From positions 1-52,922 of the forward strand of contig JAMCYM010000001.1 of the NCBI GenBank assembly GCA_023473665.1: a stretch of 52,922 nucleotides of DNA, read 5' to 3'. Below the pieces are notes generated by a model. It was not told the DNA's origin. It made no database searches and was given only the letters and a program-made list of their open reading frames with translations. The stretch is from Candidatus Marsarchaeota archaeon (GTDB lineage: Archaea > Micrarchaeota > Micrarchaeia > Micrarchaeales > Micrarchaeaceae). Positions within the stretch are counted from its first letter, which is position 1, and each line of letters starts with the position of its first letter. Shown here one piece after another: positions 1-52,922 of this stretch. Both the position numbers and the translations under genes were made by a program.

Positions 1-43
1 AAGGCAGGACATTTCAGGTCAAACAAAACTTGCGGCATAATAA

Positions 44-120
44 CTTTGGAGAATACCGAAAGCGTAAGCTTTCGGAAGAGGCTCCAAAGTGGAGGGTTTA
101 TAAGGGGCGAAGCCCCTTAT
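44..120 (+). promoter_or_regulatory. Double-hairpin leader before aIF2-alpha
   Basis: Two strong hairpins lie just before the aIF2-alpha start. The first has an outer 8-bp stem (44-51 with 82-89), an internal loop (52-55 and 76-81) and an inner 8-bp stem (56-63 with 68-75) capped by GTAA, a GNRA-type tetraloop. The second is a perfect 9-bp stem (100-108 with 112-120) around a GAA triloop, including the very stable GCGAAGC core. The sequence TGGAGG (90-95) sits between them. Folding of the second hairpin would bring GGAGG to about ten bases from the ATG at 127. It may be an mRNA leader element or the 3' end of an upstream RNA; the gene upstream is outside the window. Confidence 0.55.
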
Positions 121-126
121 GGTTAT

Positions 127-927
127 ATGGCGTTCTCCACACAGGTGCCGTATCCAAACACCTTGGTAATAGCGCAAGTCACGAAGATCATGCGGTTCGG
201 CGCTTACTGCAAGCTCTTGGAATACAACAACATCGAGGCGTTCCTGCCTTTCAGGGAGATATCTTCAGGCTGGATAAAAAATATCCACGAGTTCCTGCAT
301 CCGGAGCAGAAGATAGTGTGCAAGGTAATATACATAGACCGGAACAAGGGCACCATCGACATATCACTCAAGAAAGTCACCCCGAAGGATTCGAAGGTGA
401 AGATAAACGCCTACAATCTCGAGCACAGGCTCAACTCCATATTCCTGCAGGCCGTAAGGGCTTCTGGCGAGGACCGCCAGAAGGAGCAGCTTGCGCAGCA
501 GGCGCTATCAGAGTTCGGAAGCTACACGGCACTGGTCCAGGCTGCAACAGGCGTTACTGATGAATGGAAGGGCTCCAAGTTGCCAAAGAAGCTGAAGGAT
601 GCCATACTCTCAATAATAGAGGCAAGCAGGAAGAGGAGGAAGTATGAGGTCGCGTACATGATGAAGCTCTCGACCTCCAATACCACGAGCGGCATATCCG
701 AGCTTAACTCGGCGCTGCTCGATGCCGAGAAATCTGGCGTCAGCATTATGTATATAAGCGCCCCGAAGTACAGGATGGACGCCCAGGGCAAGGACTATTC
801 AGACGCCGAGAACAAAATAAAGGCTGCAATTGAACTCATAAGGTCCAAGGTAAAGGACAGCACCCTTGAGCTTGAAAAGGAGAAGCTGAAGAAGGACAAG
901 GAAAGCATACTGGATGCCTTGCAGTGA
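127..927 (+). CDS. eif2a: Translation initiation factor 2 subunit alpha (aIF2-alpha)
   Basis: Alpha subunit of the heterotrimeric aIF2 that carries initiator tRNA to the small ribosomal subunit. The 266 residues show the family order: an N-terminal S1 RNA-binding domain (about residues 8-85, with VTKIMRFGAYCKL and the REISSGWIKNI block), a helical middle domain, and a C-terminal alpha-beta domain that contacts the gamma subunit. I chose the ATG at 127 because MAFSTQVPYPNTLV matches the usual N-terminus; the frame stays open upstream to a TTG at 46, but that stretch is the hairpin leader. The following gene starts 16 bases later, so the two are probably co-transcribed. Identification is firm. 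Confidence 0.95.
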   Translation: MAFSTQVPYPNTLVIAQVTKIMRFGAYCKLLEYNNIEAFLPFREISSGWIKNIHEFLHPEQKIVCKVIYIDRNKGTIDISLKKVTPKDSKVKINAYNLEHRLNSIFLQAVRASGEDRQKEQLAQQALSEFGSYTALVQAATGVTDEWKGSKLPKKLKDAILSIIEASRKRRKYEVAYMMKLSTSNTTSGISELNSALLDAEKSGVSIMYISAPKYRMDAQGKDYSDAENKIKAAIELIRSKVKDSTLELEKEKLKKDKESILDALQ

Positions 928-943
928 AAGTTGGTGCAGAGCT

Positions 944-1717
944 ATGGATAGCACAAAAATACGCGTAAGGAAGCACGCAAAGCTCAAGACACCGATCATG
1001 ATAGTCGGGTTGCCCGGCATAGGCAGCGTCGGCAAGATGGTGGCAGAGCACCTCATAAAGGAGCTCAAGGCAGAACGGATCGCTACTCTATACTCCCCAC
1101 ATTTCCCGTATCAGGTCATAATGCTCAGGCATGGCGGTATAAGGCTGATGAACAACCGCTTCTACGTCATAAGGCGCCAGGGCAGCAAGGGCGACATAGT
1201 CATATTGACAGGCGACACGCAGGCCCTGACACCGGAAGGCCAATATCAGGTAAACCACGACATAGTCAGGTTCTTCAAGGAGCGGCTCGGCGGCAAGTTC
1301 ATATACACACTTGGGGGCTACAGCTCCCCAGGCTCCAGCACCTCAAACCCAAAGGTTTACGCCAACGCCACAAGCAAGGCAGTCGTGGACGAGTTCAAGG
1401 ACAGCGGGCTCGTTTTCGGCGAATCGCGCGGTTCCATACTGGGATCCGCAGGCATGATACTCGGCTTCGCAAAGATGGAGCACGTAGACGGAATATGCAT
1501 CATGGGCGAATCATCTTTCCTCGATGTCGATCCTTACGCAGCGAAGGCGGTTCTGGTGTTCCTCTCGAAGAGGCTGGGACTAAACATAGATACCAAGAAC
1601 CTCGACAAGATGATACAGAAGACAGCAAAAGCGCTCAAGGAACTGGAACTCCAGGCTCCTGCGGAATTCCCCATGCCGGGCAAGGGCGATGACAAGCCCC
1701 CATCATACATACGCTGA
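944..1717 (+). CDS. PAC2 family protein (proteasome assembly chaperone-like)
   Basis: A 257-residue member of the archaeal PAC2 family, related to proteasome assembly chaperone 2 of eukaryotes; the archaeal role is not firmly established. Diagnostic features are the N-terminal IMIVGLPGIGSVGKMVAEHL block, ILTGDTQ, TLGGY and the GESRGSILGSAGMILGFA region. The ATG at 944 follows GGTG (933-936) at normal spacing; an in-frame start at 914 would overlap aIF2-alpha. In many archaea nop10 lies between aIF2-alpha and this family; here it is absent and the genes are directly adjacent. Downstream, tRNA-Gly begins four bases after the stop codon. Confidence 0.9.
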   Translation: MDSTKIRVRKHAKLKTPIMIVGLPGIGSVGKMVAEHLIKELKAERIATLYSPHFPYQVIMLRHGGIRLMNNRFYVIRRQGSKGDIVILTGDTQALTPEGQYQVNHDIVRFFKERLGGKFIYTLGGYSSPGSSTSNPKVYANATSKAVVDEFKDSGLVFGESRGSILGSAGMILGFAKMEHVDGICIMGESSFLDVDPYAAKAVLVFLSKRLGLNIDTKNLDKMIQKTAKALKELELQAPAEFPMPGKGDDKPPSYIR

Positions 1718-1721
1718 TGCT

Positions 1722-1792
1722 GCGCCAGTAGTCTAGGGGTAGGACATCGCCTTCCCAAGGCGACGACCCGGGTCCGATTCCCGGCTGGCGCA
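1722..1792 (+). tRNA. tRNA-Gly (CCC)
   Basis: The cloverleaf is complete: acceptor GCGCCAG (1722-1728) pairs with CTGGCGC (1785-1791), with discriminator A1792. The anticodon stem TCGCC/GGCGA encloses the loop TTCCCAA, giving anticodon CCC at 1754-1756. The T arm carries GGTCCGATTC. CCA is not encoded. No intron is present. It starts four bases after the PAC2 stop codon, so it may be excised from the aIF2-alpha transcript. Confidence 0.96.
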
Positions 1793-1794
1793 TC

Positions 1795-2181
1795 TCACAT
1801 CCTGCGCCTGATGAACCTCAGGGCTGCCCTCGCCCTCTCGGCCACAGCCTTGTAAAAAGACCCTTCCATTTCCTCAACATCCGAGAAGAACAGAGTAGCC
1901 GTGGCTATAGCGATCACTACAAGCTCAAAGAATAGGTAGGTTTCTGCCTCGGCTCCGAATATCAGGTATTGGAACGAGGCATGTCCATATCCCCAGATCC
2001 CTAGATACAGGGCCACAGACTCTCCAACAGACACGAATGGAAGCCCAAGCAGCAGCATTGCCAGGACAATCCTCCTGTAGTCCCTGAGCTCTTCCGCTCC
2101 CCCAAGTACAAGCTCTATCAGTATCGCCCCTCCAGCAAAGACAAATACCGAAACCAGGTAAGTGAAAGCTCCCAATCCCAT
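1795..2181 (-). CDS. crtYd: Lycopene cyclase domain protein, CrtYd-type subunit
   Basis: A 128-residue integral membrane protein, one half of a heterodimeric lycopene beta-cyclase that closes the end rings of lycopene. Hydrophobic segments occupy about residues 5-25, 38-60 and 78-98. The second-half signature is present but weak: GESVALYLGIWGYG followed by GAEAETYLFFELVV, where the acidic pair corresponds to the P-x-E-E motif of the family. It starts four bases after the CrtYc-type gene ends, so the two are translationally linked. Substrate specificity cannot be read from sequence; other prenyl-chain cyclase-fold functions are possible. No phytoene synthase or desaturase lies in the window. 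Confidence 0.75.
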   Translation of the reverse strand: MGLGAFTYLVSVFVFAGGAILIELVLGGAEELRDYRRIVLAMLLLGLPFVSVGESVALYLGIWGYGHASFQYLIFGAEAETYLFFELVVIAIATATLFFSDVEEMEGSFYKAVAERARAALRFIRRRM

Positions 2182-2185
2182 GCAA

Positions 2186-2500
2186 TCACGCCTTTCTGAA
2201 GAATCTGTGCTGCTTCAAGATCAAAATCAGCGTAGATACCAGCAGCGTCACCGATATCATGAACAGATATTCCTCGAGAGGCACCCCGAGCAGGTAAAAT
2301 CCAAGTATGTTGTGCCTTGGGAAGTACCACATACCGCTTCTTATCGCTACCATGTCCCAAGGCACGCTGAACGCCAATGCACTGACCGTACACAATGCCA
2401 AGGTTTTCTTGTACCTAACTACCAGTTTGCGGTGCGAAGCCCACAGTGCGACGAGTGGCGCCCAGGTGAAAACCGCAAGCCAGTATATGTAGTTGAGCAT
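2186..2500 (-). CDS. crtYc: Lycopene cyclase domain protein, CrtYc-type subunit
   Basis: A 104-residue membrane protein carrying the clearest lycopene cyclase domain signature in the window: PWDMVAIRSGMWYFP, then GVPLEEYLFMI, which contains the conserved P-x-E-E-x-x-F block implicated in cyclisation. Three membrane-spanning segments are evident (about residues 3-20, 34-50, 75-95). I chose the ATG at 2500 because GGTGA (2506-2510) lies five bases before it; a GTG at 2509 overlaps that binding site. It sits between the DUF92 gene and the CrtYd-type gene. Together the two short proteins match the c and d halves of heterodimeric cyclases known from actinobacteria and of fused archaeal and fungal enzymes. 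Confidence 0.82.
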   Translation of the reverse strand: MLNYIYWLAVFTWAPLVALWASHRKLVVRYKKTLALCTVSALAFSVPWDMVAIRSGMWYFPRHNILGFYLLGVPLEEYLFMISVTLLVSTLILILKQHRFFRKA

Positions 2501-2517
2501 CAAGATCACCCTGAAGC

Positions 2518-3216
2518 CTAAAGCGCGAACATTGCGGCCAGTGCGACGCAGAGTGCGCTTCCGGCCATGCTACCGAAGAAATTCGAGGTGTATTTGCTGC
2601 CTATTCCCTTTTCTTCGAAGTACCCGAGCACGGAATCGGCTATGGTGCCGAAGAAGCTGCTAATTGTCAGCACTATGAACGCCAAGATATAGCTGGAAAG
2701 GCCCAGCGCCGAGAGCTCAGGCAGCACCACCACGAACGCTGCTGATATGAGGAGAGCGCCGCCAAAGCCTGCAGCCAGTCCAAGCCATGTTACTCCTCCC
2801 GAAACGCCCTTCTGCACTTTCCTGAAGCCCAATATCATCACAGGCCTGCCGTCAAGCACCCCAAGCTCGCTGCTGAAAGTGTCGGAAGTGACTGCCCCCA
2901 CGCTTGCGATAAAGCCAAGCGCGGCAAAGAGAGCCAAATGCGAATGCCCTGTGGTATAAGTGGCATAGAAGGCCGCGCTCATCACCAGCGGCCACAGACC
3001 GTTGGCCAAGACATTCTTTATTCCCCTGCTCTTCTCATACAGCCCGGCATTCTGCTTGAACTTCTTGCCCGCAAGCGTGACAATCGCGGCAAGCACAACA
3101 AAAAAGAACATCTCGCCGAAGAAGAACAGGCCCAGGTCTTTCCCAAACACTATCATTGCTGCTCCTACCACGAGCGAAACAACTACTGCTTTGAAGTTGA
3201 GCGTCAGGAAGGGCAT
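2518..3216 (-). CDS. DUF92/TMEM19 family membrane protein, possible prenyl-phosphate kinase
   Basis: A 232-residue polytopic membrane protein with about six hydrophobic segments. DUF92 hallmarks include a glycine-rich TSDTFSSELGVL block, KGVSGGVTWLGLAAGF and GTIADSVLGYFEEKG. Plant VTE6, a DUF92 member, phosphorylates phytyl phosphate, so a role in prenyl-phosphate activation is plausible but inferred. It is the first gene of a three-gene minus-strand operon with the two lycopene cyclase subunits, which strengthens an isoprenoid role. The ATG at 3216 follows GTGA at five bases; a GTG at 3225 is the alternative. A hairpin (3237-3259) lies in its leader. Confidence 0.8.
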   Translation of the reverse strand: MPFLTLNFKAVVVSLVVGAAMIVFGKDLGLFFFGEMFFFVVLAAIVTLAGKKFKQNAGLYEKSRGIKNVLANGLWPLVMSAAFYATYTTGHSHLALFAALGFIASVGAVTSDTFSSELGVLDGRPVMILGFRKVQKGVSGGVTWLGLAAGFGGALLISAAFVVVLPELSALGLSSYILAFIVLTISSFFGTIADSVLGYFEEKGIGSKYTSNFFGSMAGSALCVALAAMFAL

Positions 3217-3225
3217 GTGAATCAC

Positions 3226-3350
3226 TGGGCCTGGTCGGCATTGCCTGTATGGTAATGCCCGGTAACATTTTTAAACAGTCATATAAATTCATTTAAATGG
3301 AACTTTTACTCTCGTTCATAACTCATTTCAAACAAAAAGTTCCGGTATTT
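3226..3350 (-). promoter_or_regulatory. Palindrome-rich promoter region of the DUF92-crtYc-crtYd operon
   Basis: Read on the minus strand, an A/T-rich TATA-like stretch at about 3268-3277 precedes a 9-bp hairpin, 3237-3245 with 3251-3259 (one G-T pair, 5-base loop), in the expected leader of the DUF92 gene. Farther out, GGAACTTTT (3299-3307) and AAAAGTTCC (3335-3343) form a 9-bp inverted repeat with a 27-base spacer. These could be operator half-sites between the divergent transcripts. No regulator is known. Confidence 0.4.
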
Positions 3351-3357
3351 AGAAAGA

Positions 3358-3366
3358 TTTTTAAAT
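3358..3366 (+). promoter_or_regulatory. TATA box of the candidate small RNA
   Basis: TTTTTAAAT at these positions is a good archaeal TATA element. It predicts transcription starting about 3386-3390, directly before the hairpin-terminated stretch described next. Confidence 0.4.
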
Positions 3367-3386
3367 GTTCCATCAGATAGATACAT

Positions 3387-3465
3387 ACGGGTTCTCTACT
3401 GTAGGAAGGTCGTGAAGAACTGGTCGCCTTGCCAGCGTGCATTGCACGCTGGCACTCTTTCTATT
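3387..3465 (+). ncRNA. Candidate small RNA ending in a hairpin terminator
   Basis: No reading frame of note lies here. A TATA box sits about 25 bases upstream. GTTCT (3391-3395) can pair with AGAAC (3416-3420), and a perfect 10-bp hairpin (3431-3440 with 3444-3453, loop ATT) is followed by a pyrimidine-rich run. The layout of promoter, internal stem and terminator-like hairpin suggests an independent RNA of 65-80 bases. No full C/D or H/ACA boxes are visible, so its class is unknown. It could instead be only a terminator or a leader for radA. Confidence 0.4.
3431..3462 (+). terminator. Hairpin followed by a pyrimidine-rich tract
   Basis: The perfect 10-bp inverted repeat GCCAGCGTGC / GCACGCTGGC with a three-base loop is followed by CTCTTTCTATTT. 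It resembles an intrinsic terminator and lies about 40 bases before the radA TATA box. Confidence 0.45.
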
Positions 3466-3493
3466 TATGTCATGGTTAGAGCGCCGTATCTTA

Positions 3494-3502
3494 TTTTAAA
3501 TA
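3494..3502 (+). promoter_or_regulatory. TATA box of radA
   Basis: TTTTAAATA lies about 37 bases before the radA ATG, predicting a start of transcription near 3525 and a very short leader. Confidence 0.5.
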
Positions 3503-3534
3503 CCTTTTCGTCCATAAGGTAATGTCGTGTTTTG

Positions 3535-4485
3535 ATGCCAAAGGAGAAGGCCGTGCATGATTTGGAGGACCTGCCGGGAATAGGCCCGACTACAGCCACG
3601 AAGCTGAGATCCGCAGGCATAGATACTCTAGACAAGGTGGCAGTCGCATCGCCGCATGAGATAGCAGAGATGACTGGCATAAGCGTCGACGCTGCAAAGA
3701 AGGCGGTGCAGGCCGCGCAGGAATCCACCACTATAGCTTACGAGACTGGAGAGCAGTTCTACGAGAAGCGCAAGCTCATAGGCAAGATAAGCACCGGTTC
3801 GAGCGACCTGAACGACCTGATAGGCGGCGGCGTGGAAACAAACGGCATAACCGAGACGTATGGCAGGTTCGCGAGTGGAAAGACGCAGCTCGGCTTCCAA
3901 CTCGCAGTCAACGTGCAGCTCCCAAAGGACAAGGGAGGCTTGGGAGGCAACGTCTTGTTCATAGACACCGAGGGCACGTTCAGGCCAGAGCGCATAGAGC
4001 AGATGGCCAAGGCATCAAGCCTAGACCCAAAGGAGATACTGGCAAACATAGTGATGGTAAGGGTTCTGAACACAGAGCAGCAGATCCTCACGCTAGAGAG
4101 AGCCGACTCGCTCATACAGGACAGGAACGTCAAGCTGATAATAATAGACTCGCTCACATCGCTGTTCAGGTCCGAGTTTGTGGGTAGAGGGGCATTGGCC
4201 GAACGCCAGCAGAAGCTCAACCAGCACATACACAGGCTGCAGATGCTCGCAGACAAGTACAACATAGCGGCCTACATAACCAACCAGGTCATGGACAACC
4301 CTGGCATAATGTTCGGAGACCCCACCTCGCCCATAGGCGGGAATGTCATAGCGCACGCCGCCACCACACGTCTGTACATGAGGAAGAGCAAGGAGGACAA
4401 GCGCATAGTGAGGCTTGTCGACTCGCCCAACATGCCCGAGGGAGAGTGCGTCATAAAGATAACGCTCGACGGCATAAAGGACTGA
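3535..4485 (+). CDS. radA: DNA repair and recombination protein RadA
   Basis: Archaeal RecA/Rad51-type recombinase that forms filaments on ssDNA and catalyses strand exchange. The 316 residues carry an N-terminal helix-hairpin-helix DNA-binding domain (about 10-60, LEDLPGIGPTTATKLRSAGI), the Walker A loop GRFASGKTQ (110-118), Walker B LIIIDS (201-206) and the C-terminal core with NQVMDNPGIMFGDP. Two deviations are visible: the usual GEFGSGKTQ is GRFASGKTQ, and the F-x-x-A polymerisation motif between the domains reads YETG (about 69-72). The ATG at 3535 follows a TTG, and a TATA box lies just upstream. The next gene starts four bases after the stop. Confidence 0.97.
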   Translation: MPKEKAVHDLEDLPGIGPTTATKLRSAGIDTLDKVAVASPHEIAEMTGISVDAAKKAVQAAQESTTIAYETGEQFYEKRKLIGKISTGSSDLNDLIGGGVETNGITETYGRFASGKTQLGFQLAVNVQLPKDKGGLGGNVLFIDTEGTFRPERIEQMAKASSLDPKEILANIVMVRVLNTEQQILTLERADSLIQDRNVKLIIIDSLTSLFRSEFVGRGALAERQQKLNQHIHRLQMLADKYNIAAYITNQVMDNPGIMFGDPTSPIGGNVIAHAATTRLYMRKSKEDKRIVRLVDSPNMPEGECVIKITLDGIKD

Positions 4486-4489
4486 TCCT

Positions 4490-5209
4490 ATGCGCGCAAG
4501 GCCCAAGGACACAATCGCGATAGCGCTTGGCAAAGGCAACTTCGCTGACGGCTCGCTTACCCGAGAATCGGAACTGAATACAAAGAGGGCCGCAGAGCTG
4601 TACAGCACTGGCAAGGTAAGCAGGATACTTTTCTCAAGCCTCTACAGCTTCAGGGTAGCAAGGCCTCCGAAGCTCACTGAGGCTGAGGGCATGAGGCGCA
4701 TGGCCGCTGCAATGCGCATTCCTACCAAGGCGATGCTCAAGGAGGAGCGCTCGCTCGATACCACAGGCAACGCGATGTTCTGCTACCGCATCATTGCGCA
4801 CATGCACGAGATAAGGCGCATTTTACTCGTGACGAATAGCTATCATCTTCCCAGGGCACTTTACATCTTCAGGAAGGTGTTCGGACCCAAATACAAAATA
4901 ACCCCGATAAGCTCCGGCACGTCCAAACACGGAAAGGAACTGAGGGATGCGCGCTTGCACGAGCGTGCAGCATTGGCGCTGCTTAAGAAAATCTACCTTA
5001 AGCTCAAGAGCGGCGACAGTGCCAGCATACGCACAACTTTCATGCGCAACCATCCGGTATACGGCAGCAATCCATCTACAGTGCCTGATTTCATATGGAA
5101 ATCGTTCAGCGCCAATGGGGTAAGCAAGGAATGGCTGATCTCAAACTACATGCGTCGCAATGCACGGGCGAATCGAAAGCGCGTTCGCGGCCCTGTCATC
5201 AGCTCTTAG
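4490..5209 (+). CDS. DUF218 (YdcF/SanA-like) domain protein
   Basis: A 239-residue protein with the DUF218 fold. Recognisable blocks are AIALGKGNF near the N-terminus, the R-x-x-x-A-x-x-LY-x-x-GK helix, a TEAEGM block, the EERSLDTTGNA block and LLVTNSYHLPRALYIF, which matches the V-T-s-x-y-H-x-x-R-A motif. Bacterial relatives SanA and ElyC act in envelope maintenance; YdcF binds S-adenosylmethionine. The archaeal function is unknown. No signal peptide or membrane span is evident, suggesting a cytoplasmic protein. It follows radA by four bases and is probably co-transcribed. The last 60 residues are basic and outside the conserved domain. Confidence 0.8.
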   Translation: MRARPKDTIAIALGKGNFADGSLTRESELNTKRAAELYSTGKVSRILFSSLYSFRVARPPKLTEAEGMRRMAAAMRIPTKAMLKEERSLDTTGNAMFCYRIIAHMHEIRRILLVTNSYHLPRALYIFRKVFGPKYKITPISSGTSKHGKELRDARLHERAALALLKKIYLKLKSGDSASIRTTFMRNHPVYGSNPSTVPDFIWKSFSANGVSKEWLISNYMRRNARANRKRVRGPVISS

Positions 5210-5702
5210 CTATCCTCATTCCCCTCGCGGCGGGCACTACCTTGTATTTCGCGTTCTCGAAGTGTATCGCCAGCTCCCGCCCGCTGTAGAACTCGTGCAG
5301 GAAGACGCTCAGTGCGGATATCGACGTGTGCGGCTGGGTGCTTATGCTGACGTTGAAATCCGCACGCTTGAGCACGCCCCTATTGTCGGTAGTCGATATC
5401 ACCACTATGAGGTTCTTGTAGGTCCTCAGCATCGACTCCACGCCCTTTATCGGGACCCCGAACCTGGTAAGATATACGCTCTTGTAGTTCTTCTTGGACT
5501 CTATCACGCGCTTCCAGTCGTTCGTGAACTCGACAGAGAAATTCCCACCCCACTTAGACGATATGTTATTGAAATACCTTACAACCCTCTGGTTTTTCGG
5601 CGTGGTGAATATTATCGAAGAAGCTCCGAAGGCCCGGGCCGCTAGGCCCAGGTCCATGCAGTATTCGCATGTCGGCCTGCCTATCGCTAATATCGCTATC
5701 AT
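5199..5702 (-). CDS. trm56: tRNA (cytidine(56)-2'-O)-methyltransferase Trm56
   Basis: Archaea-specific SPOUT methyltransferase that 2'-O-methylates C56 in the T loop of tRNAs. The 167 residues match the family end to end: LGLAARAFGASSIIF near the N-terminus, KWGGNFSVEFTNDWKRVI, VYLTRFGVPI, then the knotted SAM-binding part ADFNVSISTQPHTSISALSV and the terminal VVPAARGMRIA. The first block is less conserved than usual: AIGRPTCEYCMDLGL replaces the typical L-G-H-R-x-x-R-D stretch. The 3' end overlaps the convergent DUF218 gene by 11 bases. Identification rests on several aligned motifs and is strong. Confidence 0.9.
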   Translation of the reverse strand: MIAILAIGRPTCEYCMDLGLAARAFGASSIIFTTPKNQRVVRYFNNISSKWGGNFSVEFTNDWKRVIESKKNYKSVYLTRFGVPIKGVESMLRTYKNLIVVISTTDNRGVLKRADFNVSISTQPHTSISALSVFLHEFYSGRELAIHFENAKYKVVPAARGMRIAKS

Positions 5703-5772
5703 TGCACCCCCTGCCGAAGTCAGAGTTAGACACCTGCCTAAATATAATAAGCTTTGCGAGACCGGCGTAACG

Positions 5773-8214
5773 CTACGCGCCGCTAGCCTGCGTCCCTTCG
5801 GTTCCGCCCTCTATTACCCTTGCGTCGACCACTTTCGCACCGTTCTGCAGGCGCATTATCCTAACGCCCTGCGCGCCCCTGCCAGTTACGCGTATCGAAT
5901 CGATAGGTATGTCTATTGACACGCCAAGCGAGTTCACCACAAGCAGCTTGTCATATTTGTTGGCAGGCATCACCCTTACAACCTCACCGGTCTTTTCTGT
6001 AACCCTGAGGTTTATCACGCCCCTGCCGCCGCGCCCCTGCAGCCTGTACCGGTCTGCCTGCGTTATCTTTCCGAAGCCATTGCCTGTTACTGTTAGCACG
6101 TCGCTGTCATGCCTTACCGGCGCTATATTGACTACGGTGTCGCCTTGCCTGACCCGCATGCCTCTCACCCCGTGAGCGACCCTGCTCATTGGTCGCAGCG
6201 TTTTCTCCTCGAACCTCAACGCAAAACCGCCCTTGGTCGCGATGAACAGCTCGTTCCCCCCGTCCGAGAGTGCCACGTCTGCGAGTGTGTCGCCCTGAAG
6301 CAATGGTATGGCCTTTATGCCGTTCGATCTCGGCCTTGAGAAGAGCTCAGCCTTAACCCTCTTTATCTTCCCGTTCCTTGTAATGAACACGAGAAACTTG
6401 CCTGTGAAAACGCGCGTGTTGACTATGCGCGCTATGTGCTCGCCCTCCTCAAGCCTGATGAGGTTCACTGCGGGCTTTCCGCTGCTGTACCTGTTGCCTT
6501 CCGGCACCTCGTAGGCCTTCAGCCAGTAAGCCCTGCCCTTGTCTGATATGGCGAGCAAGTAGTCCTTTGCCATGCATCCAACTACCTGCCTGACAAAATC
6601 TCCTTCGCGCAGGTCTATCGTTATCACGCCCCTGCCGCCGCGCCCCTGCAGCCTGTACTCCTCCGTCCTGATGCGTTTCAGGTAGTCGCCCTTTGTCAGT
6701 ATTATGGTGCTCGGCTCGTCCTTTATCAGGTCCTCTCTTGCGACCGCCCCTGCTTCGTCGTCTCCCTGCTCTATGGTAGTGCGCCTGGCGCGCGCGTAGC
6801 GCTTCTTTATCTCTGATGTTTCGTCCTTTATGATCCTGTAGACCATGCTCTCGTCAGCAAGCACCTTGTTTAGGTACTCTATTGTCTTGCCGAGGTCGTC
6901 CTGCTCCTTCACCAGCGTGGCGTTCTCAAGGCTGGTGAGCCTGCTGAGCCTCATGTCTAGTACGGCGTTCGCCTGCTTCTCCGACATTCCGACCCGCTCC
7001 ATGAGCGCAGCCCTGGCATCTTTCACGTCGCGGCTTTTCCTTATCAGCGCCACCACCGTGTCTATGCTGGCTATCGCCTTCACGAGTCCCTCGACTATGT
7101 GCAGGCGGTCCCGTGCCACCCCCAAATCGTACTGCGAGCGGTTCTTTATGACGCTGAACCTGTGGTCCACGAACACCCTTATCATGTCACGCAAATTCAG
7201 CGTAAGGAGACGGTTGCCTATCACCGCTATGTTCATGACCGGCATCGAGGTCTGCATCTGTGTGTGCATGTAGAGCTGGTTCAGCACGTAATCCGGGCTG
7301 GCGTCGTGCCTCACGTCTACGACCACGCGTATGCCGCTCTTGTCGCTCTCGTCCCTTACGTTGCCTATGCCCGATATCGTTTTGTTCCTTGCCAGCTCGG
7401 CTATGCGCTCCAGCATCATGGCCTTGTTGACAGTGTATGGTATCTCCGTTATGATTATGCGCTGGCTCTTTCCCTCCTTCTCTATCGACGTGCGCGCCCT
7501 TATCACCACCAGACCCCTGCCTGTCGTGTAAGCGCTTTCAAGAGCGTTGTTGTAGAATGCGATACCTCCTGTAGGGAAGTCCGGCCCCTTCACGTACGAG
7601 AGCAGGTCTGAAGAGGTGATGTCCCTGTTGGCCACGTACGCGTTTATTGCGTCGCACACCTCGCCTAGGTTGTGCGGCAGTATGTTAGTTGCCACTCCGA
7701 CTGCAATCCCAGACGCGCCGTTGACAAGAAGATTTGGCACCTTCGAGGGCAGCACCACGGGCTCCTCTTCCGTGTTGTCGAAGTTGGGCATCATTGGCAC
7801 TGCCTTCTTGTCTAGGTCGAGTAGCATGTCCTCGGCCATTCCCCTAAGCCTTACCTCCGTGTACCTTTGCGCCGCGGGCGGATCCCCGTCAATGTCACCC
7901 ATGTTCCCCTGGCCCTCGACAAGCAGGTGGTTCATGGAGAAATCTTGCGCCATCCTCGCGAGCGTCTCGTATGCAGCGATGTCCCCATGTGGGTGATATT
8001 TGCCTATGACCTCTCCGACCACCCTGGCGCTCTTCTTCGTGGGCTTGTCATGCGTGTTGCCAAGCATGTACATAGCATAGAGAATGCGCCTTTGCGCGGG
8101 CTTCAGCCCATCGCGCGCATCAGGCAGCGCCCTGCCTATTATCACGCTCATCGCGTAGTCGATGTAGCTTGACTGCATCTCGTTCTCTATTGCCACTTCG
8201 ATGTCTTCAGCCAT
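5773..8214 (-). CDS. gyrA: DNA gyrase subunit A
   Basis: Breakage-reunion subunit of a bacterial-type topoisomerase II that introduces negative supercoils using ATP hydrolysed by GyrB. The 813 residues include the catalytic tyrosine Y118 in [10 protein letters not shown], the winged-helix region with KYHPHGD, and a C-terminal beta-pinwheel. The GyrA box needed for DNA wrapping appears as QGRGGRGV at about residue 521 and again, identically, near 725. The quinolone-region residues equal to E. coli S83 and D87 are I79 and E83. MAEDIEV at 8214 is the natural start, ten bases after gyrB; the frame is open 25 codons further but inside gyrB. Gyrase in archaea is regarded as of bacterial origin. Confidence 0.96.
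6012..6049. repeat. 38-bp direct repeat inside gyrA, copy 1
   Basis: This 38-base stretch is identical to 6621-6658 by inspection. It encodes the second, distal QGRGGRGV box of the GyrA pinwheel. Identity at silent positions as well as coding ones points to recent duplication or gene conversion. Confidence 0.85.
6621..6658. repeat. 38-bp direct repeat inside gyrA, copy 2
   Basis: Second copy of the 38-base repeat, encoding the first (canonical) GyrA box. It lies 609 bases from copy 1 in the same orientation and frame, so recombination between the copies would remove exactly 203 codons in frame. Confidence 0.85.
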
Positions 8215-8224
8215 CCATGCACCA

Positions 8225-10129
8225 TCACACGTCGAGGAACGCCACCTCTGTAGAATGCTCCTCGAGGAACTTCCTGCGCTTCTCCACATCCACGCCCATC
8301 AGTATGGTGAACATGGTGTTGGCAAGCTCCACGTCCTTGATTGCAACCTTTTTCAACACACGCTTCGACGGGTCCATTGTAGTGCTCCAGAGCTGCTCCG
8401 GGTTCATCTCTCCAAGGCCCTTATAACGCTGCACCTCGGCCCTGTCTCCCGCATCGTGCATGATCCTGTTGAGCTCCGCGTCGCTGTACGCATACTTCAC
8501 GTCCTTCCCGTTCGCAATCCTGTACAGCGGAGGCTGCGCTATGTACACATGGCCCTGCTCTATCAAGGGCCTGAGGTACCTGTAGAAGAAGGTCAGCAGC
8601 AGCGTCTTTATGTGGCTGCCGTCAACGTCAGCATCTGCCAGCAGGATTATCTTGCCGTACCTGAGGTTCTGCGCGTTGAAGCCCTCCTTTATTCCTGTGC
8701 CAAATGCTGTTACCATCGTATGCAGCTCAGAGTTGCCAAATATCTTTTCCACTGAGGCCTTCTCGACATTGAGCACCTTGCCCCTCAGCGGCAATATTGC
8801 CTGGTAGATTCTGTCGCGCCCCTGCTTGCTTGACCCTCCTGCACTGTTGCCCTCCACTATGAAAATCTCAGCCTTTTCTGGATCTGTTTCTATGCAATCG
8901 GCCAGCTTGCCCGGCAGTACTGCGCTGTCGAACACGCTCTTCTTTCTGGCGAGCTCACGCGCCCTCCTTGCGGCCTCACGCGCCTCCGCGCTCTTCGCAA
9001 CCTTCGCGAGCATCTTCTCGGCCTCTCCAGGGTGCTCATCGAGATAGTAGGAGAGCTGCGTGTACAATACGCTCTCCAATACGGTCTTTATGGTGGTGTT
9101 GCCGAGCTTCTCCTTGGTCTGGCCCTCAAATTCCGGATTCTGCATCAGCACCGAAACTATCGCTACAAGGCCTTCGCGCGTGTCCTCGCCCTCTATCGCA
9201 GGCAAATCTTTTTTCGCGCCCTTCTGTACGTAGTTTGTTATCGCCCGTGTCAGCGCGGCCCTGAAACCTGCAATGTGCGTGCCTCCTTCAGGCGTCTTTA
9301 TCTTGTTGACGAAAGAGAGCACCTCCTCGCTGTAAGAGTCTATGTACTGCAGCGCCACATCGACGCTTATAGAATCTACGCTCTTTGAGATTATGACCGG
9401 TTTGGTAAGGGCTGTCCGGCCGTTCTTGATGAATTCCAGGAAGTCAACAAGGCCGTTCTTGGATGCGTATTCTATGGCAGAACCCTGCCCCTCTCTTGAA
9501 TCTGTCAGGTATATGTGAAGACCCGGGCACAGGAACGAAAGATCGTGGAGCCTTTCAGTGAGCGCGATCGTGTCAAACCTGTGCATCTGGAATATCTCAG
9601 AATCCGGTTTGAAGCGTATTGTGGTGCCATTGGCGCCATCAGAACTGCCAATCTCCTGGAGCTGCGTGGCCGGCACTCCGCGTCCGAACCTCTGCCTGAA
9701 AGTCTTGCCGTCCCTGTTTACCGTTACATCGACGTATTCTGATAGGGCATTGACTACGGTCAGTCCGACGCCGTGCAGCCCGCCAGACACCTTGTACGCG
9801 CCGCTGTTGAATTTGGCGCCTGCATGCAGCGAGGTCATTATCACCTCAAGCGCAGGCCTGTTCTCCTTTGGCATTATGTCTGTCGGTATGCCCCTGCCAT
9901 CATCCGTGACTTCTGCCACGTCCATATCGTCCTCCCTTGCCAGGGTTATGCGTATGTTCTTGCAGTAGCCGGCAAGGAATTCGTCGACCGCGTTGTCAAG
10001 CACTTCGTAGAGCAGGTGGAGGTAGCCCGCGCTGCCAGTCGAGCCGATGTACATGGCAGGCCTCTTCCTCACTCCAAGAGGCCCAGAGAGCACAACGATA
10101 TCTTTAGCGCTGTAACTGTTATCGCTCAT
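8225..10129 (-). CDS. gyrB: DNA gyrase subunit B
   Basis: ATPase subunit of bacterial-type gyrase, 634 residues. The N-terminal GHKL ATPase domain shows [24 protein letters not shown] and the [17 protein letters not shown] lid. The transducer domain follows, then the Toprim domain with [31 protein letters not shown] and [11 protein letters not shown], and the C-terminal tail with [14 protein letters not shown]. The length is that of the short GyrB form without the enterobacterial insert. It is upstream of gyrA in one transcript. Several A/T-rich TATA-like elements on the minus strand lie between 10150 and 10240, shared with the divergent radical SAM gene. Confidence 0.97.
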
Positions 10130-10314
10130 TTTATCAGCTAGGCAAAGACGCGAAACAACCCCTAATTATCGCCTTAAAATAGCTTGGGATTTTACATTTA
10201 AAACCCTTTTGGTGACTACCTGAAAATGATATAAAGATTGCGTTTTCTGCTGCAAACGTGCACTTCCAAATGCAGGCACGGAAAGGATAAATATCACAAT
10301 ACAAAAGTAAGATT
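10130..10314. promoter_or_regulatory. Divergent promoter region between gyrB and the radical SAM gene
   Basis: This 185-base gap has no convincing gene. TATA-like runs for the minus strand occur near 10172-10180, 10196-10205 and 10228-10238; one for the plus strand (GGATAAATAT, 10284-10293) lies about 25 bases before the ATG at 10315, suggesting a leaderless transcript there. Confidence 0.4.
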
Positions 10315-11367
10315 ATGATTAGGGAAGCGAAACTCTGGCGCAGGAGCGGCGATAGGGTTGTGTGTACGGCCTGTGCTCGCCAATGCTCAATTCCAGACGG
10401 TTCGGGCGGATTCTGCTTCATACGCAGGAACATTGGTGGAAAGCTGGTGCTGATGAGCTATGGCGTAATATCTGCGATGCAGGTTGATCCTATAGAAAAG
10501 AAGCCTTTCAACCATTTCATGCCAGGCACCTACGTTCTGGGCATAGGCACATCATCATGCAACTTCGGCTGCCTGTTCTGCCAGAACCACAACATATCGA
10601 AGGAACGCGAAATAACCGGTCTCGAAATGACCCCCGAGCAGGTGGTCGGAACCGCGATAAAACAGCATGCACGCGGTATCGCATTCACTTACAACGAACC
10701 AACGATATTCATAGAGTTCGCTATCGATGTAGCAGAGCTCGCCCACAGGCGTGGCCTCTCAACGATGTTCGTCAGCAACGGCTTCATGACCAAGGAAGCA
10801 ATAGCGCTGATGAAAGGGAAGATAGACGCCGTTGCAGTGGACTTCAAAGGCAACGGCGAGCGCATATTCTCGAACAAGTATGAGATGGTGACGTCAAACG
10901 AGCCCGTAAAAGAAGCCCTCCTCGAGATGAAAAAGGCCGGAATACACATAGAGATAACCGACCTCATCGTTCCCCGCGTTGGCGACTCGGTGCATGCGTG
11001 CAGCGAACTGGCGCGATGGATCCATGATAATCTTGGGCCTGACACCCCTATTCAGTTCACCAGGTTCTATCCTGATTACAAGATGCTGGACTATCCGCAA
11101 ACTCCATTCGAGACGCTGCAAAAGCACTATGACGCAGCCAAAGCTGAAGGGCTAAACTACGTCTACATAGGTAACGTGCCTGGTACCAAGTACGAGCACA
11201 CTTACTGCCCATCGTGCGGAAACGCAGTAATAAAGCGCGAGGGCTATGTGATAACTGGCTGGGAACTTGACTCAGAAAACAGGTGCCGCAGATGCGGCAC
11301 TCCGATACCTATAATAGGCAAGAAGCCCGTCCTTTTCACAGACAGGGGGATAAGCGTCCTATACTGA
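10315..11367 (+). CDS. AmmeMemoRadiSam system radical SAM enzyme
   Basis: A 350-residue radical SAM protein of the type that accompanies AMMECR1 and Memo proteins; the substrate is unknown. The 4Fe-4S ligands are C82, C86 and C89 in SSCNFGCLFCQNHNIS. An N-terminal cysteine set (C17, C20, C24, C34) and a C-terminal zinc-ribbon-like part (CPSCG and CRRCG) flank the barrel, as usual for the family. GIAFTYNEPTIF and MFVSNGFM are further family blocks. It is monocistronic here: neither an AMMECR1 nor a Memo gene is visible in the window, so the partners, if any, are elsewhere. PflA-type activase is the nearest alternative description. Confidence 0.88.
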   Translation: MIREAKLWRRSGDRVVCTACARQCSIPDGSGGFCFIRRNIGGKLVLMSYGVISAMQVDPIEKKPFNHFMPGTYVLGIGTSSCNFGCLFCQNHNISKEREITGLEMTPEQVVGTAIKQHARGIAFTYNEPTIFIEFAIDVAELAHRRGLSTMFVSNGFMTKEAIALMKGKIDAVAVDFKGNGERIFSNKYEMVTSNEPVKEALLEMKKAGIHIEITDLIVPRVGDSVHACSELARWIHDNLGPDTPIQFTRFYPDYKMLDYPQTPFETLQKHYDAAKAEGLNYVYIGNVPGTKYEHTYCPSCGNAVIKREGYVITGWELDSENRCRRCGTPIPIIGKKPVLFTDRGISVLY

Positions 11368-11445
11368 TTCTACACAATGCCCTCCCGTACCACGGTTGAC
11401 TGACGCTAGGCGGTAGTAAAAAAGAGTAGCGGCGCTGCAGTGCTA

Positions 11446-11453
11446 ATTTATAG
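11446..11453 (+). promoter_or_regulatory. TATA box of the VKOR gene
   Basis: ATTTATAG lies about 27 bases upstream of the VKOR ATG at 11477, predicting an essentially leaderless transcript. Confidence 0.45.
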
Positions 11454-11476
11454 AAGTTCAACTGATAGATAATATT

Positions 11477-11881
11477 ATGAAGAAGCTCAAGCTCATAGCC
11501 CTGGCGCTACTGCTGATAGGTCTTGCAGATTCGTCATATCTCACATTGGAGCATTTCGGGAGTGTGCCTCTTGTCTGCCCTGTTAATCGCATTATAAACT
11601 GCTTCACGGTGCTCACCAGCAGGTATTCCGTTGTTTTCGGGGTACCGCTTGCGGTAGCCGGGCTTATATGGGCGGCTGTAATGCTCATTCTTTTAGCATA
11701 CAGCGCCTCGCAGGTATCGAAGACTATTACCCCCATATGGGGCTTTATCGGAGCTGCTGGAGTAGCGTACTCATTGATAGCGCAGTACCTGCTAGGAAAC
11801 ATATGCGTATACTGCGCCACATTGGACGCAACAATAATATTGTTTCTCATTGCTGTTTATTTTGGGGTCATGCGGAAATAG
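11477..11881 (+). CDS. Vitamin K epoxide reductase (VKOR) family protein
   Basis: A 134-residue membrane protein with four predicted spans. In bacteria and archaea such proteins reoxidise a thioredoxin-like partner and pass electrons to a quinone, driving disulfide formation outside the membrane. Both cysteine pairs are present: C34 and C42 in CPVNRIINC, and the active-site C110-V-Y-C113 near the C-terminus, plus the FGVPLAVAGL turn. No thioredoxin domain is fused, so a separate partner is needed; the DUF929 protein at 36593-37438 is a candidate. The HD-domain gene starts 11 bases downstream. Confidence 0.92.
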   Translation: MKKLKLIALALLLIGLADSSYLTLEHFGSVPLVCPVNRIINCFTVLTSRYSVVFGVPLAVAGLIWAAVMLILLAYSASQVSKTITPIWGFIGAAGVAYSLIAQYLLGNICVYCATLDATIILFLIAVYFGVMRK

Positions 11882-11892
11882 TTGGTGGTAGT

Positions 11893-13011
11893 TTGTATAT
11901 CAGGGATCCGGTTCTTCAGGAAATACACGCCACATCCGACGAGGAGCGCATAATAGACACCAACGAGTTCCAGCGCCTGAGGCGCGTGTCCCAGCTCGGG
12001 TTCGCAAATCTGGTATACCCTGGTGCGACAGGCACCAGGTTTGAGCATTCGCTCGGCACCATGCGCATAACCAAAGACCTTTCCATCAACCTATACGGGA
12101 AAATAGACCCCGAACTATCGGTCGCTGGCCTGCTGCACGACGTAGGCCATACGCCATATTCGCATGCAACAGAGCCCGTCTTCATGCATCGTCTGCGCAA
12201 GACGCATGAACAGCTCGGCCGGGATATGATAATGGCAGGCCCGCTGCATGATGCGATACAGGATTCCAGCCTTTCATTAAAAAAGGTTCTCAGCGGCTTC
12301 GATGGCAATGGCAAAGGTACCATAATAACGGGTCCTCTCGGTTCTGACCGGCTCGATTACCTGATGCGCGACGCTTATCAAACAGGAGTAGCGTACGGAA
12401 TAATCGACTATGTTCGCATTAAGAACAGGCTCGCCTACAGGAACGGGAAGCCAGCCATATACCTGAACGGTGTCGACGGCGCAGAATCAATGCTTATTGC
12501 CAGATACTACATGCTATCATCAGTATATTTCCATCACACATCTGTTATAGCGTCAAGTATGTTCAACAAGGCCCTTGATGCATGCATATCATCAGGCGAG
12601 ATAGATCCAAAGGAAGCTGCAAGGTTTGAAGACCTGCGGCTTTCAGAGGCACTGCTGCATTCGAAATCAGGATCGAAGCTTGCAAAGGATGTAGAGGAAA
12701 GGAAGCTGTTCAAGCGCGCATACTATATCGACAGCCTTGATGTCGACCTGAAGAAGGGGGAACTAGAGTCGGCGCTCGGGCACGCCGGATTGGACTATAA
12801 CGACTACGTAGTAGAGATAAACCACTTCAAGGGCGGGCATGACGACATTATGGTGATCGACAAGGACGGGAGCAGGATGGGCCTTCTCAGCAAAATATCT
12901 CCGCTGTTCAATGCTTTGCTCGGCATGCTGAGCAGGCGGAGCATAGTGCTGGCAGCATGCGAGCCTGTAAACGTCGCCCGCGCCAGAATCGCGCTTCGCA
13001 AGGCTTTATAA
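11893..13011 (+). CDS. HD-domain phosphohydrolase (SAMHD1/dGTPase-like)
   Basis: A 372-residue metal-dependent phosphohydrolase of the family that includes SAMHD1 and dGTP triphosphohydrolases. The HD metal site is complete: H52 in RFEHSLGT, H82-D83 in LLHDVGHTPYSH, and the distal Asp in GSDRLDYLMRD. The substrate is not predictable; archaeal relatives may act on dNTPs or other nucleotides. I place the start at TTG 11893, giving MYIRDPVLQEIHA, because it matches the family N-terminus and GGTGG lies just upstream; the frame is open back to 11668 but that part overlaps VKOR. tRNA-Lys follows 25 bases after the stop. Confidence 0.88.
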   Translation: MYIRDPVLQEIHATSDEERIIDTNEFQRLRRVSQLGFANLVYPGATGTRFEHSLGTMRITKDLSINLYGKIDPELSVAGLLHDVGHTPYSHATEPVFMHRLRKTHEQLGRDMIMAGPLHDAIQDSSLSLKKVLSGFDGNGKGTIITGPLGSDRLDYLMRDAYQTGVAYGIIDYVRIKNRLAYRNGKPAIYLNGVDGAESMLIARYYMLSSVYFHHTSVIASSMFNKALDACISSGEIDPKEAARFEDLRLSEALLHSKSGSKLAKDVEERKLFKRAYYIDSLDVDLKKGELESALGHAGLDYNDYVVEINHFKGGHDDIMVIDKDGSRMGLLSKISPLFNALLGMLSRRSIVLAACEPVNVARARIALRKAL

Positions 13012-13036
13012 TACTGCACCGGAAATAAATCCTCGT

Positions 13037-13110
13037 GGGTCCATAGCTCAGCTTGGTAGAGCGGCTGGCTCTTAACCAGCATGCCGGGGGTCCAAATCCC
13101 CCTGGACCCG
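13037..13110 (+). tRNA. tRNA-Lys (CTT)
   Basis: Acceptor GGGTCCA (13037-13043) pairs with TGGACCC (13103-13109); discriminator G13110. The anticodon stem GCTGG/CCAGC encloses CTCTTAA, giving anticodon CTT at 13071-13073. D arm GCTCAGCTTGGTAGAGC and T arm with GGTCCAAATC are normal. No intron and no encoded CCA. A TATA-like TTTATAATA (13004-13012) overlaps the end of the HD gene about 25 bases upstream. Confidence 0.96.
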
Positions 13111-13129
13111 CTAAATCTTTGGTTTTGCT

Positions 13130-13621
13130 TTGTCCCTGTCATATAATGATGCGACATCAGGCTGGGTAGCACTGCTTGCAATTGTAGCCATAGTGGTTGC
13201 ATTCAGGCTATACAGGGCGGCGAAGGGGACGAAGTACGGCGCGGGGCGCATCTACAGGCTGCCTGTCTTCTATGTTCTTTTCACAGCAATAGCTCTTGCC
13301 ACCTTATCTCTTACCGTTGCAGATATAACCTCAGCGGTCTTGGTCTTCGTCTTTGGAACCATAGTAGGCCTGCAGATTTCCGGAGGTGTAGCTTTCTCGA
13401 AGCGGAACGGAATGGTATACTACAAGCGCTCTTCAGCGGTGACGATGCTATGGCTTGCATCTTTCGTTGGCAGATTTGCGATCGAAGTGCTGTATCCTGG
13501 TAGCCATTATGCGCTGCTTGCAGTGGCGCTGTTGCTGGCTGGAACTACCGGGCTAATACTTGGAGAGGCGTTCCACATTAAAAAGGGTTATGAGCATTAC
13601 CGCAAGGGCGTTGACATATAA
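13130..13621 (+). CDS. Small integral membrane protein, possibly DUF1453/CcdC-like
   Basis: A 163-residue protein with four or five hydrophobic segments (about residues 11-28, 45-65, 68-85, 103-120, 125-146). The block around GLQISGGVAFSKRNGMVYYKRSS followed by a span with FVGRFAIEVLY is reminiscent of DUF1453/CcdC proteins, but the match is by eye and weak. The only usable start is TTG at 13130, 19 bases after tRNA-Lys; no ATG occurs for about 90 codons. It is convergent with endA. Function unknown. Confidence 0.6.
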   Translation: MSLSYNDATSGWVALLAIVAIVVAFRLYRAAKGTKYGAGRIYRLPVFYVLFTAIALATLSLTVADITSAVLVFVFGTIVGLQISGGVAFSKRNGMVYYKRSSAVTMLWLASFVGRFAIEVLYPGSHYALLAVALLLAGTTGLILGEAFHIKKGYEHYRKGVDI

Positions 13622-13632
13622 TGAACCGAAAG

Positions 13633-14799
13633 CTATGGCTGCATCCAGTCTATCTCGTAATACTCATAGTCGCTTTTGGGCAGGCTTATTATCCTTACCT
13701 TGTAATACGTGACAGACGTTTCCCTGTCAGCTATCGCGAGTATCAGCTCGAGCCTTCTTGATCTTGCCTCGTTTATCACAGCAGCAAGCTCGCTTCCGCC
13801 TATGTACTCGTTCTCACCCAACGACAGCATTGCATAACGAGGCGAGTCGCTACCCGGCACTTCTATGTTGCCGTTGTGCCTGTGGTATAACACAAAGTCT
13901 ATTGCAAGCTTCTTCCTCCTGCTCTTCCCAGGTATCGCAAGTATGAATGTCTTCCTTACAGAGTGCGCGACACGTATGGCACGCGCCCATTCAGATATGA
14001 GCAGTTTGGTGTCGCGTGGGAATACGTGCAGTACGTGTTTCGAATGTATCCATTCGCTGTCGGTCTTCACCGGGCTTGCACCAGGGAAGTACACCCTGAA
14101 ATGCGTCCCGAACTTGAAGCCTGACTTTATGACGTAGCCCTTGCTACGCCAATCCCTGTACACGTCGTATAGCTTCTGCGAGTCGAAGCGCCTGGCGATT
14201 GCTACATCCATCACCTGCTTCCTCGAGTAGTTCCTTATTCTGAGCGCGCCTGCATCAGCGAGGAAAAGCGTTTCATACACGTCAAGCTTGTTTAGCGTCC
14301 CATGCCCTGTGACCTTATATGTACCGAACTGCCCCAGCCAGTACTTTTCGTAGATTTCCTGCCCTGCGGCTGGATCGTCTATCACAGTGGTCATGTCACC
14401 TGGAAAGAACACCCCCTCAAAATACACTTCCTTGAGCCTTAGCTCCGAGGCAGGATATTTTTTAACTGTCGCGCTCTGGCTTGAAACAAGCCCTGGCGCC
14501 GGGGGCCTTATCATGAGCCCCCTGTCTTTCCAATCCTTATACGTGAAGTACCTGGCCATCAGCTTGCTTTTCTTTATGAACTCCTCCGCGATATCATTGA
14601 AGGTCATGGCCTTTCCAGAGCCGATTTCTGTGCATACTGCCTTTCTCACATCAACAAGGTAGAGAGCTTCCTCAACCATAAGGTCCAGCGTGTTGTTCTC
14701 ATAGCTGCCTATGTTACCGTTCTTCAGTATGTCTATGGTAGACTGGTCAGTCGCGAACAGGCGCTTCCGCTTGCGGTCGTAGGCTATCTCAAGAGTCAT
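13633..14799 (-). CDS. endA: tRNA-splicing endonuclease, fused three-unit type
   Basis: Cuts introns out of archaeal pre-tRNA at bulge-helix-bulge sites. At 388 residues it is about twice a homotetrameric EndA. Three units can be seen: an N-terminal EndA-like half (about 1-160, with VEEALYLVDVRKAV and RYFTYKDWKDRG), a full catalytic unit (about 165-290) and a C-terminal unit resembling the second half of EndA (about 295-388). The catalytic triad is Y237 (HFRVY), H252 (IHSKHVL) and K283 (HSVRKT). This alpha-N/alpha/beta-C arrangement is the epsilon-2 type described for ARMAN archaea. The ATG overlaps the dphB stop by four bases. A substrate, intron-bearing tRNA-Trp, lies at 39296. Confidence 0.94.
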   Translation of the reverse strand: MTLEIAYDRKRKRLFATDQSTIDILKNGNIGSYENNTLDLMVEEALYLVDVRKAVCTEIGSGKAMTFNDIAEEFIKKSKLMARYFTYKDWKDRGLMIRPPAPGLVSSQSATVKKYPASELRLKEVYFEGVFFPGDMTTVIDDPAAGQEIYEKYWLGQFGTYKVTGHGTLNKLDVYETLFLADAGALRIRNYSRKQVMDVAIARRFDSQKLYDVYRDWRSKGYVIKSGFKFGTHFRVYFPGASPVKTDSEWIHSKHVLHVFPRDTKLLISEWARAIRVAHSVRKTFILAIPGKSRRKKLAIDFVLYHRHNGNIEVPGSDSPRYAMLSLGENEYIGGSELAAVINEARSRRLELILAIADRETSVTYYKVRIISLPKSDYEYYEIDWMQP

Positions 14800-15563
14800 G
14801 CCTTCACACCATGCATGCCTGCCACAGTTTCGCGTTCTACGTCGGTAATTTCAGCAGGTACTATTATTGAGGTTACGCCATTATTAAGCTTTAGTGCCTT
14901 TGCTTCGCCGAACCCGAGCACCAAAACCGACTGGCCGTCACGCCCAAGGTCATGCATGACGAATATCTTCCTCTCATTGGCAATTATGCCATGCCTATAA
15001 TGCAATTCCGCCTCCCAAAACACATCCAGCGCTTCCTGCAATGGTATTGATGAACCTTTCTCTGCATCATAATCGAGTAGCACTATGCTGTGGAGATTGC
15101 TTCTTGAGTTTCTTTCAATCGTCTCGTAGAAAGAGACTGGCCTGTATTTTTCACTCCATCTCGGTACAGTGCACACTGCACCGAACCTGTAGAAATCCAA
15201 TCCGCTTTCGCCTATTATAACTGACAGGATAGAGCTTGCATGCATGATCTTTACTGAAACGCCAGCCTTCCTTGCCTCTATGAAGAGTATCTTATGCGTT
15301 GTGGCAGTGAGAGGGTCTCCGCCAACCAGCACCGCTATGTCCTCGCTTGCCGCACGCTTAACAAGCGCAGGCGCGTTCTCCTCCATATCTGACCTTTTCA
15401 GTTCGGTTATCTTCTTGCTTAGCAGCGCTTCTAGATATGCGATGCGCCTCTCGTTCATTAGGCTGGTATATGTGTCAGCATAGAGCGTGCAGCGCTTGCA
15501 TGCATCAAGCGCCGCCACAGGCACATCTCCGTCTGCAAGTCCAACACCTATCAGGTATAGCAT
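14796..15563 (-). CDS. dphB: Diphthine synthase
   Basis: SAM-dependent methyltransferase (also written Dph5) that methylates the 3-carboxy-3-aminopropyl-histidine of elongation factor 2 during diphthamide synthesis. The 255 residues show the tetrapyrrole-methylase fold: MLYLIGVGLADGDV at the N-terminus, VLVGGDPLTATTH, MHASSILSVIIGESGLDFYRFG, VSFYETIERN and LLDYDAE. The ATG at 15563 follows GGTGG; upstream in-frame codons are not needed. It lies between the Lhr helicase (12 bases upstream) and endA (four-base overlap) in one operon. Confidence 0.93.
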   Translation of the reverse strand: MLYLIGVGLADGDVPVAALDACKRCTLYADTYTSLMNERRIAYLEALLSKKITELKRSDMEENAPALVKRAASEDIAVLVGGDPLTATTHKILFIEARKAGVSVKIMHASSILSVIIGESGLDFYRFGAVCTVPRWSEKYRPVSFYETIERNSRSNLHSIVLLDYDAEKGSSIPLQEALDVFWEAELHYRHGIIANERKIFVMHDLGRDGQSVLVLGFGEAKALKLNNGVTSIIVPAEITDVERETVAGMHGVKA

Positions 15564-15574
15564 AAAGCCACCAA

Positions 15575-18340
15575 TCATGTCACAGACCAATACTTCTTGT
15601 TCTTTATAAATTGCTTCTGCGCCTCTATCAAATCTAGATAGAAAAGCCGCTCGTCCCTGCGCAGCATGAGCAGCGCCCTTGCGGCGGTCCTCGGTCCTAT
15701 CCCATAGGTCGCAAGAGCCACGGCAGCTTTACCTCCATAGGACTCCATAAGGCTGGCCTGTTTCATGATGTCGCCCAGCATAGACCGTTCGGCCTGCGAC
15801 AGTCTTGCGCCGCTCCTCCTTTTATCGATTAATGCCTTGTATTCTTCTGTGAACGGCACTAGCATCGGACTCCCGCATGCCGGGCATACTATCTCGCCCA
15901 TAGGTTCTAGTTCCTCGAGGCTTCGTGTGAACGTCATACCGCAGTACGTGCAAAGGAGCTTTGTCCTCTTGGCCAGCATGTATTTCACGAACGAGTCGAC
16001 CAGTTCAGTGCTGGGCGTGAGCGGCATCAGCAATTCCTTCGTGTAATATGCGGAGTCGAGTATGGTTTTGGTAAGCTGAGTCATCTGCCCAGTACGTACG
16101 CTGCGAATCTTAATCCTGCCTTCGTGAATTCCGGAGAAGAAGTCCCTGAGCAATGGCACGTCGAAGTAGTTCTCCATCAGTTCGCGTTCTGTTTCGGAAT
16201 AGACAGGCGTGCCAGCCAATACCTTGACAAGCCTCCTTGCAACCGATTTCGAAACCGTTGCATCCCTATCAACCAGGCCGAACAGCTTTGCTACGGTTAT
16301 GAATCTGTATCTGAACAGCTCCGTGTCTGCTACGGCGTCACGCAGTGCATGCTCTATGCCGGCCGGCGCAATCGAATGCAGGAGCGCAGCCAAGTTGGCA
16401 TCCGGGCGCACCTCAACGAAAACCATGTACGGCGAGGCTTTTATGTTGACGCTGTGCCCCAGTCTAACGCTCATAAGATGCCCTAGCAATCTTGACAATG
16501 CCTCGTTGGCAAGAGTGCCTAGACCTGTGTAAACTACTGAATAATCATCGTGCTCCTCTATCATTACCGAATCCCTTGACGGAATGGCGCCACTCTGTGC
16601 CCTTGCAAAATCATCGAGCTCTTTGGCAAGCCCGTCTTCTCCCCGGCCGCCAATTGCCAACTTTCCATTGTGCAGTTCGTTCAGCGTGTCGAAAAACCCA
16701 TGTGCAACCTCGCTGCTCACAGGGATGTCCTCTCCGCTCCAGTCCGGAACTGCAGCCTCGAGATTGTCGCTAGGTTCCACGTGTATTATGTCATTGTCTA
16801 TGCTAACTACCTTCCACGGCAACCCCTTTGTTATGAACACCGAACCTTCATCCACATTGCTTGCCACGAATCTCTCGTCCAGCGACGACACAATCCTGTT
16901 GTTTGCTATGTTCTTGACCACGTAACGCTTGGAATCCGGTATGACGCTGAGGTGCCCGTAATAGTACATCCTGGTGCGGCCTCCAGACGAGATGGATCTT
17001 CCGTCGAATCCTATCATGCGCTGGTCGGCCATGAACCTGAGCAGTGCCTCAATTGCATTCTTCTCGATCTTTGCGAATGGCCCGGACCTTCTTGCAATGT
17101 TAAGCACCTCATCGATAGAACAGGCACCTTTGTCGAGCGCAATTCCGCAGATTTGGTTAGCCAGCACATCCAGCGGCAGTTCGTGCGGCCTGAACTGCTC
17201 AAGCTTCCCTTCGTCTACATTCCTGCATATCGTGATGGCTTCTATCGCATCAACCTCGTTTGTCGCGATTATCGTCCCGCGCGCTTTTTTATGCACCGAA
17301 TGCCCGCTGCGCCCCGCGCGCTGGATGATACGCAGCGCCTGCCGTGGCGAGCTGTACTGCACCACAAGGTCTATCGCCCCTATATCTATCCCAAGTTCCA
17401 GCGAGCTTGTGGCTATTATGCTCTTGAGCGCGCCGCTCCTGAACTGCTCCTCTATGCGCACGCGTTCCTCTTTATCGAGCGAACTGTGGTGCACTCCTAT
17501 GCCGCCGAATGGCCGTATGCTGTTTAGGTAAAGCAATCTGCTTCCAAGCGCCTCTACTATCTGCCTGGTGTTCGCGAACACAAGCGTAGATTTAGACCCT
17601 GATATCAACCTCGACAATGCATCGAGCCTGGCGAGCGCCTGTGCGTCCAGGCCGAATCTCTCCGCTATATCACCCATGCTTCTGACAGCGGCCTTAGGTA
17701 TCACGACTTTCAGCTCAAGGTCCTTCCTGCTGTCTATAACCGCCGCCTCGCATTTCCGGGTTCCGCAAAGCAGCTTCTTAACTCCCCCCAAATCGCTGAT
17801 GGTCGCGCTTATGCCTATTCGCTGGAAGTTCTGAGACAGTTCCTCGAGCCTCTCAAGCCCAAGTGCCAGCTGCGCCCCGCGCTTAGTATGGTAAAGCTCA
17901 TGTATTTCGTCGACTATCACGTGCCTTACATTCGCCAATGCCCTGCCTATATACTTCGTTGGGAGTATGCTCTGCAGCGTTTCTGGCGTGGTGATGAGCA
18001 GCATCGGGGCTTTTCTGCTCTGTCTGCTCCTTTCGCTTTGCAGTGTATCACCATGCCTTACTGCTACGCTCACGCCTATAGCGCTGCACAGGCCCTCAAC
18101 CCTCTTTATCATGTCCCTGTTGAGTGCCCTCAGCGGCGTTATGTAAAGGGCCATCACCCCGTCGCGTTTTCCCGAGCGCACCATGTTATCCAGCACAGGC
18201 AGCAGCGCGGCTTCGGTCTTGCCAGAGCCCGTAGGTGCGCTTATTATGCAGTTTTTGCCGCCGCCAACTAACGGAAGAGCAAGCTCCTGGATAGGCGTGT
18301 AGTGCTTGTACGTCCTGAGGAACACGTCATAAACAGTCAT
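15575..18340 (-). CDS. lhr: Lhr-type (large helicase-related) superfamily 2 DNA helicase
   Basis: ATP-dependent helicase of the Lhr family, 921 residues, thought to act in DNA repair and recombination. N-terminal RecA-like domain 1 has a Q-motif-like YTPIQELALPL, Walker A APTGSGKT (about 35-42), and Walker B DEIHEL; domain 2 has LVFANTR, GIGVHHSSLD, ATSSLELGIDIG and QRAGRSGHS. The Lhr winged-helix and C-terminal domains follow. Near the C-terminus four cysteines, CTYC and CPAC, form a zinc-binding-like knuckle. The ATG at 18340 with GAGGTTG upstream is preferred over the TTG at 18358. It lies in an operon with a surface protein gene and dphB. Confidence 0.92.
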   Translation of the reverse strand: MTVYDVFLRTYKHYTPIQELALPLVGGGKNCIISAPTGSGKTEAALLPVLDNMVRSGKRDGVMALYITPLRALNRDMIKRVEGLCSAIGVSVAVRHGDTLQSERSRQSRKAPMLLITTPETLQSILPTKYIGRALANVRHVIVDEIHELYHTKRGAQLALGLERLEELSQNFQRIGISATISDLGGVKKLLCGTRKCEAAVIDSRKDLELKVVIPKAAVRSMGDIAERFGLDAQALARLDALSRLISGSKSTLVFANTRQIVEALGSRLLYLNSIRPFGGIGVHHSSLDKEERVRIEEQFRSGALKSIIATSSLELGIDIGAIDLVVQYSSPRQALRIIQRAGRSGHSVHKKARGTIIATNEVDAIEAITICRNVDEGKLEQFRPHELPLDVLANQICGIALDKGACSIDEVLNIARRSGPFAKIEKNAIEALLRFMADQRMIGFDGRSISSGGRTRMYYYGHLSVIPDSKRYVVKNIANNRIVSSLDERFVASNVDEGSVFITKGLPWKVVSIDNDIIHVEPSDNLEAAVPDWSGEDIPVSSEVAHGFFDTLNELHNGKLAIGGRGEDGLAKELDDFARAQSGAIPSRDSVMIEEHDDYSVVYTGLGTLANEALSRLLGHLMSVRLGHSVNIKASPYMVFVEVRPDANLAALLHSIAPAGIEHALRDAVADTELFRYRFITVAKLFGLVDRDATVSKSVARRLVKVLAGTPVYSETERELMENYFDVPLLRDFFSGIHEGRIKIRSVRTGQMTQLTKTILDSAYYTKELLMPLTPSTELVDSFVKYMLAKRTKLLCTYCGMTFTRSLEELEPMGEIVCPACGSPMLVPFTEEYKALIDKRRSGARLSQAERSMLGDIMKQASLMESYGGKAAVALATYGIGPRTAARALLMLRRDERLFYLDLIEAQKQFIKNKKYWSVT

Positions 18341-18358
18341 ATGCGCAACCTCTGGCAA

Positions 18359-20359
18359 TCATGCGCGCCTTCTGTGCCAAATCTCTACTGCAGCTATCGC
18401 AGCTATCAGCGCTATTGGCAAGATTATAACGGCGATCTGCAGCGGTGTCATAAACACGAGCTTGACCGAGTTGGCGTTTTCTGTCTGCACATGCTCTATC
18501 TCTCCGAGATACTTGACACTTCCAGACAAGTAGCCGTAAGGGACGTCATCCAGCGTTACTGCTCCAGAACTGCCAAGATACCCTGAATAGGTACTTCCGT
18601 TCCTGAACGAGAGCCCAACGGATGCATTTAGGGGCGTGCCGAACATGCTCTCCGCCTGCACCGTCACATTAAAGATCGGCAGCTTTATGGTTACCACACC
18701 TGGCTCCGACAATGCAAACGTCGAATTTTCCGGAGTCACATTTGTGCCCTTGTAAAGAACATAGTCGATCGCATAGGTTCTGTCGGCAAACACGAACGCG
18801 GTAGAGTTGAGCTGCTCCCCGTCAGCATAAAGGGTGTTCGCGTATACCTGCCCGCCATACGCGTTCGTGAACTTGAAGCTCGCCAGCACCTGCGGAGCGA
18901 ACATGGCCTCCACGAGCACGCTCCTGTTGACCGTTATGTAAACACTCATGTTCTTCTCCCCGTTGCTCCAGCCATCGAATGCGATTCTGTTGGTGCTGTT
19001 TACCTCCTTAACTCCCGCGCTTATGTATACGTGCGCTGTACTGTTGGCGTCGTACCATCCGCTTCCATATGCAACCCCATACTGCGAGGTGGCATTTAGC
19101 ATGTACTGCGTCTTCCATTCCGCGCTGATGTATTCCGGCGAGTCCATTGCTGTGGTGGCGTTTGCCGATGCCTCCCCGTTGCTCCAGCCAGCAAAAACAG
19201 AACGTGAGCCGTACCCTGAAGGAATTGTGTTAGCGCTGATGCCGTACGCGGCCAATGAGCCAGCGTCGTACCATCCGCTTCCTGATGAGCTGCCGTATTG
19301 GCTTGTAACATTGAGGTAGTACTGCGTTGTCCATTCTGCGGTCTCGTTTATGCTGCCGTCCATCGTTATGGTTATATTTGTCGATGGCCCCGTGTATGAT
19401 CCAGAGCCCGTGCCTACCCATCCGGAAAATGCACGCCTCACACCATTAGAAACATTGATTGCATAAGGTGCAGAAAGCCTCACTTGGGAATATGCGCTGT
19501 AGTTTACTGAGCTGTTCAGGTTTCCGTACTGCGACCTGATGTCGAGCCTGTATCCGATGGCCCATAGCTCCGTAAAGTTAGCCGGCGTCTGCAGGCCTGA
19601 ACCTATCTCAAAGTAGTTGGTGTACGGCATAACCTCCTGTATGCCATATGGGTTCTTAAGCGCAGTTTCACTGCCAGACCCATAACCAACGTAACTGTAG
19701 CCCTTCTGGACCAGCCTGTACGATTCCCCTGTATAATAACTCAGGTTCCTGAAGCTAACAATCGCCATCGGCAGTGTGTTGGTGTTCACATTAGCATATT
19801 CCGCGAACGCGGTTATCGGATTGGCGTCGGAGTCCTGCGCTCCCAGGTTGACGGAACCGGTCATGTTTCCATTGAAGTAGAAATCCCACATACCGTTTGA
19901 ATAGTTGAACGAATAGGTATTGAACTTCCCGTAAGCACCTGCCGAATCATTGCCGCCTATGCTTCCATAAAAAGAATTGCCGGTATAGCCTGCAGGAAAG
20001 TACTCCCAGAACCATACTGGGGTGCCGGCACTTATGTATGTATTGCCAGTACAGCCGCTCTGTGTGCAATTGGTAGGATACATGCCGCTTACATTAGGTA
20101 TCTCATAGCCAGTCTGAACGAACGCTCCGTTAGACAGGCTTTCACCAACCCAGAACCCGAGCGAGCCGTCCTGCGCATAGCTCGGCTGGTATACCGTTTC
20201 TATCTGCACGCTTCCTCCGCTGTTCTGCGTGGTTTGGGTTGAGCCCCTTGCCCCAGTCTGAAACCAGTACTGCGCGTGTGCAAGCCCGAGCGCCGCGAAG
20301 AGCAGCACAACGGCCATTAATACCGCTGCCCTTGCGCCACCATTCCTAAACCCTATCAT
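18359..20359 (-). CDS. Large secreted, membrane-anchored surface protein with repeats
   Basis: A 666-residue exported protein of unknown function. An N-terminal signal peptide (about 5-30, ending in ALGLAHA) and a C-terminal hydrophobic anchor followed by HRRRA put the bulk outside the cell. The region from residue about 25 to 250 is rich in Y, G, S and N and includes GSLGFWVGESLSNGAFVQ. The middle holds at least two clear repeats of about 70 residues beginning TQY-x-LN-x-TSQYG, with SGWYDA and FAGWSNGE or FDGWSNGE, resembling divergent InlB-type B repeats. Many N-x-S/T sites suggest N-glycosylation. ATG at 20359 overlaps dtdA by 14 bases. It may be an S-layer or adhesion protein. Confidence 0.72.
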   Translation of the reverse strand: MIGFRNGGARAAVLMAVVLLFAALGLAHAQYWFQTGARGSTQTTQNSGGSVQIETVYQPSYAQDGSLGFWVGESLSNGAFVQTGYEIPNVSGMYPTNCTQSGCTGNTYISAGTPVWFWEYFPAGYTGNSFYGSIGGNDSAGAYGKFNTYSFNYSNGMWDFYFNGNMTGSVNLGAQDSDANPITAFAEYANVNTNTLPMAIVSFRNLSYYTGESYRLVQKGYSYVGYGSGSETALKNPYGIQEVMPYTNYFEIGSGLQTPANFTELWAIGYRLDIRSQYGNLNSSVNYSAYSQVRLSAPYAINVSNGVRRAFSGWVGTGSGSYTGPSTNITITMDGSINETAEWTTQYYLNVTSQYGSSSGSGWYDAGSLAAYGISANTIPSGYGSRSVFAGWSNGEASANATTAMDSPEYISAEWKTQYMLNATSQYGVAYGSGWYDANSTAHVYISAGVKEVNSTNRIAFDGWSNGEKNMSVYITVNRSVLVEAMFAPQVLASFKFTNAYGGQVYANTLYADGEQLNSTAFVFADRTYAIDYVLYKGTNVTPENSTFALSEPGVVTIKLPIFNVTVQAESMFGTPLNASVGLSFRNGSTYSGYLGSSGAVTLDDVPYGYLSGSVKYLGEIEHVQTENANSVKLVFMTPLQIAVIILPIALIAAIAAVEIWHRRRA

Positions 20360-21140
20360 AGTCCATGCCAAGCTCTCCCAACCTCTTTATTACAGATTCC
20401 CTCTCCACAGCATTTATGCTTTTCCATTCTATAACGGCCTTCTCCGGCTTCACAGACGAACGTTCGAACGCCTGTCCCAGCATGTCCAGTTCGTTCACGT
20501 AATACTTAGGCAATATGTGGGCGAACGCATACTTGCCTTCGAGGGCCAGCCTCGTAAACTTTCCCGGATAGTGCATGCCCCCTACCCCAACCGCGACAGC
20601 GCCGAAATCTGGCTCATGCCAGTCGAGCAATGCGTCTTTCACAGATTCAGCAAGGGTCTTCGCATGCTCTCTGCTTGCTATTATATCGTCGTTTCCCCCT
20701 ATCTCGACGAACATCGATGGCGCTACGAGTAGCGGCCCGTGGTGCGTAGCTTCATACGTAACCTCAATGCCGCCTGCGTTCAGCCTATGCATGACCTTGA
20801 GCACGGCCAGCATCTGCACCGGCGCGGCGTAGCTCAGCTGCCTTGGTGTGCCTCCAAGGTCGGCCTTGCCCGACCAGTTCCCTTCTGCGTGCACGGTGAA
20901 CGATGCGACCCCCTTCTCGCTTCTATGCTTGCTCAAAAACACTATGAGATCTGTATCAACCAAGTCGTCAAGAAACCCAGCATTGACCATCGCAGTGTCT
21001 ATCTCAAGCATTTTTGTTTGGCCGGCAATGTGCATCGCATGCCCGGCAACATCTTCCACTTGCTTAAACCCGCCAATCCTTATGAGCTCCGCTGCCGCAT
21101 TCTCCGATGCTATATCAAGCTTTGAGTAGACTATGAGCAT
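20346..21140 (-). CDS. dtdA: D-aminoacyl-tRNA deacylase (archaeal DTD2/GEK1 type)
   Basis: Hydrolyses D-amino acids from mischarged tRNA. The 264 residues match the archaeal/plant family: MLIVYSKLDIASENAA at the start, FLSKHRSEKGVASFTVHAEGNW, YEATHHGPLL and GVGGMHYPGKF, the last two containing conserved histidines. I chose the ATG at 21140; the frame extends far upstream but that part is not family-like and an A/T-rich TATA stretch lies at about 21166-21174, which predicts a nearly leaderless message. It heads a five-gene minus-strand run with the surface protein, lhr, dphB and endA. Confidence 0.92.
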   Translation of the reverse strand: MLIVYSKLDIASENAAAELIRIGGFKQVEDVAGHAMHIAGQTKMLEIDTAMVNAGFLDDLVDTDLIVFLSKHRSEKGVASFTVHAEGNWSGKADLGGTPRQLSYAAPVQMLAVLKVMHRLNAGGIEVTYEATHHGPLLVAPSMFVEIGGNDDIIASREHAKTLAESVKDALLDWHEPDFGAVAVGVGGMHYPGKFTRLALEGKYAFAHILPKYYVNELDMLGQAFERSSVKPEKAVIEWKSINAVERESVIKRLGELGMDYDRV

Positions 21141-21212
21141 TGCATCACTATGCATTGCGCCGCAGAAATAAAAACACCAATGCCATATTAATTTTTCATT
21201 CCATTGCTTAGC

Positions 21213-21521
21213 ATGCAAAATAGCGCGAAAACGTTCGCAAGGAGGAAAGAAGACTTCATATGCCTGCACTGCGGTGCACATGTCGCAGGCAACGGATACA
21301 CCGACCACTGCCCCGAATGCCTATGGGGAAGGCACGTAGATAAAAATCCTGGCGACAGACTGGAGCGGTGTGGCGGCGAAATGAAGCCAGTCTCTGCAGA
21401 GTGCGACCGCGACGGCACCTTCACCATACATTACGTTTGCCTAAAGTGCGGCGTGCGTAGGCGCTTCAAGCAGGCTGCCGGCGATAGCAGGCAGGCGCTG
21501 GAGGACCTGGCCGGGCATTAA
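21213..21521 (+). CDS. RNHCP domain protein
   Basis: A 102-residue zinc-binding protein of the RNHCP family, whose function is unknown. Visible features are an N-terminal CLHCG knuckle, the family core TDHCPECLWGRHVDKNPGDR, RCGGEMKPV and a second knuckle CLKCGVRRR. The four cysteine pairs suggest two zinc sites. The ATG at 21213 is preferred to the TTG at 21204. It is divergent from dtdA and is followed, after 70 bases, by nuoA. Small size and basic surface would fit nucleic-acid binding, but that is inference. Confidence 0.85.
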   Translation: MQNSAKTFARRKEDFICLHCGAHVAGNGYTDHCPECLWGRHVDKNPGDRLERCGGEMKPVSAECDRDGTFTIHYVCLKCGVRRRFKQAAGDSRQALEDLAGH

Positions 21522-21591
21522 GGAATAAATGTTGCGCACCACCTACCAAAGTATAATAAGATTGGCATGTAATTTAGCCCTGTGTAGCAGC

Positions 21592-21951
21592 ATGCTTTAC
21601 GATTATATCGCCATCGTGTTCTTCGCCGCGTTCGCATTTTTCATACCAGCGGCGTTCCTCCTGGCGTCCAGGCTGCTGCGCCCAAGCTCTGCCGGCAATC
21701 GTGTCAAGGATTCGCCGTATGAGAGCGGCGAGAAGACCATAGGATCGAGCCGCGACCTTGACATCGAGTATTTTCCGTTCTTCATGCTCTTCCTACCATT
21801 TGAGGTCGTGGCTGTCATTGTGCTCCTGTGGAGCCCTTCGGCAAGGGTAACGGGCCTTACAAACGGGCTACTGGTTATCGGAATGCTGGTGCTGGCTGCG
21901 GCCCTGGCGACGCTGGGTTACATGCTTGCAGGTGACAAACGTGCAAAATGA
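21592..21951 (+). CDS. nuoA: NADH-quinone oxidoreductase subunit A (complex I)
   Basis: A small membrane subunit of respiratory complex I, 119 residues with three hydrophobic spans (about 4-25, 63-83, 92-112). The loop PYESGEKTIGSSRDLDIEYFPFFMLFLPFE carries the conserved E and the F-x-x-x-x-x-F-E pattern of NuoA. The ATG at 21592 is the natural start; the frame is open to 21529 but that extension is not family-like. A TATA-like GTATAATAAG (21551-21560) lies about 35 bases upstream. It is the first of four overlapping nuo genes. Confidence 0.9.
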   Translation: MLYDYIAIVFFAAFAFFIPAAFLLASRLLRPSSAGNRVKDSPYESGEKTIGSSRDLDIEYFPFFMLFLPFEVVAVIVLLWSPSARVTGLTNGLLVIGMLVLAAALATLGYMLAGDKRAK

Positions 21952-22573
21952 CGGTGTAGCGCCATACACTCCGGAGCAGTTCCTCAACGCCGAGCAGGAA
22001 ATGACCGAAATGCTGGCGCAATCATCTAGCAAGTACAAGGTGCCAGTCAATGCCATCTTTGCGAGGCTCAGCGAGATAACACAGGAAAGCGCAAAGGGCA
22101 TAATCGGCTGGGCGCGCGGCAATTCCCTCTGGCCGCTCCAATTCGGGCTCGCATGCTGCGCCATGGAGCTGATGGACTTCGGCGCCGCAAGAATAGATGC
22201 AGAGCGGAAGGGATACCTGCTGTTCAGGGGCACCCCAAGACAATGCGACGTGATGATAGTTGCAGGATGGGTCACCAAATCAATGGCCCCGAGGGTAAAG
22301 CGCCTCTACGAGCAGATGGCAAGCCCCAGATACGTGATCGCATACGGCGAGTGCGCAACTTCAGGCGGGCCTTGGTACGAGAGCTACAATATAATACAGG
22401 GGATAGACCAGGTGCTGCCTGTAGATGTATATGTAGCAGGATGCCCTCCAAAACCCGAGAACCTGTTCGCTGCGCTTATGAAGCTTCAAGACAAAGTAGG
22501 TGGTAAGACTGCTGGAGATACCGAACGCACAATTAGTGAAAACCTGCGAAGAAATGAAAAGGAAGGGCTTTGA
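21941..22573 (+). CDS. nuoB: NADH-quinone oxidoreductase subunit B (complex I)
   Basis: Carries iron-sulfur cluster N2, the last electron carrier before quinone. The 210 residues include all four cluster cysteines: the adjacent pair in LACCAMELM, one in YGECATSGG and one in VAGCPPKPE, with the surrounding GTPRQCDVMIVAG block. I place the start at GTG 21941, five bases after GGTGA (21931-21935), inside the end of nuoA (11-base overlap). The C-terminal 24 codons overlap the predicted nuoC start by 74 bases, in another frame. The tail beyond the conserved core, rich in E, K and R, is encoded in that overlap. Confidence 0.94.
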   Translation: MQNDGVAPYTPEQFLNAEQEMTEMLAQSSSKYKVPVNAIFARLSEITQESAKGIIGWARGNSLWPLQFGLACCAMELMDFGAARIDAERKGYLLFRGTPRQCDVMIVAGWVTKSMAPRVKRLYEQMASPRYVIAYGECATSGGPWYESYNIIQGIDQVLPVDVYVAGCPPKPENLFAALMKLQDKVGGKTAGDTERTISENLRRNEKEGL

Positions 22574-22877
22574 CTACCTCAAAGCCATAACTGCTGTAGA
22601 CTACACTGACAGACTGGAGGTGCTGTACCTGCTTTACAACACAACCACGAAGGAGCAGGAGACGCTGCTGGTAAAGCTTACGGCTCCGCTGAAAGTAAGC
22701 ACCATAATGCACGTGTACGGGAGCGCAGACTGGTACGAGCGTGAGCTGTCAGAGATGTTCGGCATAAAGATAGACGGCAGGGAAGCAAGCAGGCTCCTAC
22801 TCGAGAAATGGAACGGCGCAGATGCGCCGCTGAGGAAGGGCTTCGCATGGGGCAAGCCGTACAGGAAGGTGAGTTGA
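22500..22877 (+). CDS. nuoC: NADH-quinone oxidoreductase subunit C (complex I, 30 kDa type)
   Basis: A 125-residue peripheral-arm subunit of complex I. Core motifs are YLKAITAVDYTDRLEVLYLL, VSTIMHVYGSADWYERELSEMFGI and the C-terminal KGFAWGKPYRK. GTG at 22500 gives an N-terminal amphipathic helix (LVKTCEEMKRKGFDYL) seen in relatives but overlaps nuoB by 74 bases; ATG 22554 would shorten the overlap to 20 bases and lose half of that helix. I favour 22500 without certainty. The stop overlaps the nuoD start as TGATG. Confidence 0.88.
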   Translation: MVRLLEIPNAQLVKTCEEMKRKGFDYLKAITAVDYTDRLEVLYLLYNTTTKEQETLLVKLTAPLKVSTIMHVYGSADWYERELSEMFGIKIDGREASRLLLEKWNGADAPLRKGFAWGKPYRKVS

Positions 22878-23971
22878 TGGCAGTCATGCGGATAAACGTA
22901 GGCCCTATACACCCGAGCACGCACGGGGTTCTCCGACTGGTAGTCGATGTGGATGGCGACACAATAAAGAAGGTGGAGCCGCACATCGGGTTCCTCCATA
23001 GGGGCGTCGAGAAGCTCATGGAGACAAGAATGTACATGCAGAACCCGTCTTACGTGGAGAAGCTGGACTACGTGGCTCCGATGGCCTGGGACGACCTATA
23101 TGTGAATACGGTTGAGAAAGCGCTTGGCAGGGAACCTACAGAGCCGGCGCAGTACGCCAGAATTATACTCCTGGAGTTCCAGCGCATCGCGAGCCATCTG
23201 CTATGGCTCGGCACCTTCTGCAACGACATGGGCCAGATGTTCACGATGTTCATGTGGACATTCAGGGACAGGGCTCCAATAATAAAATTCCTCGAGGACG
23301 TTTCCGGCAGCAGGATGTTCTATGTCAACTTCAGGATTGGCGGCCTGAACAGGCCGCTGCCTGCAGATTTCAGGCAGAGGGCGCTCGGCCTCGCCGACTA
23401 CCTAGAAGAAAAGATACATGGCTATCGGAAGGTCCTCGACGCAAACCAAGTGTTCCTGGAACGTACAAAGGGCATTGGCGTGCTCGGCAGGCGCGATGCG
23501 ATAGAACTCGGTGCATCGGGGCCAGTGCTGCGCGGCTCTGGTGTAGATGAAGATGCGAGGAAGAGCGCACCATACTATGCTTACAGCAATCTGAAGTTCT
23601 CTATTCCCACATACTCACAGGGAGATTCCTATACTCGCTATCTGGTGAGGTACAATGAGATGCTGGAGAGCCTGGGCATAATACGGCAGGCGCTCGACAA
23701 GATGCCTGAAGGCAACGTAGTTGGCATGCCTATAAAGCTCATCGGCCCTCCTGCAAATCCCAACAGCATCGTGAATAGGAGGGAGTTGCCGCGCGGCGAA
23801 GGCCTTATATACATGGTGCCTGGCCCCCAGCGGCCCTATCGCGTGTTCCTCCGGTCTCCGGCATTCGCCAACCTGTCCATACTGCCTCACATAGTCGAAG
23901 GCGAGAAGTTCGCCGACCTATTCCCAATACTTGGTAGCCTAGATATAGTGATGGCCGAGATAGACCGGTAG
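22877..23971 (+). CDS. nuoD: NADH-quinone oxidoreductase subunit D (complex I, 49 kDa type)
   Basis: Quinone-site subunit of complex I, related to the large subunit of NiFe hydrogenases. The 364 residues include VGPIHPSTHGVLRL, GFLHRGVEKLME, the EFQRIASHLLWLGTF block, GGLNRPLP, SIPTYSQGDSYTRY and the C-terminal LPILGSLDIVMAEIDR. The hydrogenase-type cysteines are absent, as expected. The ATG at 22877 follows GGTGA (22868-22872). The cluster stops here: no nuoE, F, G, H or I follows, so the remaining subunits must be encoded elsewhere. Absence of nuoEFG nearby fits archaeal complexes that do not use NADH directly, but that is not shown. Confidence 0.95.
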   Translation: MAVMRINVGPIHPSTHGVLRLVVDVDGDTIKKVEPHIGFLHRGVEKLMETRMYMQNPSYVEKLDYVAPMAWDDLYVNTVEKALGREPTEPAQYARIILLEFQRIASHLLWLGTFCNDMGQMFTMFMWTFRDRAPIIKFLEDVSGSRMFYVNFRIGGLNRPLPADFRQRALGLADYLEEKIHGYRKVLDANQVFLERTKGIGVLGRRDAIELGASGPVLRGSGVDEDARKSAPYYAYSNLKFSIPTYSQGDSYTRYLVRYNEMLESLGIIRQALDKMPEGNVVGMPIKLIGPPANPNSIVNRRELPRGEGLIYMVPGPQRPYRVFLRSPAFANLSILPHIVEGEKFADLFPILGSLDIVMAEIDR

Positions 23972-24040
23972 CTATCAAGAAACCAATATAATTCCAGCAG
24001 TGCAAAATATACCGCATGACATGATTAAAAGGTGAAACAG

Positions 24041-24379
24041 ATGGAGCAGAACCAGATTGACCGACTTACCGTCGAATACCAGAAGCTTCAGGAGCAGCTG
24101 CAGGCGCTGGCACTGCAAAAGGAGCAGTTCAACGCCCAAAAGGAGGAGTACAAGCGTGCTGAGGAAGAGGTAGCGAAGGCCACAGGCAGGGTATATACCG
24201 CGATAGGCGGTGCGATTATCGAAACGAGCAAGGACGAATGCCTGCGCAGCGTCAAGGAGCGCCAGGAATTCGTCGACATGAGGCTCAGCATAGTCGGAAA
24301 GCAGAGCGAGGAACTGTCAAAGAAGGAGCTGGAGCTCAGGAAGCAGATAACCGACGCACTCAAAGCAACCAAGCAATGA
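24041..24379 (+). CDS. pfdB: Prefoldin subunit beta
   Basis: Beta subunit of the hexameric prefoldin that holds unfolded proteins and hands them to the thermosome, which is encoded in this window at 29033-30694. The 112 residues form the expected pair of coiled coils (about 1-45 and 70-112) linked by the beta-hairpin segment VYTAIGGAIIETSKDECLRSVKER. ATG 24041 lies five bases after GGTGA; a GTG at 24032 is inside that site. The next gene begins four bases after the stop. Confidence 0.9.
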   Translation: MEQNQIDRLTVEYQKLQEQLQALALQKEQFNAQKEEYKRAEEEVAKATGRVYTAIGGAIIETSKDECLRSVKERQEFVDMRLSIVGKQSEELSKKELELRKQITDALKATKQ

Positions 24380-24383
24380 TGCG

Positions 24384-25388
24384 ATGTCGCGGATACTGGA
24401 CCTTGATGGCCTTGCCGATTTTATAAGCGAAAACAAGGGGAAGAGAGCCGCGCTGACGTTCCACTCGATGGGAGATACTGATTCCATAGCATCAGCGGTA
24501 GCGCTGTCATACCTTTTCGAAAGTTCTACTATCGTTTCGCCCGACAAGTTGACCTACAATGCCGAATCGGCGCTAGTGCGGTGCGGGTTCAGCAAAGGTG
24601 AGATGAACGCGGAAATCCCGCAAGGTACTGAGCTGGTAGTGCTGCTGGACGTCAACAACCTTGAGGATTGCGGCCGTCTCGGCGGTGCTATAACTGCGCT
24701 CGGCGTCCCAATCCTGATCATAGACCATCATGCGCCTTCGCATGTAAGCGCTGCAAACGCATTTATATTCGATGACGAGGGCTACAACTCGACTTCCAGC
24801 ATAGTATATGAATTGATGTCCGAGCTCGAAGGCGATATGGACGCCAATCTTGCAAAGCTGCTTGCAATAGGGATAATATCAGATTCGGCAGAATTCAAGA
24901 ACTCCACGGCGCTGACGTTCAGCCAACTCGGGGAGCTGTTCGACATAGCTGGCACAGACTACGCCTCTATGGCGCATGAGTTCATGCACGTAGCGGATGC
25001 CAACATACGCGCCCAGACTATGAGGGCCCTCTTCGGTGCAAGCGTCGAGGTCCGCGAGGGGCTAGTGATCGCATCAGGCTCCACGCCGAACAGGGCAAGT
25101 GCAGCAGCCGACGATGCGATAAAGGTCGGCGCCGACCTTTCAATCTTCACCTCCAGAAGCACAGACGAGGCAGCAATCTCGGCGAGGCTGCGCCCTACTC
25201 TTGACAAGATGTACGGCATACACCTAGGCGTAATAATGAAAAAGGTCGGAGCCATTATAGGCGGCACCGGCGGCGGGCATCCATGCGCAGCAGGGGCGTA
25301 CGGCCCGCGCAGTGGTTCAGTCGAAGAAGCAGTGAGCTTAATAATCTCCAACGTTGAGGAATTGGTGCGGCAGCACAAGCAACGGTGA
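24384..25388 (+). CDS. DHH family phosphoesterase (RecJ/NrnA-like)
   Basis: A 334-residue two-domain manganese phosphoesterase. The DHH domain has HSMGDTDSIAS (motif I, about 27-37), LLDVNN (motif II) and IDHHAP (motif III, the DHH triad), with an IISDSAEF motif IV. The DHHA1 domain ends in GGTGGGHPCAAGAYG, which binds substrate. Relatives degrade nanoRNA, ssDNA or cyclic dinucleotides, or bind GINS as archaeal RecJ/GAN; the substrate cannot be told here. It precedes an Mre11-like nuclease by four bases, so a shared DNA-repair role is plausible. Confidence 0.9.
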   Translation: MSRILDLDGLADFISENKGKRAALTFHSMGDTDSIASAVALSYLFESSTIVSPDKLTYNAESALVRCGFSKGEMNAEIPQGTELVVLLDVNNLEDCGRLGGAITALGVPILIIDHHAPSHVSAANAFIFDDEGYNSTSSIVYELMSELEGDMDANLAKLLAIGIISDSAEFKNSTALTFSQLGELFDIAGTDYASMAHEFMHVADANIRAQTMRALFGASVEVREGLVIASGSTPNRASAAADDAIKVGADLSIFTSRSTDEAAISARLRPTLDKMYGIHLGVIMKKVGAIIGGTGGGHPCAAGAYGPRSGSVEEAVSLIISNVEELVRQHKQR

Positions 25389-25392
25389 CTGC

Positions 25393-26619
25393 ATGAGGAT
25401 AGCCATAGTTTCTGATCTTCACATAGGCTACGAGCGATTCGAGGCCGACGCGTTCGCGCAGGCCAAGGAGGCGCTTGAGTTGGCGAAGACTCAGGCAGAT
25501 GCGATACTCATACCTGGCGATGTATTTGACAAGCGGGCCCCCAAGCCTGAGGTAATAGCCCAGGGCATAAACATATTCCGCGACCTTGCAAGCAATCCCT
25601 GGAACGCCAAGGTTGCCAGACATTCAGGTAACGGCACTTACTTCACTGGCATTCCCGTGCTCGCAGTGCCAGGCACGCACGAAAGAACAGCCGAGGGCAA
25701 GGAGAACCCACTCACATTGCTTGCGCTGGCCGGCCTTCTGGTGGACGTAAGCGAGTCTACCGCTATAATCTCCAAGGGCGATGAGAAGGTGGCTGTCTTC
25801 GGCCTCGGCGGCATATCAGAGGATCGCGTCCGCTCTGTGCTCAATGGGCTGGCCCCCAAGCCGGTGCAGGGACTATTCAATGTGTTCATGTTCCATCAGT
25901 CAATATACGAACTACTTCCTTTCGACGATAATTTCCTGCGCTATGATGACCTCCCAAACGGTTTTGACCTCTATATCGACGGCCACATACACAACAGCGT
26001 CGAGGGAATTGTGCACGGCAAGCCCTTCCTGATACCCGGTAGCACGGTGCTGACGCAGCTCAAGGACGGGGAGCAGGAGCGCAAGGGCTTTATCGTGTTC
26101 GACACGAAAGCCGGCAACCACAAGTTCGTGAATATTAACTCCAGGCCGTTCGTTGCAAGCACTTTGGAGTTCAAAAGCGCAGGCAGGGACGAGATACTTG
26201 AGGCATGCGAAAGGGCCATCAATAAAATACTGGGCAGCGTTCCCACCAAGCCGGTAATACGTTTAACAGTGAAAGGAAGCATGAGCCACGGAGTCAACAT
26301 CAGCGATCTCGGGCTTAGAGGCCTATCGGCAAAGTATGCGCAGAAAGCGTTCCTCGAGATCGACTATTCGAGGCTTGAGAGCCCCGAGCTCTCCAAGAGT
26401 ATAGAGGAGCTGAGGCAGAGCACAGACGGCGGCCTCTCAATCAAGGAGCTTGGCATGAGCATGCTGGCCTCTAAGCTCAAGGAGCTCAAGTTCGACGATA
26501 GCATAGGCATAGGCAGATTGTTCGACACTCTGGATTCGCGCGCCGCCAAGAAGGAGCAGGTGATAGAGGCAGCGCTGCGCCTCATTGAGGAATCCGAAAG
26601 CAGGAGCAAGACAGATTAG
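25393..26619 (+). CDS. Mre11/SbcD-like DNA repair exonuclease
   Basis: Calcineurin-like phosphoesterase of the Mre11 type, 408 residues. Metal-site motifs appear in order: SDLHIG (D8, H10 region), PGDVFDKR, GTHER where the family usually has GNHD, FMFHQSI and DGHIHNS. A capping region and a helical C-terminus follow. The Asn of GNHD is Thr here, which may alter activity. No rad50 gene is adjacent, unlike most archaea, and no herA or nurA is visible. The ATG at 25393 lies four bases after GGTGA, which includes the stop of the DHH gene. Its end overlaps the convergent L14e gene by four bases. Confidence 0.85.
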   Translation: MRIAIVSDLHIGYERFEADAFAQAKEALELAKTQADAILIPGDVFDKRAPKPEVIAQGINIFRDLASNPWNAKVARHSGNGTYFTGIPVLAVPGTHERTAEGKENPLTLLALAGLLVDVSESTAIISKGDEKVAVFGLGGISEDRVRSVLNGLAPKPVQGLFNVFMFHQSIYELLPFDDNFLRYDDLPNGFDLYIDGHIHNSVEGIVHGKPFLIPGSTVLTQLKDGEQERKGFIVFDTKAGNHKFVNINSRPFVASTLEFKSAGRDEILEACERAINKILGSVPTKPVIRLTVKGSMSHGVNISDLGLRGLSAKYAQKAFLEIDYSRLESPELSKSIEELRQSTDGGLSIKELGMSMLASKLKELKFDDSIGIGRLFDTLDSRAAKKEQVIEAALRLIEESESRSKTD

Positions 26620-26873
26620 CGCTTTCCTTGTGCTGCCGGCCTTTGTGCCTTCTCGACAATTCCAAGCGTCTTGTTCAGTAGCTCCTTATTCTTGGCGTCG
26701 ATCTTCTCGTTGAGGAACTCCAGGTGGTTGGGATTGCACCGCCTCTCTGTCGGTCTCTTCGCGCTCACTATCTTGACGAAGCCGTCGCTCTCCAAGGCAG
26801 TGACCACCGCCCTGCTCCCCGCATCTCTGCCGTACTTCTTCACGCATACCCGCCCAACTTCTATCAGCGCCAT
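26616..26873 (-). CDS. rpl14e: 50S ribosomal protein L14e
   Basis: An 85-residue archaeal/eukaryotic large-subunit protein with a KOW-type N-terminus: ALIEVGRVCVKKYGRDAG, followed by the RRCNPNHLEFLNEKID block typical of L14e. The ATG at 26873 is preceded by GTGGTAA; upstream in-frame codons lie within cmk. It is the last gene of the adk-DUF106-L34e-cmk-L14e string, a gene order conserved in archaea. A truB/cbf5 gene, which often follows, is not present; the opposite-strand mre11-like gene abuts instead. Confidence 0.92.
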   Translation of the reverse strand: MALIEVGRVCVKKYGRDAGSRAVVTALESDGFVKIVSAKRPTERRCNPNHLEFLNEKIDAKNKELLNKTLGIVEKAQRPAAQGKR

Positions 26874-26874
26874 T

Positions 26875-27423
26875 TTACCACTTGTTTCCATTGTTTTCCT
26901 TAAGCATAGCAAGCATCGATATCACTGCTACGGACGCCCTGCTGTCCAGCCTCTCGGTGTTGAGCTCCACGTCGAATATCTGGTGGTCGTTCACGTCTAT
27001 CCCATATGTCTTTTTGAAATCGCTTATAGCGATTCTGTCTTTTATTGCCATCCTGCGCCGCGCTTTGGCGAGGCTTGTCCCCGTCCGCTCGGCTATGCGC
27101 CTTGCGCGTTCATCAGGGCTTGCATTGAGCCACACCCTCAGCGTGGCGTCCTTCACCATCCATGAGCCGAGCCATGTTGTAATCACGCAGTCCTTGCCCT
27201 TCGCAAGCCTTACTATTTCTTTATCGAATCTCTTTATGTATTTTGGATTAGAGAGCTCGTTCCTTGCAAGGCCCTTAGTCCTTCCTTCTTTCACGTCATG
27301 CATCATGGCGGCGAACGTTCCTGTCCGCGACTTTGTTATGTGCTCTATCTTCAGCTCCTCAGCAAGCAGCTCTCCCAATGTCGTCTTGCCGCTCCCCGAG
27401 AGGCCCCCGATGCATATTTTCAT
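26875..27423 (-). CDS. cmk: Cytidylate kinase, archaeal type
   Basis: Phosphorylates CMP and dCMP with ATP. The 182 residues start with the P-loop MKICIGGLSGSGKTTLGELLA and contain the lid and substrate features TWLGSWMV, VWLNASPDERARRIAERTG and the D-F-K-K-x-Y-G-I-D stretch. ATG at 27423 puts the P-loop at the N-terminus as usual; the frame is open five codons further. It overlaps nothing upstream by more than a few bases of leader and lies between the L34e and L14e genes. Confidence 0.93.
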   Translation of the reverse strand: MKICIGGLSGSGKTTLGELLAEELKIEHITKSRTGTFAAMMHDVKEGRTKGLARNELSNPKYIKRFDKEIVRLAKGKDCVITTWLGSWMVKDATLRVWLNASPDERARRIAERTGTSLAKARRRMAIKDRIAISDFKKTYGIDVNDHQIFDVELNTERLDSRASVAVISMLAMLKENNGNKW

Positions 27424-27434
27424 CATGATGCCCG

Positions 27435-27752
27435 TCAATGGGCTACAAGCTGCAGCACGAAGGCACGTTCCCTGACGCTTATGTCGTCGAGCTTCATGTC
27501 TCCGCGTTCTATCCTAGAGCCCATCTTTATCACTTCAGCCGTGCATCTCGCGCAGAGCACGCCGCCGAAGAGCCTGCTGTTAGTGCGCCTGCTCCTGCCT
27601 CCTTTCGTACCTATTCCGTTAAGCTCGTTGCCGCATATGGCGCAGTGAGGCTGCGATGGCCTGGCCCTTCTGTAATGGATCACATTCTTGCCGCTCCTGG
27701 TGACCCTGTGGGCCTTCTTGAAGCTGTGCGATCTGTGCATAGGTTTTGGCAA
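27435..27752 (-). CDS. rpl34e: 50S ribosomal protein L34e
   Basis: A 105-residue large-subunit protein with two zinc-ligand pairs: CAICG and CARC. VIHYRRARPSQPHCAICGNELNG is the diagnostic block. I place the start at TTG 27752, because it gives MPKPMHRSHSF, matching the family N-terminus, and CACC on the plus strand (27759-27762), GGTG on the coding strand, lies six bases before it. An ATG at 27740 is the alternative. The C-terminal 15 residues extend beyond the usual end. Confidence 0.9.
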   Translation of the reverse strand: MPKPMHRSHSFKKAHRVTRSGKNVIHYRRARPSQPHCAICGNELNGIGTKGGRSRRTNSRLFGGVLCARCTAEVIKMGSRIERGDMKLDDISVRERAFVLQLVAH

Positions 27753-27848
27753 ATTAAACACCTTCAACGCATCGGTGCGCAAAGCGGCCGATGCAAATAG
27801 CAGTATCTCGCTTATTGCAGGAGTATTGTGCGTGCAAAGAATTTAATA

Positions 27849-28370
27849 TTAAGCACCATCTCCAACGCCAGCGGTTTCAAGCGCCTGCCTCTCCTCGCGC
27901 GCCTTTTTCCTGTCGTAGGCCATTATTACAACCGATGCCGCCAGCCCGAGTATGAGCACGGTCGCGAAGAAGACCCCGAGGTAGCCAAGCTTGAGGCCGA
28001 ACAGCACCACGTAGTCGCTCGACACGCTCTTGAATCCGGTGGGCAAGAGCACGTAGTACAGCAGCAGGAATATGGGCAGGAGTACGAGCATGGGCTTGAA
28101 GCTCACCTTCATGTTCTCACTCATCAGGGGCATCAGCTCCTTCTGCTTGGCCGATATCTCCTCCTGCGCGGCCTTGTTCTTCACAAGCGCATTCATCTCC
28201 TTGCTGATCAGTTGTATCTTTGCCTGTATCTCGCGCATCCGCTTTGGATTGGTGAGCTTGCGCTGGATAAAGGTAGAAGCCATCACGTACACCACGCCTA
28301 TGACTACCAGAATGACCGTAGTGGCGATCGGCATCGGCACAGTGAGATTTGGAACCACCAAGAGAATCAT
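27849..28370 (-). CDS. DUF106 (EMC3/TMCO1, Oxa1/YidC superfamily) membrane insertase
   Basis: A 173-residue archaeal member of the Oxa1/YidC/Get1/EMC3 superfamily that assists membrane protein insertion near the ribosome. Three spans are seen (about 15-33, 93-112, 130-152) with a charged coiled-coil between the first two (NPKRMREIQAKIQLISKEM). The position in the ribosomal/secretory gene string next to adk is conserved in archaea. The ATG overlaps the adk stop by four bases. Confidence 0.88.
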   Translation of the reverse strand: MILLVVPNLTVPMPIATTVILVVIGVVYVMASTFIQRKLTNPKRMREIQAKIQLISKEMNALVKNKAAQEEISAKQKELMPLMSENMKVSFKPMLVLLPIFLLLYYVLLPTGFKSVSSDYVVLFGLKLGYLGVFFATVLILGLAASVVIMAYDRKKAREERQALETAGVGDGA

Positions 28371-28948
28371 CGGGCAGGGTCTATATACGTAAGCGCCTTC
28401 CTGAAGGATGCGACTGCCTCTTCCAGCCTTCCCTCCTTGTTATGTATTATGTGAAAGGGAATATTTAAATGTGCGCTATACAGCGCCAGCATCGACAGAT
28501 TGATGTTGCGCTGCAGCTCCATGCTCTCCAGGCCCTCATCTTCACGTTTCCTTCCCTTGTCCTTCTTGCGCCTGGTCAGCAGCTCCTTTGGCTCAGCGTC
28601 TATGTAAATAATACCGTCTATGCCGCCCAAGGCGCCTAGCGAATCCATCGGCAATCCCGGCACGAATGTGCCTTCATGCTCTATGATGAGATGCGTGTCT
28701 ACGAGCACCCTGCCCTTCATGCCTGCTATTTTTCTGAAGGCCAGGCTCCTGAGCCTGTCTATCTTGGCGGTAGGCAGGTAGCGTATCTTGTCCCTGTCTA
28801 TTCTTGCTCCGCTGCTGTCAGATATACCCTTCATAAGGTTGCCAACGTTCACTACTGTGGCCTGATCGGAATGTCCCAGCCTGTCAAGTATGCTGCTCTT
28901 ACCAGCGCCCGGAATGCCAGCAACCACTATCAGCTTCCTACCCTGCAC
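28367..28948 (-). CDS. adkA: Adenylate kinase, archaeal type
   Basis: Interconverts AMP, ADP and ATP. The 193 residues begin with the P-loop LIVVAGIPGAGKSS and include VNVGNLM, DTHLIIEHEGTFVPGLP and the D-A-E-P-K-E-L-L block of the archaeal AdkA family. I favour GTG 28948, since GGTG lies five bases before it; a TTG at 28975 is also in frame. A TATA-like GATATTTTAAT on the minus strand (about 28978-28988) fits a start near 28955. In many archaea secY precedes adk; here the thermosome gene does. Confidence 0.9.
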   Translation of the reverse strand: MQGRKLIVVAGIPGAGKSSILDRLGHSDQATVVNVGNLMKGISDSSGARIDRDKIRYLPTAKIDRLRSLAFRKIAGMKGRVLVDTHLIIEHEGTFVPGLPMDSLGALGGIDGIIYIDAEPKELLTRRKKDKGRKREDEGLESMELQRNINLSMLALYSAHLNIPFHIIHNKEGRLEEAVASFRKALTYIDPAR

Positions 28949-29032
28949 TCCAACACCTATGCCAATTGGCAGCAAGGATTAAAATATCGCGAGCCTGCCC
29001 GGAATGGGTCAGGAATAGAAAGGTGCTAGCGT

Positions 29033-30694
29033 TCACTCCATGCCTCCCATGCCTCCAGGAGGCATGCCGCCCGGCGGGGCGCCGCCAGCACCCTTGCCCT
29101 TGGAGCTTATTATATCGTCTATCCTCAGGATCATCTCCGCAGCCTCGCTGGCGCTGTCTATTGCCTGCTCCTTCAGCTTCGTAGGCTCGAAGACGCCTGC
29201 CTTGGCCATGTCGCCCATCACATTCCTGTTAACGTCCACGCCATAGACCTTGCCCTCCTTCTTCTTGTGCTGGCTCCTCAGGCCCACCAGTATGTCTATC
29301 GGATCCATGCCTGAATTCTCAGCAAGGGTCTTTGGTATGTCCTCCATGGCATCGGCAAACTTCTGTATGGCAAGCTGCTCGCGGCCGCCCACATCGCCTG
29401 AGTAGAGCCTCAGCTCGTCAGCCACGTCTATCTCTATGCAGCCGCCGCCTATGACGTACCTGCCATTGTCCGATACCGTGGTAGACACCGTGCCTATGAC
29501 GTCCTCGATGGCCCGGCCCTCCTCGTCGACCACCTGTTGGTTACCGCCGCGCGCGAATATTGTAACGCTCTTGGGGTCCTTGCACCTCTCGACGAAGATC
29601 ATCTGTTCCCCGCTTATCTTGCGTTCCTCCACGATGCCCGCGAACCCGAGGTCAGAAGCCGACAGGTCGTCCAGGCTCGTCACTATCTTGGCCCCTGTGG
29701 CCCTTGCGAGGTTCTCTACGTCACTCTTCTTTATGCGCCTGGCAGCTAATATCTTCTCCTTCGCCAGGTAGTGCTGCGCCACATCGTCTATGCCCTTCTG
29801 CGTGAACACCACGTTGGCGCCGCTCTTCTTTATCTTCTCGACCATCTCCTTGAGCATGTGCTCCTCCTGCTGCAGGAAGGCCTCCATCTGCTCAGGCGAC
29901 GTTATCTCTATCTTGGCCTCGGTCTCGGTCTTCTCTATCTCGAGGGCCACGTCAAGCAGCGCTATCTTCGCCCCCGAAATCGACTTTGGCATGCCCGGGT
30001 GCGCCACCTCCTTGTCTATCAGCACGCCGTTTATGAGCGCGGTGTCGGCTATGCTGCCGCCCGCCTTCTTCTCCACCTTTATATAATCGTGGTCGATATG
30101 GATCTTGCCGTCGGCGCCCTTCTCCATGACCTGCTTCACGGCCTTGATTATCAGCTTGGATATCACCAGCTTAGTCGGGTCGTCGCCTACGTTCTTGGAG
30201 CCCATTGCCACCATTGCGATCTTCAGTAGCGGCGTCTCGTCGTCCGTGCCGACTGTTCTAGAATACTTGGACAGCACCTCGTGCGCCTTCGCCGCGGCCA
30301 TCTTGTATCCGCGTATTATCACAGTGGGGTGTATGCCCTGCTCTATGAGGTCCTGGGCGCCCTTCAGCAGTCCGCCGGCCATTATTATCACGCTTGTGGT
30401 GCCGTCGCCAACCTCCTTGTCCTGCGTCTTGGCTATGTCGACCATTATCTTGGCTACAGGATGCTCGACATTCATCTCGTCGAGTATTGTGGCTCCGTCG
30501 TTCGTTATCACTATGTCCCCAAGGTCGCTGACCAGCATCTTGTCCATGCCTTTCGGCCCTAGAGTGGTCTTCACCGCATTCGCCACTGCCACTGCAACAG
30601 CTATGTTCGTGCGCTGCGCGTCCCTTCCAAGCAATCTCGTTGCACCTTCCGGCAGCAGAAGGACCTGCTGCCCGCCTAGTTGATTTTCAGCCAT
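29033..30694 (-). CDS. thsA: Thermosome subunit (group II chaperonin)
   Basis: ATP-driven protein-folding chamber of archaea, 553 residues. Equatorial-domain motifs LGPKGMDKMLVSD, NDGATILDEM and GDGTTSVIIMAG near the N-terminus and GGGCIEIDVADELR and GVDVNRN near the C-terminus form the ATP site; the apical domain with the helical lid lies between. The C-terminus has the flexible GGM-rich tail (PPGGMPPGGMGGME). ATG 30694 is preceded by GGTGT. Only one subunit gene is present in this window. Prefoldin beta is encoded at 24041. Confidence 0.97.
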   Translation of the reverse strand: MAENQLGGQQVLLLPEGATRLLGRDAQRTNIAVAVAVANAVKTTLGPKGMDKMLVSDLGDIVITNDGATILDEMNVEHPVAKIMVDIAKTQDKEVGDGTTSVIIMAGGLLKGAQDLIEQGIHPTVIIRGYKMAAAKAHEVLSKYSRTVGTDDETPLLKIAMVAMGSKNVGDDPTKLVISKLIIKAVKQVMEKGADGKIHIDHDYIKVEKKAGGSIADTALINGVLIDKEVAHPGMPKSISGAKIALLDVALEIEKTETEAKIEITSPEQMEAFLQQEEHMLKEMVEKIKKSGANVVFTQKGIDDVAQHYLAKEKILAARRIKKSDVENLARATGAKIVTSLDDLSASDLGFAGIVEERKISGEQMIFVERCKDPKSVTIFARGGNQQVVDEEGRAIEDVIGTVSTTVSDNGRYVIGGGCIEIDVADELRLYSGDVGGREQLAIQKFADAMEDIPKTLAENSGMDPIDILVGLRSQHKKKEGKVYGVDVNRNVMGDMAKAGVFEPTKLKEQAIDSASEAAEMILRIDDIISSKGKGAGGAPPGGMPPGGMGGME

Positions 30695-30790
30695 TTTTAC
30701 ACCTTCTATAAGCACAATTAGCAAGCAAAACCGAGCGCATCCCCCTACACACGCATTCAGACAATGCCCAGATTAATTTAATGAGGGTAA

Positions 30791-30800
30791 ACTATTTATA
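30791..30800 (-). promoter_or_regulatory. TATA box of the thermosome gene
   Basis: TATAAATAGT on the minus strand predicts a transcription start near 30766 and a leader of about 70 bases for the thermosome message. The interval between the thermosome and Mrp genes (30695-30825) holds no gene. Confidence 0.45.
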
Positions 30801-30825
30801 CGTTGCCAATTTGCGGCAGTTTGCA

Positions 30826-31614
30826 TCATTCTATGCGTTCGGCAATGGCCTTGAATTCTCCGTACAGCGCCTCGTCCTCGAGCACAGGCACCCTGCCCGA
30901 ATCCGGCATGTCGCTGAGCCTTTGGTCTGCTTTCACGGCTCCCAGTATGGGAGCGCTGACCATCTCAGCAGCGTTTTCCGTGCTTGGAGCAGGTTTCCCA
31001 CCTGACATGTTCTCAACCACACCCAGCACAGCGATCCCGAGTCTCTTGGCCATCAGCCCCGACCTGACCGAGTTGACCGATGCAATCCTCTGGGGCGTAG
31101 TGACGAGCACGAAGCCCTTCATGTCAAGGAGCTGCATGATAGAGAGCGGCGCATCGCTTGTGCCCGGAGGAAGGTCAATTATCAGGTAGTCAAGCTCCCC
31201 CCAATCTGTGTTCTCGAAGAAATCACCAAGCATCTTGGCTATCAGCGCGCCCCTCCATATGATCGGCTTCTTTGCATCGTCTACCACCATTGCCGTGGAA
31301 GCAACTTTCACACCATTTATGTCAATGGGCTTGAGCGGGAACTGCCGTATGTCCATCTTAGCGTCAGTGCCAAGGAACATGCACACGTTAGGGCAGTCTA
31401 TGTCTGCGTCGAGCAGGCCGACGCTGTGGCCCATCCTGTGCAGCGTGTATGCTAGGTTCACTGCTACTGTCGTCTTTCCTACGCCTCCCTTCGCGCTGTA
31501 CACGCCTATCTTGCTCCGTATCCCAGCCAGCGCCTTTTTGACGCGCTCCTTCTGCCTTAAGGTGTTTATGAACGACGGATGCATGCCCGGCTGTGCTGCG
31601 CCATCTTCTGCCAT
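30826..31614 (-). CDS. Mrp/NBP35-type P-loop ATPase
   Basis: A 262-residue deviant-Walker-A ATPase of the Mrp/ApbC/NBP35 family, known for iron-sulfur cluster carriage. SAKGGVGKTT (about 39-48), the switch LLDADID and LIIDLPPGTSDAPL are clear. The C-terminal cluster-binding C-x-x-C that normally follows ENMS is missing: the text there is ENMSGGKPAPSTENAAEM. A C-x-x-x-C pair occurs elsewhere, in DIDCPNVCMFLG, where relatives have Y-G-P-S. It may be a carrier with relocated ligands or a different ATPase such as a MinD/ParA relative, although the PPGTSDAPL block argues for Mrp. Confidence 0.87.
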   Translation of the reverse strand: MAEDGAAQPGMHPSFINTLRQKERVKKALAGIRSKIGVYSAKGGVGKTTVAVNLAYTLHRMGHSVGLLDADIDCPNVCMFLGTDAKMDIRQFPLKPIDINGVKVASTAMVVDDAKKPIIWRGALIAKMLGDFFENTDWGELDYLIIDLPPGTSDAPLSIMQLLDMKGFVLVTTPQRIASVNSVRSGLMAKRLGIAVLGVVENMSGGKPAPSTENAAEMVSAPILGAVKADQRLSDMPDSGRVPVLEDEALYGEFKAIAERIE

Positions 31615-31708
31615 GTGTGTAGTTTTGTGCTATTTCTTTTTAAAGCACTCCGCATGAATCATGCAAGCAGGTAAAAAACCTACAGGGCTTCCACAATTCT
31701 AAAAAGAC

Positions 31709-31716
31709 TTAAATAA
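31709..31716 (+). promoter_or_regulatory. TATA box of the OB-fold protein gene
   Basis: TTAAATAA lies about 45 bases upstream of the ATG at 31759, predicting a start of transcription near 31738 and a leader that contains the GGTG ribosome binding site. Confidence 0.45.
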
Positions 31717-31758
31717 CCTTTGTGGTATAACTATTGGTAGAATTTCAAGGTGCAGCAT

Positions 31759-32124
31759 ATGAAAATAAATGAACTAAAGGCAGGTGCCAGCAACATAAAC
31801 CTTAGCGCTAAGATAGTGCAGAAGGACGAGCCAAGGGAAGTGGTGACAAAGTATGGCAAGCGACTTATGGTGGCAAACATAACGCTCAAGGATGACACGG
31901 GTACCATACCAATGTCGCTCTGGGGAGACGACATAAGCACAGTCAACGTAGGGGACAACGTCGAGCTGACGAACTGCTACGTGAGCGAGTTCAGGGGCTC
32001 ACCGCAGATATCGACCGGCAAGTTCGGCAAGATAAAGGTGACCGGCAAGTCGTCCGGCGAGAGCGAGGAGCTATTAGAGAGCGAGGAGGACGACCGCAGC
32101 CCCTCCGACGAGGAAGAAGCCTGA
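31759..32124 (+). CDS. OB-fold single-stranded DNA-binding protein (RPA/SOSS-B-like)
   Basis: A 121-residue single OB-fold protein with the pattern of short archaeal SSB/RPA-like proteins: an N-terminal strand set, VTKYGKRLMVANITLKDDTGTIPMSLWGDD, then VGDNVELTNCYVSEFRGSPQISTGKFGKI. The C-terminal 25 residues are an acidic, serine-rich tail (SEELLESEEDDRSPSDEEEA), reminiscent of partner-binding tails of bacterial SSB. ATG 31759 lies six bases after GGTG. It is monocistronic and convergent with the flippase-like gene. Confidence 0.85.
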   Translation: MKINELKAGASNINLSAKIVQKDEPREVVTKYGKRLMVANITLKDDTGTIPMSLWGDDISTVNVGDNVELTNCYVSEFRGSPQISTGKFGKIKVTGKSSGESEELLESEEDDRSPSDEEEA

Positions 32125-32142
32125 TTCCGCTAAGTAAGCTCA

Positions 32143-33228
32143 TTAGCCTTTCTCCTTTTTCTTTTTCCGTTTGCTGCTTTTTCCTGCACCAATGCTTTCA
32201 CTCCAGTAGCGCAAGCTGTAGATCAGCAGCACGCCGCCAAGGGCCGTGCCAAACCAGAGTGTCGCAAATCTTGTCAGTATTGTGACTGCAGAAGCTATGT
32301 CCGTGCCGATATGCAATGATGCGCTGAGCAAAGCCACGAGCGCCCCATCTGTAACGCCTATGCTGCCTGGCACGGCGGTTGCCATGCCCAATACCTGCGT
32401 AGACGTGTATATGAATACTGAGCTTGCGAAATGCGGCGTTATGCCTACCGCAGCAAGGGTGAAGAAAAGCGCCAATGCTGTGAGTATTGCAGCAGGTATG
32501 GTGACCGCGAGCGATACGGCGTATGTGCCTGTAGTGTTAAGGGCACTTTGCGACGCGAAATATTCATCTCCGAAAAGCGTGAACATCTCGAGCATCCTCC
32601 TGCCCTTGAATATGCGCTTTATTATCCTGTAGAACCAGTCGCTCAGTATGAAAGCGTATGGGATAAGCAGCACAATGTCAACCCCGATTATAAGCAGCAC
32701 ATAGGTGTGGAAGTACAACGAGGCTGCAAGCGCCACTATGGCCGTGCCTATGAAGTCGGTGAATATGTCCATTGTGACAATAGGTATGACGCTCGCAGCC
32801 TTCATCTTGGTAAGCCTGCTTATAGTATAGCCGACCAGGAACCTGCCAAGCATGCCAGGCGTTATATTCATCGAATAGAGCGACAGGTAGACTATGAGGT
32901 TCTTTCCCCTTGGCACCTTCAGGTGCAGCCTATCCAGGTAGTACCTCCATTTCCAGAAGCGCAGCAAGTAGCTCGCAAACACAGCAAGCAAGCCAAGCGA
33001 GAAGAGATACAGGTTCATGCGCAGGATTATATTGACGACATTGCCTATGCCGCCTATCCACGCTATTACCACGAATACAGCTAAGCTCACAAGGATGGCC
33101 GCACCCACGAAGACAGCAACGCCGCGCACGAGATTGATGTACTTGTCTCTGTCGAGCTCCTCTATGTGCGCTATTGTGTACCAGATCGAGCCCTTCTTCA
33201 TTATCGGATTCTCCATAGGGTCGCTCAT
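32143..33228 (-). CDS. Lysylphosphatidylglycerol synthase TM-region/flippase-like membrane protein
   Basis: A 361-residue membrane protein with seven to eight spans of the UPF0104 type. Typical marks are FASYLLRFWKWRYYL, YSMNITPGMLGRF and the C-terminal AVPGSIGVTDGALVALL block. Archaeal members such as AglD sit in glycosylation or lipid loci; a role moving or modifying polyprenyl-linked sugars is inferred. The tail is very basic (SSKRKKKKEKG). Its ATG overlaps the stop of the GT4 glycosyltransferase gene by four bases, so the two are coupled. Confidence 0.85.
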   Translation of the reverse strand: MSDPMENPIMKKGSIWYTIAHIEELDRDKYINLVRGVAVFVGAAILVSLAVFVVIAWIGGIGNVVNIILRMNLYLFSLGLLAVFASYLLRFWKWRYYLDRLHLKVPRGKNLIVYLSLYSMNITPGMLGRFLVGYTISRLTKMKAASVIPIVTMDIFTDFIGTAIVALAASLYFHTYVLLIIGVDIVLLIPYAFILSDWFYRIIKRIFKGRRMLEMFTLFGDEYFASQSALNTTGTYAVSLAVTIPAAILTALALFFTLAAVGITPHFASSVFIYTSTQVLGMATAVPGSIGVTDGALVALLSASLHIGTDIASAVTILTRFATLWFGTALGGVLLIYSLRYWSESIGAGKSSKRKKKKEKG

Positions 33229-34367
33229 CTCCTTATTGTTTCTTCGAAAAGCCGCTCATATTGCTTCGCTATGCCATCCCAATCATGGAACTTTAGCATC
33301 CTCTTCCTGCCTTCCACCGCGAGCCTGTGCATCGCGGTATGGTGCGAGAGTGCGAACTCTACTCTTTCTCTGATACCATTTATATCTTTTGGCTTTGCGT
33401 AGAGCCCGCATCTGCCCATCATCTCCGGTATGCCGCCAACGCGCGATGCGACCGAAGGCGTTTCGCTGGCCAATGCCTCAAGCAGCGCCAGTCCGGCCGG
33501 CTCGTATAGCGACGGCAGCACGAATACATCAGCCGCATTGTAGTAAAGCGGCAGCTCGTCTTCCGGTATGCCGTTCAGTATGGAAAATCTTCCTTTCAGG
33601 CCCGCATTCGAAGCGCGTTCTCTTAGCGTTGTTTCAAGCGGTCCAGTCCCTATAAACACGAGCCCCACCTTTTCTTCCATGCGGGAGACCGCGTCCATAA
33701 GATATGTCTGGCCTTTTTGTTGCGTGAGACGGCCGTTGTTGAGCACGATCGGAAGCCCGTCGAACCTGCTTCTTATCGCTATTATGCGTCGGTCCACATG
33801 CCCCAGGCGCCTGAAGCGCCTGCTGTCTACTCCATTGTATACCACATGGCTCTTCCAAAGGTCTGCCTTGGGTACTGTCGCATCTATCGTATCCCTCGAC
33901 ACTCCCGTAATAAGGTCTGCAGCATGCATCGTCTTCCTGCCCTGCATGATGTCATACAGCATGCCGCCCGCATCGGTGAGGGGCCCGATGCCGGAAGGCA
34001 GAGAATTGTGTATAGTCATGGCCAGCTTGCCGCCAGTTCTCCTTATTGCGTTCACAGAGCCGAAGAAGTACTGGTACCTGTTGTTTATATGGTAAATCTC
34101 AGCGCCTTCCTTTTCTATTCGGTCTTTGATGCCTGACATGGCCAAGAATGGCAGAGGCAGGCCGGGCAGGTTCAGGTATCGTGTGCGCAGCCTGACTACC
34201 TTTATGCCGTCAATATGCTCTGTGTGCGTGTCTTTTCCGGGCTTTAGCGAGGCTGAAATTACACATACGTTGTGACGGCGGGCAAGCCTCCTATACAGCT
34301 CTAAAAGGACCTTCTCCGTTCCCCCATTGAACGGGTAGAAGAAGGGGTTGAGCACGCATATGTCCAT
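33225..34367 (-). CDS. Glycosyltransferase family 4 (GT-B fold)
   Basis: A 380-residue cytoplasmic glycosyltransferase. The N-terminal half has NPFFYPFNGGTEKVLLEL, the acceptor-side GG motif; the C-terminal half has LNNGRLTQQKGQTYLMDAV and the E-x7-E motif in LYEPAGLALLEALA, which holds the nucleotide sugar. ATG at 34367 with a TATA-like element about 30 bases upstream. With the flippase-like gene it probably builds a lipid-linked surface glycan. The donor sugar is not predictable. Confidence 0.92.
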   Translation of the reverse strand: MDICVLNPFFYPFNGGTEKVLLELYRRLARRHNVCVISASLKPGKDTHTEHIDGIKVVRLRTRYLNLPGLPLPFLAMSGIKDRIEKEGAEIYHINNRYQYFFGSVNAIRRTGGKLAMTIHNSLPSGIGPLTDAGGMLYDIMQGRKTMHAADLITGVSRDTIDATVPKADLWKSHVVYNGVDSRRFRRLGHVDRRIIAIRSRFDGLPIVLNNGRLTQQKGQTYLMDAVSRMEEKVGLVFIGTGPLETTLRERASNAGLKGRFSILNGIPEDELPLYYNAADVFVLPSLYEPAGLALLEALASETPSVASRVGGIPEMMGRCGLYAKPKDINGIRERVEFALSHHTAMHRLAVEGRKRMLKFHDWDGIAKQYERLFEETIRR

Positions 34368-34426
34368 CTATGTCGCTACCTATTGGCCTGGCATTCATAT
34401 AAACATTATACCATGCCTGCCAAGAA

Positions 34427-34439
34427 AAATATAAATATT
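34427..34439 (+). promoter_or_regulatory. TATA box of the orphan gene at 34467
   Basis: AAATATAAATATT, centred 34 bases before the ATG, predicts transcription starting near 34459, that is with almost no leader. Confidence 0.5.
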
Positions 34440-34466
34440 AGAAAATTCCCACATCACACGGTTGGT

Positions 34467-35093
34467 ATGACAACCATTACTATAAATCCAGAGAAAGCGC
34501 GGCTAGCCGCGCTTTTACGTTCTAGTACTGGCATCGCCGGCAGTCTAACTAATAACAGCATCAACAGCATCGTTGCATTGTTCGAAGAGGCTCTGCCTTC
34601 TGCCATGTCAAAAAAGAGGCATAGCGGGTTTAGCTACAGCGATGGGGAGAAGGTATACATTGCTATGTCGCTCAGTGGCTCCTTTAAGAAAATGCTCATG
34701 CAAGGCTGGGCCGACGTGCAATATCCTGTCACTTTTAAGAATACCTTGGAAGAGTTAAATGAAGGCCTTGCAATCTATGGCGCGAAAATTCATGCAGTCC
34801 CAATAAATTTTGGCATAAAAGCCGTACGCAAGCAAATTAGTTCCGTGCTTAATAAAGCTGGCATAAAGCATCCAACTGGTTTCTACATAGATGGAGATAA
34901 GTACAAGTTTATTTTTGACTTCTATACGAAGATTGGTGGGCTCCATACAAATAACCTCAACCTGTCGTCTCATCTGTTCAGGATTCTTTTTTACCAAAAT
35001 AATATTACAAAGGAGGAGATCTATCAGGCTATTACCTTAAGAGGCGCCAGAATTTCAGACCAAGCGGCCCCGGAGCGCAGCATAAATCGTTGA
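34467..35093 (+). CDS. Unknown protein, AT-richer orphan
   Basis: I do not recognise this 208-residue protein. It starts MTTITINPEKARL at an ATG preceded by GGTTGGT; the frame is open back to 34383 but a strong TATA box lies inside that extension. It is soluble, with no signal peptide or span. Notable stretches are SYSDGEKVYIAMSLSGS and PTGFYIDGDKYKFIFDFYTK, which suggest a mixed alpha/beta fold with duplicated tyrosine-rich strands. Its bases are visibly richer in A and T, and its codons less GC-biased (AAT, TTT, ATT, AAA), than the flanking genes. It lies alone between two envelope genes and could be recently acquired. Confidence 0.65.
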   Translation: MTTITINPEKARLAALLRSSTGIAGSLTNNSINSIVALFEEALPSAMSKKRHSGFSYSDGEKVYIAMSLSGSFKKMLMQGWADVQYPVTFKNTLEELNEGLAIYGAKIHAVPINFGIKAVRKQISSVLNKAGIKHPTGFYIDGDKYKFIFDFYTKIGGLHTNNLNLSSHLFRILFYQNNITKEEIYQAITLRGARISDQAAPERSINR

Positions 35094-35147
35094 AACCGTT
35101 TCATCCCAAGCTTTATATAGCGTTTCAGCATAGGGCTGCTGAGCGGT

Positions 35148-36587
35148 ATGAAGGCGAAGAAGAACATAGTAGTGCTGCTGCTTGACACTGTCAGGGCTAG
35201 CGACGGGTATAGCAATGCCATGCCCTACCTCTCAGGTCTAGCGCGCGAAGGCACGGCATACATGAATACGATCTCGCCCGCTACGTGGACTGCGCCATCG
35301 CACGCTGCGCTGTTCACAGGCACGAGGGCGTCAAGCATCAGCGGTGTGTCAAAGGACTTCCTTGCAAGCGGCGCGATTGACCCATGGTTCACGCAGACTA
35401 AGTTCCTGCCAGCTGACGCAGAAACCCTCGCCAAAAAGGTCTCGCGCCTGGGTTATACTACTGCCTTGTTCTCGAACAACCCCTTCTTGACAAGCTTTAC
35501 TAACCTCGGCGCAGGCTTCGACCGCATATATGACATATGGCTCGAATCGAACGGCAAATACGATCAAAAGCTGACCAACAGGATGGCGTCCGTGCTGAAG
35601 GGCGGGCACAAAACGAGGTCGAGGCTCTCGAAAGCGAGCGCTGCAGTAGCGCAGTTCATACCAAAGCGCTTCATCGATGGCATTTATCTGTCTCTCAGGT
35701 TACGGATGGACAGGGGCGTGGCCAACGCCGATGGCACCCATAAGCTGGACCGTGGCATGACAGATACAAACGAGCGCCTAATGACACATCTCGGCATGGA
35801 GGATGCACTGACACCGCAGTTCCTGTTCATGAACTTCATAGAGGCGCACGAGAACTACCCTGTGGGGAGGAATGATGTCATTCAGGACAAATGGCTATAC
35901 CTCAGCGGCATACTCGACATGGACGAGAGCGTCACAAAACTCTTTCACCGCGGCTACATAAAACGGCTCTCTTACCTTGACTCTAAGGTCCGGGCCATGA
36001 TATCCGATTTGAAAAAACGCGGGGTGCTGGACAATGCCTCTGTAGTGATTACTTCAGACCATGGCCAATTCTTCGGCGAACACGGCCTTCTGTATCATGC
36101 CCTTCCGCCATACGAGGAGGTCGTGAAGGTGCCGCTCATCGCGATAAACTACGAGAATGGAAGGCCTGTTAAGACGCACGAGCGCGTATACAGCAACGTC
36201 AGCACCGCTTCGCTGCACGAATCGCTTATCGATATAGCTGCAGGGAAATCAGAATACCTGAACGGCAATCTAAGAGCATCGCGCTACGCCGTAAGCGAGC
36301 ACCTGGGCATAAGCGAGGGCTGGGACGGCGAGCTCCTGCGCATGCTGAAGGGAAGGTCCGAGATGGCAAATAAGATATACGAGACAAAGCTGAGACACAA
36401 TAAGCGCTCTGTTGCCATCTACTCTGGCAACATGAAACTTATCCATTTCTTCGGCAGCCGCAAGGATGAGCTCTATGACCTGAAGAAGGACCCCATGGAA
36501 ACTGACAACATAATGGACTCGCGGCGCAGCGATGCGCAGCACCTGCTAAACTATTACGGCCGTGGCGATCCGCTCCCTGCCGCGTAG
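35148..36587 (+). CDS. Sulfatase/alkaline phosphatase superfamily hydrolase with Thr at the nucleophile site
   Basis: A 479-residue hydrolase with the sulfatase fold: LLLDTVRASDG at the N-terminus supplies a metal Asp (D13), TAPSHAALFTGTR (48-60) is the nucleophile block and SDHGQFFGEHG the second metal site. In sulfatases the nucleophile position is Cys or Ser, modified to formylglycine in C-x-P-S-R. Here it is Thr48 in T-A-P-S-H, so a phosphodiester or phosphonate hydrolase or a phosphoglycerol-type transferase is likelier than a sulfatase. No signal peptide is visible. It lies among glycan and envelope genes and ends five bases from the convergent DUF929 gene. Confidence 0.85.
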   Translation: MKAKKNIVVLLLDTVRASDGYSNAMPYLSGLAREGTAYMNTISPATWTAPSHAALFTGTRASSISGVSKDFLASGAIDPWFTQTKFLPADAETLAKKVSRLGYTTALFSNNPFLTSFTNLGAGFDRIYDIWLESNGKYDQKLTNRMASVLKGGHKTRSRLSKASAAVAQFIPKRFIDGIYLSLRLRMDRGVANADGTHKLDRGMTDTNERLMTHLGMEDALTPQFLFMNFIEAHENYPVGRNDVIQDKWLYLSGILDMDESVTKLFHRGYIKRLSYLDSKVRAMISDLKKRGVLDNASVVITSDHGQFFGEHGLLYHALPPYEEVVKVPLIAINYENGRPVKTHERVYSNVSTASLHESLIDIAAGKSEYLNGNLRASRYAVSEHLGISEGWDGELLRMLKGRSEMANKIYETKLRHNKRSVAIYSGNMKLIHFFGSRKDELYDLKKDPMETDNIMDSRRSDAQHLLNYYGRGDPLPAA

Positions 36588-36592
36588 GTCGT

Positions 36593-37438
36593 TCAGCCCA
36601 GGAAGCTGGCAGCGGCCTTGACGAACTGTTGGTCGCACACGCTTGATGGTGTGTTGTTCGTCATCCTGCATATTGCGGCCGTGTATATGTTTGCGGCCCC
36701 TATCGCAGCCTGGGACTGCTGGGTGCCGCTGTCGCCCAGGCTTGATATTATCTGGCTCCAAGAGTGCTTGTAGAACGCATCAGGCAGTACCAGCGCTCCT
36801 GCCTCGACACTCAAGTTGCCAAAGTCTACGAATGGTATGCCTCCTCTTGCATTGGCAGGCAGCAGGGTGTTGTTTGTGTCATACTTGTTGAAAATTGCAC
36901 CCTCTGATTGGGTCGGCGTCTGCAGCGTGGCGTAATAGCTGGCCCCAGAAGGCACGTAGTTCGTATACGCTTCGACCCCAACAAAAGATACATGCCCGCT
37001 TGTATACGAAGAATTGTAGAACGTGAATGTGGACGTGCTCGGATCGTAGTCAGATGCACTGGACGTCATGTAGTGAAGCGAGCTAAAGTTACCGAACCTC
37101 ATCAGTGCTATGATCAGCCCCCATCTTGTGGCTGCGCAATACGGGCAGTAGTCTGCGCCTATGTAAAGCACCTCAGGAAGGCCATTAAGCGTCAGCATGC
37201 TAGCGCCCGATGCGCCAGGCAGCATTGCTGCGCCAGCCGACCCTACACCTACGCTATTCGCCAGGCTCATGTTGTTTGCTATGCTGCTCAATTGCGTCAG
37301 AGTTGCCTGCGGCACTGCCGCGTTATCATATTTCACAAGCTGTGAGCTTGACACACCGCTGTTTAGGAATACGGCTGCCACTACAGCCGCTATGATCACC
37401 AATGCGATAATCACATACGCAAGAGTACGCTTGTTCAT
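36593..37438 (-). CDS. DUF929 family exported thioredoxin-like protein
   Basis: A 281-residue archaeal DUF929 protein. An N-terminal hydrophobic segment (about 6-26) anchors or exports it. The core is [30 protein letters not shown], a thioredoxin-like CPYC site in a family-specific frame, followed by the [18 protein letters not shown] block. A second cysteine pair lies near the C-terminus (AICRMTN and SSVCDQQ). The extracytoplasmic C-x-x-C suggests a disulfide oxidase or isomerase that could be recharged by the VKOR protein at 11477, but that pairing is inference. ATG 37438 is used; the frame is open six codons upstream. Confidence 0.85.
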
Positions 37439-37490
37439 CAGGTACCACCGATACAATCAATCTAAGCAAACTAAGAAATGCATTTGTATA

Positions 37491-38363
37491 TCAGCTGACT
37501 ACTGCTATCCCAAAACTGCCCAATGCCATATACAGGATGCCGCTGGCCAGAGCTATCACTCCGAGCGCCGTTATCAAGTACACTATCTTGGACTTGCTGG
37601 CTACTTTTATAAGGAAGCTTATCAGGAACAGGCTAACTATTGTGGCTGCCACTATCGCTATGAGAAGCCCATATATGCCAATGAACGCGAGCGCAGCGCT
37701 TACATTCGCATAGCTTTTGATCAAGGTGAGGAGGAACGCTGCCGTAGATGCGAATATGCCAGTCAAGAAAGAAAGTCTGAACGCTTCATCCGCCTCAAAG
37801 TTCATGAGGAACATCGCACTAGTAGTTATGCCAGACCTGCTGACTCCTGGCAGGGCGGCTATGCCCTGTACCACACCAACTATTATGTAATCCTTGAAAG
37901 TCATGTTCGCGAACTTGCGTGTGTTGACTCCCTGCTCGCGCTTCTTCCTTGAGTACCTTATTAACATGGCGTCGCCTATCAGTATTACGCCAATTATAGC
38001 CATAGGCACGCCCACTGATACTCCTGTCACAGAATCAGCAACTATGTATAGCGGCGCGCCTATGATGCCAGTAAATATTATCGTGACAAGCACGTACTTG
38101 AACAGCTTCTTTTCCATCTGCGTGCCTCGAAGTGCTATAACTCTTATAAGCGACCAGACTTCACGCCTGAAGTATATTATGGCGGCGAGCACAGTGCCTA
38201 TCTCCATAAACAGGCCGAAGGTATAAGCCTGCTGGAAGTTGAGGTGCAGCAGCGTCTGCGAGGCTAGCAATACCTGCGTCTTGCTGCTTATGGGCAGCCA
38301 CTCAGATATGCCCTGCACTATGCCTATCAATATAGAGTACAAAGCCTGCAGAATGCCAAGCAT
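37491..38363 (-). CDS. uppP: Undecaprenyl-diphosphatase family protein (UppP/BacA)
   Basis: A 290-residue polytopic membrane phosphatase that regenerates the polyprenyl-phosphate carrier from its diphosphate. Both catalytic blocks are visible: GISEWLPISSKTQ near the N-terminus and ALPGVSRSGITTSAMFL in the middle. In an archaeon the carrier is probably a dolichyl or C55-60 polyprenyl phosphate used for surface glycans, which fits the glycosyltransferases nearby. ATG 38363 is chosen; the frame extends seven codons upstream. It lies 52 bases upstream of the DUF929 gene on the same strand. Confidence 0.93.
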   Translation of the reverse strand: MLGILQALYSILIGIVQGISEWLPISSKTQVLLASQTLLHLNFQQAYTFGLFMEIGTVLAAIIYFRREVWSLIRVIALRGTQMEKKLFKYVLVTIIFTGIIGAPLYIVADSVTGVSVGVPMAIIGVILIGDAMLIRYSRKKREQGVNTRKFANMTFKDYIIVGVVQGIAALPGVSRSGITTSAMFLMNFEADEAFRLSFLTGIFASTAAFLLTLIKSYANVSAALAFIGIYGLLIAIVAATIVSLFLISFLIKVASKSKIVYLITALGVIALASGILYMALGSFGIAVVS

Positions 38364-38453
38364 GCAGGAGTGTTTGAGTGGCAAGGTTAATAAACCTGGC
38401 GCAACCGTTGGTCATGTGCTATGAGTTTTTAGATTTTAATCCAAATTAATATC

Positions 38454-38720
38454 ATGCCAAAAGCAGCCGGAACATCCGCGCAGAAGAAGCACGAGATCAG
38501 GGACGAAGCGATAGACCGCGTTACCATACTGATAACATCTGCACTCGGCCTTGTTGCGGCCCTGGCCTGGAATTCAGCAATCCAGAAGCTGTTCTCCGTT
38601 GCATTCGGCACGCAGTCAAGCCTCGAAGCGATGTTCGCCTATGCTGTGGTTGTGACTGTGTTAGCCGTAATTATAATAATATACTTCACTAGGGTAACGG
38701 CAAAGCTCAAGAGCAAATGA
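38454..38720 (+). CDS. DUF5654 family small membrane protein
   Basis: An 88-residue protein with two membrane spans (about 24-42 and 60-80) separated by an acidic loop, and a basic N-terminus. DAIDRVTILITSALGLVAALAWNSAIQKLF matches the DUF5654 pattern, whose function is unknown. A TTTTAGATTTTAATC stretch just upstream may hold the promoter, implying a leaderless message. It is convergent with the NUDIX gene, 12 bases away. Confidence 0.8.
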   Translation: MPKAAGTSAQKKHEIRDEAIDRVTILITSALGLVAALAWNSAIQKLFSVAFGTQSSLEAMFAYAVVVTVLAVIIIIYFTRVTAKLKSK

Positions 38721-38732
38721 TGCATTTCAGGC

Positions 38733-39233
38733 TCAGTGTTTCGCTTCTGCGATGCAGTGAAGCACGCCTATCATGCTCTTTCCGTCTTTTATGCGGCCAT
38801 TCTTTACGTACTTGTACGCCTTTTCTACTGACAGACGGATAAGCTTCATCTTCTCATTGCTGTCAGTTGGCAGGCCTGCTTTCCTAAGCTCAGTTGCCGC
38901 GAAGAAATGCATCTTGTCAGCAAGCAATCCCGGAGCCATGTATGCATTGTAAACCGGTTTCATTCTGCCTGCCCTGTAGCCCGTTTCCTCAAGCAGCTCC
39001 CTGCGTGCCGCACGCACGGGCGTTTCTCCTGCATCAATGTGCCCTGCGGGCAGCTCAAGTATGTATCTGCCTATTGCAGACCTGTAATGCCTTTCGAACA
39101 GCATTGTGCGCTTGTCGAGCATCGGTATTATCACTGCGACATCAGGCTTCGTGATCTTGAGCTCCTCATAGCCATTAATCCTGTTTCTTACAGTCTCGAC
39201 CTTGATGACCCACCCTTTGAATACTACTGCCAT
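38733..39233 (-). CDS. NUDIX hydrolase (ADP-sugar pyrophosphatase-like)
   Basis: A 166-residue NUDIX enzyme. The box G-x5-E-x7-R-E-U-x-E-E-x-G-U is complete in GHIDAGETPVRAARRELLEETG. The preceding FERHYRSAIGRYILELPAG is typical of ADP-ribose/ADP-sugar pyrophosphatases, which cleave nucleoside-diphosphate sugars; exact substrate unknown. It is divergent from the tRNA-Trp gene; their promoters share the 62-base gap. Confidence 0.92.
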   Translation of the reverse strand: MAVVFKGWVIKVETVRNRINGYEELKITKPDVAVIIPMLDKRTMLFERHYRSAIGRYILELPAGHIDAGETPVRAARRELLEETGYRAGRMKPVYNAYMAPGLLADKMHFFAATELRKAGLPTDSNEKMKLIRLSVEKAYKYVKNGRIKDGKSMIGVLHCIAEAKH

Positions 39234-39262
39234 ACGCGCACGCTAACCATAAAGAGAGAACC

Positions 39263-39269
39263 TTTATAT
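39263..39269 (+). promoter_or_regulatory. TATA box of tRNA-Trp
   Basis: TTTATAT lies about 30 bases upstream of the mature 5' end at 39296, as expected for an archaeal tRNA promoter. Confidence 0.5.
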
Positions 39270-39295
39270 CAGTTGCAGCAGAATCCATAGCGCCA

Positions 39296-39434
39296 GGGGT
39301 TGTGGCGTAACTTGGCAGCGCAGCAGGCTCCAGATGCTTAGCAAGTGTTGAGCCAAATGGCGATGATGAATATCTGGAATTGCAAAATAGTATGAAGTAA
39401 CCTGCTGGTCGGGGTTCAAATCCCCGCAACCCCA
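39296..39434 (+). tRNA. tRNA-Trp (CCA) with a 66-base intron
   Basis: Acceptor GGGGTTG (39296-39302) pairs with CAACCCC (39427-39433); discriminator A39434. The anticodon stem GCAGG (39323-39327) pairs with CCTGC (39401-39405) only after removal of an intron. With canonical splicing between positions 37 and 38 the intron is 39334-39399 and the loop becomes CTCCAGA, anticodon CCA at 39330-39332. Intron TCTGGA (39373-39378) is complementary to the anticodon region 33-38. The exact bulge-helix-bulge could not be drawn perfectly, so the ends may shift by a base. The three-unit endonuclease at 13633 would process it. Confidence 0.93.
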
Positions 39435-39486
39435 TCTGACAGAGATGTACAGTTGTTGATGGCCCAGGCATTGTTTACAGTATTCG

Positions 39487-39522
39487 TTAATGGTTTTCTA
39501 TAAAGATGCCACCAACCATTAA
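39487..39522. promoter_or_regulatory. Inverted repeat flanking a TATA box (operator candidate)
   Basis: TTAATGGTT (39487-39495) and AACCATTAA (39514-39522) form a perfect 9-bp inverted repeat. Between them lies CTATAAA (39498-39504), a TATA box correctly placed for the mini-protein gene at 39553. A repressor bound to both half-sites would cover the promoter. The T-rich run after the second arm also allows a terminator for tRNA-Trp. Confidence 0.45.
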
Positions 39523-39552
39523 TTTTTATTGTTTTGTTGACTAATATTCAAC

Positions 39553-39711
39553 ATGGCAACTAGCACATATGTCTGTAAAATATGCGGCCTCCATTACAAA
39601 AGCAAGGAGCTAGCCGATAAGTGTTACGCCTGGTGTTCAAAGCACAATAGCTGCAATTTAGAGGTTGCAAGGCAGTCAATGGAAGCCGCCTCGCGTAAAG
39701 CGTCTAGATAA
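39553..39711 (+). CDS. Cysteine-rich mini-protein (52 residues), metal-binding candidate
   Basis: A 52-residue frame starting ATG at 39553 and ending TAA at 39711. It has five cysteines (C8, C11, C24, C28, C34) and histidines H14 and H31: Y-V-C-K-I-C-G-L-H-Y then KCYAWCSKHNSCNLE. The C-x2-C-x2-H, C-x3-C and S-C-N-L spacing looks like a compact zinc or thiophilic-metal fold; I recall similar uncharacterised small proteins in archaea, but cannot name a family. It is convergent with the BASS/ArsB-like transporter gene and close to an ArsR gene with an arsenite-type sensor, so a metalloid or metal chaperone role is possible. Its promoter lies within an inverted repeat. Confidence 0.72.
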   Translation: MATSTYVCKICGLHYKSKELADKCYAWCSKHNSCNLEVARQSMEAASRKASR

Positions 39712-39758
39712 TTCGAGAAACCTAATTTAAAATCCCAAATGATTGGCTAGGGCTTTCG

Positions 39759-40802
39759 CTATTGCTGTTTAGACGTTATCGGGGTTAAGATCCTCTTTAC
39801 GACCGATTCGAGATGTATGTAGACTACCGCAAGGATCGGCTGTATCATGGGGATTACTGCTGGAGCTAAAGCTGCTTCAGAGTTGAGTGCAAATATTGCA
39901 ATGGCAGCTGCAACACTCTGATTCTTTGTTACAGAGATAAACGCAACAGCCTGGTGTTTCTCGTATGTAATGCGCATTAGTCTGCTCACTATTATCGAAA
40001 GTGCCAGTACCCCAACTATTATTGCCGACTGGTAGCCTATGAGATAACCTACTAATTGTGGCGTAGAAATTATCAATGCCGCTTCCTTATCCACAAGCAC
40101 GAATATCAAGGCAAGCATGGATAGCATTGTAATCAATGACAGGTATTTCTTAGATCCATTTTCTACCACGGTCTCATTTTTCCACTTTATAAGCAGATAT
40201 CTGGTAATCTGCCCAACTATAAGAGGAAGTATGAGAATATACAGAATAGACAGCATTACGGGCCCCACAGGGATCGCTATCGACGTGTGGCTGCTGTAAA
40301 GCCCCAAAATTATTGGTATGGCAGGCACCGCAATGATAAGACTCATAATTGCAAGTGCGGTCGCCAGTTCTATGCTGCCACCCGCTATCAGCACATAACC
40401 AAGAGACGCACTCGACGCTGGCACTACGTTGGAAATAACAAAGCCGGCTCCGACAGATGAGCCAAGTGACGGGGCAATGACAAAAGCTGCAACAGGGGCG
40501 AGTACAAACACGTATACAAGTGAAGTAATAATCAGTTTCCACGACTTTAATTCTCTTACAAAACCTTCAGATTTCAATTGTATCATGGATGGGTATATGG
40601 TCATTATCGCGAAAAGGATGACTAGATTAGAGAAGAGCTGCGCATGAGAGCTTGCGAAACTTTTGGTATAATAACCCACAAATACGGCAATGAATACGGC
40701 CAGAAGCGTATACAGAATAAGATACTTCCTAACGTGCTTTGTCAACCTTGATGCCCAGTCACTTTTTTGCGCTTTTCCTCTAGCATTTACATGCTTAGCC
40801 AT
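39759..40802 (-). CDS. BASS-family arsenic resistance protein (ArsB/ACR3-like efflux)
   Basis: A 347-residue membrane protein with about ten spans of the bile acid:sodium symporter superfamily, in the branch annotated as arsenic resistance. Characteristic blocks are NVVPASSASLGYVLIAGGS in the middle and EKHQAVAFISVTKNQSVAAAIAIF near the C-terminus, the discontinuous helices of the fold. The ACR3 catalytic cysteine is not seen, so another organic or inorganic anion remains possible. The ATG at 40802 is eight bases after the end of the arsR gene, indicating a two-gene operon under ArsR control. Confidence 0.82.
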   Translation of the reverse strand: MAKHVNARGKAQKSDWASRLTKHVRKYLILYTLLAVFIAVFVGYYTKSFASSHAQLFSNLVILFAIMTIYPSMIQLKSEGFVRELKSWKLIITSLVYVFVLAPVAAFVIAPSLGSSVGAGFVISNVVPASSASLGYVLIAGGSIELATALAIMSLIIAVPAIPIILGLYSSHTSIAIPVGPVMLSILYILILPLIVGQITRYLLIKWKNETVVENGSKKYLSLITMLSMLALIFVLVDKEAALIISTPQLVGYLIGYQSAIIVGVLALSIIVSRLMRITYEKHQAVAFISVTKNQSVAAAIAIFALNSEAALAPAVIPMIQPILAVVYIHLESVVKRILTPITSKQQ

Positions 40803-40810
40803 CAATTCAC

Positions 40811-41086
40811 CTATAGTGATTGTCTGGGATTTGTGCCTCTGCCAAGTAAACGTCTCACACGACTGTTGCTTACCCAGTAGACAACCTCCTTCCCATCTTT
40901 CCTGTTAGAGAGGATCCCAGCCCTAACCAAATACTTCAATTGCAATGAGACAGTCGGTTGTGCCCGCTTGACAAGCTTAGGCAGTTCGCAGGCGCACTTT
41001 TCATGATTGGCAAGAATCGAAACTATTCTATATCTTGTCTTGTCACCTAGCGCCTTGAAAAGTATACGCCGTTTTTCATGGTCCAT
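40811..41086 (-). CDS. arsR: ArsR/SmtB family metalloid-responsive repressor
   Basis: A 91-residue winged-helix repressor. The start LFKALGDKTRYRIVSILA is typical; C31-A-C33-E-L in the alpha3 helix equals the C-V-C-E/D-L arsenite sensor of ArsR proteins, so binding of As(III) or Sb(III) is likely to release DNA. The recognition helix is QPTVSLQLKYLVRAGIL, followed by the wing RKDGKEVVYWV. ATG 41086 is used. It is divergent from the DsrE-like gene and upstream of the efflux gene. A perfect palindrome lies in the shared promoter. Confidence 0.93.
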   Translation of the reverse strand: MDHEKRRILFKALGDKTRYRIVSILANHEKCACELPKLVKRAQPTVSLQLKYLVRAGILSNRKDGKEVVYWVSNSRVRRLLGRGTNPRQSL

Positions 41087-41094
41087 AATAAATA

Positions 41095-41118
41095 ATATAT
41101 TTATAAACATAAATATAT
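41095..41118. promoter_or_regulatory. Palindromic operator between arsR and the DsrE-like gene
   Basis: ATATATTTAT (41095-41104) and ATAAATATAT (41109-41118) form a perfect 10-bp inverted repeat around AAAC. It also contains TATA-like sequences for both directions, so a bound ArsR dimer could repress both genes. Confidence 0.6.
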
Positions 41119-41150
41119 AAATCTTCTTAGCCGTAAATAGTTACGATTCT

Positions 41151-41504
41151 ATGGGCGGGAAGATAGCCATAATCATAGCATCTGACTGGGATCAAAAACT
41201 CAAAGTGACTTCTGGACTCCATCTGGCTAAGCGCATATATGAAGTTAGGCAAGCAAATGGTGTGGACGTCGTGGAGGTGTTCCTTTATGCTGGCGGCTCA
41301 AAACTTCTGCAATCTTTGCCCGAAGAATTTGAAAATCTTATAAAAGAGCTGAAACAGGGCGGATTAACGATAAAGGTATGCGCAACAGAGGCAAAAGCCT
41401 GGGGGCTCGAAGAGAATGCAAAAAGATTCGACATAGCGCTGGAGTTTGCAAGGGACGCCTTCTCAAGATATTCCAGGGAAGGATTCACTGTATTTACCTT
41501 CTGA
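41151..41504 (+). CDS. DsrE/DsrF-like small protein
   Basis: A 117-residue soluble protein with the DsrE-type fold: an N-terminal strand IAIIIASDWDQ, a helix with GLHLAKRIYEVRQANG, VEVFLYAGGSKLL, a single Cys in TIKVCATEAKAWGL and a short aromatic C-terminus. DsrE-like proteins take part in sulfur transfer or peroxiredoxin-like chemistry. It is divergent from arsR across a shared palindrome, so it probably belongs to the arsenic or thiol-stress response. The family match is by eye. Confidence 0.75.
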   Translation: MGGKIAIIIASDWDQKLKVTSGLHLAKRIYEVRQANGVDVVEVFLYAGGSKLLQSLPEEFENLIKELKQGGLTIKVCATEAKAWGLEENAKRFDIALEFARDAFSRYSREGFTVFTF

Positions 41505-41738
41505 TTTCGCGAATGCACAGCGTCAATCTATTAATAGGGTTCCCAGCGCGCGGAAGAGGTTACGTATTGGTCTTAGCATACATCAACTTCGATGGACTAT
41601 CAAATCAATTACATTGGCATTTACTGCCCAATATAATTTGTAAAATGCGAGAACCATTCCCTTTTAACAGTTTGTGGTCCACTCCATCGTACAACCTTTT
41701 ATCTTTATACTGCTTTTAATCTTGAGATGGTAGGTTAG

Positions 41739-43328
41739 ATGGTCAAGGTCCGCAGCAATAGCATTGAGGTCGCATTTGTAGCAACATTGCTGCTCTTAAC
41801 AAGCCTCTACTCCATTGCATTCGCCATCGGCCCGAGCCACCTTGGTGACGACGTTTGGTACTCCTGGCTCGCGCACTACGCCTCCATAAGCGCATACAAG
41901 CAGAACTTTGGCGACATACTGAGCGTGCGTCCATTACAGATCATACCTATAGGGACCTTCTATTACCTCTTCGGGTCTGGGATCTACACTAGCAATGCCT
42001 GGGATGCAATCTCTTTTGTTTTGACTGTCCTCCTAACCTACCTAATAGGAAAGGAGCTATACAATTGGAAGGTCGGAGTGATTGCTGCCTCCTTACTTGC
42101 GATATTCCCTATGGCAAACATCTATTCAGTGACCATGAGTGATAACATACCACTAATGTTTTTGGCGACTCTGGCAGTGTTCGCCTTCATTAAGGGGACG
42201 AAAAAGCACTCCAGAAAATGGTATATTGTTTCAGGGGCTGCTACAGCCGCAGCCCCATTTGTGATCCCAGAGGGTTTCATCTTCTGGATAATAATGGCCG
42301 TCGTGCTTCTTTGGGAAATGCTGAAAGGCGAGCGCTCACGCAAGTATAAGGCAGTTTATGCGGTTTGCGGTTTCACTGCAGTCATTGCCGTAATGGTGCT
42401 CTTCAATTATGTAACATCAGGATATCCGTTTATAACGTTTACGGCCAATGCGCAGTATTATAGCCAAATATACAGGCCCGACATAATGCCGCAACCAATC
42501 AGTATTGCCCTCGCATTCTATCCGTCTGTCATGTTCCCTTATTCTCTCTCACAGGGAGTCACTTCGGTTGTCTCTATACTGACATATGCACAGCAATCCT
42601 ACGGCAAGTCAGGACTCTTCTTCTACGCCATGACCGCAGCCCTGGCATACCTGATAATCACAAAGGACAGACGCATTGCAATACCTGCTATATGGATAAT
42701 TGTTGGCTTTGCTTATCTCGAGTTCGGGCCTATGCATTTCAGCCTAAACCCGCTGACCTACATCCTGTCTCACAGGCTGGACAGATACCTGACCCTTATA
42801 GGCCCTCCACTCAGCGTAGCAATTGCAGGTGCGGCTTTCGATGTCGTGCACAGGTCAAGGAAACGCTATTCTGAAATAAAGATTGCAATCCTTACATTGG
42901 GGTTTGTAGTCCTTGCAATAACATCATTCGAGATAACATACTCATGGCACCTGGTGCTCGTTGACTCTCAGTATACTGAGCTTTCTATAGCAGGAATGCT
43001 GAACCAATTGTCGAGCAGCACCAAAGTGTATCTTGACGCAGGGTATGGCGATTTAGCGGTGTATATGGGTTTCAGGAACTTCAGCCGGTTCTATCTTGGT
43101 TATGGCGGAGCCAACAATTGCTCTGAGATACCTGGCGGGTCGTATGTGGTCATACCAAGATACGGCAATGATGGTTTCAGCTTCGTTCCAAATCCGCTGA
43201 TATACTGCGACTATTGGATAAAGGTCATGTCACCGCAGATTCCCTACAACAGCACATGGGTCATAGCACCGACGCAGCCATTTGAAGCAGATTTATATTA
43301 TGTGCCAGCAAACTACACGTACAGCTGA
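41739..43328 (+). CDS. GT39/ArnT-like membrane glycosyltransferase
   Basis: A 529-residue polytopic membrane protein of the GT-C type. The N-terminal span is followed by HLGDDVWYSWLAHYAS, the acidic first-loop motif of dolichyl-phosphate-mannose mannosyltransferases, and about ten further spans, then a soluble C-terminal domain of about 130 residues with N-x-S/T sites. It would transfer a sugar from a polyprenyl-phosphate donor to a lipid or protein at the outer face. The donor could be made by the convergent GT2 synthase next door. The 234 bases upstream (41505-41738) contain no gene I can support, only a TATA-like stretch near 41697-41708. Confidence 0.85.
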   Translation: MVKVRSNSIEVAFVATLLLLTSLYSIAFAIGPSHLGDDVWYSWLAHYASISAYKQNFGDILSVRPLQIIPIGTFYYLFGSGIYTSNAWDAISFVLTVLLTYLIGKELYNWKVGVIAASLLAIFPMANIYSVTMSDNIPLMFLATLAVFAFIKGTKKHSRKWYIVSGAATAAAPFVIPEGFIFWIIMAVVLLWEMLKGERSRKYKAVYAVCGFTAVIAVMVLFNYVTSGYPFITFTANAQYYSQIYRPDIMPQPISIALAFYPSVMFPYSLSQGVTSVVSILTYAQQSYGKSGLFFYAMTAALAYLIITKDRRIAIPAIWIIVGFAYLEFGPMHFSLNPLTYILSHRLDRYLTLIGPPLSVAIAGAAFDVVHRSRKRYSEIKIAILTLGFVVLAITSFEITYSWHLVLVDSQYTELSIAGMLNQLSSSTKVYLDAGYGDLAVYMGFRNFSRFYLGYGGANNCSEIPGGSYVVIPRYGNDGFSFVPNPLIYCDYWIKVMSPQIPYNSTWVIAPTQPFEADLYYVPANYTYS

Positions 43329-43331
43329 GGA

Positions 43332-44045
43332 TTAAGTCAAAAAGGACTTTACCAGATACGCTCCATGGATGAGTTTCGCCTTTGAAGCACCACGTTTTCT
43401 GTCACTGAAGACATATGGTATCTCATGTATCGTGCGCCTGCCGTCCATCGACTTTAGGAGGTCAAACAGAATCTTGAATCCTCTGCCTACGAACCCCTTC
43501 CTGTATGAGCTGTATACCTCTGAAAAGAAATGGCGCCTGACTCCAAAGAAGCCGGACATTACGTCGCGCGGATGCGGCTTCATACGGATCAAAAGCACAG
43601 CTCTTCCTATCACAGTCATGATCTTTGAGATAACTACCCTACTCATAGACCAATTCCTCACCGATGTCCTTGTGCATATGACAAGGTCGTTGCCATCTCG
43701 CAAGCTCTTCATGACAGGACGTATGAGTTGGTAGGGGTGCTGTCCATCCGCATCCATGACTACGACAAAGTCGGTTTTGGCCGCAATTATACCATCTACA
43801 ACGCTGGCGGTGAGCCCCCTCTCCCTATGTAGCGCCTTCCTATCAATAAATCTGATTTCTGTTCTTTTATGGGAGAGCTCGCGCATCTCCCTAACTGTCC
43901 CATCTGTTGAACCATCATCAACCACAATTACCTTAGCTCCAATAAATGAATCCAATATGTTTTTTATCAGCTTGCCGACACTGCCAGCCTCGTTCATAGT
44001 CGGCAGTACAACGGTAAGATCCGAATAGGCTGATTTTACGAGCAT
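43332..44045 (-). CDS. Glycosyltransferase family 2 (dolichyl-phosphate sugar synthase-like)
   Basis: A 237-residue GT-A enzyme of the DPM1 kind that loads a sugar onto polyprenyl phosphate. LTVVLPTMNEAGSVGKLI, IVVDDGSTDGT, MDADGQHP (the D-x-D metal site) and the later DVMSGFFGVRR block are typical. The protein ends without the membrane domain present in some homologues, so it is probably peripheral. It is convergent with the GT39-like gene, three bases apart, and the two would form a donor-synthase/transferase pair. Confidence 0.92.
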   Translation of the reverse strand: MLVKSAYSDLTVVLPTMNEAGSVGKLIKNILDSFIGAKVIVVDDGSTDGTVREMRELSHKRTEIRFIDRKALHRERGLTASVVDGIIAAKTDFVVVMDADGQHPYQLIRPVMKSLRDGNDLVICTRTSVRNWSMSRVVISKIMTVIGRAVLLIRMKPHPRDVMSGFFGVRRHFFSEVYSSYRKGFVGRGFKILFDLLKSMDGRRTIHEIPYVFSDRKRGASKAKLIHGAYLVKSFLT

Positions 44046-44112
44046 GTGATAGCCTTCTGGTCTTAATCAGCAGAAGCCATCTGAGAAGCGACGAAAGTGG
44101 CTACTCATATTG

Positions 44113-45177
44113 TCAAGCGAGGTTCTTTATTGTGAGTTCTCTCTGCTCCGCAAGCTTTGCCAGCGGCCCATTCAGCCTTATCTTGGCCTTCCTAAGCTCG
44201 TCTATGGAGCTGAAGCCCAGCTGCGCCATGCTGTCTCTAAGCCCTTCCGCTATGCTGCTTATGAATCTGTAAACTTCATCTGCTCCTCCTTTGTTCTGGC
44301 TGACTAATGCCGGTTTCGCTATGCCGCACATGTCAGCCCCTAGCGCCACCGACTTGAGCACATCGCTAGCGCTCCTTATTCCTCCGCTGGCCCACACATG
44401 GCCGGAGAAGACAGACTTCACCTCTAGCACCGACAGCGCTGTTGGTATTCCCCAATCCCAGAAAGCCTTCCCGTAAGCGCCTTTGCTTCTGTAGGTCTCA
44501 ACGCCTATCCATGTGGTGCCACCGGCACCCTGCACATCAATGCCGTATATCTTCCCTTCAAACCTCTTCGCGACTTCCTTTGATATGCCATTGCCCACCT
44601 CCTTGAGCAGCGTAGGCTGTCTGACTGATTTAGCGACTTCGCAGATTCTCTCATATGCACCTTTGAAGTCAACGTTGCCCTCAGGCTGTACACTCTCTTG
44701 GCCTGGATTGGTGTGAATGGCGAGCATGTCTGCCTTTACATCATCGAGCATTTCCTGTATCCTGTCATCAGTATATTTTCGTAGTTTCTCGGCACCAATA
44801 TTGCCGATAAGTATCAAGTCGGCGAATTTCTTAACTTCATATGTGAATTTTAAGTTTGGGTCTTCAAGCATCGCCCTCTGGCTGCCGAGCCCCATGGGTA
44901 TGCCTGCCCTGGACGCTCCAATTGCTATGTTCTTGTTTATTTCCAGCGTAGCTGCAGGGCCGCCTGTCATGCCAGAGATGAATAGTGGCGCTGATATTCT
45001 CTTGCCGATAAGCTCCATCGATGTATCTACATCATCAATATTGATGCGCTTTCCTTTCGGAATGACCTCAATATACTCCAGCATGGTTGTCTTGTTACGG
45101 TATTGGGTGTCCTTGTTGAGCACTATGTCTATGTGTTCTACCTTCCTTTTTTGGGTCTCAATTGGCTCGTCAGGCAA
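44113..45177 (-). CDS. fni: Isopentenyl-diphosphate delta-isomerase, type 2 (FMN-dependent)
   Basis: Converts isopentenyl to dimethylallyl diphosphate for archaeal lipids and carotenoids. The 354 residues form an FMN-binding TIM barrel: SAPLFISGMTGGP, IPMGLGSQRAML (FMN contact), IGNIGAEKL, HTNPGQESVQPEG (catalytic loop), KEVGNGISKEVA, GVDVQGAGGTTW-like text and ASGGIRSASDVLKSVALGAD (phosphate site). The start is TTG 45177, four bases after GGTGA, which includes the stop of the upstream gene. The preceding gene encodes a short relative of this enzyme; IPK is divergent just beyond. Confidence 0.95.
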   Translation of the reverse strand: MPDEPIETQKRKVEHIDIVLNKDTQYRNKTTMLEYIEVIPKGKRINIDDVDTSMELIGKRISAPLFISGMTGGPAATLEINKNIAIGASRAGIPMGLGSQRAMLEDPNLKFTYEVKKFADLILIGNIGAEKLRKYTDDRIQEMLDDVKADMLAIHTNPGQESVQPEGNVDFKGAYERICEVAKSVRQPTLLKEVGNGISKEVAKRFEGKIYGIDVQGAGGTTWIGVETYRSKGAYGKAFWDWGIPTALSVLEVKSVFSGHVWASGGIRSASDVLKSVALGADMCGIAKPALVSQNKGGADEVYRFISSIAEGLRDSMAQLGFSSIDELRKAKIRLNGPLAKLAEQRELTIKNLA

Positions 45178-45181
45178 TGGA

Positions 45182-45649
45182 TCACCTCGTTACGTATATG
45201 GGTGCCTTCTTCAGATGCTCTATGTCGTTTGAGTTTGTCAGGAACATTGCAATTCTAAGCTGCTTTATATACAATTGCAGCTCTCCAAGTTGCTCCGCGC
45301 TTATGAACGGGATGCCCCCCATTCTAATGACCTTCGCGGCCTCGATTCCATCCCCTACCTTTTCCTCATGCATCCTGCCAAAATCAACGTCATTGGGCTT
45401 TCCGTCGATGTACAACGCAATCTTGCTGCCGTTACGCGTCATTAACGAAATATCTGGATTGGCTGAGGAAAGTGCAAGCGCCTCCTCTGGCGTTTTGGCT
45501 AGTACCAAAATTGGCACCTTGAGTGTTGTTTCTGGAGAACCAAAACGCATCGTCACATCTATTTCATCTAACGCGAGGTCTGGGAGCGCGTTGTGCACGA
45601 AGCTTATATCGTTTGGACCCAACTTATCCAAAGAAATCAACTCATACAA
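45182..45649 (-). CDS. Short protein resembling the two ends of type 2 IPP isomerase
   Basis: A 155-residue intact frame directly upstream of fni in the same operon. Residues 15-50 (ISFVHNALPDLALDEIDVT, then a KVPILV strand) match the region of type 2 isomerases just before the S-x-M-T-G-G motif; residues 120-155 (YIKQLRIAMFLTNSNDIEHL) parallel the isomerase C-terminus, which in fni reads GLRDSMAQLGFSSIDEL. The FMN-binding barrel core is missing. It starts at TTG 45649 with a TATA-like element just upstream. It may be a regulatory or structural partner of Fni, or a shrunken paralogue with a new role. The assignment rests on by-eye alignment. Confidence 0.65.
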   Translation of the reverse strand: MYELISLDKLGPNDISFVHNALPDLALDEIDVTMRFGSPETTLKVPILVLAKTPEEALALSSANPDISLMTRNGSKIALYIDGKPNDVDFGRMHEEKVGDGIEAAKVIRMGGIPFISAEQLGELQLYIKQLRIAMFLTNSNDIEHLKKAPIYVTR

Positions 45650-45715
45650 TGATTGTGTTTTTAATATAAAAATATACGCTACTATTGCAAAGTGGCCAAT
45701 AGACGAACATGAAGC

Positions 45716-45727
45716 TAAATATTTTAA
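45716..45727 (+). promoter_or_regulatory. TATA box of the isopentenyl phosphate kinase gene
   Basis: TAAATATTTTAA predicts transcription from about 45748, leaving room for only GGTGA (45755-45759) and a few bases before the coding region. Confidence 0.5.
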
Positions 45728-45763
45728 GGCCGCGGTTATAAACCTCCTGATTCAGGTGACATT

Positions 45764-46570
45764 CTGAACAAAAAGCTCTATCTGCTGAAAATAGGAGGCA
45801 GCTTGATAGCAGGCCAGAAAAATCAAAGTGAGATACACAAGCGCGAAATAAGAAGAATACTGAAAGAGATTGATGATGCGAGACAAATTGCCGGATTTAA
45901 TATTGTAATAGGGCACGGATCCGGCGCCCCTGGTCATGTGCCTTCTCAGAAATACAATGTTGGTGACGGATTCAAGAGCGAACGTGCTAGATATGGCAGT
46001 ATGTATACAGAGCGCGCATGTAGCAGGCTCGACGATGTTGTGGTGCAGGCTGCTATTGATTTAGGCATGCCTGTTTTTCCGTTCCAACCGCATTCATTTA
46101 GCACAACAATAAATAGCGCTGTATCTGACCTGTACACAAAACCGATAGAGATTGCTTTGAGAAACGGCACTGTCCCAATAATCTACGGCGATGTGCTTAT
46201 GGATTACACGCAGGGATTTTCTGACATATCAACCGAAAAGCTGTTGGCGGCGCTTGCGCGTCGGCTCCATCCGGAAAAAATTATATTCTGCACCGATGTG
46301 GACGGCGTGTTTGACGCCAACCCTAAACTTGAAAAAAGTGCCAAGCTTATACGTAAAGTAAATAGGCATACAATAAACGACGTCATATCAAAAGCAGGGC
46401 CGTCACTAAAAATTGATGTTACCGGCGGGATGAAGACAAAAGTGGCGTTGCTGTATGAAGCGGTGAAAGGCACAAGAACAAGCGGTTATATAATAAATGG
46501 AAAGAAGAAGGGCGCAATTTATAAGTTGCTTGTTGGCATGAAAGTAAGGAATACAATGGTTACATGGTAA
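45764..46570 (+). CDS. ipk: Isopentenyl phosphate kinase
   Basis: Phosphorylates isopentenyl phosphate to IPP in the archaeal mevalonate pathway. The 268 residues show the amino-acid kinase fold: KKLYLLKIGGSLIA, GHGSGAPGH with the substrate histidine, PIIYGDVLMD, FCTDVDGVFDANP and DVTGGMKTKV. The conserved KIGGS strand lies upstream of the first TTG (45803) and no ATG or GTG is in frame there. GGTGA at 45755 points to CTG 45764 as start (next best ATT 45761). It is divergent from the fni operon and overlaps the methyltransferase gene by seven bases. Confidence 0.9.
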   Translation: MNKKLYLLKIGGSLIAGQKNQSEIHKREIRRILKEIDDARQIAGFNIVIGHGSGAPGHVPSQKYNVGDGFKSERARYGSMYTERACSRLDDVVVQAAIDLGMPVFPFQPHSFSTTINSAVSDLYTKPIEIALRNGTVPIIYGDVLMDYTQGFSDISTEKLLAALARRLHPEKIIFCTDVDGVFDANPKLEKSAKLIRKVNRHTINDVISKAGPSLKIDVTGGMKTKVALLYEAVKGTRTSGYIINGKKKGAIYKLLVGMKVRNTMVTW

Positions 46571-47322
46571 TCAAAGGGGAACAGCTGCTATACCAGCGGT
46601 ATGCAGAATATTACGACAATGTTTATTACTGGAAGGAATACAAAAAAGACGTATCAGTAATAAAAGGCATAATCCACAAATACAAAAAATCATCCGGAAA
46701 TGAGCTACTGGAAGTTGGTTGCGGTACCGGCAACTATCTGAAATATATAAGCAAGGATTTCTCATGCACTGGCATCGACATAAGCGCTAACATGCTTCGG
46801 ATAGCCAGACAAAAGCTCAAAGGCGTAAAGTTGCTAAGATCCGACATGACCAAGATGCACCTTGGCAAGAAGTTTGACGTAGTCCTCTGCCTCTGGGGCG
46901 TTATTTCATATGCAAAGAGCTATGACGCGCTTGAATCGACGATAAATAATTTCTCAGAGCATCTTAAGACAGGGGGCGTGCTTATAGCTGATCCGTGGTA
47001 CACGACATCCACGGATGGGTTAAGAACAAAAAGTTATTATACCGAAGGCATGCCGTACATGACCACATATGACAGCCCTAGGTTAAAGATAGCCAGGATT
47101 CGTATTCCAATTAACGTTGGTAATCGCCAGATAATGGACATACACACGCTGGTGGCAAAAATTGGCGACAAGAAAGTGGGGTATTCAATAGATAGATACG
47201 ATATAGGCCTGTTTGACATACGCAGAGTAATAGGCATCATGAGAAAGGCAGGCATAGACGCTAAGTTTCTGAAGAATTCTATAGGCAATGGCGCATATGT
47301 TGGTATAAAGTCTAAAGCCTAA
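46564..47322 (+). CDS. Class I SAM-dependent methyltransferase
   Basis: A 252-residue Rossmann-fold methyltransferase: LLEVGCGTGNYL is the SAM-binding motif I, CTGIDISANMLRIAR motif II, LRSDMTKMHLGKKFDVVLCLWGVISY motifs III-IV. The C-terminal part, with YTEGMPYMTTYDSPRLKI, resembles families acting on small molecules or sugars, but the substrate is unknown. It overlaps ipk by seven bases and is co-transcribed, so action on an isoprenoid-linked compound is possible but unproven. Confidence 0.88.
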   Translation: MVIKGEQLLYQRYAEYYDNVYYWKEYKKDVSVIKGIIHKYKKSSGNELLEVGCGTGNYLKYISKDFSCTGIDISANMLRIARQKLKGVKLLRSDMTKMHLGKKFDVVLCLWGVISYAKSYDALESTINNFSEHLKTGGVLIADPWYTTSTDGLRTKSYYTEGMPYMTTYDSPRLKIARIRIPINVGNRQIMDIHTLVAKIGDKKVGYSIDRYDIGLFDIRRVIGIMRKAGIDAKFLKNSIGNGAYVGIKSKA

Positions 47323-47344
47323 TACGCGCCAGCATTTTGTCGCT

Positions 47345-48385
47345 CTAGAGCGATTTCATAAGCCCCCACTCTATATCTTCCTTGGCATCGTCCGGTATCC
47401 CATTAAGCCATTCATATATGGGATCATCGAGTACCGATTGCTTTGCGATATCTACTGCTTTTTGTCTGATTTGCATGTCAGAGTTGCTTGCCCGTGTTTC
47501 CCTAGTGCTAAGCACATCTATAATGATTACAGGAGCTTCTGCCCTAACGCGTATGTAACCTTTATGTTGTAGATTTTCATTCTCGTACTGTTCTATTAGT
47601 TTTTTAGCCCTATCAAGTGCGGCTGTCAACTGGTCTTTGCTCGGTCTATACTCGTAACCATGAAAGTAGCTCTCAATATTGGCTGCTAGTCCCGAATCCT
47701 TGCTCCGCCTGCGCAGTCGTTCAAGGTCGGCAATGTACTTAGGAACCGTGTAGGTATCATCAAAAACGGAAAAACTTTCCGGTATGTTTGCAGCGTTATT
47801 CATATCGTATAGGGCCAGCACAGCAACCTTTCCAGCATTTGCCATTTTACCTTCCGACGGTCTCTTCCATTCCTCACGCACAAATACGCCGGTATATACG
47901 GAAATGAAACCTGCAGTCTCGCCAAGCCTTTTTTCTATGCGATTAGCGCGCAAATCCGCACTATTGACAAATAACCCCTCATATATTTCCTCTGCCATCG
48001 ACTCTGCATTAGATGCAGTGCAAATATCTCCTGCAGGGTGCAGGTGTATGAATGCTATTGCGTTGCTCCCTTCGCTACCTTTATTTTTTATTGTGCGCAG
48101 CTGTTCCAAAACATCTGTCTCTTCATACTTAATTGCCTCTGGCAACCTCGTAAGCCTCTCCTGCGGAACGTACTTTGTGAATTTCAGCATATCGTTTGAA
48201 TAGACCTTGCCGATCAAAAAGCCTGCAGTTTCATAATGACTATCCATATCGCGCTCAACACTGGCCAGTGCAGATTCAGCAATACGTACCTTTGCCGAGT
48301 CGTTTACCCTGTAAAAAAATTCAGTGTCACCTAAAATCTTTCTGTCGTATTCCGTCTTCTTTACGAGCTTTGATACGCTTTTCAT
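47345..48385 (-). CDS. JAMM/MPN-like metalloprotease-fold protein with unknown C-terminal region
   Basis: A 346-residue protein. Residues about 30-190 look like a JAB/MPN domain: E52 in YETAGFLIGKVY, then H114-L-H116-P-A-G-D at the zinc site, with S125 and E128 following. The H-x-H-P-x-G-D text recalls RadC-type JAMM proteins; the spacing is one residue longer than H-x-H-x7-S-x2-D and the last Asp is Glu. Residues 190-346 are mostly helical and charged (DLERLRRRSKDSG) and I recognise no domain there. No ubiquitin-like, E1-like or proteasome gene is near. It could be a deubiquitinase-like isopeptidase or an inactive scaffold. Confidence 0.65.
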   Translation of the reverse strand: MKSVSKLVKKTEYDRKILGDTEFFYRVNDSAKVRIAESALASVERDMDSHYETAGFLIGKVYSNDMLKFTKYVPQERLTRLPEAIKYEETDVLEQLRTIKNKGSEGSNAIAFIHLHPAGDICTASNAESMAEEIYEGLFVNSADLRANRIEKRLGETAGFISVYTGVFVREEWKRPSEGKMANAGKVAVLALYDMNNAANIPESFSVFDDTYTVPKYIADLERLRRRSKDSGLAANIESYFHGYEYRPSKDQLTAALDRAKKLIEQYENENLQHKGYIRVRAEAPVIIIDVLSTRETRASNSDMQIRQKAVDIAKQSVLDDPIYEWLNGIPDDAKEDIEWGLMKSL

Positions 48386-48477
48386 GGTTGCAACTCAATA
48401 TACTATGATATTTATGTTTGCTTCACTAATCTGCTTATGTCGTAGTTCCAGTATTTTGGATACTAGAATAGATTAAT

Positions 48478-48675
48478 CTACTTCTTTACCTTTATCGAGA
48501 TTCCGCCTTCCCTCGAAGCGACGTAGTTGAGATGGTTGACGTAGCAGGTATAAGCATCTTTGTTGCCTCTCGCCATTTCCCTCTTGTATATCTTGCAGAG
48601 GTAACAATCGTGAACGCGTTTTTTAGGCTCTCCATTCTCATCGAAAATCTGCAGTATAACCTCGTTCTGTTTCAT
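48478..48675 (-). CDS. Small unknown protein with a C-x-x-C pair
   Basis: A 65-residue frame starting MKQNEVILQIFDENGEP. It has cysteines at C24 and C27 (CYLC) and C44, plus histidines H22 and H48, which could form one zinc site; the C-terminus is basic. I recognise no family. It is divergent from thrC, and its start lies close to a run of A/T that may serve both promoters. It is 92 bases upstream of the JAMM-like gene on the same strand, so co-transcription is possible. Confidence 0.6.
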   Translation of the reverse strand: MKQNEVILQIFDENGEPKKRVHDCYLCKIYKREMARGNKDAYTCYVNHLNYVASREGGISIKVKK

Positions 48676-48720
48676 AAAGTCACTCCGCAGCTTCGCAGAT
48701 TATGTTAATTAGGTTTATTT

Positions 48721-48729
48721 AATATTTAA
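48721..48729 (+). promoter_or_regulatory. TATA box of thrC
   Basis: AATATTTAA, about 26-30 bases before the ATG at 48755, predicts a leaderless thrC message. Confidence 0.5.
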
Positions 48730-48754
48730 AGATTTGTTTTACCGATCTATATGC

Positions 48755-49810
48755 ATGGAATACCATCTTGAATGCAATGCCTGTAATGCGAGGTACAGCA
48801 GGCGGCATCCTTACCAGGTGTGCCCTGCCTGCGGATCTGTACTGGAAGTGGTGTATGAGGGCAGGCCTACACTAGGTAGGTTGAGCAACGAGTTCTGGGA
48901 CTATGAATCAGTGCTTCCAGAAGGCGAATACAGGCATTACGATTTGGGTGGCACCCGCCTATTGAAGGCCCACGACCCTCGCCTGATGCTCAAGCTAGAG
49001 CTAGAGAACCCCACGCGGTCGTTCAAGGACAGGGGTTCGGTTGTAGAGATAGCGAAGGCCCATGAATACGGATTCAGCGAAGTGGCGTGTGCATCTACGG
49101 GTAACATGGCATACTCAATCTCGTACTATGCTAAGCTTGTCGGCCTTACTGCGAAGATATACATAAGCAACAACGCCAACAGAGACAAGATAAACGACAT
49201 AAGGAAAGTAGGCGATGCAGACATAGAGCGGGTAAACGGTGACTTCACCAAAGCCCAGCATCTGGCCGAACGGTACGCGCACAGGAATGGGGCGTTCCTG
49301 ACTGGAGATTACTGCTACAGGAAGGAAGGACAACGCACTCTAGCCTATGAAATAATGGCCCAGGCGCCCAGAGTCACGCATGTCATAGTGCCTGTTGGCA
49401 ACGCGACTCTCCTGAGCGGCATCCTTAAGGCAATACGGGAGATGAAGTTCGCTAAGCTTATACGTAATGCGCCTACTGTAGTTGCTGTGCAGGCGGTGCG
49501 AACAGATCCATTTGTGAAGGCTTTCAAATCAGGCAAGCGCATCAGGTACGTGAAGCCTTCTACCAAGGCAGACGCCATAGCCGTTGGTTATCCAACATTC
49601 GGCGATTCTGCATCAGCTGAGCTTAGGAATCAGCATGGAACGGTACTTGCAGTGACTGACGCTGAGATGAGAACCGAACAGAAAAGGCTACTTGATGAAT
49701 ACGGGCTTGTAGCCGAGCTTGCCGGAGTTGCGAGCATAGCTGCATGGCGCAAGCTGCGCCTTGATCCAAATAGCCCTGCAGTGGCAGTGGTAAGCGGTGG
49801 AAACGTATAA
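48755..49810 (+). CDS. thrC: Threonine synthase
   Basis: PLP-dependent enzyme converting O-phosphohomoserine to threonine. The 351 residues begin with a zinc-ribbon-like segment (CNACNARYS and CPACG) found in archaeal and plant-type threonine synthases. NPTRSFKDRGS holds the PLP lysine, CASTGNMAYSISYYA the phosphate/serine loop, VPVGNATLLSG the glycine loop and VAVVSGGNV the end. ATG 48755 is chosen; an in-frame ATG-less extension to 48734 would overlap the promoter. The call could also be a related cysteate or threonine synthase-like lyase, but ThrC is most likely. Confidence 0.88.
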   Translation: MEYHLECNACNARYSRRHPYQVCPACGSVLEVVYEGRPTLGRLSNEFWDYESVLPEGEYRHYDLGGTRLLKAHDPRLMLKLELENPTRSFKDRGSVVEIAKAHEYGFSEVACASTGNMAYSISYYAKLVGLTAKIYISNNANRDKINDIRKVGDADIERVNGDFTKAQHLAERYAHRNGAFLTGDYCYRKEGQRTLAYEIMAQAPRVTHVIVPVGNATLLSGILKAIREMKFAKLIRNAPTVVAVQAVRTDPFVKAFKSGKRIRYVKPSTKADAIAVGYPTFGDSASAELRNQHGTVLAVTDAEMRTEQKRLLDEYGLVAELAGVASIAAWRKLRLDPNSPAVAVVSGGNV

Positions 49811-49821
49811 CAGGTTAGCGC

Positions 49822-50385
49822 ATGGAGAAAGAAAATGATAGAATTCCTGCATGGATACTGTGCAGCGATCTGCTCATAAAGCTTAAGAACGAGCTTGCCA
49901 ACGAGGCCATAGCAGTGCTTGAGGGCGAGATTAAGGCAGGCCGCATAAGCATAGGCGGCTCAGTGATAACGCAGCCAGATGAACAGAGCGACGGGGAGAA
50001 CAAGCTTTTCGTTGTCAATAACCTCATAAACGATCGCGTGGCCATGCATGAGAAGTACGATTTCTTAATAGCAGAGTTTGAGTCCAATCCATCAAAGTTC
50101 GATGGCAAGACTGCCGAGCGCATGGAAGGCCTGAAGAAGTTCGTGCTGGCAGTGGACGAGATGCGTATGCTAATGGCCTATAGCCAGATGATGGACAGGT
50201 GGGCCGAAGAGACTACACATCATGTCAGGGAAAATAGCATATCTGAGATAATTAGGGCCACTATGCAAGATGATGCCGGAAGGCGCGAGGCATTGCGTTT
50301 TGTGCTCTCATTAAAAAGCTTCATCAAGGAAAGCATACTTTCTGAACAGGAAAGGCAGGAACTTGCGCAAGCAATAAGTAGTTAG
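49822..50385 (+). CDS. Unknown all-helical protein
   Basis: A 187-residue protein I do not recognise. It is largely helical and charged, without signal peptide, span or cysteine motif: the only Cys is C14. Stretches such as IPAWILCSDLLIKLKNELANEAIAVLEGEIK and AVDEMRMLMAYSQMMDRWAEETTHHVREN suggest a helical bundle or an oligomeric scaffold. It starts 11 bases after thrC and is followed by a HAD gene, so it is probably part of the thrC transcript. Function unknown. Confidence 0.75.
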   Translation: MEKENDRIPAWILCSDLLIKLKNELANEAIAVLEGEIKAGRISIGGSVITQPDEQSDGENKLFVVNNLINDRVAMHEKYDFLIAEFESNPSKFDGKTAERMEGLKKFVLAVDEMRMLMAYSQMMDRWAEETTHHVRENSISEIIRATMQDDAGRREALRFVLSLKSFIKESILSEQERQELAQAISS

Positions 50386-50418
50386 CCACACATTCTGAGT
50401 GTAAATGCCGGCGAGCCT

Positions 50419-51012
50419 TTGTATAAACTCATAATATTTGATCTTGGAGGGGTCATCATAGACTATTCAGAGTTAGAGTACTACGCGTATCTCGGTTCCA
50501 AATATAACATATCCATAGGAAGGGTAAAAAGGATAATGGCTCCTCTTGCTGAGAAACTCGAGGCCTCTAGCATAACGCAGAAAGCCTTGGAGCGCGAGGC
50601 ATCCACTGCATTTGGCATACCCTACTGTGATTTGGAGTGGTCTGCTGCATTTGAACGTCTTACTAGCACCAATCTCCAAGTGAAGAAACTAGTTCAGAGA
50701 CTCCGGAGAAAATATCGCGTCGTGTTGTTATCAAACATAAGCAGGAGCAGATACATAGTCGCTTCGACAAAGTACTTTAGACCCTCAATGTTTGATAAGG
50801 TCTTTGCGTCCTATGCCCTTCAAATGCGAAAGCCAGAGGCAAGGGCATTCAGGTACGTGCTAAGGAAAATGCACGTGAAAGCCTCGGAGGCGCTATTCAT
50901 AGACAATCAGTCCGACAACATAGCAGGAGCCAGGAAAGTCGGCATCCGCAGCATACTCTTTACCAATTACAAAACACTCGAAACTGCGCTCAGGCGCATG
51001 AACGCGATTTGA
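50419..51012 (+). CDS. HAD superfamily hydrolase
   Basis: A 197-residue haloacid-dehalogenase-type phosphatase of the subfamily IA kind. Motif I reads FDLGGVI, where Gly replaces the second Asp, as in YihX-like and epoxide-hydrolase-N-type members; motif II is LLSNIS, motif III the lysine in MRKPEARAF, and motif IV FIDNQSDNIAGARKVG. Substrate unknown, probably a small phosphorylated metabolite. No ATG is available near the N-terminus; TTG 50419 gives MYKLIIFDLGG with the motif at the normal place. The stop overlaps the proline dehydrogenase start as TGATG. Confidence 0.9.
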   Translation: MYKLIIFDLGGVIIDYSELEYYAYLGSKYNISIGRVKRIMAPLAEKLEASSITQKALEREASTAFGIPYCDLEWSAAFERLTSTNLQVKKLVQRLRRKYRVVLLSNISRSRYIVASTKYFRPSMFDKVFASYALQMRKPEARAFRYVLRKMHVKASEALFIDNQSDNIAGARKVGIRSILFTNYKTLETALRRMNAI

Positions 51013-51878
51013 TGAGTCTATCCCTAGTAATCAGCTCTGCTGCTGAGAAGCTGTTTGCAGGAAGGTGGATTGCAGGAATAGGTATACCAGATGCACTGGC
51101 GGCGTCCGCGAACATCGCGAGGCATGGCATAAGGCCTATCATCAATTACCTTGGAGAAGATTACACAGAAATGCAATCCGTGGAGCGCTCAATAGGCACA
51201 TATTCGAAGCTTATGAACGCGCTAGTTTCGTCTAGCATACATGCTGATATATCGGTAAAGCTCACACAGCTCGGGCTTCTTATAAATAAAGACGTAGCCA
51301 TCAATAACTACGCTAGGATTGCAGCCATGGCGCGCAGGCATCGCCTGTTTACGTGGCTGGATATGGAGGGAGCAGAGCATGTCGCAGATGCGATAGAGGC
51401 ATACCTGTCTAATCTGGGTCATGGGGGCACAGGCATATGCATACAGTCTAACCTGAAAAGAAGCGAGAAAGACATTTCAACCATTTTGAAGAAAGGAGGC
51501 ATAGTGCGCCTTGTGAAGGGCGCATATTCGGTAAGCAAAAACAAAGGATATATATCGCACGATGACGTTACAGGCAACTATCTCAAGCTTATGAGAATGC
51601 TGTTCAGAGGCACGGATGAATTTACTATAGCCACGCACGATGACCGGTTGATAAGTGAGGCCAGGCGTTTGAATGTCAATGAAAAGAGGCACGTCACTTA
51701 TGCCATGCTGAGAGGCATACGCAACAAGCTAATCATTGAGCTTGCAGAAGATGGCGAGTCAACGGCACTCTATGTGCCATTCGGCGAGGAATGGGTGCCA
51801 TACGCATACAGAAGGCTTAAAGAAGCTGGGCATGTCAAGTTATTGTTTAGATCATTGCTTGAGCGGCAAGGTGTATGA
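51012..51878 (+). CDS. Proline dehydrogenase
   Basis: FAD-dependent oxidation of proline to pyrroline-5-carboxylate. The 288 residues fit the stand-alone PRODH barrel: NYLGEDY, DISVKLTQLGL, TWLDMEG, QSNLKRSEKD, VRLVKGAYS, FTIATHDDRL and YVPFGEEWVPYAYRRL with the substrate-binding arginines. The partner P5C dehydrogenase is not in the window. It overlaps the HAD gene by one base, so the thrC-unknown-HAD-PRODH run may be one transcript linked to amino-acid use. Confidence 0.92.
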   Translation: MSLSLVISSAAEKLFAGRWIAGIGIPDALAASANIARHGIRPIINYLGEDYTEMQSVERSIGTYSKLMNALVSSSIHADISVKLTQLGLLINKDVAINNYARIAAMARRHRLFTWLDMEGAEHVADAIEAYLSNLGHGGTGICIQSNLKRSEKDISTILKKGGIVRLVKGAYSVSKNKGYISHDDVTGNYLKLMRMLFRGTDEFTIATHDDRLISEARRLNVNEKRHVTYAMLRGIRNKLIIELAEDGESTALYVPFGEEWVPYAYRRLKEAGHVKLLFRSLLERQGV

Positions 51879-51974
51879 ATGGAGGCCGAACAGAAGAATG
51901 CGAACGAGATAAGTGCGTACGCCGTGACATAGCAGCAATTTATTGTTAACTTCGCAAAATCCTACTGGTCTCTC

Positions 51975-52047
51975 AGCCCCGTCGTCTAGCGGCCAAGGAC
52001 CGCGGGCTTTGGACCCGCGTACATCGGTTCGAATCCGGTCGGGGCTA
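51975..52047 (+). tRNA. tRNA-Gln (TTG)
   Basis: Acceptor AGCCCCG (51975-51981) pairs with CGGGGCT (52040-52046); discriminator A52047. The anticodon stem GCGGG/CCCGC encloses CTTTGGA, anticodon TTG at 52009-52011. T arm with GGTTCGAATC is normal, no intron, CCA not encoded. A TATA-like CAATTTATTG lies about 25-30 bases upstream. Confidence 0.96.
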
Positions 52048-52080
52048 CATATGCATAACTAATGCGATACAGGGAACCCG

Positions 52081-52922
52081 ATGACACTAACATGGTACTA
52101 CCTAGTAATAATCTCTGCCGCGCTTATGAGCACAGCGACTCTAGTCGAGAAATTTGCGCTGAAGAATGAGCACGCCTCAGTGTACAGCAGCGACGCAACC
52201 CTCCTGATTGCCGTGGCATCGCTGTTGCTTATCCCGTTTGCTAACTTTCATATCACTGCGAAGGAGCTGCTGGTCATGTATCTGCTGAGTCTCACCTCAA
52301 CTACGACTTATCTTCTGACAGCCAGGACGTACAAGCATGGGGACGTATCGGCTGCCAGCCCAATTCTTAGCACCCTTCCATCTGTTTTTACCGTGCTTCT
52401 GGCATTCATCTTCCTAGGCGAAAGCCTCAGGGTGAGCCAGTATATATTCATAATCGTACTTGTCGCCCTTACTTACCTTCTGCTTTTCAGGAATGGCAGG
52501 AACGGCATCAAGTACTTCGAACGCATGCGCTACATTAACTATCTTATCATAACCTCGCTGCTCATGGCAGTAGGCGCCATACTTATGAAGTACGTGCTTG
52601 ACCTGGGAGTCAGCATATTCACGCTGTTCGTCGTGCTTGGGCTGTCGATAGCGTTCAATATGGCGGTATACATGACATTCAAGTACGGCGGCGTAAGGGA
52701 GATGACTAAAAATCTCATGAAGCATCCTGCACCGCTTACTACCATAGCGGTGCTAACGCTGTTTTATAGGCTCACTTATTATGCTGCTGCATCTGTTGCT
52801 TTCATAAGCATTGTCTCGCCACTGAGGCAGGGCGCAACCGTAGCCATAACCGTTATGTTAGGTGCCATAATATTCAAGGAGCACGATTTGGTGCGCAAGA
52901 TGGCCTTGGCAGTCATGATGGT
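52081..52922 (+). CDS. EamA/DMT-type transporter, truncated by the window end
   Basis: The frame starts at ATG 52081 and is still open at the last base, giving at least 280 residues. It is a membrane protein with about ten spans arranged as two repeats, each starting with an inner helix such as YYLVIISAALMSTATLVEKFAL and INYLIITSLLMAVGAILMKYVL; SAASPILSTLPSVFTVLLAFIFLGESL and SIVSPLRQGATVAITVMLGAIIFKE are the paired EamA motifs. The substrate is unknown. It follows tRNA-Gln by 33 bases. Fewer than 20 residues are probably missing. Confidence 0.82.
   Translation, partial: MTLTWYYLVIISAALMSTATLVEKFALKNEHASVYSSDATLLIAVASLLLIPFANFHITAKELLVMYLLSLTSTTTYLLTARTYKHGDVSAASPILSTLPSVFTVLLAFIFLGESLRVSQYIFIIVLVALTYLLLFRNGRNGIKYFERMRYINYLIITSLLMAVGAILMKYVLDLGVSIFTLFVVLGLSIAFNMAVYMTFKYGGVREMTKNLMKHPAPLTTIAVLTLFYRLTYYAAASVAFISIVSPLRQGATVAITVMLGAIIFKEHDLVRKMALAVMM

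Follow-up and report, generated by a model that had tools for sequence, protein, structure and literature searches.

Type 2 IPP Isomerase and Related Systems

Type 2 IPP isomerase (IDI-2, encoded by fni) makes DMAPP, the second building block required for archaeal membrane lipids, and has been studied as a non-redox flavoenzyme. The classical form of the enzyme is homomeric. In the structures from S. shibatae (2zru/3vkj), B. subtilis (1p0k) and T. thermophilus (1vcf) it is the product of one gene. The same step is catalysed by the type 1 IDI, a Nudix protein (TIGR02150) of unrelated fold. The S. shibatae IDI-2 is described as a homotetramer, and the residues near its substrate include Arg7, Lys8, Arg98 and His155 (PMC3509576).

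Enzymes that involve a second gene are known from other pathways. The trypanosome AdoMetDC prozyme and the HisZ/HisG system are examples of pseudoenzyme subunits. The split genes of nano-sized archaea are another case, where one enzyme is made from two genes in a reduced genome. Further pseudoenzyme subunits are the plant TSB-like protein, which accompanies TSA (PMC12727527), and PDX1.2. In all of these pseudoenzyme systems the active enzyme is accompanied by a non-catalytic homologue whose effect comes, or is believed to come, from binding to it. No description of a heteromeric or split IDI-2 was found in the literature searched, which covered few subscription journals. At the locus described here, in contrast to the classical structures, two paralogous genes always occur together and share out the conserved residues of IDI-2.

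Layout of the Locus

The window is the whole stretch of DNA that was analysed, 52,922 nt from an archaeon of the Micrarchaeota. The features referred to below are as follows.

44113..45177, minus strand: large catalytic subunit candidate, a divergent IDI-2 (fni) with a full TIM barrel (TIGR02151, tree, AlphaFold2, Foldseek, residue table)
45182..45649, minus strand: small subunit candidate, a 155-aa internally deleted IDI-2 paralogue and probable pseudoenzyme (open reading frame, TIGR02151 match, family, AlphaFold2, Foldseek, dN/dS)
45491..45613, minus strand: FVHNALPDLALDEIDV..VPILV, the IDI-2-like N-terminal segment (residues 13-53) of the small protein, matching profile positions 25-63
45191..45355, minus strand: GDGIEAAKVIRMG..QLRIAMFLTNSNDIEHLKKAPIYV, the IDI-2-like C-terminal segment (residues ~99-153) of the small protein
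45178..45184, minus strand: junction, with the small-gene TGA stop (45182-45184), 4 nt and then the large-gene TTG start
45663..45676, minus strand: TATATTTTTATATT, a TATA-like stretch recognised by eye that precedes the small gene
45803..46570, plus strand: isopentenyl phosphate kinase (NF040647), a divergent neighbour that gives pathway context

The small gene begins with TTG, ends with TGA and encodes 155 residues. The large gene also starts with TTG, at 45177, and the stop of the small gene lies 4 nt upstream of this start, which bears out the coupling to fni that the original prediction had proposed. The TATA-like stretch, ~24 nt upstream of the small-gene start, is consistent with a leaderless promoter of a two-gene operon, so that a promoter of its own is plausible. 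The small gene is upstream of the large gene on the same strand in 26/26 readable loci. The large-gene start falls between -38 and +23 nt from the small-gene stop in 22 of the 26; at one further locus no standard start was found for the large gene, which is equally near to that stop. The remaining three loci, all from one genus (g15), have gaps of 119-557 nt, meaning that tight coupling of the pair is not universal. At one g15 locus (L015, genome G016) a 163-codon open frame (2000-2488, plus strand) lies between the two genes on the same strand; the gap is narrower in related genomes.

The adjacent isopentenyl phosphate kinase was considered as a constant component and rejected, as several genomes with the pair show none and there is no general linkage. 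Its true start is probably upstream of the listed TTG (45763-45803, plus strand), as the conserved LLKIGGS motif and a profile match from 45782 precede that codon. No ATG, GTG or TTG is in frame nearby, and the start may be a leaderless ATT or CTG. The same window encodes a BacA/UppP-like undecaprenyl-diphosphate phosphatase homologue (37491-38384, minus strand) and a 346-aa open reading frame (47345-48385, minus strand) that has no Pfam match at E<=0.001.

The Small Protein

The small protein matches the NCBIfam profile for type 2 IPP isomerase, TIGR02151, in two stretches (E=5e-9). Its score of 35.5 bits is below the curated cut-off of 281.3. No family threshold is reached in either Pfam or NCBIfam, and Pfam gave no useful match. 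By profile comparison it is thus a homologue of IDI-2, not a full member of TIGR02151. A phmmer search aligned both of its ends with B. subtilis IDI-2 (PDB 1p0k, E=1.5e-6). When the profile of the small family was compared with that of classical IDI-2, two collinear segments were found, an N-terminal one at the FVHNALPD motif (E=4e-10) and a C-terminal one covering the last 56 columns (E=2.5e-15). As judged from these alignments, the similarity is far beyond chance and restricted to both ends. Between the segments, ~200 residues of the enzyme are reduced to ~45. The FMN and substrate residues R7/K8, T68-G70, H155/Q160/E161 and GGIR are missing. With a score below the cut-off and no catalytic feature, the protein is regarded as a homologue and probable pseudoenzyme, and not as an isomerase.

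A compact alpha/beta fold is predicted for the small protein by AlphaFold2 from the family alignment (mean pLDDT 90.3, pTM 0.84). Matches 1-11 of this model in a Foldseek search of the PDB are all IDI-2, the best being 1p0n (E=1.7e-6, query TM 0.67). The alignments are gapped and extend over ~260-330 columns (289 for the best), which agrees with an aligned start and end and an absent middle. The original prediction had described a truncated, barrel-less relative of IDI-2 that resembles the enzyme at both termini and lacks the FMN-binding core. The truncation, the resemblance of the termini and the loss of the core all stand, and neither a profile comparison nor the reading frames of relatives, which hold intact homologues, contradicted them. 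The term barrel-less is nearly accurate, although some of the first and of the last barrel unit persists in the model.

The Large Protein

The large protein scores 324.5 bits against TIGR02151, above the curated cut-off. A complete barrel is obtained with AlphaFold2 (pLDDT 86.2, pTM 0.89), and Foldseek matches this to S. shibatae IDI-2 (3b03, E=8.6e-33, TM 0.89). By profile and by fold the protein is a member of IDI-2. Almost every residue of the motifs RKxEH, TGG, GSQR, HxNPxQE, KEVGxGIS, GGT and GGIR is invariant across 15 large proteins, and equivalents of the substrate-adjacent residues named for the S. shibatae enzyme (PMC3509576) are kept. What the large proteins (n=27) no longer have is the ALP[DE] loop near the N-terminus and the MFL motif of the C-terminal helix, with P40 retained in 7%, L39 in 0%, F326 in 0% and L327 in 11%. 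The large protein is an IDI-2 that belongs to a new clade. Two substitutions are found in 27/27 large proteins: HTN in place of the classical HLN beside the active-site His155 (S. shibatae position 156), and K at position 114, where classical enzymes have R.

Division of Conserved Residues

The conserved positions of IDI-2 are divided between the two proteins (S. shibatae numbering). Eight positions with 84-100% conservation among classical IDI-2 proteins, L39, P40, I47, G279, A283, L321, F326 and L327, are kept mainly by the small protein. Most large proteins, or all of them, lack six of these (L39, P40, I47, A283, F326 and L327), and G279 and L321 are mostly lost. The positions lost by the large proteins are retained in 62-100% of small proteins. 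The large protein is the main keeper of M67, T68, G69, G70, S273, G274, G275, R277, G289 and A290, among which M67-G70 are FMN-loop residues and S273-R277 form a loop. Identity over the shared segments is 31-37% between small proteins and classical IDI-2 and 21% between small proteins and their large partners. Both the partition of residues and this pattern of identity are as complementary degeneration after duplication predicts. The original prediction had missed this property of the partner: the large protein belongs to an IDI-2 clade of its own, and what that clade has lost is precisely what the small protein keeps.

Distribution and Co-evolution

The small gene was found in 16 genomes among 99 relatives and in 27/301 Micrarchaeota genomes, all 27 from the order of the window and spread over two families. 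The family has 26 full-length members and one that is cut by a contig end. A wider scan of contigs placed the small gene only in records labelled Micrarchaeota, Micrarchaeaceae or, for two MAGs, Marsarchaeota; the weaker matches were the ordinary IDI-2 of methanogens and of one archaeon. The two records titled Marsarchaeota (L101 and L104) carry the pair, and their titles are probably misassigned. Within the order of the window, 60 genomes have a match to IDI-2. The divergent, lower-scoring type seen in the window accounts for 27 of them, and this set coincides exactly with the set that carries the small gene. None of the remaining 33, of which 32 are clearly classical and one has a partial match, carries it.

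The 27 large proteins form a single clade with a long stem (SH-aLRT 100). The small proteins also form a single clade (SH-aLRT 92), with two subclades that match those of the large proteins. These trees are quick searches with SH-aLRT support only, and one classical row (C_L045) was omitted as it had too few filled columns. Patristic distances in the two proteins are correlated (Mantel r=0.88), with 0/2000 permutations as high. The linkage of the pair represents one origin with no later separation, not 27 independent events. In six close pairs of relatives dN/dS (NG86) is 0.11-0.14 for the small gene and 0.04-0.18 for its large partner; the value of ~0.12 indicates that the small gene is under purifying selection. 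The small proteins evolve faster, with a mean identity of 35% against 53% for the large proteins.

The small gene is a conserved family that is obligately linked to the large partner clade. The one-off deletion suggested by the original prediction does not fit a family that 27 genomes share and that is always accompanied by its partner. Its derivation from the neighbouring gene is contradicted by the greater identity to classical IDI-2 than to that neighbour. A recent deletion of the adjacent fni was likewise rejected, as the small clade is nearer to classical IDI-2 than it is to the large clade. An assembly artefact or a frameshifted fni was discarded on the grounds of intact homologues in separate genomes and a full-length partner.

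Other Isomerases and Pathway Requirement

Prenyl synthases need DMAPP. They are present in 8/8 pair genomes checked. No match to the type 1 IDI (TIGR02150) was found in 16/16 pair genomes of the 99-genome set, 8 of which are 90-96% complete, and the pair is therefore probably the sole IPP isomerase of its genomes. Among the same 99 relatives, the type 1 IDI is matched in 49/61 genomes without IDI-2 and in 3/22 classical-IDI-2 genomes, one of these matches being weak. Genomes with the pair, with classical IDI-2 and with the type 1 enzyme all occur in genus g4, a pattern that suggests mutual replacement of the three. Across the order, type 1 IDI and IDI-2 come close to excluding each other, with type 1 found in only 3/38 genomes that have IDI-2.

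Proposed Mechanism and Alternatives

The reading preferred here, given a probability of roughly 0.7, is that the two genes encode a heteromeric IDI-2 composed of a catalytic large subunit and a truncated pseudoenzyme small subunit, both of which are needed. The large protein would supply the whole FMN-binding TIM barrel and perform the flavin chemistry. The small protein would be a paralogue without catalytic function, its central barrel removed by an internal deletion. It would have retained one structural module, made of the N-terminal ALPD loop and the C-terminal QLRIAMFLTNS helix. Following duplication, the two copies may have degenerated in complementary ways, so that the small module gives in trans a surface that homomeric IDI-2 has in cis. 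The surface rebuilt would most likely be an inter-subunit contact of the tetramer or octamer, and the isomerase should require both proteins. We infer a physical complex of the two, along with its stoichiometry and the interface that is rebuilt. A subunit role beside the isomerase, already raised by the original prediction, is the best explanation of the small protein.

The retention of every catalytic motif in the large protein could also mean that it is active alone, with the small protein binding to it as an allosteric regulator that senses pathway intermediates. Activating non-catalytic paralogues are known, such as TSB-like acting on TSA (PMC12727527), and the faster evolution of the small protein would suit a regulator. 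Such a role is unlikely, however, for a gene never lost in 27 genomes, and the loss from the large protein of structural residues so strongly conserved in classical IDI-2 suggests dependence and not optional regulation.

An obligate operon partner without a catalytic site might instead serve as an assembly chaperone or stabiliser, needed only for folding or FMN loading of the large barrel. This is improbable: what the small protein conserves is a defined part of IDI-2 itself, which suggests a structural component of the enzyme and not a transient chaperone. The least credible explanation gives the small protein an independent function as an isoprenoid-phosphate binder in its own right, or sees in it a decaying paralogue that only rides in the operon. 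The isoprenoid locus, with the adjacent kinase, speaks for it; the purifying selection, the exact co-occurrence with the large clade, the loss of substrate and FMN residues and the lack of general linkage to isopentenyl phosphate kinase all speak against it. No evidence was found for the independent isoprenoid-phosphate binding that the original prediction had offered as one possible function.

Comparison with Known Systems and Significance

The small protein has the features of a pseudoenzyme subunit, being homologous to the active subunit, devoid of catalytic residues and under selection with its partner. It shares both termini and fold elements with classical IDI-2. Unlike the prozyme, HisZ, PDX1.2 and TSB-like proteins, it is shortened by more than half, with the cofactor core among the parts lost, and unlike the partners of those proteins, the large protein has visibly lost the complementary part. 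The split genes of nano-sized archaea similarly yield one enzyme from two genes in a reduced genome; the difference is that the large protein here is still full length, and the small protein duplicates both of its ends. The pair is likely to be the first obligately heteromeric IDI-2, in which two copies have split the fold and the catalytic copy depends on the assembly module of the other.

If true, a two-gene IDI-2 would offer a clean example from nature of duplicates that degenerate in complementary ways, with the homomeric form surviving in sister genomes, even within genus g4. It would also affect annotation. The small gene is missed by family cut-offs, and the large gene alone may be wrongly assumed to be sufficient.

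Follow-up and report, generated by a model that had tools for sequence, protein, structure and literature searches.

The 346-residue protein encoded at 47345..48385 (-) of the window, by which we mean the whole 52,922-nucleotide stretch of DNA analysed here, is probably a JAMM-like zinc metallopeptidase with an MPN fold and a site formed by Glu52, His114, His116 and Asp144. It belongs to a sparse and divergent family found in 12 of the 301 genomes of its class within the Micrarchaeota, and conservation across this family together with the predicted fold suggests that it most likely works like a JAMM enzyme. The most consistent interpretation is that of an orphan zinc peptidase which has no recognisable ubiquitin-like partner of its own. 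In such an enzyme a zinc ion bound by His114, His116 and Asp144 would hold a water molecule and Glu52 would activate that water. The peptide or isopeptide bond to be cut would belong to a protein tail lodged in the groove that flanks a predicted hairpin (residues 78–87), and the substrate would be selected by the loop next to the site (residues 118–143) together with the C-terminal region. The open reading frame, the family, its conservation and the predicted fold are shown here, while the binding of zinc, catalysis, the use of the groove, the part played by the loop and the class of substrate are inferences.

Family and distribution

A search of the 301 genomes gave 22 matches in 21 genomes at E values of up to 0.1. 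Twelve of these, including the window protein itself, were taken as the family and form the alignment A1 used below. The other ten (L013–L022) have E values of 0.007 or weaker and were left out: L013 and L016 appear by eye to be FtsZ-like and prenyl-synthase-like, respectively, the matches of L020 and L021 are interrupted by stops, and L014, L015, L017, L018, L019 and L022 match weakly or over only part of the protein. The family profile finds the same 12 genomes, spread over seven of 126 genera, in the class, and a phylum-wide search, which covers the same number of genomes, gave the same 12 matches; this recovery is partly circular because those genomes built the profile. The relatives share 18–27% sequence identity with the window protein. 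The 12 members are not independent, as L002 and L005 are 80% identical and L010 and L011 are 64% identical. The dN/dS values for two close pairs are 0.063 and 0.103, indicating purifying selection, but these values are rough because dS is about 2 and thus near saturation; a third pair was saturated. No relatives were found in plasmids, phages or viral contigs, and searches of PDB sequences with the single protein, of PHROGs and of PADLOC returned nothing.

Predicted structure

An AlphaFold2 model was built with the five-row alignment A3, which adds four relatives to the window protein. The model is modest overall (mean pLDDT 55.7, pTM 0.52), with most ten-residue blocks between residues 31 and 120 having pLDDT values of 69–89 and residues 119–147, Asp144 among them, falling below 50. 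As modelled, the protein is a member of the MPN-fold superfamily, having a β-sheet flanked by helices in a strand and helix order which we take to be that of an MPN domain. The domain spans residues 31–213 approximately (47747..48295 (-)), and most of the VIA-align matches listed cover this region. The original prediction had named the absence of an MPN fold as grounds for its refutation, and the fold is in fact predicted for the N-terminal 200 or so residues.

Comparison of the model with known structures using Foldseek gave BRISC, Rpn8–Rpn11, the COP9 signalosome and Caldiarchaeum Rpn11 as the four best PDB matches, with E values from 1.6e-6 to 2.5e-6. In VIA-align the best match is BubCD (Z score 12.8 over 150 residues, r.m.s. 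difference 3.3), followed by Z scores of 12.6 for a COP9 subunit and for BRCC36, 12.2 for Caldiarchaeum Rpn11 and 11.2 for P. furiosus JAMM1. The 50 VIA-align matches listed are presumably all MPN-domain proteins or complexes, judging in part by title. Structure comparison with a viral library gave six matches with E values reaching 0.001, the names of which include an MPN family, a JAB domain and a 26S proteasome subunit. Within the domain a predicted hairpin (78–81/84–87) precedes a helix at residues 89–102. In Rpn11 the ubiquitin tail is positioned by the Ins-1 segment (PMC6043591), and the hairpin may occupy the equivalent position here.

The C-terminal part (residues 204–346; 47348..47776 (-)) was described in the original prediction as matching nothing familiar. 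Its last 140 or so residues indeed have no match above threshold in Pfam, NCBIfam, PHROGs, PADLOC or PDB sequences. When modelled alone this part has a pLDDT of 47.7, and the model has no match in the PDB at an E value below 0.001; a model of this quality says nothing for or against a fold. Comparison of the C-terminal parts of family members using hhalign did not show them to be related (probability 0.1%, E value 0.63). Four members (L007, L010, L011 and L012) are only 229 residues long and end soon after the MPN domain.

Predicted metal site

The glutamate and the motif H114-L-H116-P-A-G-D on which the original prediction based its JAMM-like assignment are present in the open reading frame exactly where it placed them. 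The predicted catalytic residue Glu52 (48230..48232 (-)) and the predicted zinc ligands His114 and His116 of the segment His114-Leu115-His116 (48038..48046 (-)) are each invariant in all 12 members, which with the predicted MPN fold bears out that assignment; loss of the H-x-H pair among orthologues, which was to have counted against it, is not seen. Asp144 (47954..47956 (-)) is likewise invariant in 12 of 12 and is the predicted third zinc ligand, located at the N-terminus of a predicted helix (residues 143–157). The full set of invariant columns in A1 is M1, D46, E52, G59, F69, Y72, H114, H116 and D144.

The spacings between these residues are unequal in their conservation. Glu52 and His114 are separated by 58–62 residues across the 12 members and Asp144 and Gly159, before the next strand, by 15–17, while the distance from His116 to the aspartate varies from 17 to 52 residues and is 28 in the window protein. 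The variable segment, residues 118–143 (47957..48034 (-)), is an expanded loop which lies between HxHP and Asp144 and for the most part has pLDDT values below 50. When this loop was shuffled and realigned 150 times an invariant column arose in none of the 150 trials, compared with one, the aspartate, in the real data. Asp144 is not invariant in the smaller A3 alignment (five rows) because MAFFT gaps the loop differently there; its invariance rests on A1 (12 rows) and on the spacing. As the flanking spacings are near constant and only the HxH-to-Asp loop varies, the Glu/His/His/Asp site is probably intact but split by an expanded loop.

Canonical JAMM enzymes follow the pattern E-xn-H-x-H-x7-S-x2-D. 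The upstream glutamate, the H-x-H pair and the aspartate, as predicted ligand, are found in 12 of 12 members each, but neither the serine three residues before the aspartate nor the fixed short spacing is retained across the family. At this position (D-3) the members have serine (three), threonine (three), asparagine (three), glycine (two) and aspartate (one), in row order N, G, S, N, G, D, T, N, S, T, T and S. The proline after HxH is kept in nine members and missing in three.

The protein could instead be an inactive MPN scaffold or a metal-bound sensor in which fold and metal serve to bind a partner and no proteolysis takes place; Rpn8-like and Prp8-like MPN domains are examples. The absence of serine at D-3 in nine members and of the proline in three is in keeping with this, as are the spliceosome chains with a Prp8 domain and the CSN6 chain among the structural matches and the lack of a detectable ubiquitin-like pathway in the genome (see below). 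Against it, all four metal-site residues are invariant in 12 of 12, including a catalytic glutamate for which a scaffold would have no need. We regard a scaffold or sensor as unlikely, although it is the strongest competitor to a working peptidase.

Relationship to known JAMM families

As a single sequence the window protein matches Pfam Prok-JAB (PF14464) with an E value of 0.11 and 12.9 bits, below the cut-off of 25, and the NCBIfam desampylase NF041370 with an E value of 0.0052 and 16.7 bits, far below the cut-off of 130. Four of the 12 members match Prok-JAB at E values of up to 1, the best being 2.3e-5. Comparison with three canonical micrarchaeal JABs using hhalign gave an E value of 2e-4 and a probability of 46%, and places Asp144 in the region of their SxxD aspartate. 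Against PDB sequences the family profile matches CSN5 best (E value 0.078) and then BRCC36 (E value 0.18), both weakly. The likeness to RadC that was suggested originally does not extend beyond HxHP, and the Pfam scan at E values of up to 10 gave no RadC family, although its filters drop many weak matches. We do not classify the protein as a canonical JAMM or a desampylase because the serine, the spacing and the scores against the family cut-offs all depart from those groups.

The window protein shares the MPN fold with HvJAMM1, PfJAMM1 and Caldiarchaeum Rpn11 (Z scores of 11.2 to PDB entry 5ld9 and 12.2 to 6fnn), and has the glutamate, two histidines and aspartate in the same order as the archaeal desampylases and Caldiarchaeum Rpn11. 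It differs in that 17–52 residues separate HxH from the aspartate across the micrarchaeal family, compared with about 11 in those proteins, the serine is mostly replaced and there is an extra C-terminal region. The similarity to Prok-JAB, of which canonical micrarchaeal copies occur above the cut-off in three of the 85 genomes of the taxonomic family (G229, G227 and G222), is distant in sequence; the HxH-to-Asp spacing is 11 in one such JAB (L091), whereas in the window protein the loop is expanded.

Search for a ubiquitin-like pathway

JAMM enzymes are commonly interpreted as components of ubiquitin-like tagging. The genome that contains the window (779 kb in three contigs, 95.87% complete) has two proteasome genes, but no match over the cut-off to ThiF/E1, no match to ThiS and none to SAMP2 was found in it; the SAMP2 search is a weak test, its control having been found in only six of 14 genomes. 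The original prediction had noted that neither an E1 nor a ubiquitin-like modifier lies adjacent, which is correct, and the absence of detectable matches extends to the whole genome. A SAMP together with an E1 in one genome, the partner pathway expected of a desampylase, is not seen here.

Over the 85 genomes of the taxonomic family, ThiF exceeds the cut-off in one, which is not among the 11 that carry the JAMM-like gene, and ThiS in none. Weaker matches below the cut-off were found in 36 further genomes for ThiF and in 18 of the 85 for ThiS, and these probably represent unrelated nucleotide-binding or TGS-type domains. The sole E1-like gene over the cut-off is on contig 17 of G270 (L081, L094) with a JAB match close by; this genome lacks the JAMM-like family, and the pair may be a ubiquitin-like or defence cassette gained by lateral transfer.

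With no E1, ThiS/MoaD or SAMP2 detected in this genome, it is improbable that the enzyme acts on a ubiquitin-like conjugate produced through the known pathway in the organism's own cell. An unknown peptide conjugate, as originally suggested, is possible, and a ubiquitin-like protein of an unknown family is conceivable. BubCD, BRCC36 and CSN5, which are among the best structural matches, are parts of ubiquitin-like pathways or complexes; no such pathway or complex is seen with the window protein. A literature search found nothing joining Micrarchaeota with JAMM or ubiquitin-like proteins, and wider searches gave nothing relevant by title.

Gene neighbourhood

In the window the gene is followed downstream by a methyltransferase and preceded, in the same orientation and with 92 bp between them, by a gene for a 65-residue Cys/His protein (48478..48675 (-)), a putative zinc knuckle, as the original prediction had observed; beyond this is a PLP enzyme that resembles threonine synthase by eye. 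Elsewhere in the window (39759–41110 (-)) an SBF-family transporter adjoins an ArsR-type regulator, possibly as an arsenite efflux pair. Around the relatives, the only genes found repeatedly in the position next to the JAMM-like gene are those shared by close relatives, so that the conserved neighbours looked for were not found, and we rejected a conserved neighbourhood as the neighbours differ among genera. A few genes are shared by two or three loci at some distance from it, including those for the PLP enzyme, the small Cys protein and an HAD-like protein.

In two genomes of genus g24 a giant protein that appears to be secreted is encoded directly upstream of the JAMM-like gene (L035, 6184–11172 (-), 1,662 residues; L038, 1079–5812 (+), 1,577 residues), at a distance of 25–32 bp and on the same strand. 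The one that was scanned contains InlB-type repeats, and visual inspection suggests a class III-like signal sequence in both. A third g24 genome has an ankyrin-repeat protein in this position (L041, 5029–6240 (+)), and in G248 an IS605 OrfB/TnpB-type gene adjoins the JAMM-like gene (L037, 4115–5332 (+)).

More speculatively, the substrate could be in another cell. The protein might be delivered by a symbiont into an archaeal host, where it would act as a deSAMPylase on ubiquitin-like tags of host proteins, which would be compatible with an own genome without detected E1, ThiS or SAMP2 and with the position of the g24 genes behind InlB-repeat (two genomes) or ankyrin-repeat (one) proteins. Thermoplasmatales serve as hosts for the Micrarchaeota in culture (PMC5498576; PMC8975820), ThiS-family and E1-like genes are present in Thermoplasma (PMC2948915) and many putative deSAMPylases are encoded on Borg elements (PMC12660748). 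The last are also JAMM-like and host-associated, Borgs being archaeal replicons, but they are multicopy and predicted to bind host SAMP, whereas here there is one copy and no known partner (PMC12660748). Delivery is harder to reconcile with the lack of an obvious signal peptide by eye, the different neighbours in other genera and the absence of the gene from most genomes of the class (it is found in 12 of 301), and it presumes a host for this genome. We consider it rather improbable. The same doubt attaches to its boldest form, a Micrarchaeota-specific JAMM-like enzyme of ultra-small symbionts that lack a known ubiquitin-like pathway, its metal-binding aspartate displaced behind an expanded loop conferring specificity, which strips SAMP/Urm1-type tags from archaeal host proteins; this is drawn only from the symbiotic lifestyle of relatives (PMC5498576), the lack of a detected pathway and the precedent of the Borg elements (PMC12660748).

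That the JAMM-like gene and the gene for the small Cys protein make up a two-gene unit is very unlikely. In the window a gap of 92 bp separates these genes, which have the same orientation, and they lie within about 10 kb of each other in five of the six genomes holding both, but three of these five belong to one genus, and in G210 the two have opposite orientations and another gene separates them. The small protein has matches in 32 of the 301 genomes, the present one included, all from one taxonomic family, and 26 of the 32 lack the JAMM-like gene. It is found in six of the 11 genomes with that gene, and over the 85 genomes the co-occurrence is not significant (Fisher p = 0.18), for which reason we rejected a fixed unit. 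Its H-x-C-x2-C...H pattern is kept, by eye, in the 22 copies listed, none of which ends in GG (one ends in GGL), so the suggested link with the JAMM-like gene finds no support here either. In genus g11 it is often beside a protein that by eye is EF-Tu-like.

The least credible alternative is the compact shifted motif of the original prediction, in which Ser125, one residue later than canonical, and Glu128 complete the site: both are present with that literal spacing in the window sequence alone, but they fall inside the expanded loop, outside the invariant or near-invariant columns, and Glu128 was therefore rejected as the metal ligand in favour of Asp144.

Implications

With a JAMM-like peptidase as the preferred reading, a conserved JAMM-like family in genomes without a detected E1 or modifier provides a test case for JAMM targets outside ubiquitin-like tagging. 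The loop suggests that as many as about 50 residues can intervene between HxH and the JAMM aspartate, and searches using a fixed-spacing motif would overlook proteins of this sort. A substrate in a host cell would point to a new kind of interaction between an archaeal symbiont and its host and, if true, would represent a deconjugase that is encoded by a symbiont and acts between two archaeal cells.
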